A stretch of 42,819 bases of DNA, taken from contig JAJRPI010000065.1 of the NCBI GenBank assembly GCA_024280895.1, positions 1 to 42,819 of the forward strand, in the 5' to 3' direction. Position 1 is the first letter of the stretch. Each line of letters opens with the position of its first letter. Positions 1-42,819 of the stretch are shown in pieces. The notes under the pieces were generated by a model that saw only the letters and a program-made list of their open reading frames with translations, was not told where the DNA came from and searched no databases. The stretch is from Alphaproteobacteria bacterium. Lineage in GTDB: Bacteria; Pseudomonadota; Alphaproteobacteria; Rhizobiales; JAKIUO01. A program made the position numbers and the translations under genes.

Positions 1-1
1 C

Positions 2-403
2 AGTAATGTCACGCCGCCGGTTTGTCTGGCAGCTTTCACAGCCGCCGCCATTGCCAAATCACCGCCCATGAAAACGGGCTTTTCCGCCTGGAAAATCGCC
101 AAGGGCCTCTATGTCGTACCGTTGCTGTTTGCCTATACGCCATTGCTCTCGGGTGACTGGCTGAAAATGATGGAGATTTTTGTCTTTGCGCTGTTTGGCT
201 TATGGATTTTAAGCGCTGCGGTCGAGGGCCATTGGGAGAACCGCGTATCGATCATTCCGCGCCTGCTGGGTCTTGGGGTCGGCATCGCCCTGATCTGGCC
301 CGCCGCTCTGCCGCTCCACCTGATCGCGCTGGCCGGGTTTACTGCCTTGTTCGTCTGGAATATCAAATTCGCAGTGGCGACGCCAAGCACAAAAACTGCA
401 TGA
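2..403 (+). CDS. TRAP transporter fused permease, C-terminal fragment
   Basis: The reading frame is open from the window edge, so only the C-terminus of a longer gene is present. It begins with a segment rich in small residues (TPPVCLAAFTAAAIAKSPPM), then KTGFSAWKIAKGLYVVPLLF and several hydrophobic helices. This matches the end of the large 12-TM permease of TRAP transporters of the fused DctQM type, which import organic acids using a sodium or proton gradient and a periplasmic binding protein. The internal ATG at 68 is not a start, because the family sequence continues upstream of it. The rest of the transporter operon lies outside the window. Substrate cannot be told. Membrane topology and family call are from pattern recognition. 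Confidence 0.75.
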   Translation, partial: SNVTPPVCLAAFTAAAIAKSPPMKTGFSAWKIAKGLYVVPLLFAYTPLLSGDWLKMMEIFVFALFGLWILSAAVEGHWENRVSIIPRLLGLGVGIALIWPAALPLHLIALAGFTALFVWNIKFAVATPSTKTA

Positions 404-777
404 ATGTCATGATGAGAGACGACCGTTGCTTTGGCAAATTCTCGACTTGGCGCTTTTGAGCGGCGCCAGGATAGATCGCGAAGAGTGGATCCTCGATAAA
501 TATGCGGGTTGAATTCACTGCCCCGAAAAAAACCGTGGCCGCATATTTTCAAGGATGACGAAGCGGGGAATCACGAATATTTGCCATCCTCGAAACAAAC
601 GATAAGTGTCATCCCCGCGAAGGCGGGGAACCATACCCCCAGCATTCACAATTAATCTGATAACCTTTCAAACAATTTGTCAGGACAGGAAGTTTGTATC
701 CCGGCCTGCAACAGGATGGTCATATTAATTTTCTTCTGAATAAGGGAAACTTTAACGAGCGTCTAAGTCAATAACGC
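404..777. other. Intergenic region with one palindromic repeat copy
   Basis: No gene is visible in these 374 bases between the TRAP permease and the lipoprotein gene. Positions 607-640 contain a hairpin unit (ATCCCCGCGAAGGCGGGGA) of the same type as the repeats at 29763-29889 and 36427-36540. A fragment resembling the opposite end of that repeat (GGATGACGAAGCGGGG) lies at 553-568 but in the wrong relative orientation, so this looks like a degenerate or rearranged copy. Confidence 0.6.
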
Positions 778-1410
778 CTAGCTGGCACCAGCGGCATTTT
801 TGTCGAAAGCAACGAACACGCTATATTGACTGGCGGGAACGCCAGGTTCGATGGGGAATGACAGGCTCTGCACGGTGGAGAAACTGCCATGCAGTTTACC
901 GCCTTCAATATTGACAATCACATCCAGTTTAGTGGTCTGGATTTTCTTACTGGCTCTATCAGTCACATGGACAAGCACGGGCAGTTTGATCGCTCCCGAT
1001 TTACCAAGGGGCCCCAGCAATACACGACCGGCAACACCATATTTGACGGTGACCTGTCCTGGAGCAATTTCGCATTCACGGGCCGTTTTGGTAATTTCAC
1101 CACGATGCCGAATGGCAAGATTATCGCCAACACGGCCAATTTGGAAGATGGTCAACTGCGAATCATTCTTCCAGATAGAAATACGAGGACAACTGCCAAC
1201 GCCTCCTGCCTGTGCAGCTGGAACCATCTCATTTGCCGCCATGGCGAGTGAGCGTTCTTGCGGGAGCGCGGAGCTATTAATGGAAGCGGTGGTGTCTTCG
1301 GGGCTAGAGCTACCGAACATACCGCCAAGCTGTGTCATCGCGCAGCCGCTCGTCATCAGGCCAAAAGCCCCGACCAACAATATTCGCGCGACAATAGAAA
1401 CAGATTTCAT
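778..1410 (-). CDS. Putative lipoprotein of unknown function
   Basis: A 210-residue protein starting MKSVSIVARILLVGAFGLM followed by TSGC, a lipobox-like motif. It is therefore predicted to be exported and lipid-anchored at the cysteine near residue 23. The mature part begins with a low-complexity stretch (SSSPEDTTASINSS) and continues into a beta-rich region without a motif I recognise. In several alphaproteobacteria similar small lipoproteins sit alone on the chromosome, but I cannot assign a family. It stands alone on the minus strand, divergent from ispH with about 300 bases between them. Overlapping plus-strand frames of 200 and 120 residues are judged to be shadows because they lack a signal or family resemblance. 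Confidence 0.7.
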   Translation of the reverse strand: MKSVSIVARILLVGAFGLMTSGCAMTQLGGMFGSSSPEDTTASINSSALPQERSLAMAANEMVPAAQAGGVGSCPRISIWKNDSQLTIFQIGRVGDNLAIRHRGEITKTARECEIAPGQVTVKYGVAGRVLLGPLGKSGAIKLPVLVHVTDRASKKIQTTKLDVIVNIEGGKLHGSFSTVQSLSFPIEPGVPASQYSVFVAFDKNAAGAS

Positions 1411-1712
1411 GCTTGTTTCAGGAAAGATCCTGCACCTTTATTTCCGTAGCTGACGGCCGTTTTGCAGCCAGCCAATTGCAATATGCTCGCAATGATAACC
1501 CATTATGGTTACGCCAACCTAAACAACACGCAATGCTTAACAAAACGTAGCTTTTTGTTAAAATCAACTTACTACCAGCTAGCCTGTACCCGCAAGCCAC
1601 CAAAGGACAATTTCCCTACTGCTATATAAAACATGGTAAATATGGAGCTTGTATGTCACAGTTTTTGCCATACGGATTAGCCCTGCCTCTTTAAACCAGC
1701 GAGAATAGCTTT
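1411..1712. other. Divergent intergenic region between lipoprotein gene and ispH
   Basis: About 300 bases that should carry the promoters for both the minus-strand lipoprotein gene and plus-strand ispH. The stretch 1540-1660 is AT-rich (for example GCTATATAAAACATGG near 1622), as expected of a promoter region, but I could not fix a clear -35/-10 pair or operator. A 61-residue minus-strand frame here has no family resemblance. Confidence 0.4.
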
Positions 1713-2681
1713 ATGCCGCGCTTTGAGCCAAACCGTGCTCCCTTGAAAATATTGTTGTGCGAACCTCGTGGGTTTTGCGCAGGGGTTGATCGCGCCATCC
1801 AGATCGTTGAAAAATCCCTGCAACAATATGGGGCGCCCGTTTATGTGCGCCACGAGATCGTCCATAATCGCTATGTGGTTGACGACCTGAAGAAAAAGGG
1901 TGCGGTCTTTGTGGAAGAACTTAGCGAGGTGCCAGATGATGGCGCGCCGGTTATTTTTTCCGCTCATGGCGTGCCAAAATCCGTGCCTACTGCTGCCCGG
2001 CAACGCAAATTGTTTTACCTCGATGCCACCTGCCCGCTTGTTTCAAAAGTCCACCGTGAAGCCGAACGCCATTTTAGCGATGATCGAGAGACCATTCTCA
2101 TCGGTCACGCAGGACATCCCGAAGTCATCGGCACGATGGGACAATTGCCAGCCGGAGCTGTGTCGCTGGTCGAAACTGCAAGTGATGCACGCCAATTTAC
2201 GCCACAGGGCGGCGCACAGCTTGCCTATATCACCCAGACAACATTGTCCCTTGATGACACCAAGGAAATTATCGAGATCCTCACAGCGCGTTTTCCAGAT
2301 ATTAAAGCACCTCGCAAAGACGATATCTGTTATGCCACCACCAACCGTCAGCAAGCCGTCAAAACCATTGCCGATCGCTGCGACGCCTTTTTGATTGTTG
2401 GTGCCCCCAACAGCTCCAACTCCATGCGTCTTGTGGAAGTTGCCGCTCGTTCTGGCTGCCCAAATGCCGCACTCGTACAACGAGCCAGCGATATTGACTG
2501 GGCCTCTTTTTCTGGCGTAGAAACGCTGGGCATCTCGGCGGGAGCATCCGCGCCAGAAGTGCTTGTTGATGAAATCATCGAAAGCTTTGAAAAGCGCTAT
2601 CAAATTAGCGTAAAAAGCATCACAACGGCAACCGAAGACATTGCCTTCAAGCTGCCCAAAGAACTGACGCAAGCAAACTAA
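1713..2681 (+). CDS. ispH: 4-hydroxy-3-methylbut-2-enyl diphosphate reductase
   Basis: IspH (LytB) catalyses the last step of the MEP isoprenoid pathway, reducing HMBPP to IPP and DMAPP with a 4Fe-4S cluster. The 322-residue length is usual for the family. The three cluster cysteines are visible in [11 protein letters not shown] (Cys22), [11 protein letters not shown] and [11 protein letters not shown]. The family motifs [20 protein letters not shown] and [13 protein letters not shown] are present, as is [15 protein letters not shown] near the C-terminus. It is followed about 40 bases later by thrB and then rnhA, an order typical of Hyphomicrobiales. The start is the ATG at 1713; its ribosome binding site is weak (GCGAGAA about 9 bases upstream). 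The call is secure. Confidence 0.97.
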
Positions 2682-2722
2682 CCCCACAAAATGAATTCCG
2701 ATTGAACTAATGGAGAATTGAC

Positions 2723-3688
2723 CTGGCTGTCTATACGCAAATTGCCGATGATGATCTGCGCTCGTTTCTAGCCGACTATGATGTCGGGGATCTGCATAGC
2801 TACAAGGGCATCGCCGAGGGCGTTCAAAACACCAACTATCTGGTGCGCACCTCCAAAACTTCCTATATTCTGACGCTCTATGAAAAACTCGTGGAAACCA
2901 AAGACCTGCCGTTTTTCCTCGGGCTGATGGAGCATTTGGCAACCCACAATATTTCCTGCCCCCTGCCTGTTGAAGACAAAAAAGGGCAGGTCCTCAAAAC
3001 CTTGTCGGGCCGCCCCGCCGTGATGGTGACTTTTCTTGACGGGTTCTCAGTGAATCGCCCCAAGCGCTTGCATTGCGGCGAACTTGGCACGGCGCTGGGG
3101 GCAATGCACGTGGCGGGTGCAGATTTTGAGATGGTCCGGCCCAATGCCCTGACGCTCGCGGACTGGCGGCCTTTGTTTGAAAAGTGCGGAGAGAATGTCG
3201 ATGACATTCATCCCGGCTTGCACGATGTCATTACGACCGAGCTGGCTTTTTTGGAAGATAATTGGCCCAAAGATCTGCCCACCGGCATCATTCACGCGGA
3301 TCTATTCCCCGACAATGCCTTTTTCCTCGACGATCACCTGTCGGGCCTCATCGATTTTTATTTCGCCTGCAATGATTTTTTTGCTTACGATCTGGCCATT
3401 TGTCTCAATGCCTGGTGCTTTGAAGCAGATAGCAGTTTCAACATGACCAATGCCCGCGCCCTATTATCTGGCTATGAGCAAACAAGACCTTTGCACGAAC
3501 AAGAACTTGAAGCGCTGCCACTGCTGGCCCGCGGTGCCGCGTTACGCTTTTTGCTGACCCGCATCTATGATTGGCTCAACACGCCCAAAGATGCACTGGT
3601 CAATCGCCATGATCCCCGCGAGTATTTGCGCAAACTGCGCTTCCACCAACAGATTAAAAATGTCAGTGAATATGGATTTGGCAAATGA
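2723..3688 (+). CDS. thrB: Homoserine kinase, apparent CTG start
   Basis: ThrB of the alphaproteobacterial kinase fold (aminoglycoside-phosphotransferase-like) phosphorylates homoserine on the way to threonine. Motifs include [11 protein letters not shown] in the nucleotide loop, the catalytic loop [13 protein letters not shown] and [18 protein letters not shown]. The first ATG/GTG in frame is the GTG at 2843, but starting there removes about 40 conserved residues. The frame continues upstream as [20 protein letters not shown], the usual N-terminus of this family, back to a CTG at 2723 preceded by TGGAG at 2711-2715. An in-frame stop at 2708-2710 excludes anything further upstream. I therefore place the start at CTG 2723, giving 321 residues, the family's usual size. 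The stop overlaps the rnhA start (ATGA), so translation is probably coupled. Confidence 0.9.
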
Positions 3689-4617
3689 GTGATCAACAGC
3701 TTGCAGCTAATGTGGTGATCTACACCGATGGTGCCTGTTCGGGAAATCCAGGCCCGGGCGGCTGGGGCGCGACCATGATGTTTGGCCCCAATAATGGGAA
3801 TATGCAGCGCCGTGAAATAAGAGGCGGCGAGCGCGATACCACCAATAACCGCATGGAGCTGATGGCCGCCATCAAGGCGCTTCAATATCCAGAGCAACGC
3901 AGTACCATCGATCTGCACACCGACAGCACCTATGTACGCAAGGGCATCACCGAATGGATCCACGGCTGGAAGCGCCGGGGCTGGAAAACAGCCGCTAAAA
4001 AACCGGTTAAGAACGCCGATCTCTGGCAAGAACTGGATGAAGCGCGCACCCATCACGATGTCACCTGGCACTGGGTCAAGGGTCATGCGGGACACCCTGA
4101 AAACGAGCGCGCTGATGAACTGGCCGGCATGGGGCTCAAAGAAACTCTTGCCGGAGAGCCATCCCCCGAAATAATCCAAAGCGCCGAACCACCCGCGCTT
4201 TCGATCAGCGCCGCCTTTGATCTCGATCCTCGCCTAGCCGCTGACAGCGTTGAAATAGGCCCGCTCAAATTGTGCTCGGTCCGCTTGATGAACGATCATC
4301 GCTATCCCTGGCTGATCCTCATACCGCAAGCCCAGAATATGAGCGAACTCACTGATCTATCAGATGCTGACAGCCTTGTTTTGATGCACGAAATTCGCCG
4401 GGTGTCGAGCGCCATGGAGGAGCTGTTTCGGCCACAAAAACTGAATATTGGTGCCCTTGGCAATATTGTCGAGCAATTGCATATTCATATCATTGCCCGC
4501 CATGATGATGATCCAGCCTGGCCCGGCCCGGTATGGGGGCATAGCCCAGCCGAGGCCTATGATGACAAGCAGCTCGAAAATCTTTGCACGATTATCAAAA
4601 AAGTACTGATAAACTAG
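3685..4617 (+). CDS. rnhA: Ribonuclease HI fused to a HIT-family domain
   Basis: Residues 1-150 are a complete RNase HI, which cleaves the RNA strand of RNA-DNA hybrids. The catalytic acids are Asp15 ([16 protein letters not shown]), Glu58 ([10 protein letters not shown]), Asp80 (HTDSTYV) and Asp144 (ENERADELA), with the flexible-loop His134. After a linker of about 30 residues the chain continues from about residue 180 as a HIT-like domain: [46 protein letters not shown] and PAWPGPVWG. The HIT triad is reduced to H266-x-H268 with Ile in place of the third histidine, as I recall for the stand-alone alphaproteobacterial HIT proteins of this type. RNase HI alone is about 150 residues, so the 310-residue length reflects fusion. 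The gene overlaps thrB by four bases. Confidence 0.92.
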
Positions 4618-4701
4618 GTTCTCTTATTGGCGGTATCCGCAATGCGACCACATTCGAACTTTTATATGTAATTTAATCTGGCGGGCTTGCAGGAGGTGAA
4701 A

Positions 4702-5385
4702 ATGGGACTTTTCAGACGCAATAAAGCAGATCAATTTATCAATGAAGCCATCGATCAGGCCAGAGGGGCTTCCGAAATCTCTCATGCGGGATTATTCGCG
4801 ACGATCATTTCGGCTTTTGCCCTAATGTTTTCTGGTTATAGTTTCTATGAAACCGTTGTGCGTTCCGCAGATTTTGCCGTCTATGTACCACCGCGCATCG
4901 CTTATACTGATCCCAACAGCCCCGAACACCCCTTTGAAGTATTCATCGTACCCTTGACCCTTGCTAATGATGGTGCCCGCACCGGCACAGTTTTGTCCAT
5001 CGATCTCAATGTCACCAATCCTCGTACCGGCAAAACCAAGAGGTTTTACGCCGCCCATCTGGGCACCTGGGGGCAAAGTCCCAAAACGCCGTTTATGCCG
5101 GTCGCCTTGCTGGGCAAAACAAGCTATTCCAAGCCCATGCAATTCGTGCCGCGCGCCGATGAGAAGATCAACCGCATTCTGGATTTTGAAGCGGGGGACT
5201 ATGAATTTGAACTACGGCTCAATACTGCCTCGCCCGACAATGCCATGCCATTCCTCATGCCAAAGAACCACCCGTTGCGCTTTTCCATGCAAACTCACAA
5301 AATGAATTATTTCCGCTTCAACAAAACCGGTACGCAAGCCATGTGGTCCAAAGACGCCCGCCCCGCTGCAACCGGCGCGCAATAG
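4702..5385 (+). CDS. Membrane-anchored protein of unknown function
   Basis: A 227-residue protein that starts at ATG 4702 with a strong ribosome binding site (AGGAGG at 4691-4696, 5-base spacer); the TTG at 4687 is thereby disfavoured. The N-terminal 30 residues are charged and polar (GLFRRNKADQFINEAIDQAR). One hydrophobic segment follows (LFATIISAFALMFSGYSFYE), then a beta-rich extracytoplasmic domain containing YVPPRIAYTDPNSPEHPFEV and LTLANDGARTGTVLSIDLNV. The topology suggests a single-pass membrane protein with its bulk in the periplasm. I do not recognise the family. The last gene before the riboswitch region, it is separated from rnhA by about 85 bases and probably has its own promoter. 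Confidence 0.75.
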   Translation: MGLFRRNKADQFINEAIDQARGASEISHAGLFATIISAFALMFSGYSFYETVVRSADFAVYVPPRIAYTDPNSPEHPFEVFIVPLTLANDGARTGTVLSIDLNVTNPRTGKTKRFYAAHLGTWGQSPKTPFMPVALLGKTSYSKPMQFVPRADEKINRILDFEAGDYEFELRLNTASPDNAMPFLMPKNHPLRFSMQTHKMNYFRFNKTGTQAMWSKDARPAATGAQ

Positions 5386-5699
5386 CCTCACCCATTTTAC
5401 CTCAACCCCCTCACCCCACCCTCTCCCCGAAGGGGGAGAAGGAGCAATAAGGTTCCAACCTCGAAACCCGTAGGGTGCAATTTATTGCTCCGTTTGACCT
5501 AGCAACCACCTTGGATATTTGTTGATAGTCTGATCGGTGCAATAAATTGCACCCTACGCTTTAGCAACCAGCCACGAAGCCCGTTTTCTCTCAATCATTT
5601 GAAATAAAACAATAAATTTTGCCTATGCAAATATCTCCCCGCGATTGATATTTATTGCGTGTTGACAGCCCCTTCCCCTTCGCCTAATTTTGCTCATCT
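5386..5699. other. Intergenic region with palindromic repeats
   Basis: No gene is visible. It contains a pyrimidine-rich repeat (CCCTCACCCCACCCTCTCCCC at about 5407-5427, followed by GAAGGGGGAGAAGG) that can fold into a hairpin and may end transcription of the upstream gene. A separate inverted-repeat element at 5469-5558 is listed on its own. The rest is AT-rich and leads into the riboswitch, so the promoter of the cob operon should lie between about 5600 and 5700. Confidence 0.5.
5469..5558. repeat. MITE-like element with 20-bp perfect inverted repeats
   Basis: The 20-base arm CGTAGGGTGCAATTTATTGC at 5469-5488 is repeated exactly as its reverse complement at 5539-5558, with 50 bases between. 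The arms are themselves near-palindromic around TGCAAT/ATTGCA. A related pair lies at 29364-29452. The arrangement suggests a small non-autonomous element or a structured intergenic repeat. No coding sequence lies inside. Confidence 0.75.
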
Positions 5700-5905
5700 G
5701 CTTCAGGTTTCCTTTCGATGGTTTTTGAAAGGATGAAATGGGAAGCCGGTGCGCTTTGTTTCATGACAGGCAATTCCGGCGCTGCCCCCGCAACGGTAGG
5801 TGAGGTTTGACAGATCACGAAGCCACTGTATCAAGCGATATGGGAAGGCGGTCTGTCTGGTCACAATTTTGACCCCTCATGAGCCCGGAGACCGGCCCGA
5901 AGCTT
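5700..5905 (+). promoter_or_regulatory. Cobalamin (B12) riboswitch
   Basis: The hallmarks of the adenosylcobalamin aptamer occur in order. A 5' hairpin CCTTTC...GAAAGG lies at 5711-5732. The core GGGAAGCCGGTG is at about 5740-5751 and its partner AATTCCGGCGCTGCCCCCGC with AACGGTA at about 5772-5797. GCCACTG is at 5822-5828, GGGAAGGCGG at 5842-5851, and the B12 box GAGCCCGGAGACCGGCCC at 5881-5898. It lies 240 bases before cobO and reads in the same direction, so it should turn off the 19-kb operon when adenosylcobalamin is plentiful. I see no hairpin followed by a T-run before cobO, so control may be at translation initiation; that part is inference. Outer boundaries are approximate. Confidence 0.93.
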
Positions 5906-6036
5906 TACGGTTGGCATGCGGAGGGCATTGCCGGAGCTGGCGAGTTATGATCCATAATCTCACGGCTTTGACACACTCTTCTCACATCAATCCTTTGTGG
6001 CACTCAATCGCGCGGGCGGCGTGATAAAGGAAGAGT

Positions 6037-6144
6037 ATGATGGGCATCTGGTTTAACTCCCCTGTGGCAATGAAGCTTCAAGGCTCATTGATCACCTCGG
6101 TGGTCGCATCCCCCTGTTTTTCAATCGAGGGGACAATTTCGTGA
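6037..6144 (+). CDS. Possible 35-residue leader ORF coupled to cobO
   Basis: Between the riboswitch and cobO a short frame begins at ATG 6037 (second ATG at 6040), with AAAGGAAG at 6027-6033 about 3 bases upstream. It reads MMGIWFNSPVAMKLQGSLIT and further residues, ending at TGA 6142-6144. That stop overlaps the cobO GTG start at 6141-6143 (GTGA). The overlap is the same coupling arrangement used between genes throughout this operon. The peptide has no family resemblance and could be chance. If it is translated, the riboswitch could govern cobO through this leader. No protein-level support exists in the sequence. Confidence 0.3.
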   Translation: MMGIWFNSPVAMKLQGSLITSVVASPCFSIEGTIS

Positions 6145-6742
6145 GCCAAGAAACACAAAAAAAACATCAGACGAAAATGGCCCGCAAGAAAAAGGTCGTG
6201 GACGAGGGCATTAGTCGTGCCGACCGCGAACAGGGCCTGCTTCTGGTGCTCACCGGCAATGGCAAAGGCAAATCAAGTTCGGCCTTTGGCATGATCGCGC
6301 GTGCCCTTGGTCATGGCATGAAAGTGGGGGTTGCCCAATTCATCAAGGGCAGCTCAGATACAGGGGAAGAAAGTTTTTTCAAGAACCATCCACGCGTCAC
6401 CTGGCATGTTTTGGGGGAAGGTTTTACCTGGGAAACCCAGAATCTTGAAAAGACAAGCAAACGGCTGAAAAAGGCTGGGATGTGGCCCGCCAAATGTTGC
6501 ATGATCCCTCCTATGATCTCATCGTACTTGACGAGCTGACCTATCCCTTGCGCTATAAATGGCTCGATATGGACAAGGTACTGGCCGACCTTCAAGCCCG
6601 CCACGACATGCAGCATGTGGTGGTGACGGGCCGCGGAGCGCTATCAGCGCTTGTTGAAGCCGCTGATACCGTCACCGAACTGGCCGATAAAAAACATGCT
6701 TATCGCGCAGGCGTAAAGGCGCAAAAGGGGATTGATCTATGA
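6141..6742 (+). pseudogene. cobO: Cob(I)yrinic acid a,c-diamide adenosyltransferase, one-base frameshift
   Basis: CobO/BtuR attaches the 5'-deoxyadenosyl group of ATP to reduced corrinoid. The N-terminal part starts at GTG 6141 after GAGGGGA, and carries KMARKKKV, the P-loop TGNGKGKSSSAFGM, ALGHGMKVGVAQFIKG and GEGFTWETQ. After LEK at about 6452 the frame turns to nonsense and stops at 6539. The missing half, EKGWDVARQMLHDPSYDLIV to VKAQKGIDL, is in the next frame and ends at 6742. Inserting one G after position 6452 restores LEKDKQTAEKGWDVARQ and a 200-residue protein of normal length. The deletion is thus either real, making cobO a pseudogene, or a base-call error, which I think more likely as all other genes of the operon are intact. 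The stop overlaps the cobB start (ATGA). Confidence 0.9.
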
Positions 6743-8076
6743 GTTCCCCTTCTTCGTATTCCAAGGCAAGGCAATGCCCGGCGCTGTTTATCGCCGCACC
6801 AGCTTCTGGCCAGGGAAAAACCACGGTCACAGCCGCCCTCGCGCGACATTATCGCGATGCTGGACAAACAGTGCGGGTGTTTAAAACCGGACCCGACTTT
6901 CTAGACCCGATGATCCTTGAACAAGCCAGCGGCCATCCCGTCTATCAGCTTGATCTATGGATGGGCGGCGAGCAGCATTGCCGTGACCTGCTTTACAAGG
7001 CGGCGAAAACAGCCGATCTCATCCTCATTGAAGGGGTGATGGGACTGTTCGATGGTGAAAAATCAAGCGCGGATCTGGCGACCTTGTTCAATATTCCGGT
7101 GCTTGCCGTCATCAATGGCAGCGCTATGGCCCAGACATTTGGAGCGCTCGCTCATGGTCTGGCGACCTACCGTTCCGATCTGCCATTCGCTGGCGTATTT
7201 GCCAATCGGGTTGCCTCTGACAGCCATTTCGAAATGCTCGAAGAAAGCCTGCCAGATGGCCTCGACATGCTGGGCTGGTTGCCGCGCAATGAAGAGATCG
7301 CTCTGCCCAGTCGTCATTTGGGGCTTGTGCAAGCAAGCGAAATTGCCGATCTCGACAATCGTATCTCGCTCGCCGCCCTCGCCCTGAAGGACATTCAAAA
7401 ATTCACGCCTGCAAGCGTTTCGTTCGAGCCCGCGAAACTGGATGCACCCTCCAATCAGCTCGAGGGGCTACGTATTGCCATCGCGCAAGACGCCTCTTTT
7501 TCGTTTCTTTATCACGCCAATCTTGATCTGTTGCGCGACGAGGGTGCTGAACTTTTATTTTTCTCACCGCTTATAGACCAGCAATTGCCCGATGCCGATG
7601 CGCTTTATCTGCCCGGTGGCTATCCCGAATTGCATCTGGATGAATTGGCCGCAAATGCTCCTATGCTAGAGGCCATCCGCGCCCATCACCGCTCTGGCAA
7701 ACCGATCCATGCTGAATGTGGCGGCATGCTCTACCTGTTTGATCAGCTGACCAATAAAGAGGGAGCAAGCGCCGAACTTGTGGGGCTGATGCCCGGCCAT
7801 GCTCGCATGCAAAAAAGACTGTCAAACCTTGGCATGCACGCCATTGAGCTGCCCGAGGGCAATTTGCGTGGTCACACCTATCATTATTCAAAACTCGATA
7901 GCCCGCTCGAACCCATCGCCTTGAGTGTAGGGGCTCGCAAGGGCCGCACCGGCGAACCTGTGTTTCGTGATCTAAGGCTCAATGCCTCCTATCTTCATCT
8001 GTATTTTCCATCCAATCCAATGGCCGCAACAAAGCTGTTCGCGTCCTCAAATCAAATCTCGCCAAACGAAAGGTAA
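6739..8076 (+). CDS. cobB: Cobyrinic acid a,c-diamide synthase
   Basis: CobB/CbiA amidates the a and c side chains of the corrin ring with glutamine and ATP. The N-terminal synthetase domain has the P-loop AAPASGQGKTTVTAAL and KTGPDFLDPMILEQASG, then IEGVMGLFDG. The C-terminal type-1 glutamine amidotransferase domain has LYLPGGYPELH, the nucleophile cysteine in HAECGGMLYLFD, and GHTYHYS with the catalytic histidine. Length 445 residues is usual. In the early-cobalt pathway the substrate would be cobyrinate, the product feeding CobO. It starts within an ATGA overlap with cobO. The family call is secure; cobB and cbiA are alternative names for the same function. Confidence 0.96.
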   Translation: MSSPSSYSKARQCPALFIAAPASGQGKTTVTAALARHYRDAGQTVRVFKTGPDFLDPMILEQASGHPVYQLDLWMGGEQHCRDLLYKAAKTADLILIEGVMGLFDGEKSSADLATLFNIPVLAVINGSAMAQTFGALAHGLATYRSDLPFAGVFANRVASDSHFEMLEESLPDGLDMLGWLPRNEEIALPSRHLGLVQASEIADLDNRISLAALALKDIQKFTPASVSFEPAKLDAPSNQLEGLRIAIAQDASFSFLYHANLDLLRDEGAELLFFSPLIDQQLPDADALYLPGGYPELHLDELAANAPMLEAIRAHHRSGKPIHAECGGMLYLFDQLTNKEGASAELVGLMPGHARMQKRLSNLGMHAIELPEGNLRGHTYHYSKLDSPLEPIALSVGARKGRTGEPVFRDLRLNASYLHLYFPSNPMAATKLFASSNQISPNER

Positions 8077-8081
8077 CACTC

Positions 8082-8759
8082 ATGCATATCGAACCAGGAG
8101 TCGTCGACGCCGTCAAAATGACCCTCAGCTATGGAACCGCTATCACCGCCGTTGGTTTTGCCGGTAAGCTGGCTATTGAAACCGTTAAAAAGGATGGCCT
8201 GCTTTCTCTCACCGTGCGCAGCCTCTTCACCACCATTGCCGTCTTTTGTTATTTCCAGGTTTTGCCCCATCATCCTGTCGGGGTTTCCGAAGTTCATCTG
8301 ATCATGGGTTCAACCCTGTTCCTTATTTTTGGCGTTGCTCCCACCGCCATCGGCCTTGGCCTTGGTCTCGCGCTACAGGGTTTGCTCTTTGCCCCTCTTG
8401 ATCTGCCGCAATATGGCATCAACCTGACCACGCTACTGGTCCCGCTCTATGCCATGAGCGTGCTGGCTGGTAAAATCATCCCGACAAAAACCGCCTATAC
8501 AGATATAAAATATACGCAAGCTCTGGCACTTTCGGCGACCTATCAGGCTGGTATTGTTAGCTGGGTGGCGTTCTGGGCCTTTTATGGCCAAGGCTTTGGC
8601 GCGGAAAATCTGGCTAATGTGGTCCTGTTCGGCAGTGCCTATATGACCGTAATCATCATTGAACCACTTGTTGACCTCGCCGCTCTCGCTGCGGCCAAAT
8701 CATTTCGCACTCTCAATGGCAGCGCCCTTGTTGAAAGAAGACTGTTTGCCGCCGCCTGA
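8082..8759 (+). CDS. CbiM-like cobalt/nickel transport permease
   Basis: A 225-residue membrane protein with six or so hydrophobic segments that begins MHIEPG. His2 next to the free N-terminus is the metal-binding hallmark of CbiM/NikM substrate-specific components of energy-coupling-factor transporters. GVSEVHLIMGSTLFLIFGVA and LDLPQYGINLTTLLVPLYAM fit the family. The usual partners CbiN, CbiQ and CbiO are not in the window, so it may work alone, with CbtAB, or with an ATPase coded elsewhere. It lies 5 bases after cobB and before cbtB, inside the B12-controlled operon, which points to cobalt as the metal. The ECF family call is good; the transport mechanism is inference. Confidence 0.82.
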   Translation: MHIEPGVVDAVKMTLSYGTAITAVGFAGKLAIETVKKDGLLSLTVRSLFTTIAVFCYFQVLPHHPVGVSEVHLIMGSTLFLIFGVAPTAIGLGLGLALQGLLFAPLDLPQYGINLTTLLVPLYAMSVLAGKIIPTKTAYTDIKYTQALALSATYQAGIVSWVAFWAFYGQGFGAENLANVVLFGSAYMTVIIIEPLVDLAALAAAKSFRTLNGSALVERRLFAAA

Positions 8760-8803
8760 TTTGAACCGTAACAATTCCCGCAAGATAAAGGAAAAACCAT
8801 ATC

Positions 8804-8992
8804 ATGACCCCCAATCAAACCGAGCTAACTACCGCGCAGGCATCATCGCATTCAGCCACTCGCTTCATGCCAGCATTCGCCGCCGCCATCATTGGCATCG
8901 GCCTGCTGTTTGCGGCAGGTTTCGCCAACTCGCAAGTCCTGCACAATGCCGCTCATGACAGCCGTCACGCCGCTTCTTTTCCGTGCCACTAG
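8804..8992 (+). CDS. cbtB: Cobalt transporter subunit CbtB
   Basis: A 62-residue protein with one transmembrane helix (FMPAFAAAIIGIGLLFAAGF) and a short histidine-rich C-terminal tail, VLHNAAHDSRHAASFPCH. This ending (HN-x2-HD-x-RHA-x-FPCH) is the characteristic metal-binding signature of CbtB, the small subunit of the predicted cobalt transporter found next to cobalamin genes and under B12 riboswitches. A ribosome binding site AAAGGAAAA lies upstream of the ATG. The next gene is cbtA, the usual partner, 14 bases downstream. Confidence 0.92.
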   Translation: MTPNQTELTTAQASSHSATRFMPAFAAAIIGIGLLFAAGFANSQVLHNAAHDSRHAASFPCH

Positions 8993-9006
8993 TCTGGATT
9001 ATCAAA

Positions 9007-9708
9007 ATGAGTTTCTCAAAAATACTCAGTGCTGCTGCCCTGGCCAGCCTGTTCGCGGGCATATTACTGACCCTCGTTCAGCAAGTAGGAGTTATTCCCT
9101 CTATTCTGGAAGCTGAAAAATACGAAACCAGCACTCCCGCCGACACCAAAACGCCTACCACAACTCCCGCTCACGCGGAGCATGGCCATGACAGCCAAGC
9201 CTGGGCCCCGCAAGACGGATTGGAGCGAACATTCTTTACGTTCGCCGCCAATATTTTGATCGCTATGGGCTTCGCCTTGTTGCTTGGAGCGGCCGCCACA
9301 TTGAGCGGCAGACATATTAGCTGGAAATCCGGTCTTCTCTGGGGACTTGCCGGCTATTTTATCTTTTTCGTCGCGCCCTCATTGGGTCTCGCCCCTGAAC
9401 TTCCCGGAACGGAAGCGGCGGCTCTGCAAACAAGGCAAATCTGGTGGGCGGCCACTGCTATTTGCACGGCTGGTGGTCTGGCTTTAATGGTTTTTGCACC
9501 AAATTATCTGTTCAAAGGGATCGGTGTCATAATGCTGGTTGTGCCGCATCTTGTTGGCGCTCCCCACCCCGAACAACAGGCCGCGCTGGCCCCCCAAGAA
9601 CTGATCACCACATTCATCATCGCAACTGCCATTGCCAATGCGGTTTTCTGGTTAAGCCTTGGAGGGGCATACGGTTTCTTTAATCGAAAACTGATGGACG
9701 AAGTATGA
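9007..9708 (+). CDS. cbtA: Cobalt transporter subunit CbtA
   Basis: CbtA is the larger partner of CbtB, a predicted cobalt importer that often replaces ECF systems in alphaproteobacteria. I choose ATG 9007 (MSFSKILSAAALASLFAGIL), which begins at the first helix, over the GTG at 8983, which overlaps cbtB. The 233-residue protein has about five hydrophobic segments. A histidine-containing loop follows the first helix (AHAEHGHDSQAWAPQDGLER), then LFWG-like segments such as GLLWGLAGYFIFFVAPSLGL and APELPGTEAAALQTRQIWW, both typical of the family. It overlaps or abuts cobM. Function in cobalt uptake is known from genomic context of the family rather than from biochemistry. Confidence 0.9.
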   Translation: MSFSKILSAAALASLFAGILLTLVQQVGVIPSILEAEKYETSTPADTKTPTTTPAHAEHGHDSQAWAPQDGLERTFFTFAANILIAMGFALLLGAAATLSGRHISWKSGLLWGLAGYFIFFVAPSLGLAPELPGTEAAALQTRQIWWAATAICTAGGLALMVFAPNYLFKGIGVIMLVVPHLVGAPHPEQQAALAPQELITTFIIATAIANAVFWLSLGGAYGFFNRKLMDEV

Positions 9709-9722
9709 GTGATGGAGAGGGC

Positions 9723-10517
9723 ATGAGTAAAGTATGGTTTGTGGGGGCAGGTCCAGGGGATCCCGACCTCATCACGGTGAAGGGCCGCGATCTGATTGCC
9801 AAGGCCGGTGCGATCTTGTTTGCAGGTTCGCTGGTGTCGGTTGCGGCAACGCGCTGGGCCAGCGCAACTTGCGAGGTTGCCGATAGCAAGGGCATGACGC
9901 TCGAAGAAATCACCAGCTGGCTCATCGCCAAAGCCCAAAACCATGAAACCGTTATCCGTCTGCAAACCGGCGATCCGTCCTTGTATGGCGCCCTCATTGA
10001 AATGGTGCAGCCTTTAGACAAAGCGGGCATCAAGAGCGGTGTGGTCCCCGGCGTCTCATCGGCGATGGCATCGGTCGCTGCCGCCAGCGAAAGCCTGACC
10101 CTGCCAGAAGTCACGCAAACGGTGATCCTGACCCGTGTAGAGGGGCGCACCCCAATGCCGCCGGGGGAAGATCTGGTGGCGCTGGCCCGCCATCAATGTA
10201 CCTTATGCCTGTTTCTATCGATCACCCTCATACAAAAAATACAAAGCGACCTGTTGGAAGCTGGCTGGCAAAAAGAGGCGCTGGTGCTGGTCGTCCACAA
10301 GGCCAGCTGGCCCGATGAAGAAGTCATCGTGCGCAGCACCATCGAGACCCTTTATGACGATTGCCGCGCTGCCAAGATCAAATCGCAGGCAATGATTGTC
10401 GTCAGCCCGACGCTTGGGGCAAGAACGTGGTCGCAGCTCAAAAAATCAAAGCTCTATGACAAAGACTTTACGCACCGCTTTCGCAAAAGCGTTGCATTGC
10501 AGGAGAGAAAATCATGA
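9723..10517 (+). CDS. cobM: Precorrin-4 / cobalt-precorrin-4 C11-methyltransferase
   Basis: CobM/CbiF methylates C11 of the corrin precursor using S-adenosylmethionine. The N-terminal glycine-rich loop VWFVGAGPGDPDLITVKG, the QTGDPSLYGALIEM segment and VVPGVSSAMASVAAASES define the tetrapyrrole methylase family and the C11 class. I place the start at ATG 9723, preceded by GGAG at 9714-9717 with a 5-base spacer. The alternative ATG at 9705, in an ATGA overlap with cbtA, adds six residues (MSDGEG). The end overlaps the next gene by four bases. In this operon, with CbiX/CbiD/CbiG, its substrate is probably cobalt-precorrin-4. Confidence 0.94.
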   Translation: MSKVWFVGAGPGDPDLITVKGRDLIAKAGAILFAGSLVSVAATRWASATCEVADSKGMTLEEITSWLIAKAQNHETVIRLQTGDPSLYGALIEMVQPLDKAGIKSGVVPGVSSAMASVAAASESLTLPEVTQTVILTRVEGRTPMPPGEDLVALARHQCTLCLFLSITLIQKIQSDLLEAGWQKEALVLVVHKASWPDEEVIVRSTIETLYDDCRAAKIKSQAMIVVSPTLGARTWSQLKKSKLYDKDFTHRFRKSVALQERKS

Positions 10518-11395
10518 CCACCACTGTCCTCCTCGTTGGCCACGGCTCGCGCGTCGCAGCCGGTAATGCGGAAATCGAAAAATTCACGAAGATCTGGCAG
10601 GACCGCAATCCCACATGGAAAATCGAGCTGTGCTTTATCGAGTTCGCACCCATCACGCTAGATATGGGCCTTGCCAATGCAACCCACGGGGCCGACCGCG
10701 TCATTGTCGTGCCGCTAATCCTCAATGCTGCTGGACATGTGAAGATGGAGATCCCTCATCACATTGAAAAAGCCCGCAAGCAATATCCAGATGTCGAGTT
10801 CATCTATGCCCGCCATCTCGGCGCCAATGATAAAATGCTGGCCATCCTTAAACGCAACTTGCGCAAGGCGATGGAGACGATGGAAATGCCGGACCCCAAA
10901 ACCACCGGTGTGGTGCTGCTGGGGCGCGGTTCTTCTGACCGCATCGCCAATGGCGAAAACGCCAAGCTCTCACGCTATGTATTTGAAGAAAGCCAGCATG
11001 AGCTGGTGGACCCGGCCTTCACCGGCATCAGTTTTCCGCGTCTTGAAATGGCCGTGCAACGCCAGATCAAGCTGGGCATGATGCAAATCGCGGTGCTGCC
11101 CTATTATCTGTTTTCGGGCACCTTGATGGAGCGCATCAAGAAACAGATAGCGCGCCTGCAAAACCAATATCCGCAGATCAGTTTTGCTCTGGCCGAAAAT
11201 TTTGGTTTTGAAAACGAGATTTACGAGCTGCTTGATGAGCGGGTCCTTGAAGCAATGGCCAAGGACTATGACAACGATACGGAAGCGCATTACAAGCTGC
11301 ACGGCGAGCATTATGAGCACCATCACCACGATCATGGTGATGATCACGATCACTCTCATGACCATGACCACCCCCATGAGGAGGCGGTAACATGA
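10514..11395 (+). CDS. cbiX: Sirohydrochlorin cobaltochelatase with His-rich tail
   Basis: CbiX inserts Co2+ into sirohydrochlorin, the entry reaction of the early-cobalt pathway. The N-terminal half has VLLVGHGSRVAAGNAEIEKF with active His10 and the second metal-binding motif VPLILNAAGHVKMEIPHHI. The C-terminal half is a second, degenerate chelatase repeat (GVVLLGRGSSDRIANGENAK, AVLPYYLFSGTLMERIKK), so this is the long two-domain form. The last 30 residues are rich in His and Asp (HYEHHHHDHGDDHDHSHDHD and following), with 13 histidines that may hold or deliver cobalt. It overlaps cobM and cobH by ATGA. Its presence and the lack of CobNST in the window mark the pathway as early-cobalt. Confidence 0.94.
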   Translation: MTTTVLLVGHGSRVAAGNAEIEKFTKIWQDRNPTWKIELCFIEFAPITLDMGLANATHGADRVIVVPLILNAAGHVKMEIPHHIEKARKQYPDVEFIYARHLGANDKMLAILKRNLRKAMETMEMPDPKTTGVVLLGRGSSDRIANGENAKLSRYVFEESQHELVDPAFTGISFPRLEMAVQRQIKLGMMQIAVLPYYLFSGTLMERIKKQIARLQNQYPQISFALAENFGFENEIYELLDERVLEAMAKDYDNDTEAHYKLHGEHYEHHHHDHGDDHDHSHDHDHPHEEAVT

Positions 11396-12060
11396 GCAAT
11401 ATTGTAACCGAACAAATGACCAAAGCCGGTCAACAGATCGAGCATGACAGTTTTGCCATTGTCGATCATGAAGCTGGAGAGCGCGGAAATTATAGCGAGG
11501 CGCAGTGGCAGATTGTCCGGCGTATGATCCACGCCACCGCTGATTTTGAATTTAACGGCCTCGCGGAATTTCACCCCGATTGTGTCAGTGCTGGGCTTGA
11601 AGCCATCATGGCTGGGGCCGCCATTGTCGCCGATGTGGAAATGATCTGCGTGGGACTGTCAAAACCCCGTCTGTCGCATTTTGGCGTCGTGCCTCATCAT
11701 TTCATCTCCGATGAAGACGTCATCAAGAAAGCCAAGGAAGTCAATAGCACCAGAGCCGTGCAAGCCATGCGCAAGGCGCAAAATCTTGACCTGCTCGATG
11801 GCGGTATCGTGGCTGTTGGCAATGCACCCACCGCTTTGCTCGAAATGATCAAGCTGATCAAGGGCGAAGGGGTCAAGCCAGCCCTCATTGTTGGCATGCC
11901 TGTTGGCTTTGTGTCAGCGGCAGAATCAAAAGACGCTCTGGCAGAACTAACCGATATTCCCTGGATGATCACCCGCGGGCGCAAAGGCGGCTCGACGCTG
12001 GTGGTCGCCGCTATCCATGCACTGCTGGCTTTGGCCGAAACAAAGCAAAAGGCGAGCTAG
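11392..12060 (+). CDS. cobH: Precorrin-8X / cobalt-precorrin-8 methylmutase
   Basis: CobH/CbiC moves the methyl group from C11 to C12, giving (cobalt-)hydrogenobyrinate. The catalytic histidine is in VRRMIHATADFEFNG, followed by the family motifs AAIVADVEMICVGLSK, GGIVAVGNAPTALLEMI and PALIVGMPVGFVSAAESK, and the C-terminal TRGRKGGSTLVVAAIHALL. The length of 222 residues is usual. The ribosome binding site GGAGGCGG sits in the end of cbiX. Its stop shares one base with the cbiD start. The call is secure. Confidence 0.96.
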   Translation: MSNIVTEQMTKAGQQIEHDSFAIVDHEAGERGNYSEAQWQIVRRMIHATADFEFNGLAEFHPDCVSAGLEAIMAGAAIVADVEMICVGLSKPRLSHFGVVPHHFISDEDVIKKAKEVNSTRAVQAMRKAQNLDLLDGGIVAVGNAPTALLEMIKLIKGEGVKPALIVGMPVGFVSAAESKDALAELTDIPWMITRGRKGGSTLVVAAIHALLALAETKQKAS

Positions 12061-13196
12061 TGGCCGATAAACCAAAGAAAAAGAAACGCGGAGATCGGAC
12101 CGGCTTTACCACTGGCGCCTGCTCGGCTGCGGCTGCAAAAGCAGCTACCCTTGGGCTCGTCACAGGAAAAATTCCCGATCATGTAGAATGCAAGCTTCCC
12201 AATGGTCAACTGGTCAAGTTTGAGGTTATTGAAGCGCGCCTCAACGATAATTGTGCCCATGCTGTTATCATCAAGGATGCTGGCGATGACCCCGATTGCA
12301 CCGACAAAGCCCACCTCACCGCTGATGTCTGCCTGCTCCCCAATGCCAGCGGCGAAGTGCTGCTGAAAGGGGGCGATGGTGTTGGTACCGTCACCCTCAC
12401 CGGGCTTGGTCTGGAAGTTGGCGGCCCCGCCATCAATCCGGTACCGCGTCAAAATATAGAGGAAAATGTGCGCTCAGCCGGAAGCAAACTTTTACAAAAA
12501 CAAGGACTGGAAGTGACCATTTCTGTGCCCGACGGCGAGAAAATGGCGACCCGCTCCATCAATGCCCGCCTTGGCATATTGGGCGGCATTTCGATCCTTG
12601 GCACGACCGGCATCGTGCGGCCCTATTCAACGGTTGCTTTTCGGGCCAGCGTTATTCAGGGCATTGAAGTCGCCAAAGCCAATGGCGAAGATACTATCGT
12701 GCTGACCACCGGCGGGCGCACTGAAAAATTCGTCATCCAGCAGCTCTCGCACCTGCCCCCCGTTTGCTTCGTGCAAATGGGCGACTTCTTGCGCTATGCC
12801 CTCGACACCTCAGTTAAAGAAGAGATCAAACATGTCATCATTGGCGGCATGATCGGCAAGCTCACCAAGATCGCCCAAGGGGAAACCATCACCCATGCCG
12901 GGCGCTCCAAGGTCAACACACAAATGCTGGCAGATATTGCCAGAGATCTGGGCGTCGAGGAAGATATCTGCCAGGAAATCGCCACCGCCATCACCGCACG
13001 CTTCGCCATTGAACGCCTCGAACCGCTAGGGCTTGATATCGCGTTCCAGCAAGCGGTTGCAGAAAAAGTCATTGATACTTTGATGGGGCGCTATCCAGAC
13101 AAGTTTACCCTGCAAGTTCTGGTCAGTGATTTCAAAGGCACGCAGGTGGCACAAGCCAGCTCAAAAGGGGCCAGCTCGCAAGGGAGCGATCAATGA
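12060..13196 (+). CDS. cbiD: Cobalt-precorrin-5B C1-methyltransferase
   Basis: CbiD methylates C1 of cobalt-precorrin-5B and is specific to the early-cobalt (anaerobic) pathway, where it stands in for CobF. The 378-residue protein starts at GTG 12060, which shares its G with the cobH TAG stop. Its N-terminus KKKKRGDRTGFTTGACSAAA has the RTGFTTGACAAAA-type signature of the family. Further motifs are GGDGVGTVTLTGL, ISILGTTGIVRPYS, IVLTTGGRTEKF, FVQMGDFL and IGGMIGKLTKIAQG. The presence of CbiD is one of the clearest signs that cobalt is inserted early here. The C-terminal tail (QASSKGASSQGSDQ) is low-complexity. Confidence 0.96.
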   Translation: MADKPKKKKRGDRTGFTTGACSAAAAKAATLGLVTGKIPDHVECKLPNGQLVKFEVIEARLNDNCAHAVIIKDAGDDPDCTDKAHLTADVCLLPNASGEVLLKGGDGVGTVTLTGLGLEVGGPAINPVPRQNIEENVRSAGSKLLQKQGLEVTISVPDGEKMATRSINARLGILGGISILGTTGIVRPYSTVAFRASVIQGIEVAKANGEDTIVLTTGGRTEKFVIQQLSHLPPVCFVQMGDFLRYALDTSVKEEIKHVIIGGMIGKLTKIAQGETITHAGRSKVNTQMLADIARDLGVEEDICQEIATAITARFAIERLEPLGLDIAFQQAVAEKVIDTLMGRYPDKFTLQVLVSDFKGTQVAQASSKGASSQGSDQ

Positions 13197-14524
13197 ACCA
13201 GCCAACAAAATTAGTTGCCTCTGATACCCCCACCATCAATCCTTGCCGCATTATCGGCGTGCTTGATGATGGCGTATCGGGACTATCTGAGCCCATGCTT
13301 GATCATATCAGATCCGCCGACCTGGTGATTGGTGGCACCCGCACGCTCAAACTGTTCGAGCAGATTTTTGCCAGCGATTGCCAGACATTTGATCTCACTG
13401 GCAAGCTCATGAAAGTTCCTGAGCAGATCAGTCAGGCCCAAAGCGAAGGCAAACGCGTTGTCGTGCTGGCTACCGGCGATCCTTTGTGCCATGGCATCGC
13501 GGGTTTTTTGCAGTCGCGGCTTTGCATTGAAGCCTTTGAAATCTTGCCCAACCTGTCCATGGTGCAACTGGCCTGTGCTCGTCTTGGCATCCCGTGGAGC
13601 GAGCTGAAAATAGTTTCGGTGCATAGCAAGGATGCAGGAGAATGGGACCGCGCCAAAGGCGTTGATCACGGCCTGTATCCAGTGCTGCATGCCGCACAAC
13701 ATCATGACCGCATGGCGATTTTTACCAGCCCCGACAACAGCCCCGCGCGACTGGCCCGCATGCTGCTGGCGCAAGGTCTGCAAGATGATTTTCAAATGGC
13801 GGTGGTTGAGCATATCGCGCGCGACAGCGAGCGCCTCATCACAGATCTCTCTATCGAAGAGGCGGCTGATCACTCATATGCAGAACCCAACATGATGTTG
13901 CTGTGGCGGGTGAGCGCTCGCGCAAATGACGTGCGCTTTGGATTGCCCGACGAACGCTTTCATCAGCGCAAACCTGATAAAGGGCTGATCACCAAACGAG
14001 AAGTGCGCGCCGTTTCGCTGGCCCGCATGCAGTTGCGCAAAAACAGCATTGTCTGGGATATTGGTGCTGGCTCTGGCTCCGTTGGCCTTGAAGCAGCCCG
14101 CCTTGTGAGCGATGGCTATGTCTACGCCATTGAAAAAAACGAAGCGGATGCAGCAATCGCTGAACATAACCGCCGTGACCTTGGCGTTCACAATTATTAC
14201 CTGACACATAACAAGGCCCCTGATGGGCTTGTTATGTGGCCCGATCCCGACGCCGTTTTCATCGGCGGTTCTGGCGGTAATCTGGGGGATCTCATCCGTC
14301 TCATTATGGGGCGCTTGAAACCACAGGGCACCCTCATCATGAATTTTGTCACCATTGAAAATCTGGCCGCCGCGACAGATATGCTGAAAGAATTAGATGT
14401 CAGCTGGGACGTCACCCAAATGCAGGTATCGCGTTCGCGCCCTATCTTGCACATGCACCGTTTTGCGGCCGAAAATCTTGTGTGGATCATTAGCGCCCAA
14501 CAGACAAAGGATGACAGCCAATGA
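13193..14524 (+). CDS. cobL: Bifunctional C5,15-methyltransferase and decarboxylase (CbiE-CbiT fusion)
   Basis: CobL methylates C5 and C15 and removes the acetate carboxyl from C12. The N-terminal 225 residues are the CbiE methylase fold (CRIIGVLDDGVSGLSEPMLD, VVLATGDPLCHGIAGFLQSR, IFTSPDNSPARLARMLLAQG). From about residue 250 the chain is CbiT, with RFGLPDERFHQRKPDKGLIT, the S-adenosylmethionine motif IVWDIGAGSGSVGLEAARL, YAIEKNEADA and AVFIGGSGGNLGDLI. The fusion is normal in alphaproteobacteria. In this operon the substrate would be the cobalt-containing intermediate. Starts and stops overlap the neighbours by four bases (ATGA on both sides). Confidence 0.95.
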   Translation: MNQPTKLVASDTPTINPCRIIGVLDDGVSGLSEPMLDHIRSADLVIGGTRTLKLFEQIFASDCQTFDLTGKLMKVPEQISQAQSEGKRVVVLATGDPLCHGIAGFLQSRLCIEAFEILPNLSMVQLACARLGIPWSELKIVSVHSKDAGEWDRAKGVDHGLYPVLHAAQHHDRMAIFTSPDNSPARLARMLLAQGLQDDFQMAVVEHIARDSERLITDLSIEEAADHSYAEPNMMLLWRVSARANDVRFGLPDERFHQRKPDKGLITKREVRAVSLARMQLRKNSIVWDIGAGSGSVGLEAARLVSDGYVYAIEKNEADAAIAEHNRRDLGVHNYYLTHNKAPDGLVMWPDPDAVFIGGSGGNLGDLIRLIMGRLKPQGTLIMNFVTIENLAAATDMLKELDVSWDVTQMQVSRSRPILHMHRFAAENLVWIISAQQTKDDSQ

Positions 14525-15312
14525 GTAGCGGAAAACTATATGGCGTCTCGGTTGGCCCCGGCGACCCGGATCTCATGACGCGGCGCGCCTATGCTCTGCT
14601 GCAAGAAAGCGCCTATTGGACTTATCCTGTACGCAATTCAAAAAGCGACAGCTATGCCTTGAATATAGCGACACGTGCCGGCCTTTCCCCGCCTAGCGAT
14701 CATTGCGCGCTGATCTTTCCCATGACCCATGACGAAAGCAAGCTTGGCAAATTCCGCCAAAGGGCGGCGGAAAAAGTGCTGGAGGTTTTGAGCACCGGGA
14801 ATGATGTGATGTTTCTGGTGGAGGGAGATGCCTCAACTTATTCGACGTTTGGGCATTTGGCTCGCCATGTCATTGACATGGATAGCAGCATCGAGATTGA
14901 AACCATTGCGGGAGTTTCCTCGTTCAACGCCGCCGCCGCCCGTCTGCAGTTTCCGCTCACCGAGGTGGACGATAAAATGGCGGTGATCCCAGCCAATTAT
15001 GGTATTGAGACCATTGATCAATTGCTCAATGATTTCGACACGCTGGTGCTCATGAAAGTCAAACCACTGCTCGATGATATCATTGCCCTGCTTGAAAAGC
15101 GCGGGCTTGTTGAGCACGCCGCCTTCATTGAAAAAGCTGGCAGCCTGGAAGAGCGCGTGGTGCGCGATGTTTCTACTCTCAAGGGCCAAACCGTCAACTA
15201 TCTATCCTTGATGCTGGTCAAAAATCCAGATCATGAGCGCGGTGAAATCTTGCGCGGTTGCCGCAAGAAATCCACTGACAACAGCAAGCAAGAAAGTGTT
15301 TTGAACGCATGA
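14521..15312 (+). CDS. cobI: Precorrin-2 / cobalt-precorrin-2 C20-methyltransferase
   Basis: CobI/CbiL methylates C20, the carbon later expelled during ring contraction. The 263-residue protein starts MSSGKLYGVSVGPGDPDLMT, with the SAM-binding glycine-rich loop and the RRAYALLQES sequence of this class. DVMFLVEGDASTYSTFGHLA and TIAGVSSFNAAAARLQFPLT match the tetrapyrrole methylase family. FDTLVLMKVKPLLDDIIALL and ERVVRDVSTLKGQTVNYLSL fit the C-terminal domain. In this gene set, with CbiX upstream, cobalt-sirohydrochlorin is the likely substrate. It overlaps cobL and cbiG by ATGA junctions. Confidence 0.95.
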   Translation: MSSGKLYGVSVGPGDPDLMTRRAYALLQESAYWTYPVRNSKSDSYALNIATRAGLSPPSDHCALIFPMTHDESKLGKFRQRAAEKVLEVLSTGNDVMFLVEGDASTYSTFGHLARHVIDMDSSIEIETIAGVSSFNAAAARLQFPLTEVDDKMAVIPANYGIETIDQLLNDFDTLVLMKVKPLLDDIIALLEKRGLVEHAAFIEKAGSLEERVVRDVSTLKGQTVNYLSLMLVKNPDHERGEILRGCRKKSTDNSKQESVLNA

Positions 15313-16052
15313 CCAATACCCCAGATCAAAAAGTCGCATTACTCGCCATCACCAAACATGGCTGCGAACTCGTCAAGAAAGCCGCCGGTGAGCTGCCAGA
15401 TGCGACCATTGCCGTGCCCATAAAATTCGCTGAAAATTTTGAGGACTTCAAAGATCGGCTGCACGCCTATGAAGGACCGTCAAAAGCGCAGGTCGGCACT
15501 TTGTTTGAGCAATTCGATCAGATCGTTTTCTTCGTATCACTGGGGGCGGTTGTGCGGCTTATTGCTCCCCATCTCAAAGGAAAAGAAGTTGACCCCGGCG
15601 TATTGGTGGTGGACGATGCGGCGCAATATGTCATCCCCGTTTTGTCGGGACATGTCGGCGGCGCCAATGAATTTGCCGAACAGCTTGCAACCATATTGGG
15701 GGGGCGTGCCGTACTCACCACCGCATCTGATGCGCGTAAAACAATCGCCGTTGATATATTGGGGCGCGAGCTTGGCTGGAAAATCGAAGCGCCGAAATGG
15801 AACCTCATTCGCGTCTCGGCCCATGTTGTCAATGATGAACCCGTGGCGCTGGTGCAAGAATGCGGCTCCAAGGACTGGTGGAAGTTAAAAACACCCTTAC
15901 CCAAAAACATTCATCTATTTGAGCGATTGGAAGATGTCGATCTCGATGCTCACAAAAGCGTTTTGTGGATCACCCAAAAGGAAGTCCCGCAATCCATGTG
16001 GGACGAGATGGTCGAGCGCTTAATCGTCTACCGCCCGCCAGAAGGACAATAG
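15309..16052 (+). CDS. cbiG: Cobalt-precorrin-5A hydrolase, N-terminal and central domains
   Basis: CbiG opens the delta-lactone of cobalt-precorrin-5A and releases acetaldehyde, a step specific to the early-cobalt route. The 247 residues carry the CbiG N-terminal domain (VALLAITKHGCELVKKAAGE, IVFFVSLGAVVRLIAPHLKG, DPGVLVVDDAAQYVIPVLSG and HVGGANEFAEQLA) and the central domain (TIAVDILGRELGWKIEAPKW). Full CbiG has a third, C-terminal domain, which here is the separate next gene (cobE). The stop is one base from the cobE start. The split is a matter of gene structure, not damage, since both frames are intact. Confidence 0.93.
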   Translation: MTNTPDQKVALLAITKHGCELVKKAAGELPDATIAVPIKFAENFEDFKDRLHAYEGPSKAQVGTLFEQFDQIVFFVSLGAVVRLIAPHLKGKEVDPGVLVVDDAAQYVIPVLSGHVGGANEFAEQLATILGGRAVLTTASDARKTIAVDILGRELGWKIEAPKWNLIRVSAHVVNDEPVALVQECGSKDWWKLKTPLPKNIHLFERLEDVDLDAHKSVLWITQKEVPQSMWDEMVERLIVYRPPEGQ

Positions 16053-16053
16053 C

Positions 16054-16455
16054 ATGAAGGTCATTCTTGGCATGGGCTGTGATCGCGGCACGCCAAAAGC
16101 CACATTGGAGACGGCCATCGATCTGGCGCTTGGCACCATTGATCTGGCACGAAGTGCCGTCATATCTATGGCCACCATCGATAAGAAAAATGATGAAGTA
16201 GCTCTGCTGGCATTGTCCAGCGATCACGACTGGCCGCTGCAATTTTTTACCGCCCAGCAGCTGGCAGTGGTCGAGGTGCCCAATCCCTCTGAAGTGGTAC
16301 GCAAATTTATGGGCACGCCCGCCGTGTCGGAAGCTGCCGCCATATTGGCCGCCAAAACCGACATGAGTGATCTGCTGGTGGAAAAATTCAAACACAAAGG
16401 AGCGGATGGTAAAAACGCCACCGTCTCCATCGTTCAACTGAAGGAACAAGCATGA
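16054..16455 (+). CDS. cobE: CobE / CbiG C-terminal domain protein
   Basis: A 133-residue protein that starts MKVILGMGCDRGTPKATLET, matching the G-x-GC-x-RGT-x motif at the N-terminus of CobE and of the C-terminal domain of CbiG. The rest is typical (FFTAQQLAVVEVPNPSEVVR, GTPAVSEAAAILAA). In organisms with intact CbiG this domain is fused; here it is a stand-alone gene directly after the shortened cbiG, so together they make the full activity. In aerobic operons CobE is also found and its role is not well defined. Its ribosome binding site AGAAGGA is in the end of cbiG and its stop overlaps cobJ (ATGA). Confidence 0.9.
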   Translation: MKVILGMGCDRGTPKATLETAIDLALGTIDLARSAVISMATIDKKNDEVALLALSSDHDWPLQFFTAQQLAVVEVPNPSEVVRKFMGTPAVSEAAAILAAKTDMSDLLVEKFKHKGADGKNATVSIVQLKEQA

Positions 16456-17819
16456 GTACAGACACCAAACCCGGCAAGATATTGCTGGTGGGCTTTGGCC
16501 CCGGCGCCAAAGAGCATATGAGCTTGCGCGCCCTTGAGGCCATGACCGAAGCAGATGTCATTATCGGCTACACCACTTATATTAAACTGGTGAAGGATCT
16601 GATCGTCGGCAAAGAAATCATCCGCAAGGGCATGACCGAAGAAATCGACCGCTGTATCGAAGCCTATGATCAGGCCAAGATGGGCAAGACCGTGGCGCTT
16701 ATCTCCTCTGGTGATATTGGCGTTTACGGCATGGCCGGCCCGACCTTTGAAGTTTTGCTGCAAGAAGGCTGGACGCCGGACAGCGAAATCACCGTGGAGA
16801 TCATCCCGGGCGCAACAGCGCTTAGCGCTTGCGCTTCGCTGGTTGGCGCGCCCCTCACCCATGATTTTTGTTCGATTTCATTATCGGACCTGCTGACGCC
16901 ATGGCCGACCATCGCCAAGCGTCTCGATGCCGTTGGCGCCAGCGATTTCGTGATCGCGCTTTATAATCCAAAGAGCAGCCGCCGCCATGGGCAGATCCAA
17001 CAGGCGCAGGAAATTTTGCTGCGCCACCGCAAACCAGAGACCCCCGTCGCCATCGTCAAATCAGCCTATCGCCGCCGCCAGGACATTCAGATGGTGCGCC
17101 TTGATCAAATGAAGGATTGCGAAATCGGTATGCTGACAACGGTGCTGATCGGCAATAGCAGCACGTTTCTCAAAAACGGCTTGATGATTACACCAAGAGG
17201 CTACGCCAATAAATATGAGGGCATCACCGGGGACGCGTTAGAGGGCGAGAAAAAAGGCCGATCTCTTTCAATGGGTCTGACGGGCTGGCATGGCGTGGTG
17301 CGTGAATATATGCGCAATGGCGAGTTTCATACCCTGCGCAAAGTGGGCGAGCATTTCAATGCGCCCATCGGGCAAATCCTGCAAGCCATAACGGCGGCAA
17401 GTGACGGTGATCAGGCCGGGGACTTTCAAGCGCTATCGATTGAAGGCGATGCCTTTTCGATCATCGAAGCGGCAAAAGAGTGGGGTCTATTGCGCGCCGT
17501 TGTGCGCTCGCAAGCTGGCGCCATTAGCGAGCTGAAAATGCACGCCAAAGACATGGTGCAAAAAAACGATTGGCTGAATATCGAGAACGAGCATTTCCAT
17601 CTGCATATCAACTGGCCATCTGTCGCCAATGTCACACTGGTGCGCCGAGACGATAGCTATCGCAGCGCCTTTTTCACCGATATTCACGGGCACTCTGTCT
17701 TCAATATATCGCTGGTGCGCACCGATAATAAATTTGATGAAGCCGCCTTCAAAGCTTTTGAAGCAGTATGGCAAACCCATCAACCCACCCCCAGACAATT
17801 GGAGACGTCAGATCAATGA
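16452..17819 (+). CDS. cobJ: (Cobalt-)precorrin-3B C17-methyltransferase fused to ChuX/HutX-like domain
   Basis: Residues 1-250 are CobJ/CbiH, which methylates C17 and contracts the ring: ILLVGFGPGAKEHMSLRALE, ISSGDIGVYGMAGPTFEVL, EIIPGATALSACASLVGAPL, DFVIALYNPKSSRRHGQIQQ and ITPRGYANKY. Normal proteins end soon after. This one goes on to residue 455. By memory-based alignment the extension, from about residue 278 on, follows ChuX/HutX heme-trafficking proteins along its length: VVREYMRNGEFHTLRKVGEH, then IEGDAFSIIEAAKEWGLLRA, then FHLHINWPSVANVTLVRRDD, FFTDIHGHSVFNISLV and FDEAAFKAFEAVW. Three histidines (381, 383, 385) sit in the strand HFHLH. The fold suggests it binds a tetrapyrrole. The C-terminal assignment needs a profile search. 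It overlaps cobE and the ferredoxin gene. Confidence 0.92.
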   Translation: MSTDTKPGKILLVGFGPGAKEHMSLRALEAMTEADVIIGYTTYIKLVKDLIVGKEIIRKGMTEEIDRCIEAYDQAKMGKTVALISSGDIGVYGMAGPTFEVLLQEGWTPDSEITVEIIPGATALSACASLVGAPLTHDFCSISLSDLLTPWPTIAKRLDAVGASDFVIALYNPKSSRRHGQIQQAQEILLRHRKPETPVAIVKSAYRRRQDIQMVRLDQMKDCEIGMLTTVLIGNSSTFLKNGLMITPRGYANKYEGITGDALEGEKKGRSLSMGLTGWHGVVREYMRNGEFHTLRKVGEHFNAPIGQILQAITAASDGDQAGDFQALSIEGDAFSIIEAAKEWGLLRAVVRSQAGAISELKMHAKDMVQKNDWLNIENEHFHLHINWPSVANVTLVRRDDSYRSAFFTDIHGHSVFNISLVRTDNKFDEAAFKAFEAVWQTHQPTPRQLETSDQ

Positions 17820-18154
17820 GTGAATTAGAAAAACCCACCATGATGGATTATCACCGCCATATGCTGGTGTGTGTTGGTCCCCGTTGTACCGAGGAAGGCG
17901 AATCTGAAAGCCTGTTTCAAATGCTTGGCGAAAAATTTCGCGAGGCGGGTATCAACAAGGGCGATCTGCGCGTCAAACGCACCCGCACCCATTGTTTCGC
18001 GACCTGCAAATCAGGACCGGTACTGTCGATCCAGCCCGACGGCATCTGGTATTATAATGTCACCGAGAAAAATCTTGACCGCATCATCAACGAGCATCTC
18101 GTTGGGGGCGTACCGGTTGAAGATCTGATTTATCACCGATCCAAAAATGGCTGA
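17816..18154 (+). CDS. Thioredoxin-like 2Fe-2S ferredoxin domain protein
   Basis: I place the start at ATG 17816, inside an ATGA overlap with cobJ, not at the upstream ATG 17768, giving 113 residues. Cysteines 19, 24, 60 and 64 (LVCVGPRCTEEGES and THCFATCKSGPVL) have the spacing of thioredoxin-like 2Fe-2S ferredoxins. PDGIWYYNVTEKNLDRIINE and EHLVGGVPVEDLIYH complete the pattern. Similar genes often sit in alphaproteobacterial cobalamin clusters. It may pass electrons to a corrin reduction step; its position after cobJ and before bluB suggests one of these, but no partner is proven. It overlaps bluB by 8 bases. Confidence 0.88.
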   Translation: MSELEKPTMMDYHRHMLVCVGPRCTEEGESESLFQMLGEKFREAGINKGDLRVKRTRTHCFATCKSGPVLSIQPDGIWYYNVTEKNLDRIINEHLVGGVPVEDLIYHRSKNG

Positions 18155-18818
18155 CAACAAACAGACCATTTTTAGCCAAGGCGAACGCGAGACCTTGCAC
18201 AAGGTGCTGGCCGCGCGCCGCGACATGCGCCACTTCGTCAGCGGTACCAGCGTATCGCCTGAAGTCATGGAGCGTCTGTTCGCGGCTGCGCACATGGCAC
18301 CATCCGTTGGCCTCATGCAGCCATGGCGGTTTATCCGTGTTCAAAATGATCAATTACGTGAAGATATTGCCAGACTGGTCGGTGAAGAAATAAAGACTAC
18401 CGCCAATAAGGTCGGCCCGCGCAAAAGCGAATTCCTCAAACTAAAACTGGAAGGGGTCCGAACCTGCGCACAGCTTGTCGCCGTAGTGCTGGCCCCCGAC
18501 GATGGCACCTTGTTAGGACGGCGCACACTGCCCCAGGAAATGGCTCTTTGTTCAGCAGCCTGTGCCATTGAAAATATGTGGCTGGCGGCGCGCGCCGAAA
18601 ATATCGGGCTTGGCTGGGTCTCCTTGTTTGACCCCCAAAAGCTTGGTGCACTGCTGCATTGCCCAAAAGAGGCGCTACCAATCGCTCTGTTGTGTATTGG
18701 GCCGGTGCAAGAATTTTATGAAAAACCCATGCTGGTGCAAGAGGGCTGGCGAGACGAAAAACCCTTAGTGGGCATGTTGTTTGAAGATCGCTGGCCTATT
18801 GAGGGAGAGACGCAATGA
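18147..18818 (+). CDS. bluB: 5,6-dimethylbenzimidazole synthase
   Basis: BluB breaks down reduced flavin mononucleotide with molecular oxygen to give 5,6-dimethylbenzimidazole, the lower ligand of cobalamin. The 223-residue protein has the nitroreductase-like fold, with LAARRDMRHFVSGTSVSPEV, AAHMAPSVGLMQPWRFIRVQ and ALCSAACAIENMWLAARAEN, then IGLGWVSLFDPQKL and RPW-like ending DRWPIEGETQ. It supplies CobT. Needing oxygen, it sits oddly beside an early-cobalt corrin pathway in the same operon. The start ATG 18147 is preceded by AAGATCTGA and overlaps the ferredoxin gene; the stop overlaps cbiB. Confidence 0.94.
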   Translation: MADNKQTIFSQGERETLHKVLAARRDMRHFVSGTSVSPEVMERLFAAAHMAPSVGLMQPWRFIRVQNDQLREDIARLVGEEIKTTANKVGPRKSEFLKLKLEGVRTCAQLVAVVLAPDDGTLLGRRTLPQEMALCSAACAIENMWLAARAENIGLGWVSLFDPQKLGALLHCPKEALPIALLCIGPVQEFYEKPMLVQEGWRDEKPLVGMLFEDRWPIEGETQ

Positions 18819-19732
18819 TCGAAACAATGATCGCCGTTGTCGCCGCCCTCGCGCTCGACCATCTGCTTGGCGAGCCAAGACGCTGGCATCCACTGGTGGG
18901 CTTTGGCCAGCTGGCGGCATGGATCGAACAAAAATTCAATGTCAATGAAGGAGCAGGGATGAGCGCTGGATTGATTGGCGTGTTCGTTCTCATTGCCCCG
19001 CTGACATTGCTGACTTATCTGATTGCCCACTATCTACCGCTGCCCCTTGTGTTCCAGACGCTCATTCTCTATCTGGCGCTTGGCGGGCGCTCACTGGTGG
19101 AACATGCCCATCAGGTGCATCAAGCTCTTGCTGCTGGCAAACCCGATGAAGCGCGCCGTTTCACAAGCTATCTCGTCAGCCGCGACACCAACAATATGAG
19201 CGAGCGTGACATGTCGCGCGCCACCATCGAGTCCACTCTGGAAAACGGCTGTGATGCGGTCTTTGCCCCCCTGTTCTGGTTCATGATTGGCGGTGCACCC
19301 GCAGCGCTTTGCTATCGCCTTGCCAATACGCTCGACGCCATGTGGGGCTATCGCACAAAACGCTATGCCCAATTTGGCTGGGCAGCCGCCAGGTTTGATG
19401 ATGTGCTGAACTATATACCCGCCCGCCTCACGGCCATGACCTATGCGCTAACGGGGCAGTTCAATAGTGCCCTTTCTTGCTGGCGCTCGCAGGCTGCCGA
19501 TTGGAAGAGCCCTAATGCTGGTCCCGTTATGTCATCAGGGGCTGGCGCTTTGGCGCTGCAACTTGGCGGCCCGGCGCTTTACCACGGCTCGATGCAAAAA
19601 CGCCCGGCGCTTGGCAAAGGCCTGCAACCAGTGGCGGGCGATATCAATCGAGCCACCAAACTATTGCAGCGCGGCATCCTTGCATGGTGCGCCATTGCCC
19701 TTTTTATTGCGGGAGGATTGGCACTTGCTTGA
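18815..19732 (+). CDS. cbiB: Adenosylcobinamide-phosphate synthase
   Basis: CbiB (CobD in the aerobic nomenclature) joins aminopropanol phosphate to adenosylcobyric acid at the membrane. The 305-residue protein has several hydrophobic segments and the family motifs ALALDHLLGEPRRWHPLVGF, RFTSYLVSRDTNNMSERDMS and RATIESTLENGCDAVFAPLF, then MWGYRTKRYAQFGWAAARFD DVLNYIPARLTA (two adjoining pieces) and FNSALSCWRSQAADWKSPNA. Its last eight bases overlap the cobC start. The call is secure. Confidence 0.95.
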   Translation: MIETMIAVVAALALDHLLGEPRRWHPLVGFGQLAAWIEQKFNVNEGAGMSAGLIGVFVLIAPLTLLTYLIAHYLPLPLVFQTLILYLALGGRSLVEHAHQVHQALAAGKPDEARRFTSYLVSRDTNNMSERDMSRATIESTLENGCDAVFAPLFWFMIGGAPAALCYRLANTLDAMWGYRTKRYAQFGWAAARFDDVLNYIPARLTAMTYALTGQFNSALSCWRSQAADWKSPNAGPVMSSGAGALALQLGGPALYHGSMQKRPALGKGLQPVAGDINRATKLLQRGILAWCAIALFIAGGLALA

Positions 19733-20723
19733 ACATGGGGGCAAGCTGCTGGAAGCTGCCAAAAATTATAAAATTCCTCTTGATCAATGGATCGATCTGT
19801 CAACGGGCATCAATCCGCATGGCTTTCCCATCCCCTCAATTGATATAGAAGACTGGGCACGTTTGCCGCAAGACAATGATGGCCTCACGCAAGCCGCCCA
19901 AATCTATTATGGCACTAAAGATTTATTAGCTGTGGCAGGTTCGCAAGCCGCCATATCGGCTTTGCCGCGCCTGCGCTCCAAAGGATCGCGCATTGCTATT
20001 TTGCAACCAGCTTACGCGGAGCATAGACACGCGTGGCGCGAAGCTGGATTTACGGTCACGGATTTTGCGGCAAGCGATATCAATCAAGCGGTCGACCAGC
20101 ATGATGTCGTCGTACTGGTCAACCCCAACAACCCGACGGGCGCGCGCTTTGGCATGGATGAATGTCTAGGCTGGCATCGCGCGCTACAAAAACGCGAGGG
20201 CTGGTTGATTGTCGATGAAGCCTTTATGGACACCACTCCCGAGCAAAGCCTTGTGCGCAAAAGCGATCGGCCCGGGCTTATTGTTCTGCGCTCGCTGGGG
20301 AAATTTTTCGGGCTCGCGGGAGCGCGGGTCGGGTTCGTTTTTGCGCATCCGATCTTTCTTGAATTTCTGGGAGAGCTACTAGGACCCTGGACGATTAGCG
20401 GGCCTTCGCGCACCATCGCGCGGCACGCTCTCACCGATCATTACTGGCAGCAAAAAATGCGCCTGCAGCTCGGTGTCAGCGGCCAGCGTCTGAAAAACCT
20501 GCTCATACAATATAGCCTTGCACCAAGCGGGGGCACCGATCTGTTTCAATGGGTGCAATCGAGTAATGCTGATCTCATACATGAAACCCTCGCCAGACAG
20601 GCCATCTGGACGCGCCTGTTTGAAGAACCTGCGGCCCTGCGCTTTGGTTTGCCGGGTAGCGAGGCGCATTGGCACCAATTGGAGCAGGCATTGCAAGACC
20701 TGCTAGCAAAGGGGCAGCTATGA
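19725..20723 (+). CDS. cobC: Threonine-phosphate decarboxylase, TTG start
   Basis: CobC (CobD in Salmonella) is a PLP enzyme that makes aminopropanol phosphate for the nucleotide loop. Conserved features are [66 protein letters not shown] and the Schiff-base lysine in [21 protein letters not shown] longer frame opens at 19467 but overlaps cbiB by 266 bases. I choose TTG 19725, since LEHGGKL is the family N-terminus and GGGAGGA at 19711-19717 is 7 bases before it. This gives 332 residues, the usual size. It overlaps cbiB by 8 bases and cobQ by ATGA. Confidence 0.93.
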
Positions 20724-22198
20724 GCGTGTTGATGATACAGGGCACCACGTCGGATGCGGGCAAAAGCGCGATAGTCACGGGCCTGTGCCGCGTTCTGGCA
20801 AAACGGGGTATCAAGGTCGCCCCCTTCAAACCGCAAAATATGGCGCTAAACTCAGCCGTTACCATTGATGGCGGCGAAATTGGCCGTGCGCAGGCCCTGC
20901 AGGCGCGCGCCGCTGGCATTCCCCCGCACACCGACATGAACCCCGTACTGCTCAAGCCCAATAGCGATACGGGATCGCAAGTGATCATTCAGGGTCACGC
21001 TATCGGCAATATGGATGCACGGCGCTATCACCAGTATAAACGCATCGCCATGAAAGCGGTGCTGCAATCCTATCATCGGCTTCAGGACCAATATGATGTG
21101 GTGCTGGTGGAAGGGGCTGGCAGCCCTGCCGAAATTAATCTGCGCGCCAACGATATTGCCAATATGGGTTTTGCGTTGGCGGTCGATGCACCGGTATTGC
21201 TGATTGCCGATATTGATCGCGGCGGCGTCTTTGCGCATCTGGTTGGCACCTTGCAATTGCTCGAAGCTGACGAGCGTGCACTGGTCAAAGGCATGGTCAT
21301 CAATCGTTTTCGCGGTGATCACGATCTGTTGCAACCAGGCATCGACTGGCTGGAGAACGAAACCGCGGTCCCGGTCACCGGCACGCTACCATATCTGCAC
21401 GGTCTTTATCTCGAAGGCGAAGACAGCCTTACCCGCACCAGCAGTCATGCAAGCCACGAAAACAGCGTGACGATCATTATTCCCGACATGCCGCATTTAA
21501 GCAATCACACGGATTTTGATGCCCTCAACCTCCATCCCCAGGTCAATTTGCTCTTTGTCAAAGCCAATGAGGCCATTCCCCCCGCCGATCTGATCATCCT
21601 GCCCGGCAGCAAAAATGTGCGGCTCGATCTTAAATGGTTGCGCAGCCAAGGCTGGGAGCAGGTAATCAACAAACATCTACGCTATGACGGCAAACTCATG
21701 GGCATCTGCGGCGGCTTCCAGATGCTTGGTAGCAATATTGATGATCCAGAAGGCATCGAAAGCGAACCCGGCAGCACCCCCGGCCTGCAATTGCTTGACT
21801 GCACAACCCTGCTTGATCGCAACAAGCAATTACGCAATGTCAGCGGCCGCTTGACGATCGAGAATGCCAAGGTTTGCGGATATGAAATCCATATCGGCGT
21901 GACCAGCGGCCCGGCGCTTTCCAATCCTGCCATCAAGCTTGAACACAGATCCGATGGCGCGATATCCCCCGATGGCCAGATATTTGCCACCTATCTGCAC
22001 GGCCTGTTCGATGAGCCAAACGCTTGTACTGCCCTGTTGCAATGGGCGGGCCTGAAACAGATAGCGCCCAGCCAGTTTGAACAAACCCGCGAGCAGCATA
22101 TTGATCGGCTTGCCGATGCCCTTGAAGAACATCTTGATATGGATCAGATCTTTGCGCTTATCGGCATGCCTCATGCCCAAAAGGAGAAGCGGGCATGA
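20720..22198 (+). CDS. cobQ: Cobyric acid synthase
   Basis: CobQ/CbiP amidates side chains b, d, e and g of adenosylcobyrinate diamide. The 492-residue protein starts at ATG 20720 ([20 protein letters not shown]) in an ATGA overlap with cobC; the ATG at 20669 lies within cobC and is disfavoured. The synthetase domain has the nucleotide motif [29 protein letters not shown] and [20 protein letters not shown]. The glutaminase domain has [18 protein letters not shown], the nucleophile in [11 protein letters not shown], and [11 protein letters not shown] with the catalytic histidine. Family call is secure. Confidence 0.96.
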
Positions 22199-22716
22199 AA
22201 CAGCTTATCCTTGGTGGCATGCGATCTGGAAAAAGTGCGTGGGCTGAAAAACTTGCCAGTCAAAGCAGCCTGCCCGTCACCTATATTGCGACCGCCACTT
22301 CGCGCGACAAAGAAATGGCTGCGCGCATCAAAGCTCATCAGGACCAGCGCCCGAGCGATTGGCAATTGATCGAGGAACCTCTTTTTCTGGCCCGCACCCT
22401 GCAAGCCCATACCAAAAAAAACCAATGCCTGTTAATCGATTGCCTGACCTTGTGGGTCACCAATCTTTTGCTTCATGAGGACGCGGAACTGTTTGCCCAG
22501 CAAAAAAAAGAGCTGCTTGAAATATTGCCAGCCCTGCAAGGACAGATCATTTTCGTCAGCAATGAAACCAATATGGGGATTGTGCCGATGGATGCGCTCT
22601 CGCGCCGGTTTTGTGATGAAATGGGACGCCTGCATCAAGAGATCGCACAGATTGCAGAACAGGTCACTTTGGTGGTTGCTGGACTACCCCACATTATCAA
22701 AGGGGTGCAGTTATGA
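22195..22716 (+). CDS. cobU: Adenosylcobinamide kinase / phosphate guanylyltransferase
   Basis: CobU (CobP) phosphorylates adenosylcobinamide and adds GMP. The P-loop is [18 protein letters not shown], followed by [20 protein letters not shown] with the family H-x2-R motif in HQDQRPSDW, then [20 protein letters not shown] and [20 protein letters not shown]. The 173-residue length is right. Since CbiB makes the phosphate directly in de novo synthesis, the kinase activity mainly serves salvage. It overlaps cobQ and cobT by ATGA. Confidence 0.95.
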
Positions 22717-23771
22717 GTGATATCGGCTGGCTATCAAATTCTATTGCCGCGCTCGATGATGACGCTCGGCGGCAAGCGGATGTTCGCCAATCAAGATTGA
22801 CGAAACCAGCGGGAGCGCTTGGGCGTCTTGAAGAAATCACCCTCGATCTGGCCGCCATGCAAGGCGATGAGTGTCCGCAAATGAGCGAGGGTTTTATCTC
22901 GGTATTTGCGGCCGATCACGGGGTCGCTTTGAACGGTGTCTCGGCGTTTCCGCAAGCTGTCACCGGTGAAATGATCAAGAACTTTTCTAACGGCGGCGCA
23001 GCCATCAATGTGCTGGCACGAGAAATCGGCGCGCATCTGGAGGTGGTCAATCTTGGTACGGTCAACCAGCTACCAGCTCTTGAAGGCGTCCTTGATCTGC
23101 AAATTGGGTTCGGCACCAAAGACCTTTCCAGCGAACCCGCCATGAGCGAAAAGCAACTGGGCAAGGCGCTCATAGCAGGGCGCGATGCGGCAAGCCGGGC
23201 CGCGCAATATAACGCTCATTTGTTTATTGGTGGCGAGATGGGCATTGGCAATACAACAAGCGCGGTGGCTCTGGCCTGCGCCGCGCTCAACCTGCCTCCT
23301 GCCGATCTTGCAGGCCCTGGAACAGGGCTGGATGCCACCGGCATTGCTCACAAGATCGACATCGTGCGCCAAGCACTACAACAGCACGAACCCTCACTCA
23401 ATGATCCATTAGAATATTTACGTTGCCTTGGCGGGTTTGAAATCGCGGCCTTGGTCGGAGCCTATATAACATGCGCGCAAGCTGGATTGCCGGTGCTGGT
23501 GGACGGCTATATCAGCTCGGTCGCCGCACTCATGGCGACAAAACTTTCTTCGCGCACGAGCCATTGGTTTTTATATGCACATCGCTCAGCCGAACCCGGT
23601 CACAAACTCGTGCTGGAAGCGCTGCATGCGCGCCCCTTGCTTGATCTGGGCATGCGTCTTGGGGAAGGGTCTGGCGCAGCCGTGGCGGTGCCGCTATTGC
23701 GCATGGCCTGCGCCCTGCATGCGCAAATGGCCACCTTTGACGAGGCTGGAATTTGCGAGAAGGGGGCATGA
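22713..23771 (+). CDS. cobT: Nicotinate-nucleotide--dimethylbenzimidazole phosphoribosyltransferase
   Basis: CobT activates the lower ligand by moving phosphoribose from nicotinate mononucleotide to dimethylbenzimidazole, giving alpha-ribazole phosphate. The 352 residues show RLTKPAGALGRLEEITLDLA, VFAADHGVALNGVSAFPQAV, GEMGIGNTTSAVALACAALN, GPGTGLDATGIAHKIDIVRQ and the catalytic glutamate in LGMRLGEGSGAAVAVPLLR. Its product feeds the phosphatase gene next door and then CobS. BluB in the same operon supplies the base. Note this is CobT of nucleotide-loop assembly, not the CobT subunit of cobaltochelatase. Confidence 0.96.
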   Translation: MSDIGWLSNSIAALDDDARRQADVRQSRLTKPAGALGRLEEITLDLAAMQGDECPQMSEGFISVFAADHGVALNGVSAFPQAVTGEMIKNFSNGGAAINVLAREIGAHLEVVNLGTVNQLPALEGVLDLQIGFGTKDLSSEPAMSEKQLGKALIAGRDAASRAAQYNAHLFIGGEMGIGNTTSAVALACAALNLPPADLAGPGTGLDATGIAHKIDIVRQALQQHEPSLNDPLEYLRCLGGFEIAALVGAYITCAQAGLPVLVDGYISSVAALMATKLSSRTSHWFLYAHRSAEPGHKLVLEALHARPLLDLGMRLGEGSGAAVAVPLLRMACALHAQMATFDEAGICEKGA

Positions 23772-24340
23772 TCACATTGTTGCGGCACGGGGAAGTCAAG
23801 GGCGGCAAGCGCTTTCGCGGCAGCACGAATGATCCCTTGACCGCAAAGGGATTTGATCAAATGCGGTTGGCGACAAAGGCCCCGTTCACATGCGATCTGG
23901 TGATCAGTTCACCGCTGCAACGCTGCGCCGCCTTTGCGAGCGAGTTGGCTGACGACAAGTCTTTGCCACTGCTCATTGAGCCGCGCCTTACTGAACTACA
24001 TTTTGGCGACTGGGAGGGGCGTACAAGCAAGCAGATTTACGATGAGACCCCCAAGGACCTTACGCGGTTCTGGAGTGATCCGCAAAAATATCCACCTCCT
24101 GCCGGCGAGCGATTGCAAGATTTTCAAACGCGCGTGCTGGCAGCCTTTGGCGAACTCATAGAGCGTCATAAAAATCAGCATCTATTGCTTGTCACTCATG
24201 GCGGTGTCGTCCGTATTTTGCTGTGCCATTTACAAAACATTGCGCTCGCGAAAATATTAGAGCTTGAGGTCGGCTATGGCGCACGCATCACATTCGCGCC
24301 AAAAGACAAGGATCATTTTGTCCTCGTGGAGCAAATCTAA
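23768..24340 (+). CDS. Alpha-ribazole phosphatase, histidine phosphatase family
   Basis: The 190-residue protein starts at ATG 23768 in an ATGA overlap with cobT. Its N-terminus MITLLRHGEVKGGKRFRGST has the RHG catalytic motif, followed by SPLQRCAAFASELA, LTELHFGDWEGRTSKQIYDE and LLVTHGGVVRILLCHL with the second catalytic histidine. It belongs to the phosphoglycerate-mutase-like phosphatases. Between cobT and cobS, its expected job is to take the phosphate from alpha-ribazole phosphate (the Salmonella CobC role) or from adenosylcobalamin phosphate. I leave the symbol empty because cobC is already used for the decarboxylase in this operon. Confidence 0.9.
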   Translation: MITLLRHGEVKGGKRFRGSTNDPLTAKGFDQMRLATKAPFTCDLVISSPLQRCAAFASELADDKSLPLLIEPRLTELHFGDWEGRTSKQIYDETPKDLTRFWSDPQKYPPPAGERLQDFQTRVLAAFGELIERHKNQHLLLVTHGGVVRILLCHLQNIALAKILELEVGYGARITFAPKDKDHFVLVEQI

Positions 24341-24341
24341 C

Positions 24342-25103
24342 ATGGTCCTGCCCCCTCACCCCATCTTCATCGCACTACAGTTTTTGACCACTATTCCGGT
24401 GACGCTCAAACAGCTTCCAAGCGAGCAAGAGATGGGGCGCTCACTGCTTTATTATCCTCTGATCGGGATTCTGATCGGCGCTCTGCTTGCCGCATTTGCC
24501 GCTGGTCTTTCACAACTGAGTTCGCCAGCAACAGCGCCACTCGTCGCAGCTTTAACCCTGATTGTTTGGGTTTTGCTGACGGGCGGGCTGCATCTGGATG
24601 GCTTGGCTGACAGTGTTGATGCGTTGATGGGGGGCTTTGGCGATCGACAAAAAACGCTTGAAATCATGAAAGACCCGACCAGCGGTCCGATGGGTGTTAT
24701 CTCACTGGTGCTTGTTTTGCTCGCAAAATTCACCGCTCTATGGCTGGCCATTGGCATGCAGAACTGGCTGGGCATATTGATTGCCCCCCTGCTAGGGCGC
24801 ACCGCATTGATCGCTTTGTTTCTAACGACACCCTATGTTCGAAAAGGCGGGCTTGGGGCGCTGATCTGCGAGCATATGCCAAAACACACAAGTCTGCTTA
24901 TGATGCTCATCGCGCTGGCTATTTCCGTGGCAATCGCGGGCCTCAATGCTGTTTGGGGCTTACTGGCCTGTGCGGCAGCGTTTATCGCCCTGCGCACGCT
25001 CTTTCTATCGCGTCTTGGCGGCACCACAGGTGATAGCGCCGGTGCTCTTGTCGAGCTGACCGAGATGGTAATCTTGGTGGTGATGGTGTTTGCGGTTCGC
25101 TAA
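24342..25103 (+). CDS. cobS: Adenosylcobinamide-GDP ribazoletransferase (cobalamin synthase)
   Basis: CobS joins adenosylcobinamide-GDP and alpha-ribazole (phosphate) at the membrane, the last assembly step. ATG 24342, one base after the phosphatase stop, gives 253 residues (MVLPPHPIFIALQFLTTIPV); the upstream ATG 24264 is inside the preceding gene and adds sequence foreign to the family. The protein is hydrophobic and has the acidic metal-binding motif HLDGLADSVDALMGGFGDRQ, KTLEIMKDPTSGPMGV, LLGRTALIALFLTTPYVRKG and GGTTGDSAGALVELTEM. GGAG at 24327-24330 may be the ribosome binding site. It is the last gene of the operon, with a terminator 22 bases later. Confidence 0.94.
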   Translation: MVLPPHPIFIALQFLTTIPVTLKQLPSEQEMGRSLLYYPLIGILIGALLAAFAAGLSQLSSPATAPLVAALTLIVWVLLTGGLHLDGLADSVDALMGGFGDRQKTLEIMKDPTSGPMGVISLVLVLLAKFTALWLAIGMQNWLGILIAPLLGRTALIALFLTTPYVRKGGLGALICEHMPKHTSLLMMLIALAISVAIAGLNAVWGLLACAAAFIALRTLFLSRLGGTTGDSAGALVELTEMVILVVMVFAVR

Positions 25104-25110
25104 ACCAAAG

Positions 25111-25737
25111 CTAGTTTCTAAATCCCAGCAAGAGCTGGTTTTTTCTTCTTTTGGTATGCTTTTTACTCGCGATCGATCTGTTATTGCGCTTCACAATATC
25201 ATTATAGACAACGATCATGCGTTGGCAACGCACTGTACCTGCTGGATGTTCAGCATCGCCTGGAACGCGCGAGATAAACCGGCAAACCTCTTTCATGCCC
25301 TTTTGCCGTAGCCATCCCTGACGCACGCCGCGGCGAATGGCAAACGCATCAGATGTATCTTCGTCAAAGCCACGAAATTGATGGCCACATTCATGCGCAT
25401 AGATATAAAGCTGAACGATTTTATGCTCTTTGCGCATATACCGCATATTGACGATAATGAAACCAGGATTAGTATAGGCTCCAGCCCAGGTATCAAATTC
25501 TGGATCAAGAATTGTCGGACGTTTACCACAACCAACGCGCCTGCCAGCGAGGCTGAGCTTTCCAGGAGCAACATATTTGGCGACACCGCCAGCCTCGTTA
25601 ATATATTGTTCTACCGAAATATTTCCGCCATGAGAGGTATATGTCTGAGCCTGCACATATCCCGGCATGAAAAAGCCGCCCAAGGTCACAATTGCAATTG
25701 CAATTGCAATCAATCCAGCCAATCGCGCAAAATTCAT
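25111..25737 (-). CDS. Secreted HExxH metalloprotein, possible protease
   Basis: I start it at the ATG complement 25737, because MNFARLAGLIAIAIAIVTLG begins a normal signal peptide (cleavage probably after the AQA near residue 30), while the longer frame adds 16 polar residues before it. The mature part has a zinc-metallopeptidase motif, YIYAHECGHQFRGFDEDTSD, with His115, Glu116, His119 and possible third ligands Asp125 or Asp130 downstream. Five cysteines are present after the signal, which suits a periplasmic protein. The C-terminus is strongly basic (NNRSIASKKHTKRRKNQ). The 208-residue protein matches no family I can name. It stands convergent to cobS, with whose terminator it overlaps. 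Confidence 0.72.
   Translation of the reverse strand: MNFARLAGLIAIAIAIVTLGGFFMPGYVQAQTYTSHGGNISVEQYINEAGGVAKYVAPGKLSLAGRRVGCGKRPTILDPEFDTWAGAYTNPGFIIVNMRYMRKEHKIVQLYIYAHECGHQFRGFDEDTSDAFAIRRGVRQGWLRQKGMKEVCRFISRVPGDAEHPAGTVRCQRMIVVYNDIVKRNNRSIASKKHTKRRKNQLLLGFRN
25125..25144 (+). terminator. Intrinsic terminator of the cob operon
   Basis: CCAGC (25125-25129), loop AAGA, GCTGG (25134-25138), then six T (25139-25144). The stem is short but perfect and the tail is a clean T-run. It lies 21 bases after the cobS stop, within the last codons of the convergent minus-strand gene, so that gene's 3' end doubles as the operon's terminator. Confidence 0.75.
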
Positions 25738-25872
25738 TTTTTCTTTCTTTCCAACACCTAAAGCCCAGACAGATTCGCACCCCAATTTATCGAGATACTA
25801 TCACAGACAAAAACAAGTTTAAACACCAACATCTTAAAAACAGATAACGTTTTTTTAAGTACTGGAATTCGT

Positions 25873-26296
25873 TTATTTATGGGCAGGCTTAACTGGCTCA
25901 GTAGCCGTTTCAATTGCACTACCAAAACGAATAATATGACCGTCAGGGTCTTTGACATGGATTTCGCGCATGCCATGTGGTTCGTCTACAGGACCATAAA
26001 CGATATCAGCACCAGCAGATTTTATGATGTTCAGATACGCATCCACATCCTTCACAAAAATCATCAGCCATGTCCCGGGATTGCCCTGCCCTTCCTGGCA
26101 AAAAAAACAGCTCCACCTTGTCACCAAAATAAACACTGCCAAATGTCGCGGGTTCTCCCCAGTCCCATGCCTTGATAAATTTCAGCTTGTCGACATAGTA
26201 ATCAAACGAAGTGGCGATATCGCTGACATTCAAGATCGGCGTCACGCTGGCTGATTTGGTGATTTTATCCATCTCGGATTTGTTTCTGGAGTTCAT
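25873..26296 (-). pseudogene. VOC (glyoxalase superfamily) protein, frameshifted in a homopolymer
   Basis: Two overlapping minus-strand frames make one VOC-fold protein. The first, from 26296, reads ASVTPILNVSDIATSFDYYV to FGDKVELFF. The second reads CQEGQGNPGTWLMIFVKDVD, PHGMREIHVKDPDGHIIRFG and ends at 25873. They meet at a run of eight A (plus strand 26100-26107); with seven the two halves join as ELFFCQEGQGNPG and give a normal 140-residue protein. Members bind a metal and act in detoxification, antibiotic resistance or isomerisation; the reaction here is unknown. It starts 3 bases after the ubiH-type gene, so the two are probably co-transcribed. A base-call error in the homopolymer is the simplest reading. 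Confidence 0.85.
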
Positions 26297-26299
26297 ATC

Positions 26300-27556
26300 T
26301 TAGACCAGTTCGCCTTTCAGCATCTTGGGAATGGTGCCAGACGTGCCAGCGGCTTCATTGACAAACAGGTTTTTGGCAAATGGCAGATTACCTGCCATAT
26401 TGAGCCCGAAGTCGCGCACCGAGCGCAACAATGTATTCTCGTTTGAAAACAGGGAATTGAGCGCCACCATCGAGGCGGTAAACGCGAAACTGTCAAACCG
26501 TCGCCACTGCTCATAGCGCTGCAATTGCGACAGCGAACCGATATCAAGGCCCAAACGATGCGCATCGATCAAGGTCTCAGCCAAAGCTGCCACATCGCGC
26601 AAACCATAATTAAGCCCCTGCCCGGCGATCCAGTGCATGCCATGAGCCGCGTCCCCCAACAGGGCAAAGCGCTCCTTCACATAATCGCGCGCCACCAGCA
26701 TACTAAGCGGGAAGGCGTTGCGCGGCCCAGCCAGAGAAAGGTCGCCAAGGCTGGCCACCAGCTCCTCGCCCATGCGCAAGCGCACCTGTGCCAAGAACTC
26801 GTCATCATCCATTTGTGTGACCTTGGAGGCGAAGTCGCCCTGCTCGGTCCATACCAATGATACGCGGTTGTCGGTGAGTGGCAGAACGGCAAAGGGACCA
26901 GAGGGCAAAAAATGTTGCACAGCACGGCCATGATGGGGCTCGCTATGAGCAATGGTGGCGACAATCCCCCACTGGCTGGCGGGCCAATCAATGGTCTGGA
27001 TTTTTGCCACCTTGCGCAGGTTTGATGCGCGGCCATCTGCGGCCACCAGCAGGCGCGCTGTATGTGTTTCGCCAGTTGCCAATTTGACTTCAACCTTGCC
27101 AGGCAACACCTCAAACCCCGTGACATCCACCGGCGATATGACCTTGATATCATCACGCCCCGCATAAACCTTGGCCAGCGCCGCGCGCAAAACATGCGCC
27201 TCGACCACGAAAGCCGCGGGCTCACCGCTTTCCATCTCATTATCCATATGCAAGAGAGTCGGCCTGATCACTTCGGCCAGCTTGCTGTCAGAAATATCAA
27301 CCGAAGTCATGGGCTGCGCCAGATCGGCGACATGTTCCCACACACCCAATAGCTGCAACAGGTTTTTACTTGAAGCAGAAAGCGCAAAGGCTCGCCCGTC
27401 CATTTCAGGCGCGAGACGATCATCAGGCCCCTCCATGCTCAACACCGTCACCGACAGCCCACTGTCTTGTGCACCGCCGCGCAAGGCCAGCGCCAGCGGC
27501 AGGCCGGTCAAGCCGCCCCCCACAACAAGAATATCGCTCATTTCATGGTCGCTCAT
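26300..27556 (-). CDS. UbiH/COQ6-family FAD-dependent monooxygenase
   Basis: A 418-residue flavoprotein hydroxylase of the ubiquinone-biosynthesis group (UbiH/UbiF/UbiI/UbiL), which adds hydroxyl groups to the polyprenylated ring. Visible motifs are the FAD-binding DILVVGGGLTGLPLALALRG, the second motif RLLVAADGRASNLRKVAKI and the third, FALLGDAAHGMHWIAGQGLN, followed by YGLRDVAALAETLIDAHRLG. Which ring position it attacks cannot be told from sequence. The first ATG (27556) has AGGA 7 bases upstream; a second ATG five codons later is possible. It is divergent from tesB and followed at once by the VOC gene. Confidence 0.9.
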   Translation of the reverse strand: MSDHEMSDILVVGGGLTGLPLALALRGGAQDSGLSVTVLSMEGPDDRLAPEMDGRAFALSASSKNLLQLLGVWEHVADLAQPMTSVDISDSKLAEVIRPTLLHMDNEMESGEPAAFVVEAHVLRAALAKVYAGRDDIKVISPVDVTGFEVLPGKVEVKLATGETHTARLLVAADGRASNLRKVAKIQTIDWPASQWGIVATIAHSEPHHGRAVQHFLPSGPFAVLPLTDNRVSLVWTEQGDFASKVTQMDDDEFLAQVRLRMGEELVASLGDLSLAGPRNAFPLSMLVARDYVKERFALLGDAAHGMHWIAGQGLNYGLRDVAALAETLIDAHRLGLDIGSLSQLQRYEQWRRFDSFAFTASMVALNSLFSNENTLLRSVRDFGLNMAGNLPFAKNLFVNEAAGTSGTIPKMLKGELV

Positions 27557-27672
27557 GGATCAATCCTAGTTTTTTGCTCATGCCCTCTTTATATATAGTC
27601 GCCAGAACGAGAAGAAAACCAGCAACAATACCTAGTTAAGTGAAAAAGCTACAACACGGCGGGAATAGCTCA

Positions 27673-28587
27673 ATGGCATCAGACAAAAATTCCGACCAGA
27701 ACAAGACCCCAAATACAGCCCCAAATAAAGCAATGGGCAAGCTCGTGGACACGCTTGAACTTGAGCAATTGGAGCAAAATCTGTTTCGTGGCCGCTCCCC
27801 TGATGATGGCTGGCAGCGCGTGTTTGGCGGGCAGGTCGTAGGGCAGGCCTTGCGCGCCGCAACCCATACCCTCACAGATCGCTTCGCTCATTCTCTGCAC
27901 GCCTATTTCATGCGCCCCGGCGATCCCAAAATCCCCATCATCTATGAGGTCGAGCTGACCAGAGAGGGGCGCAGTTTCTCGACCCGCCGCGTCATTGCCA
28001 TCCAGCACGGCAAGCCTATTTTTACCATGAGCTGCTCGTTTCATATGGAAGAGCCCGGCTTTACGCATCAAATCGACATGCCAGATGTGCCAAGCCCCGA
28101 TGAGCTGCCAAGCGAAAACGAGTTGCGCGATAAACTCTTGAAGGACATGCCAGCCCCCATCCGCGCCTATTGGCAACGAGACCGCCCGGTCGAAGTGCGC
28201 CCCGTCGATATCAGCCGCTATCTGGATCCGCAAAAGGCCAGCCCCGTGCAACATGTCTGGCTGCGACCCACCGGCGCGCTGCCCGATGATCTGGCCGTGC
28301 ACCAATGCGCTATCGCCTTTGCCACCGATATTTCCCTGCTGGACACAGCGCTGGTGCCGCATGGGCGTACCATTTTCGACCCACGCCTCGCATTGGCCAG
28401 CATTGACCATGCCTTATGGTTCCACAAACCCGCCAAATTTGATGACTGGGTGCTCTATTCCACCGACAGCCCCATGACCCACGGCGCGCGTGGCTTCACA
28501 AGAGGCACTTTGTTTACGCGTAGCGGCGAATTGATCGCCTCGGCAGCGCAAGAAGGGCTGATCCGCGATCTTGGCGATAAGGGTTAG
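27673..28587 (+). CDS. tesB: Acyl-CoA thioesterase II
   Basis: TesB hydrolyses acyl-CoA to fatty acid and CoA and has two hotdog domains in tandem. Motifs are LEQNLFRGRSPDDGWQRVFG, GGQVVGQALRAATHTL, RPGDPKIPIIYEVELTREGR and, in the second half, CAIAFATDISLLDTALVPHG, with SIDHALWFHKPAKFDDWVLY near the end. The catalytic Asp, Thr and Gln of the family fit DISLLDT, MTHGARGFTRGTLF and AAQEGLIR. I choose ATG 27673; the GTG at 27640 gives 11 more residues. The N-terminal 20 residues are polar and poorly conserved, so the start is not certain. It ends 10 bases before the next gene, likely in one transcript. Confidence 0.92.
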   Translation: MASDKNSDQNKTPNTAPNKAMGKLVDTLELEQLEQNLFRGRSPDDGWQRVFGGQVVGQALRAATHTLTDRFAHSLHAYFMRPGDPKIPIIYEVELTREGRSFSTRRVIAIQHGKPIFTMSCSFHMEEPGFTHQIDMPDVPSPDELPSENELRDKLLKDMPAPIRAYWQRDRPVEVRPVDISRYLDPQKASPVQHVWLRPTGALPDDLAVHQCAIAFATDISLLDTALVPHGRTIFDPRLALASIDHALWFHKPAKFDDWVLYSTDSPMTHGARGFTRGTLFTRSGELIASAAQEGLIRDLGDKG

Positions 28588-28597
28588 AAGAAAAAAT

Positions 28598-29314
28598 ATG
28601 AAGTTTCTTGCTCAAATTCTTGTTAAAATTTTTGCTGTTATCGCCATACTCCTGCTGGCCATTATTTTGGTATGGGGGCTACTTTTGTCATCTTATCCCA
28701 CTTATTCCTGGCATCAAAAGATGACCGTCGAAGTCGAAACCCCGGACGGGATCAAAACCGGCAGCAGTGTTACGTCGGTAAAATGGGTTGATGGCTCTAA
28801 TCCGGCCATAGGCTGGAATAGCTATTACAAGGGCGAGGCAGTAGTCGTCGACATGGGCGAAGGGCGCTATTTGTTTGCTCTTTTGCGTCGTGTCCCTACG
28901 GGTCGCCTACAAATGAGCAGTATGCTTATTGGGGCGCTCTCAAAACGAAAGAGCCTAGGAGCCAGTAAAAAGCTGTTTGACGAAATTGTGAACAAGCATG
29001 GCCGGGCCAGCGGCGTGGTTGAACTACCCGACTATCAATATCCCACCCTTGTCACCTTTGACGACCTGGATGATTCTACCAGCGTCCAAAAGGTCGATTC
29101 TCATAATATGGCAAAATATTTCGGCGAGGGTGTGAAGCTTAAACGCATTACCCTGGAAGTCACCGACGAACCTGTGACAAGAGGCACGGTGGGGAAGCTT
29201 TTAACATGGCTTGTAGATTATTCTGGCCCAAGGCTTGCCCCTGCAATAGGTGGCAACATCGCTGAGGCGCCATTTAACCGTCTTGTGCGACACTTAGATT
29301 TTTGGAGAAAATAG
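28598..29314 (+). CDS. Membrane-anchored protein of unknown function
   Basis: ATG 28598 gives 238 residues and starts at a clear signal-anchor: MKFLAQILVKIFAVIAILLL then AIILVWGLLLSSYPTYSW. The body begins QKMTVEVETPDGIKTGSSVT and has YYKGEAVVVDMGEGRYLFAL, with PTLVTFDDLDDSTSVQKVDS later. The pattern of one N-terminal helix followed by a soluble domain suggests an inner-membrane protein facing the periplasm. I recognise no named family; comparable hypothetical proteins are common in Hyphomicrobiales. It follows tesB closely with AGAAG as a weak ribosome binding site. The longer frame from 28571 overlaps tesB and is disfavoured. Confidence 0.75.
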   Translation: MKFLAQILVKIFAVIAILLLAIILVWGLLLSSYPTYSWHQKMTVEVETPDGIKTGSSVTSVKWVDGSNPAIGWNSYYKGEAVVVDMGEGRYLFALLRRVPTGRLQMSSMLIGALSKRKSLGASKKLFDEIVNKHGRASGVVELPDYQYPTLVTFDDLDDSTSVQKVDSHNMAKYFGEGVKLKRITLEVTDEPVTRGTVGKLLTWLVDYSGPRLAPAIGGNIAEAPFNRLVRHLDFWRK

Positions 29315-29363
29315 TAATGGCTAACGATAACAGCCACGAACAGGCGTATATATCATCCTTTTT

Positions 29364-29452
29364 GTAGGGCGCAATATATTGCGCCGCTTGTCCTCAAAGG
29401 GAATGTCTGACTTTGTTGCACGCCCGCAATGGTGCAATATATTGCACCCTAC
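29364..29452. repeat. MITE-like inverted repeat, second copy of the 5469 family
   Basis: GTAGGGCGCAATATATTGCG (29364-29383) faces GGTGCAATATATTGCACCCT followed by AC (29431-29452). It shares with 5469-5558 the outer GTAGGG/CCCTAC, the TGCAAT core and the total length of about 90 bases. The left arm has GGCGCAAT...ATTGCGCC where the right has GGTGCAAT...ATTGCACC; the changes are paired, so each arm keeps its own hairpin. Confidence 0.7.
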
Positions 29453-29517
29453 ATCTTCTCCCAGCCAATCGAGACAACGCACATTCAACCCTGCACGCGC
29501 CTGCCACCGCCGCCGCT

Positions 29518-29651
29518 TCGTCATCGCCGGGCAAGCGGAGCGGCGACCCGGTGATCCATTGCAGTCTCGCATTTATACGGTCAATATGAGCAAATCCCTC
29601 GCCTTCCCATTGGATACCCGGATCTGCGCTTCGCTTGTCCGGGCATGACGA
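29518..29651. repeat. Palindromic intergenic element with terminal inverted repeats
   Basis: The left end TCGTCATCGCCGGGCAAGCG (29518-29537) is the near-exact reverse complement of the right end CGCTTGTCCGGGCATGACGA (29632-29651). In the interior GACCCGGTGATCCA is matched by TGGATACCCGGATC. This is a typical 130-base alphaproteobacterial intergenic palindromic element. No coding content. Confidence 0.65.
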
Positions 29652-29762
29652 GGGTGGGGCTTCGCTTGCGCGGACATGACGTGAAAAACAAGCACGGACA
29701 TGCGATGGAGGGGGCAGCATAGTCATGGCATGGAAAACCAACATTCACATAACGTAAAAAAC

Positions 29763-29889
29763 TGTCACCCCAGCGAAGGCTGGGGTCCATACTCCCTCGC
29801 CCATCAGATATAAAGAAGAACCAGCGGCAAAATAGAGCCTAAAATTGTCCGGTCTGGGAGTATGGATCCCAGCCTTCGCTGGGATGACG
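29763..29889. repeat. Palindromic element, TGTCAYCCC family, copy 1
   Basis: Left arm TGTCACCCCAGCGAAGGCTG (29763-29782) extends through GGGTCCATACTCCC. The right arm GGGAGTATGGATCCCAGCCT (about 29857-29876) continues TTCGCTGGGATGACG. Each arm is a hairpin around CGAAGGC, and the two arms are inverted copies. The same right arm occurs word for word at about 36507-36538. Confidence 0.75.
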
Positions 29890-30153
29890 AACTTGGTCGT
29901 CAGTTGTGGGGTTGCACTTAATTATGGATCCCCGCCAGAGCCTGTGCTCGTGAAGATGGGGGCGGGGATGACAAATGTTGCTGGTCAAGCGTATATGGCT
30001 AAATACCCTCGCCAAAATGCCGTGATGAAAAAACATTCATATTTTGGATTCTGACTGTTTTTTATGCAGTCCGAAGGGTGCTTTATGCGCCAACGAATTC
30101 ATTGTCTAAATTTTATTCAACAAAATCAACGTATTAACTTATCATTAACAAAC

Positions 30154-30168
30154 TGGCACAGCTCTTGA
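30154..30168 (+). promoter_or_regulatory. Candidate sigma-54 promoter of glnK-amtB
   Basis: TGGCAC at 30154-30159, five bases, then TTGA at 30165-30168, close to the -24/-12 consensus TGGCAC-N5-TTGC. It lies 126 bases before the glnK start. Sigma-54 control with NtrC is the rule for glnK-amtB in proteobacteria, which supports the reading. The -12 element has A in place of the consensus C. Confidence 0.6.
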
Positions 30169-30266
30169 GTTCTACAAGGCGGCAGGACTCCCATTCGGGA
30201 AAAATGCAACTCATTCGTCGTGCAAGGGCTGGAGCTGATCCGGGATCACGATGTGCAACACAGTAG

Positions 30267-30632
<366 letters not shown>

Positions 30633-30657
30633 ATAAACGAAAGAGGGAACTAAAAAA

Positions 30658-32052
30658 ATGCGTATCAACTCTTGGACCCAGAAATTGGGGAAGACCATCG
30701 TGGGAGCAGCCGTTATGTCAGCTGTCTCCCTCATGGCCATGGAGCCGGCACTTGCGCAAGATGCCGCCAAAGCAGCTCCGGTGAGCCCCGAAGTCGCCAA
30801 TATCTTCAACACATTGCTGTTTCTCATCGGCGGATTTCTCGTCATGTGGATGGCCGCTGGCTTTGCGATGCTGGAAGCTGGCCTTGTGCGCACCAAAAAC
30901 GTTGCCATGCAATGTACTAAAAACATCGCGCTATATTCCATCGCCGGTCTCATGTACTGGGTTGTCGGTTACAGCTTGATGTACACGGGCGTCGATGGCG
31001 GTTTCCTTGGCTCCTTCACTCCCTATAGCTGGCCAGATGCTGGCAAAGGCGTTATTGCAGATGGCAGCTATTCTGTTGCTTCCGACTGGTTCTTCCAGAT
31101 GGTGTTTTGCGCAACAACCGCTTCAATCGTATCAGGAACCGTTGCCGAACGCGTCAAGCTTTGGCCGTTCTTGTTGTTCGTTGTTGTCCTCACTGGCTTC
31201 ATCTATCCCATCATTGGTGCCTGGAAATGGGGCGCAGGCTGGCTCGCATCTGGTGCCGACACAAGCTGGATCAAATCGATCGCTGGCGCTGAATTTCAGG
31301 ATTTCGCTGGTTCAACCCTTGTTCATTCAACCGGTGGCTGGGCCGCTTTGACGGGTGCCATCATCATTGGCGCACGTACTGGCAAATTCCAGTCCAACGG
31401 CATGATCCATCCAATCCCCGGGTCCAACATGGCCCTGGCGACGCTTGGTACTTTCATCTTGTGGCTTGGTTGGTTCGGCTTTAACGGCGCATCACAGCTT
31501 GCCATGGGTACCGTATCTGACGCCGCTGATGTCTCGCGCATCTTCGTCAATACAAACCTTGCCGCTTGTGGCGGTGTTGTTGCGGCCATCATCCTCAATC
31601 AGCTGATCTACGGCAAAGTCGATTTGACCTTCGCCTTGAACGGCGCGCTGGCTGGCCTAGTTGCCATCACCGCTGAACCTTTGACGCCCTCACCATTGTG
31701 GTCGATCATCATCGGTAGCATTGGCGGCATCATCGTCGTATTTGCTGTGCCACTGCTTGATCGCATGAAGATTGACGATGTCGTGGGTGCTATTCCAGTC
31801 CATCTGATGGCTGGTATCTGGGGCACAATGGCTGTACCGCTCACCAATACCGGTGCCACCTTCCTGGCACAGGCCATTGGTGTTGGCGCGGTTGCTGGTT
31901 TCGTGATCGTCGTCAGCTCGGTTGTCTGGCTGTTCTTGAAATACACCATCGGCGTGCGGCCATCGCTGGAAGATGAAGCAATGGGCCTCGATAAAGCCGA
32001 AGTTGGCCTTGAAGCCTATCCCGAGTTTGGTTCTGGGTCCCAGAAATTCTAG
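30658..32052 (+). CDS. amtB: Ammonium transporter
   Basis: AmtB conducts ammonium across the inner membrane. A cleavable signal peptide (about residues 1-34, ending EPALAQD) precedes 11 transmembrane segments. Family features are GFLVMWMAAGFAMLEAGLVR, TKNVAMQCTKNIALYSIAGL, the conserved DFAGSTLVHSTGGWAALTGA with its pore histidine, and DDVVGAIPVHLMAGIWGTMA with the second pore histidine. The 464-residue length is right for proteins with a signal peptide. Together with glnK it forms an operon closed by a terminator at 32091-32123. Confidence 0.96.
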   Translation: MRINSWTQKLGKTIVGAAVMSAVSLMAMEPALAQDAAKAAPVSPEVANIFNTLLFLIGGFLVMWMAAGFAMLEAGLVRTKNVAMQCTKNIALYSIAGLMYWVVGYSLMYTGVDGGFLGSFTPYSWPDAGKGVIADGSYSVASDWFFQMVFCATTASIVSGTVAERVKLWPFLLFVVVLTGFIYPIIGAWKWGAGWLASGADTSWIKSIAGAEFQDFAGSTLVHSTGGWAALTGAIIIGARTGKFQSNGMIHPIPGSNMALATLGTFILWLGWFGFNGASQLAMGTVSDAADVSRIFVNTNLAACGGVVAAIILNQLIYGKVDLTFALNGALAGLVAITAEPLTPSPLWSIIIGSIGGIIVVFAVPLLDRMKIDDVVGAIPVHLMAGIWGTMAVPLTNTGATFLAQAIGVGAVAGFVIVVSSVVWLFLKYTIGVRPSLEDEAMGLDKAEVGLEAYPEFGSGSQKF

Positions 32053-32090
32053 CCACAAATTCGAAAACGCTTTAAACTCGACAAGACAAG

Positions 32091-32123
32091 AAATGCCCGT
32101 CCTATCTGGGCGGGCATTTTTTT
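32091..32123 (+). terminator. Intrinsic terminator of glnK-amtB
   Basis: AAATGCCCG (32091-32099) pairs with CGGGCATTT (32111-32119) around a loop of 11 bases and runs into TTTTT, 39 bases after the amtB stop. A strong rho-independent terminator. Confidence 0.9.
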
Positions 32124-32474
32124 ATCTCCATACTGAATATCTGCCGGGTAAACAGGTCATTTTATGCACAATTATTGTGGGTAATTATCGACAACAAAAA
32201 ATAAACACTATTTGATCACAACACTAATTTCGCACTAAAGAAATGAAATATCAGACTTTTAGTGCGCACAACGCCAAACTTCACAAGGAAAAAACTTCAT
32301 TTACTAATAAATTCTTGCCAACCCACTACATGCGACATATTGTAACAGTAGGGAATGTCGGCAAGGACCCCCAAATTTTTAGACTTGCTGGGCCCTTGTT
32401 GTTTTGCGTATCTCGACATGCCTTATTTAAAAGACTTCGCGTACTGCGGGTATGAGAAGGAAAGGAGAGCTACG
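32124..32474. other. Intergenic region with a hairpin and a small palindrome
   Basis: About 350 bases between the amtB terminator and the small ORF at 32475. CACAATTATTGTG at 32167-32179 is a 13-base palindrome with a one-base centre and could be a repressor site. CGCACTAAA (32231-32239) and TTTAGTGCG (32258-32266) form a perfect 9-bp hairpin with an 18-base loop and no T-run. The rest is AT-rich. A promoter for the small ORF must lie here. A 70-codon frame covering it from 32355 is longer than the credible gene. Confidence 0.45.
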
Positions 32475-32567
32475 ATGAAATCGGATAACTGGTTAATACT
32501 TTGGTCAATCTCCGGACTATTCGCGACTATTACAGCCGGATATGTGCTGGCGAGCCTAACCTACTAA
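32475..32567 (+). CDS. 30-residue single-helix membrane peptide
   Basis: ATG 32475 is preceded by AAAGGAGAG (GGAGAG at 32464-32469, 5-base spacer), one of the best ribosome binding sites in the window. The peptide is MKSDNWLILWSISGLFATIT then AGYVLASLTY: a short charged start followed by one transmembrane helix. A perfect 12-bp terminator begins 26 bases after the stop, so a stand-alone transcript is well marked. It sits between two ammonium transporter genes. Small membrane peptides of this size often modulate a larger membrane complex (KdpF, AcrZ and CydX are known examples), but this one resembles none of them to my eye. Function is unknown. Confidence 0.6.
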   Translation: MKSDNWLILWSISGLFATITAGYVLASLTY

Positions 32568-32592
32568 CTACCGTCCCCCCGACGCAGAATAA

Positions 32593-32634
32593 TGGGTGGC
32601 ATCCAACCAACACGGATGCCACCCACTTTTATTT
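32593..32634 (+). terminator. Strong intrinsic terminator after the small ORF
   Basis: TGGGTGGCATCC (32593-32604) and GGATGCCACCCA (32614-32625) form a perfect 12-bp stem with a 9-base loop, followed by CTTTTATTTT. It isolates the small ORF from the downstream amt gene. Confidence 0.88.
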
Positions 32635-32668
32635 TCACTCGCCCCAAAGCCCCGTATTGAAGATCACC

Positions 32669-32683
32669 TAGCACAATTTTTGA
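32669..32683 (+). promoter_or_regulatory. Weak sigma-54-like site before second amt
   Basis: TAGCAC-N5-TTGA has the same layout as the glnK site (TGGCAC-N5-TTGA), 137 bases before the amt start, but one G of the invariant -24 GG is replaced by A. It may be a weakened promoter or chance. Ten consecutive C (32701-32710) lie just downstream. Confidence 0.25.
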
Positions 32684-32819
32684 TGCCTCTGGTTGCCCGG
32701 CCCCCCCCCCTCTTTCATAAAAATCCTTTGCGTTTTACGCGCTAAATCCCCTAAAACAATCAAAAACCATAAGAATTTCAAGAAAAAATAATGATCGTTT
32801 GAAGGGGAGTTATCATTTC

Positions 32820-34049
32820 ATGGAGAAGACTGCGGAATCATTGCTAGGCATTGATGTGTTCTTTGTATTGTTGGGAGCCATTCTGGTTTTTGCCATGCAT
32901 GCCGGGTTTGCGTTTCTTGAGGTCGGCACGGTGCGACACAAAAACCAGGTCAATGCACTGGTGAAAATCCTTGTCGATTTCGCCGTCTCTACAACCATGT
33001 ATTTCTTCATCGGTTACACCATCGCCTATGGGGTGAATTTCTTTTCTGATGCTCAATCGATCTCTGGGGGCGGTGAGGGCTTTGCCAATCAAGGCTTGAG
33101 CCTCGTCAAATTCTTCTTTCTGGCGACCTTTGCCGCAGCCATCCCCGCCATCATATCGGGTGGCATTGCTGAACGCGCCCGGTTTTGGCCACAAGTCGCC
33201 GCAACCGCTCTTATTGTTGGCTTCGCCTATCCTTTATTGGAAGGCGTCGTCTGGAACGGCAATTACGGGCTGCAGGACTGGATGAAAGCGACCTTTGGCC
33301 ATCCATTCAGAGATTTTGCCGGCTCGATTGTCGTCCATGCCTTTGGCGGTTGGATCGCTCTGTCTGCTGTTTGGGCCCTTGGCGCGCGTCAAGATCATTA
33401 CAATAGCAAAGGCAAAGTCGTTGCCATCCCCCCCTCTTCCCTGCCCTGGCTGGCCCTTGGCTCCTGGCTTTTGTGCATTGGCTGGTTTGGCTTTAACGTC
33501 ATGACCGCCGGCTCGGTCAAGGATATTTCAGGGCTTGTTGCGCTCAATTCCTTGATGGCGATGGTTGGCGGCATATTGTCGGCCCTCATTGTTGGCCGCA
33601 ATGATCCAGGCTTTATTCACAATGGCGCGCTGGCTGGCCTCGTCGCTGTTTGTGCAGGTTCCGATATCATGCACCCCATCGGCTCGTTCATTGTTGGCGG
33701 CGTCGCAGGTGCGCTGTTCGTTTATCTGTTCCAGAAATGCCATAATGACTGGAAGCTTGATGACGTGCTCGGCGTCTGGGCCCTGCATGGCATGTGCGGA
33801 TTATGGGGTGGCATCGCGGCCGGTATTTTCGGCCTCAAAGCACTTGGTGGTCTGGGCGATGTGAGCTTTGGCGCACAGCTCATGGGATCGCTTGGAGGTG
33901 CCGCCTTTGGTGGTCTGGCAGGCTTGCTGATCTATGGGGAACTCAAACGCCTTGTCGGCATTCGCCTCACGCCCGAAGAAGAGCGGATGGGCGCTGATCT
34001 CGCCATCCATAAAATCAGCTCAACTCCAGAGCATGATATTACGAGATAG
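32820..34049 (+). CDS. Second ammonium transporter
   Basis: A 409-residue Amt family protein without the cleaved signal peptide of AmtB. I choose ATG 32820 (AAGGGGAG 10 bases upstream); the TTG at 32799 adds only MKGSYHF. Motifs include GAILVFAMHAGFAFLEVGTV, RHKNQVNALVKILVDFAVST, AAIPAIISGGIAERARFWPQ, FRDFAGSIVVHAFGGWIALS with the pore histidine and LDDVLGVWALHGMCGLWGGI with the second. It diverges clearly from the first amtB (for example VGTVRHKNQVNAL against AGLVRTKNVAMQC), so it is not a recent duplicate. It has no glnK partner of its own. Other Amt-family roles (methylammonium, ammonium sensing) are possible. Confidence 0.92.
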   Translation: MEKTAESLLGIDVFFVLLGAILVFAMHAGFAFLEVGTVRHKNQVNALVKILVDFAVSTTMYFFIGYTIAYGVNFFSDAQSISGGGEGFANQGLSLVKFFFLATFAAAIPAIISGGIAERARFWPQVAATALIVGFAYPLLEGVVWNGNYGLQDWMKATFGHPFRDFAGSIVVHAFGGWIALSAVWALGARQDHYNSKGKVVAIPPSSLPWLALGSWLLCIGWFGFNVMTAGSVKDISGLVALNSLMAMVGGILSALIVGRNDPGFIHNGALAGLVAVCAGSDIMHPIGSFIVGGVAGALFVYLFQKCHNDWKLDDVLGVWALHGMCGLWGGIAAGIFGLKALGGLGDVSFGAQLMGSLGGAAFGGLAGLLIYGELKRLVGIRLTPEEERMGADLAIHKISSTPEHDITR

Positions 34050-34052
34050 CAA

Positions 34053-34092
34053 GATGCCCTGCCGGGCAGGTCCTGGCCGGACGGGCATTTTA
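34053..34092 (+). terminator. Terminator after second amt
   Basis: ATGCCC (34053-34058) and GGGCAT (34083-34088) enclose an inner CCGG...CCGG stem, with TTTTA following, 4 bases past the stop. The T-run is short, so termination may be partial. Between it and gpsA, 34093-34229, nothing else is seen. Confidence 0.7.
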
Positions 34093-34229
34093 CGCAAATA
34101 GCGCTGGGGAGTTTCTAGTAGTACTATCGCTTCGCTGTTTGAGCACTCCTCCCCAGACCCGAAATAAAATGGGGATGAAAGGGGCTCGCCCTTTTCCGCC
34201 CGCCGCGCAGGCGATTGGCTTATTCTCTT

Positions 34230-35252
34230 TTATTCCTTCTCCCCGCGCATCGGGCGGGATAAAAGCCCCTCAATGGCAGCATCGACGCTTAGAGCTGGAT
34301 AGTCATAGCCCTCAACGCCACCCCAGATAATATTGCGAACGGCTTCACAGATCGGCATTTCGATACCCTTTTCGCGGGCAATGCGGGTGACAGGAATAGC
34401 GGTATACATACCTTCGGTGACGCTGTTGCGAGCCGCTAGTATCTGTTCAACGCTCTGGCCCTCGCCCAGCGCATGACCAAAGGACATATTGCGCGAGGTT
34501 GGTGAGGAGCAAGTCAGCACCAGATCCCCCAGCCCCGACAGTCCATCCATGGTTTCACGTTTGGCCCCAAAGGCGAGAGCAAAGCGCATGAGTTCGGCAA
34601 AACCTCGGGTGATCACGGCAGCATGGGCACTTTTGCCAAGCTGCTTGCCCTCGACAATACCTGCCGCAATGGCCAACACATTCTTGATAGCGCCGCCAAC
34701 TTCGACCCCCATCAGATCTTCAGACAGATAGACCCTGAAATTTCTATGGGCAATGGCGCCAGCCAATTGTTCTCCCAGCTGCGTATTCTCGCAAGCGAGC
34801 GTCACAGCGGCGGGTAAGCCGCGCGCGACTTCGATGGCAAAACTTGGTCCAGACAATGCCGCAAGGGTGGCATTTGGCAATGCTTCTTCCAACACCTGCG
34901 TCAGTAATTTGCCGCTATCCTGCTCAATGCCCTTGGAGCAGATAACAGTTGGCGTATGAGGCTTGAGGTGAGCTGCCAGTTGTGTGGCCGTGCCGCGCAT
35001 GAATTGAGCTGGCACCACCATTAGCAAGGCATCATTATCAGCGATTTGAGCGAGATCATTGGTCGCCTTTATGCCAGGGTCAAGTCGTATGCCCGCCAGA
35101 TAGGTCTTGTTTTCATGAAGGTCGAGAATCTCCGACACTTCTTGCTCTTCGTGCGCCCACAAGGTCACCTCACGCCCCGCCAGAGCCAAAGTCTGCGCCA
35201 GTGCTGTGCCCCAAGCTCCCGCCCCCACAACGCCGATTTTCTGCAAGCTCAT
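34230..35252 (-). CDS. gpsA: NAD(P)-dependent glycerol-3-phosphate dehydrogenase
   Basis: GpsA reduces dihydroxyacetone phosphate to sn-glycerol 3-phosphate for phospholipid synthesis. The N-terminus has the dinucleotide-binding motif IGVVGAGAWGTALAQTLALA. Later come VVPAQFMRGTATQLAAHL, CSKGIEQDSGKLLTQVLEEA, LSGPSFAIEVARGLPAAVTL, VGGAIKNVLAIAAGIVEGKQ with the catalytic lysine, and GLSGLGDLVLTCSSPTSRNM. The length of 340 residues is usual. It lies 19 bases after tsaD on the same strand, the normal order in Hyphomicrobiales. Its ribosome binding site AAAGGAGAG lies in the gap. Confidence 0.96.
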   Translation of the reverse strand: MSLQKIGVVGAGAWGTALAQTLALAGREVTLWAHEEQEVSEILDLHENKTYLAGIRLDPGIKATNDLAQIADNDALLMVVPAQFMRGTATQLAAHLKPHTPTVICSKGIEQDSGKLLTQVLEEALPNATLAALSGPSFAIEVARGLPAAVTLACENTQLGEQLAGAIAHRNFRVYLSEDLMGVEVGGAIKNVLAIAAGIVEGKQLGKSAHAAVITRGFAELMRFALAFGAKRETMDGLSGLGDLVLTCSSPTSRNMSFGHALGEGQSVEQILAARNSVTEGMYTAIPVTRIAREKGIEMPICEAVRNIIWGGVEGYDYPALSVDAAIEGLLSRPMRGEKE

Positions 35253-35271
35253 TCGTCTCTCCTTTAGCTGA

Positions 35272-36372
35272 TCAGGCTTTTATACCAGCGCCTGATACCC
35301 GAGGGGCCGTTTCATCCAGCGGCCAGCGGGCACGCGCCGACAAATCAAGTGTGTCCGTGTTGCCGCGCACCAGATGCTCAAGCCCCGCATAGGCGATCAT
35401 CGCCGCATTATCGGTGCAAAGATCAACGGGGGGCACATCAAACGCGAACCCGTTGTCATTGGCAAGTTGCAATAGTGCTGCACGCAAGCGTTGATTGGCG
35501 GCCACCCCGCCCGCCACAACCAATCGGCGCGGCGCGCTTGCTGCCATCGCACTTTCATAGGCTTGCATGCAGCGAGCAACTCGGTCGATCACCGCGTCAC
35601 TGGCGGCCCGCTCAAACGAGGCGCACAAATCCTTAATATCTTGATCTGCAAGAGGGGCCAGTTTCGTGGCCTGCTGGCGCACGGCTGTTTTAAGACCCGA
35701 AAAAGAAAAATTGAGCTCCGTTCGCCCCTTCATGGGTCGCGGAAAAGAAAAGCGTTTATCATCGCCCTGCAATGCCATACGCGCTACTTGCGGCCCGCCG
35801 GGATAATCAAGCCCCAACAGTTTGGCGACTTTATCAAAGGCTTCACCAAGCGCATCATCCACCGTTGTGCCAAGTCGCTCATAATGCCCCACATCATGGA
35901 CGATCTGCACCTGTGTATGGCCCCCTGATACCAACAGTAAAAGATAGGGCGGCTTAACGCCATCGCTCAAGCCCGGGGTCAAAGCATGACCTTCCAGATG
36001 GTTGATACCAATAAGGGGAATGTCGCTGGCAAAACAAATGGCCTTGGCGGTCATCAAGCCCACCATCAAGCCGCCAATCAGCCCGGGACCAGATGTGACC
36101 GCAACCCCGTCCAGCTGATCAAAGCTCAATTCAGCTTCTAACATGGCCTGTTCAACCAGTTTGTCCAGCAAATCCACATGAGCACGCGCCGCGATTTCTG
36201 GCACAACACCGCCAAAGGCCTTATGCTCGTCTATCTGCGAGCGCACCACATTGGACCTGATGCGCGCGCTGCCATCAGTTGCGCGCTCGACAACAGATGC
36301 CGCCGTCTCATCGCAACTGGTCTCTATTCCAAGAACACGAAGTGTTTTTTGATGTTTTTGCTGTTTGCTCAT
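35272..36372 (-). CDS. tsaD: tRNA N6-adenosine threonylcarbamoyltransferase
   Basis: TsaD adds the threonylcarbamoyl group to A37 of ANN-decoding tRNAs, with TsaB and TsaE. The 366-residue protein has the ASKHA nucleotide fold: [60 protein letters not shown], the metal-binding [33 protein letters not shown] and [20 protein letters not shown]. The divergent pairing with hemC is a typical arrangement in the class. The intergenic region holds a repeat element at 36427-36540. Confidence 0.97.
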
Positions 36373-36426
36373 TGCGTTCTCATTACATGTCTTTTTTCAA
36401 AGATCCAAACCAGTTACTTTCCAGAT

Positions 36427-36540
36427 TGTCATCCCAGCGAATGCAGGGAACCATAACCCCCGACCTGTCATTTCGTGAAAAAACCCTTATCTAATTTGCG
36501 GACACTGGGAGTATGGATCCCAGCCTTCGCTGGGATGACA
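36427..36540. repeat. Palindromic element, TGTCAYCCC family, copy 2
   Basis: TGTCATCCCAGCGAATGCAG (36427-36446) at the left and CCCAGCCTTCGCTGGGATGACA (last 22 bases, ending 36540) at the right are inverted, giving terminal inverted repeats TGTCATCCCAGCGAA/TTCGCTGGGATGACA. The right arm GGGAGTATGGATCCCAGCCT is the same as in the copy at 29763-29889. It lies in the tsaD-hemC promoter region, and so may have brought regulatory or termination signals. Confidence 0.8.
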
Positions 36541-36655
36541 CATCATTTTGAATATCAATACTGCCCGCTCTGTCGCAAACCTCATTGCCTTTGTGTTAAA
36601 TGTTGGTCTAAATGCACGCAATAGCTAATTCAGTTTCCGCCAAGGAGAAACGCAC

Positions 36656-37600
36656 TTGCCTTCACCAGACTTTCCAACTGACCGCCCCATTCGCATTGGC
36701 ACCCGTTCAAGCCCTTTGGCACTGGCGCAGGCCTATGAGACCAGATCCTTGTTAATGCAGGCTCACGGGCTTGAAGAAGATCGCTTCGAGATCATCAAAA
36801 AAACCTCGGCGGGTGACCGTATTCAGGACAAGGCCTTGCGCGATTTTGGCGGCAAGGGACTGTTCACAAAAGAAATCGAAGAAGCCCTTAGCGACGATGA
36901 GATCGACCTGGCCGTTCATTCCATGAAAGATGTGGCGACCCTATTGCCAGACGGATTGATCATACCGGCCCTTCTAACACGCGAAGATGTGCGCGACGCC
37001 TTTATGAGTTTCAAGGCGCAAAAACTGATGGATCTGCCGCAGGGCGCGGTGGTTGGTACTTCAAGCCTGCGCCGTCAGGCACAGGTGCGCCGCTTGCGCC
37101 CGGACCTTAAGGTCATCAATTATCGCGGCAATGTTCAGACCCGTCTCAAAAAACTGGATGAAGGCGTGGCCGATGCGACCCTTCTGGCCAATGCCGGATT
37201 GCGGCGTCTGGGCTATGAAGACAAGATCACCTCGTTGATTGAGATCGATGAAATGCTGCCAGCCGTGGCCCAAGGGGCCATTGGTTTGCAAATTCGCAAG
37301 GACGACACGCAAATGAATGCGCTGATCGCGCCACTCAATCACCAACCAACCTATGATTGCGTGATGATGGAGCGCGTCTTTCTGGGGCGTCTTGATGGCA
37401 ATTGCCATACGCCAATCGCTGGCCTTGCGCGTCTCAACGACGGGGAGATCAGCTTTCGCGGCATGATATTGTCCCCTGATGGCGCACAGGCTCATGAAAC
37501 CAGCCGCAAAGGAGCCCTCGCCGATGCTCAAAAAATGGCCCTTGATGCGGCAGATGCGTTGCTAGAGGTCGCTGGTGCTGATTTTTTAACGACGTCTTGA
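36656..37600 (+). CDS. hemC: Hydroxymethylbilane synthase, TTG start
   Basis: HemC (porphobilinogen deaminase) joins four porphobilinogens into hydroxymethylbilane. It starts at TTG 36656 with AAGGAG at 36641-36646, and reads MPSPDFPTDRPIRIGTRSSP with the conserved IGTRxSPLALAQA. Further motifs are DRIQDKALRDFGGKGLFTKE, IDLAVHSMKDVATLLPDGL, VVGTSSLRRQAQVRRLRPDL, INYRGNVQTRLKKLDEGVAD and the dipyrromethane-binding cysteine in LGRLDGNCHTPIAGLARL. The 314-residue length is normal. With hemD it supplies uroporphyrinogen III, the precursor for the cob operon of this window. Confidence 0.96.
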   Translation: MPSPDFPTDRPIRIGTRSSPLALAQAYETRSLLMQAHGLEEDRFEIIKKTSAGDRIQDKALRDFGGKGLFTKEIEEALSDDEIDLAVHSMKDVATLLPDGLIIPALLTREDVRDAFMSFKAQKLMDLPQGAVVGTSSLRRQAQVRRLRPDLKVINYRGNVQTRLKKLDEGVADATLLANAGLRRLGYEDKITSLIEIDEMLPAVAQGAIGLQIRKDDTQMNALIAPLNHQPTYDCVMMERVFLGRLDGNCHTPIAGLARLNDGEISFRGMILSPDGAQAHETSRKGALADAQKMALDAADALLEVAGADFLTTS

Positions 37601-37619
37601 TCAAAAAGGACGCCAGAAC

Positions 37620-38336
37620 ATGCGCTATTTGATTACGCGACCACTGCTACATGCAACGGAGATGGCAAGCGATTTCGAGAGTCTGGGCCATGAAGTGATT
37701 ATCTCCCCGGTCATGCACGTCAATTGCCTGCGCCCCACCTTGCCAAATGCCGCCTTTTTGCACGGGCTGGTCATCACCAGCCGCAATGCCCTTCTTTGTT
37801 TGCGCCAGATCACTGATCTGCAAAATTATCATGACCTGCCTTTGTTTGCCGTTGGCAAAACCAGCGCACGTCTATCAAGAGAAGCCGGATTTAAAAAAGT
37901 AGTTGAGGGGCCCGGACGGGCCAGCGACCTTGTCCCCATCATCAAGGCGGCATTTGTGGGTATCCAGCATCCCCAGATCTATCATCCCTCGGGAGCAAAA
38001 AAAGCCTTCGACCTTGGCCCACCGCTGGCGCAGACAGGTATCAGACTGATCGAACAAACGATCTATAACACCAGTCCCGCCAACAGTTTTTCGTCACAAG
38101 CCATTGACGCCATTACCTCAAACAAGCTTGATGTCGTCGTCTTGATGTCCCCACAGAGCGCCAAATATTTTCATGCACTTATCCGCCAGAACCAGCTCGA
38201 GGGCCAAATGAGTGAAATCTCCTGCTTGTGCATGTCCAACAATGTAGCGACCGCTCTTGATCAAATGGCGTGCAAACGCAAACTCATTGCGAGCTCCCCC
38301 AATCTGCCGGGCATCATCAACATGATCGGACTTTAA
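37620..38336 (+). CDS. hemD: Uroporphyrinogen-III synthase
   Basis: HemD closes hydroxymethylbilane to uroporphyrinogen III with inversion of ring D. The family is poorly conserved, but position directly after hemC, 238-residue length and the start MRYLITRPLLHATEMASDFE (the R-P-x5-T-A pattern of HemD) support the call. HGLVITSRNALLCLRQITDL, LFAVGKTSARLSREAGFKKV, IYHPSGAKKAFDLGPPLAQT and DVVVLMSPQSAKYFHALI match the two-lobed fold. It is 19 bases after hemC. Confidence 0.92.
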   Translation: MRYLITRPLLHATEMASDFESLGHEVIISPVMHVNCLRPTLPNAAFLHGLVITSRNALLCLRQITDLQNYHDLPLFAVGKTSARLSREAGFKKVVEGPGRASDLVPIIKAAFVGIQHPQIYHPSGAKKAFDLGPPLAQTGIRLIEQTIYNTSPANSFSSQAIDAITSNKLDVVVLMSPQSAKYFHALIRQNQLEGQMSEISCLCMSNNVATALDQMACKRKLIASSPNLPGIINMIGL

Positions 38337-38459
38337 GCTGTTGTTCCCTATAATATTGATGCAATATCTCCTAAATGGATCATTGCGGTTTACCCTATGG
38401 CGCAATATGGTCTATAGAGAAGAAGAGACCATGTTTTGCGTTCCCAGCTATGGTGAGAT

Positions 38460-39953
38460 ATGAAAAAAAATACCCCCCGCTCAAGTTCAAAACGCCCCAC
38501 GGCGACCATCAATGTAAAAGCCACCGAAGTCAAAAAAGACCCGCCCAAAAAAGGCGATGAAAAAACCACGTCAAGCGCCACGAAAGCGGCAGGTGCCAGC
38601 ACGGCCTCAAACGCAAAAAAGACCAACCCAAAATCAGTTTCTGGCGGCTCAACAACCACCAAAAGCAGCGCAGGTAAAAACCCACCCGGCGGCACGCCCC
38701 CCAAAGCGCCAAAAGCAGCCAGTTCTTCTGGCGGCGGCTTTTTCTCCCATCTCATGGCCTCGATCATTGGTGCCGTGTTGGGAATATTCGGCCTGTCCTA
38801 TGCCAGCAACCAGAATATGTTGCCACAAACCGTTCAATTGGGAGGTGGCACCAGTAAGCAACTGAATATGCTTGCTGGCCGCGTTGGCTCGCTTGAAGTC
38901 CAAACCAGCTCAAATGATGTCAACTCCATCACAAACCGCCTTGCTCACCTCAATGAGCGCCTTGACAAAACACAGGCGGGGCTTGGCGGCGGCAAACAAG
39001 GGGCTCCCACCCTTGTGCAAAAAATCGCCCGCCTTGAGACCATCCTTGCTGATCTCGAAACAGCCGCGCGAACAGGCAAAGGCGGCAAGCTGGCCGGTCT
39101 AACCGCCGTTACCAAGCAGCTCAAGAAATCCAACAAGCAGACCCTTGCGCTCAATGGTGAGTTCATCAAATTACGTGAGGCCCAGACCTCTTTTCGCGAA
39201 GACCTCACCAGCCTTCGCAGTGCACAAGCTGATTTTCGCACCACAAGTGCCAAAATCTCCAATGAGATCGCCGCAATACGCAATGCAAACGCAAAAATGG
39301 TTGCCGATGCCAGCCGTCCGCCAGATGTCTCCGCGCAGATCAAACCCGTGATTGCCATGCTTGGCGATCTCACCGCGAAGATTGATGGTGTATTGGGCCG
39401 GGAAGCTGGATCAAAAGCCGAAGGGCGCAACATAGCCCTTGCTTTATCGCTGGGAGAGCTAAAACGCGCTGTCAATGAAGGGGCGCCCTACAAGGCCGAG
39501 CTGGCACGCGTACAACCCCACGCCCCCAAAAGTCTGGACCTTGCCATCCTCACCCAATATGCCAATAAGGGCATCGTCACCCATACTGCCTTGCGCTCTG
39601 AATTTTCGAGCGTTTCAAACAAGGCACTGGCCTCTGAACATACGGCGAAATCGGGCTCATTCATGGATCAGTTAATGGCCAATGCCAAGAGCATGGTGCA
39701 GGTACGGCCAACCGGACTTGTCGAGGGAGAAACAACCGGCGCCGTACTGTCTCGCATGGAATACAAGCTGGACCGTGATGATCTAAGTGGCGCACTCAAA
39801 GAAAGCGGCGCGCTCCAAGGTTCCGCCAAAGACGTCATGCAATCTTGGGTCGCCAAAGCGCGCTCACGGGTCAATGGTGACATGGTGTTACGAGCGCTTG
39901 AAGACAAAATTCGCAACTCGCTTGCGGGTAGCAAACCCAAAGCAAAAGGATAA
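38460..39953 (+). CDS. Mitofilin-like (Mic60/COG4223) inner membrane protein
   Basis: A 497-residue protein of the alphaproteobacterial Mic60 family, which sits between hemD and hemY in many members of the class and shapes the inner membrane. The first 95 residues are disordered and rich in Lys, Ser, Thr and Pro. One transmembrane helix follows (HLMASIIGAVLGIFGLSYAS), then a long coiled coil with repeated SLEVQTSSNDVNSITNRLAH-like heptads (IARLETILADLETAARTG, KISNEIAAIRNANAKM). The C-terminal mitofilin part contains LGELKRAVNEGAPYKAELAR and VRPTGLVEGETTGAVLSRME. It ends 5 bases before hemY. Confidence 0.9.
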   Translation: MKKNTPRSSSKRPTATINVKATEVKKDPPKKGDEKTTSSATKAAGASTASNAKKTNPKSVSGGSTTTKSSAGKNPPGGTPPKAPKAASSSGGGFFSHLMASIIGAVLGIFGLSYASNQNMLPQTVQLGGGTSKQLNMLAGRVGSLEVQTSSNDVNSITNRLAHLNERLDKTQAGLGGGKQGAPTLVQKIARLETILADLETAARTGKGGKLAGLTAVTKQLKKSNKQTLALNGEFIKLREAQTSFREDLTSLRSAQADFRTTSAKISNEIAAIRNANAKMVADASRPPDVSAQIKPVIAMLGDLTAKIDGVLGREAGSKAEGRNIALALSLGELKRAVNEGAPYKAELARVQPHAPKSLDLAILTQYANKGIVTHTALRSEFSSVSNKALASEHTAKSGSFMDQLMANAKSMVQVRPTGLVEGETTGAVLSRMEYKLDRDDLSGALKESGALQGSAKDVMQSWVAKARSRVNGDMVLRALEDKIRNSLAGSKPKAKG

Positions 39954-39958
39954 GGTTT

Positions 39959-41710
39959 ATGTGGCGGATCCTACTCTTTTTCGTTGCTGTCACCGGCACA
40001 GCCCTTGGTTTTTCATGGCTGGCTGATCGACCTGGTAAAATCAACCTTGTCTGGCAAGGTAACGTCTATCAAACAGAGCTAATGACAGCGGTGATCGGCT
40101 TTCTGGTGACCCTTTTTACCCTCATGGCGTTGTGGTGGCTGATCAAGAATGTGCTGTTTGCCCCTGGCAAGGTGTCACAAGCCATGCGTGTCAATAAACG
40201 CGAAAAAGGCCTTGAAGCCGTATCACGCGGGCTCATTGCGGTGAGCGCTGGGGACGCTGCGCTGGCCAAAAAGCTGGCAGCAAAAGCTGGACGCAAGCTG
40301 CAATCTGATAGCCTCACCACCTTGCTCAAAGCACAGGCGGCGCAATTGTCAGGAGATCGCAATACGGCAAGACGCCTTTATGAAACCATGCTGGAAAGCC
40401 CCGAAACTGAAGTGGCTGGACTGCGCGGCCTATATCTTGAAGCGCGCCGTGAAAAAGAAATCGAAGCAGCCCGCCAGTTTGCGCAAAAAGCCGTGCAACG
40501 CAATCCGCAGCTGTCCTGGTCCTCGCAGGCCTTGCTGGAAATCCAGTCGCGCTCTGGTCAATGGGCGCAGGCGCTCGAAACCTTGACCCTTGCGCGCAAG
40601 CATAACAAGATCGACAAGAAATCCGCCAATCGTCAACGGGCCGTTTTGCTCACCGCGCAGGCGCTCGAAAACGAGCAAGGTGAAATGGACATGGCGTTAA
40701 GTCAGGCGCTTGAAGCACACAAGCTGGCCCCTGATCTGGTGCCCGCCGCCGATGTCGCCGGGCGCATTCTGGCAACCCAGGGGAATGTTGGCAAAGCCTC
40801 GAAAATCATTCTGCGAACCTGGGAGGTCTCGCCCCATCCAGATCTTGCGTTGACCTATGCTCATGCGCGCCCGGGTGATAGTCCCCGTGACCGCCTGATC
40901 CGTGTTCAACAGCTAGCAGCCCGTACGCCCCACGATCAAGAAGGGGCGATTGCCGTTGCGCAGGCTGCCATCGAGAGCCATGACTGGGAGGAGGCTCGAG
41001 CGGCGCTGAAGGGCCTGCTTGATGAACGACCAAGTGAGCGCGTGTGCACCTTAATGGCGCGCATTGAAGGCGGCGAATTTGGCGACAAGGGACGCGTGCG
41101 CGAATGGCTGGCACGCGCAGTTCGCGCCCCGCGCGATCCGTCCTGGACAGCCGATGGCTATGTCTCAGAGCTTTGGGCTCCTGTCTCCCCCATCACTGGC
41201 CGACTGGACGCGTTTGAATGGAAAGTCCCCGTCGAGCGCCTCGAACATAAAGATGACGAGCTGCCATTCGAGGAATTTATTCCTCTCAAAGCCGAGATGA
41301 AGGCCGAGCAAGCAAATCTTGACGACCATAACGAAACCGCGATCGTCAAACCCGCGGCTGGCAGCCTCACACTTGCGCCAACAGATGCGCCAGCGGATGT
41401 CGTGAGTGAAAAAGCGCCTGAAGAAGTCGATGAGCCACAACCAGAAGATGACCAGGATTCAAAGGATTATATCGAGGTCATTGAGGCCGAGCCCGTTGAG
41501 CAGCCCGTCAAGTTCGACACCTCCTCAACGATCGATAAGCAAGAACCAGAGCCAGAGCCAAGCGAACCCAAGGCAACACCGGTCAAAAACAACGATCCCG
41601 AGATCTATATTGCCCCACGCATGCCCGATGATCCTGGACCCTATAGCAGCACAGGCAGTAAAAACCCAAAACTGCCCCAAAGATTCCGTCATTCGCAAAA
41701 GGGTACCTGA
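39959..41710 (+). CDS. hemY: HemY N-terminal domain / TPR membrane protein
   Basis: This is the HemY of proteobacterial hem operons (not the protoporphyrinogen oxidase of the same name), an inner-membrane TPR protein of uncertain function. It has two N-terminal helices (MWRILLFFVAVTGTALGFSW; LMTAVIGFLVTLFTLMALWW), then helical TPR repeats such as GLIAVSAGDAALAKKLAAKA and YETMLESPETEVAGLRGLYL. The C-terminal 150 residues are acidic and disordered. WTADGYVSELWAPVSPITGR LDAFEWKVP (adjoining pieces) is a good family marker. The last residues PKLPQRFRHSQKGT look unlike a natural end. The next frame reads DSVIRKRVPDPRKPPIQIGS and stops at 41753, so a frameshift near 41660-41685 is possible. Confidence 0.88.
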   Translation: MWRILLFFVAVTGTALGFSWLADRPGKINLVWQGNVYQTELMTAVIGFLVTLFTLMALWWLIKNVLFAPGKVSQAMRVNKREKGLEAVSRGLIAVSAGDAALAKKLAAKAGRKLQSDSLTTLLKAQAAQLSGDRNTARRLYETMLESPETEVAGLRGLYLEARREKEIEAARQFAQKAVQRNPQLSWSSQALLEIQSRSGQWAQALETLTLARKHNKIDKKSANRQRAVLLTAQALENEQGEMDMALSQALEAHKLAPDLVPAADVAGRILATQGNVGKASKIILRTWEVSPHPDLALTYAHARPGDSPRDRLIRVQQLAARTPHDQEGAIAVAQAAIESHDWEEARAALKGLLDERPSERVCTLMARIEGGEFGDKGRVREWLARAVRAPRDPSWTADGYVSELWAPVSPITGRLDAFEWKVPVERLEHKDDELPFEEFIPLKAEMKAEQANLDDHNETAIVKPAAGSLTLAPTDAPADVVSEKAPEEVDEPQPEDDQDSKDYIEVIEAEPVEQPVKFDTSSTIDKQEPEPEPSEPKATPVKNNDPEIYIAPRMPDDPGPYSSTGSKNPKLPQRFRHSQKGT

Positions 41711-41834
41711 TCCCCGCAAGCCGCCAATTCAGATTGGTTCGGCCGTCCGGTGATAATGCTCGCTCAAGACTTGATTTTACAAGCCTGCACCGCTATGCGT
41801 GAGGGCCTTGCTGGCAGTCTTCAGGCAAGAAGCT
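41711..41834. other. Junction between hemY and the recombinase
   Basis: Short gap between convergent hemY and the serine recombinase. I find no tRNA, no obvious direct repeat and no hairpin terminator here. If the recombinase belongs to an integrated element, one attachment site should be close to this gap. Confidence 0.35.
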
Positions 41835-42819
41835 TTAGGCCGCGATCACGCTTATGTTGGTGGCCACAACAATTCGCTCAAGAAGCTGTTCGACCTGCTT
41901 GTCAAACCTGACGATATCCTGCTTCAAGATGATTGCCTGCTCATCAGCCCGCGTTGCTCTATTATCCCAAGCTTTTTTGAACATGGATTTGGCGATGCCG
42001 AACAAACCAGGTGTTGGTTGCAGGGAACGGACAATCGCTTCAAAGTCTCCCTCGATTTTCGCGCGGGGGATCGATTTGCTGCGCGAAACACATCCCTTTG
42101 TAACGCATAAATAATAGGCATATTTCTTGCGCTTGCCCTTTGACCAGCAGGATGTCAGGGGTTTGCCGCAATCGGCGCAGGTGACAAACCCCCGAAGCGG
42201 GAAGTCCGCCCTGATATCCTTGCGTGCAGGTGCATAAGCGCTGCCACTAAGCCTTGTTTGTATTTTCTGGTAGGTTTTGAGGCTGATCAGCCCCTCATGC
42301 TTTCCTGGCACCAGATGAAGGTTCCAGTTCTCATGAGAAATATAGCCCGCATAGATCGGTCGGGTCAGAACATCTGTCACCCGCGTTTGAGAAATCTCAC
42401 CATGCTTGTTCTTTTGAAACAGGTCCGTGCCCTCTAAAAAGCGTTTCACTTCTGCCTGAGTCTGGAAGCGCCCAGAGGCATATCCTTCGAGTACATCTAC
42501 AATTGTGGAGGCAGCCGGTTCATTGCGCACCAGCAATTTTCCATGCCCCGCTACGCGTTCAAACTTGTATCCAACAGGGTGGCGAAAGCACCAATAGCCA
42601 TTCATCATACGCGCTCGCATACGATTTAAAGTTTGCTCGCCATTTTTCTCACGCTGATGCTGAGCCACACTGGCCAGCAGATTTTCAACGAGGATAGAAT
42701 CAGAATCTTCACCAAATTCAATAGAAGGAGATTCCAGCTTGCCGCCAGCTTTGGCCAACATGGCACGCAGTTTTAAGTGAGCTTCCAGCCCCCTGGCAAG
42801 ACGACTAATGTCATCTATA
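41835..42819 (-). CDS. Large serine recombinase, C-terminal part
   Basis: The frame is open to the window edge, so the N-terminal catalytic part with the active serine is missing. What is visible starts with the end of the resolvase domain (DDISRLARGLEAHLKLRAML, VENLLASVAQHQREKNGEQT). Next comes the recombinase domain (GYWCFRHPVGYKFERVAGHG, TDVLTRPIYAGYISHENWNL). A zinc ribbon follows (FVTCADCGKPLTSCWSKGKR and YYLCVTKGCVSRSKSIPRA), and the chain ends in a coiled-coil-like segment. Such enzymes integrate phages, transposons and islands. Its gene ends about 125 bases from hemY, convergently, suggesting that the chromosome-element boundary is near 41700-41840. Confidence 0.92.
   Translation of the reverse strand, partial: IDDISRLARGLEAHLKLRAMLAKAGGKLESPSIEFGEDSDSILVENLLASVAQHQREKNGEQTLNRMRARMMNGYWCFRHPVGYKFERVAGHGKLLVRNEPAASTIVDVLEGYASGRFQTQAEVKRFLEGTDLFQKNKHGEISQTRVTDVLTRPIYAGYISHENWNLHLVPGKHEGLISLKTYQKIQTRLSGSAYAPARKDIRADFPLRGFVTCADCGKPLTSCWSKGKRKKYAYYLCVTKGCVSRSKSIPRAKIEGDFEAIVRSLQPTPGLFGIAKSMFKKAWDNRATRADEQAIILKQDIVRFDKQVEQLLERIVVATNISVIAA

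Follow-up and report, generated by a model that had tools for sequence, protein, structure and literature searches.

The 42,819-nt window, by which we mean the whole stretch of DNA analysed, carries behind its glnK-amtB genes a gene for a 30-residue membrane protein with a single predicted helix. This gene, known so far from one genus only, was retained beside glnK-amtB against two different genomic backgrounds, and its product is a plausible candidate partner of the ammonium transporter AmtB. Our best explanation, offered tentatively, is that the gene would yield, from a short transcript of its own, a one-helix membrane protein specific to this lineage, which may sit with and tune the marine-subtype AmtB as its presumed partner. 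The features of the region are given below by window position; the four other genomes of the genus are denoted G001 to G004.

30154–30169, forward strand: sigma-54-like site TGGCACAGCTCTTGAG, 5' of glnK (pattern scan, two mismatches allowed)
30294–30632, forward strand: glnK, PII protein (NCBIfam PII models at E 3.9e-49, yet below their cut-offs; 92–100% identical in the genus)
30658–32052, forward strand: amtB, 'probable ammonium transporter, marine subtype' (PF00909 at E 2.3e-95; TIGR03644 at 598 bits, cut-off 514)
32094–32117, forward strand: amtB terminator from the terminator scan (aligned counterparts in G001, G002 and G004; a 19-pair stem in G003)
32231–32266, forward strand: inverted repeat CGCACTAAAG...CTTTTAGTGCG, past the amtB terminator and 5' of the promoter-like block, weaker in G001
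32315–32343, forward strand: promoter-like block TTGCCA-17-TATTGT (sigma-70-like scan; 1 found, 1.7 expected from shuffles)
32406–32420, forward strand: conserved block GCGTATCTCGACATG of the predicted 5'UTR (identical in 5/5 genomes; one exact copy per genome in the five genomes)
32456–32474, forward strand: Shine-Dalgarno region GGAAAGGAGAGCTACG with flanking bases, a GGAAGGAAAGGAGAGCTACG-like block identical from GAAGG onward in 5/5 genus genomes
32475–32567, forward strand: gene for the predicted 30-aa one-helix membrane protein (start ATG 32475, stop TAA 32565–32567)
32593–32625, forward strand: 12-bp terminator-like stem-loop (32593–32604 pairs with 32614–32625; starts 25 bases past the stop)
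32799–34049, forward strand: second ammonium transporter gene, amt2 (PF00909 at E 5.4e-83; start codon uncertain)

The open reading frame at 32475–32567 on the forward strand encodes MKSDNWLILWSISGLFATITAGYVLASLTY. Its ATG is abutted by the Shine-Dalgarno sequence AAGGAAAGGAGAGCTACG, which bears out the strong ribosome binding site of the original prediction. The product has a Kyte-Doolittle hydrophobicity of 1.64 across 18 residues, and AlphaFold2, working from a 3-row alignment, modelled it as a single helix of residues 2–29 (mean pLDDT 90.7, pTM 0.44). Among 2000 dinucleotide-shuffled versions of the 746-nt intergenic region, one contained an ATG frame of 20–70 aa with a 5-base Shine-Dalgarno sequence and hydrophobicity equal to that of the peptide, rising to 4 of 2000 when the Shine-Dalgarno requirement was relaxed to four bases. 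This chance level, together with the 30-codon frame and its one predicted helix, upholds the isolated 30-residue membrane peptide proposed from the sequence. A longer in-frame version from an ATG at 32355 (70 aa) was rejected, as the open frame varies by species (71, 84, 45, 45 and 53 codons). The peptide had no family match in Pfam (E 1e-3), PHROGs or NCBIfam (both at E 1), and a search of PDB sequences returned no chain at E 10. With one transmembrane helix and fewer than about 50 residues, it has the build of the small membrane proteins that modulate transporters; like them it is conserved, here as a frame under coding selection, and its translation is predicted.

The frame was present in all five genus genomes examined with 83–100% identity (100% in G002 and G004, 97% in G001, and 83% in G003). 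Between our sequence and that of G003, the most diverged species, 23 substitutions were distributed as 4, 4, and 15 over codon positions 1, 2, and 3 (P = 0.002), and the peptides aligned without an indel and with the stop kept. The corresponding dN was 0.12 and dS was 1.72, the latter being saturated and estimated on 30 codons. These comparisons show a frame under coding selection. The distance from the amtB stop to the peptide start was 422, 421, 408, 406, and 429 nt in our genome, G002, G004, G001, and G003, respectively. Loss of the frame from relatives that keep the flanking genes, which the original prediction had named as the outcome that would tell against it, was not seen within the genus. 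It should be noted that the G002 copy is split across two overlapping contig ends and hence is listed at two places (L001 1460–1601 and L015 1–130, with an overlap of ~129 nt). This assembly break within the peptide gene would fit near-identical copies from co-occurring strains that have only this conserved stretch in common.

The gene had been described as lying between two ammonium transporters. This holds as the layout of the window, and amt2 was found in four of the five genus genomes, but it does not hold as an association, since G003 keeps the peptide gene with no second amt found. The amt2 protein matched only AmtB in the G003 genome, which is 88% complete; loss of amt2 from G003 is likely, with that completeness leaving room for a copy elsewhere in the genome. 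On the 11.5-kb contig of G003 the gene order is msrB, glnK, amtB, peptide, and heavy-metal P-type ATPase. The window ORFs of at least 80 aa that matched this contig were confined to the glnK-amtB stretch, apart from amt2 through its kinship to amtB. The comparison shows the predicted peptide gene together with glnK-amtB in two unlike genomic settings. Since G003, where a second amt was not found, retains the peptide beside glnK-amtB with other flanks, the association comes down to glnK-amtB. Four of the five genomes have one common surrounding, so this linkage counts as two observations rather than five.

The search for relatives of the peptide was extended to sets of 61 relatives, 397 and 297 genomes of the order, and 385 genomes of the class, which overlap and in which the genus is the sole representative of its family. 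Strong matches were confined to the genus in every set. The peptide matched 14 of the 61 relatives at E 10, nine of them outside the genus (best outside E 0.085). A 3-row profile matched 126 of the 397 genomes at E 1, including 121 outside the genus (best outside E 0.0156), and 7 of the 385 genomes at E 0.02, our own included, where the best other match (E 0.004) covered 15 residues only. We took the weak out-of-genus matches as chance, since amtB or glnK lay within ~1.5 kb at none of 46 weak loci; a 47th locus inspected, L015, is the genus's own copy. An RNA model comprising the start region, ORF, and stem found 5 of the 297 genomes, all of the genus. The one match among plasmids (48%, E 2) lies inside a TraM-domain gene and was rejected.

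In 80 named amtB loci, tblastn of the peptide gave no match at E 1e-5, while glnK was directly upstream of amtB in 62. The synteny with amt genes that the original prediction proposed to look for in relatives was seen as a glnK-amtB-peptide order kept in 5/5 genomes of the genus; beyond the genus, where amtB is common, the searches did not find the peptide. That amtB and glnK appear widespread without the peptide argues against AmtB as its partner. We also scanned the 900 nt 3' of amtB (fewer in L037, L082, and L090) for same-strand, hydrophobic ORFs of 20–60 aa with a Shine-Dalgarno sequence of 4 or more. As a raw count, four of the 80 loci (L033, L066, L070, and L076) had such an ORF, and by eye none of these positional analogues resembles the peptide. 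A weak full-length tblastn match in L024 (E 3.7), 67 nt behind amtB, was rejected because it has a TTG start only, runs to 116 aa, and crosses the start of the next amt.

When AmtB was placed in a FastTree tree, its closest named rows were alphaproteobacterial (Parvibaculaceae, Hyphomicrobiales), at a distance of 0.57 or more, and we take the host to be an alphaproteobacterium accordingly. A second amt within 1.5 kb of amtB was found in 8 of the 80 named loci, with gaps of 173–511 nt between the aligned parts versus 746 nt in the window. These second Amt genes, on the same strand after a marine-subtype amtB, belong to the alphaproteobacterial loci L023, L024, L034, L035, L040, L047, L053, and L059. 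Their occurrence suggests that the amtB-amt2 pair predates the genus and that, on the simplest view, the peptide unit originated or came in between these two older genes. The second amt of G001 (L153, G001:C179:10094-11338) contains one in-frame TAA and is either a pseudogene or an assembly error.

The peptide gene probably forms a transcription unit of its own. The amtB terminator at 32094, listed by the scan and with counterparts in the genus, agrees with the proposed shielding from upstream, and the predicted transcript of ~280 nt is in line with the unit of under 500 bases that had been claimed. The promoter-like site at 32315 has 9 of 12 consensus bases, and its block contains TGCGACATATTGTA and TCTTGC, identical in 5/5 genus genomes. 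The aligned site of G003 was absent from the list of the same scan at threshold, and another site nearby was listed instead. Given this, and since 1.7 sites are expected by chance, the call of a sigma-70-like promoter for the peptide is tentative. Near the place aligned to 32231–32266, G003 has a different inverted repeat.

The 3' stem had been described as a perfect 12-bp terminator 26 bases after the stop. The stem itself is real: the 61-nt stretch containing it folds at -25.7 kcal/mol (z -7.5), a stability equalled by none of 200 shuffles. However, the distance is 25 bases, the U-tract is poor, and the terminator scan that listed the amtB terminator did not list this stem. All of its cells (100%) were paired and 3 of its 12 pairs were changed on both sides, a number of double changes that 13 of 500 shuffles reached over the whole structure, the sequences being few. 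In the other six helices (1–6) of the predicted fold, no pair was changed on both sides.

Control of glnK-amtB may differ from that of the peptide. The sequence CTGGCACAGCTCTTGA, which is identical upstream of glnK in 5/5 genus genomes, fits the -24 part of the sigma-54 promoter consensus. The -12 element has GA instead of GC, and the sigma-54-like scan of the window gave 26 such matches against 22 expected by chance. If the sigma-54 site is right, glnK-amtB would be nitrogen-controlled and the peptide would be under a different promoter.

According to our best explanation, the ORF would be translated from a short mRNA of its own, transcribed 3' of the glnK-amtB operon, and its helix would insert in the inner membrane with a short N-terminus that is probably inside. 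The helix would then pack against the trimer of the marine-subtype AmtB, and this packing may tune how stable AmtB is, how it transports, or how GlnK contacts it, as single-helix proteins do for other transporters. Modulation of an Amt protein, put forward in the original prediction, is consistent with the findings as a candidate role. The promoter-like site of the peptide is unlike the sigma-54-like site of glnK-amtB, so the peptide would be made on its own schedule and not solely under nitrogen limitation. Several observations besides the phyletic spread of amtB weigh against AmtB as the partner. GlnD was above cut-off in all five genus genomes, so the usual GlnK control of AmtB would need no extra helper; the separate terminators argue against co-transcription with amtB; and with two contexts in one genus only, the neighbours may be passengers. 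An extended form of our explanation is unlikely, in which a bacterial AmtB of the marine subtype has the peptide as its dedicated membrane subunit, forming the third member of the glnK-amtB module in one alphaproteobacterial lineage, with its messenger under RNA-level control and with uptake set by cytoplasmic GlnK and by the helix in the membrane.

The nearest parallel for ammonium is sP36 of the archaeon Methanosarcina mazei, which is linked with both GlnK and AmtB, has 61 residues and no transmembrane helix, and is reported mostly from organisms lacking GlnD (PMC10714827). The peptide resembles sP36 in being a small protein linked with GlnK and AmtB of ammonium uptake, here by gene position. 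Unlike sP36, it has 30 residues and one helix, and its genus has GlnD in 5/5 genomes; by these features, the peptide is not an sP36. Among bacterial examples in two further papers, AcrZ, KdpF, MgtS, MgtR, MgtU, and WatS1 are small membrane proteins that act on transporters (PMC10710835, PMC11539335). The peptide would likewise be a tiny protein acting on a large membrane transporter, and differs from the AcrZ, KdpF, and MgtS group in that it has no sequence match to any solved chain and that its partner is putative. In the available parts of the same two papers, AmtB is listed with GlnK alone and no single-helix partner of Amt is named. Among titles and abstract openings in the literature, none named a small membrane protein of bacteria as a partner of Amt. 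CydX, as outlined in PMC6005532, has a similar size (~30–40 aa) and a single hydrophobic helix; it is a subunit of cytochrome bd, and no oxidase gene was noticed beside the peptide gene. The peptide is a new orphan of a familiar kind, namely the small transporter-linked membrane proteins. Should it prove to bind AmtB, a bacterial ammonium transporter would have a partner embedded in the membrane; the sources consulted describe bacterial AmtB as controlled through GlnK alone, and the single small protein they give as a partner is soluble and comes from an archaeon. Binding would also make the peptide a clear example of a new small protein being added, within one lineage, to a module that is old and widespread. 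Failing that, it would simply join the other orphan small membrane proteins.

Alternatively, the gene may encode a genuine one-helix membrane protein that serves a partner other than AmtB, for instance a sensor kinase, a protease, or a respiratory complex, and its adjacency to amtB would then be a matter of position only. We consider this possible but doubtful. It would agree with the promoter-like site of the peptide's own, with terminators on both sides, and with the second amt being dispensable for the peptide's presence, and many small membrane proteins hit targets encoded elsewhere (MgrB and SafA on PhoQ, among the cases in PMC11539335). However, the gene has held its place behind glnK-amtB despite differing outer flanks, which favours AmtB.

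Nucleotide conservation across the unit comes in islands, which are the promoter-like block, GCGTATCTCGACATG, the ribosome binding site with the first eight codons, and the 3' stem. At the start of the ORF, 24 nt (eight codons) are identical in 5/5 genomes. Our sequence and that of G004 differ synonymously at 2 of the 27 degenerate codons with the same residue, against an expectation of 42% from amtB (P = 8e-5), and the comparison with G001 gave 2 of 26, where amtB predicts 24% (P = 0.04). By these comparisons, conservation in the first eight codons and in parts of the 5'UTR exceeds what coding alone would require. Such conservation would suit a dual-function transcript, serving either as the peptide's mRNA and a regulatory RNA, or as an mRNA whose translation is strongly controlled via the 5'UTR and the start region. 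The low synonymous change against G004 and G001, the identity of the first 24 nt and of the 5'UTR block, and the double-sided changes in the terminator stem point in this direction. In contrast, the whole-ORF synonymous change against G003 is ordinary (12 of 26 same-residue codons changed versus 139 of 276 in amtB), and helices 1–6 lack double-sided changes. In a crude set of 11 pairing tests, the start regions of glnK, amtB, and amt2 did no better than random local segments (fraction 0.66–1.00), and Rfam gave no match at the peptide locus. The small-RNA alternative of the original prediction therefore has nucleotide-level conservation in its favour and the negative crude pairing test against it; we judge the dual-function transcript improbable.

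Type I toxins are small and hydrophobic and have a long conserved leader, and their ribosome binding site is usually sequestered. The peptide unit resembles them in size, hydrophobicity, and leader. A toxin silenced by an antisense RNA is nonetheless very improbable here, given that no minus-strand sigma-70-like site was found in 31900–33300 (by a sigma-70-like scan only), that the gene occupies a fixed single-copy place in 5/5 genomes instead of scattered copies, and that its strong ribosome binding site is open, unlike the usual sequestered kind. Slighter still is the chance of a leader peptide attenuating the downstream amt: a short ORF and a terminator do precede amt2 in 4/5 genomes, but G003 keeps the peptide with a metal P-type ATPase as the next gene, so a regulated gene is not downstream everywhere, and purifying selection acts on residues along the entire helix. 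A chance ORF without product would explain the short length and the lack of a family match, yet is hardly credible beside conservation in 5/5 genomes of the genus, coding selection, and the 1 in 2000 shuffles.

Elsewhere in the window, the sole Rfam match at gathering score was a Cobalamin riboswitch (RF00174, 5688–5914, 107.5 bits). The intergenic stretch at 29760–29900 contains pairs that look like repeats, CAGCGAAGGCTGGGGTCCA and TGGATCCCAGCCTTCGCTGGGATGACG, and near 29370 there is a palindrome, GCGCAATATATTGCGC.
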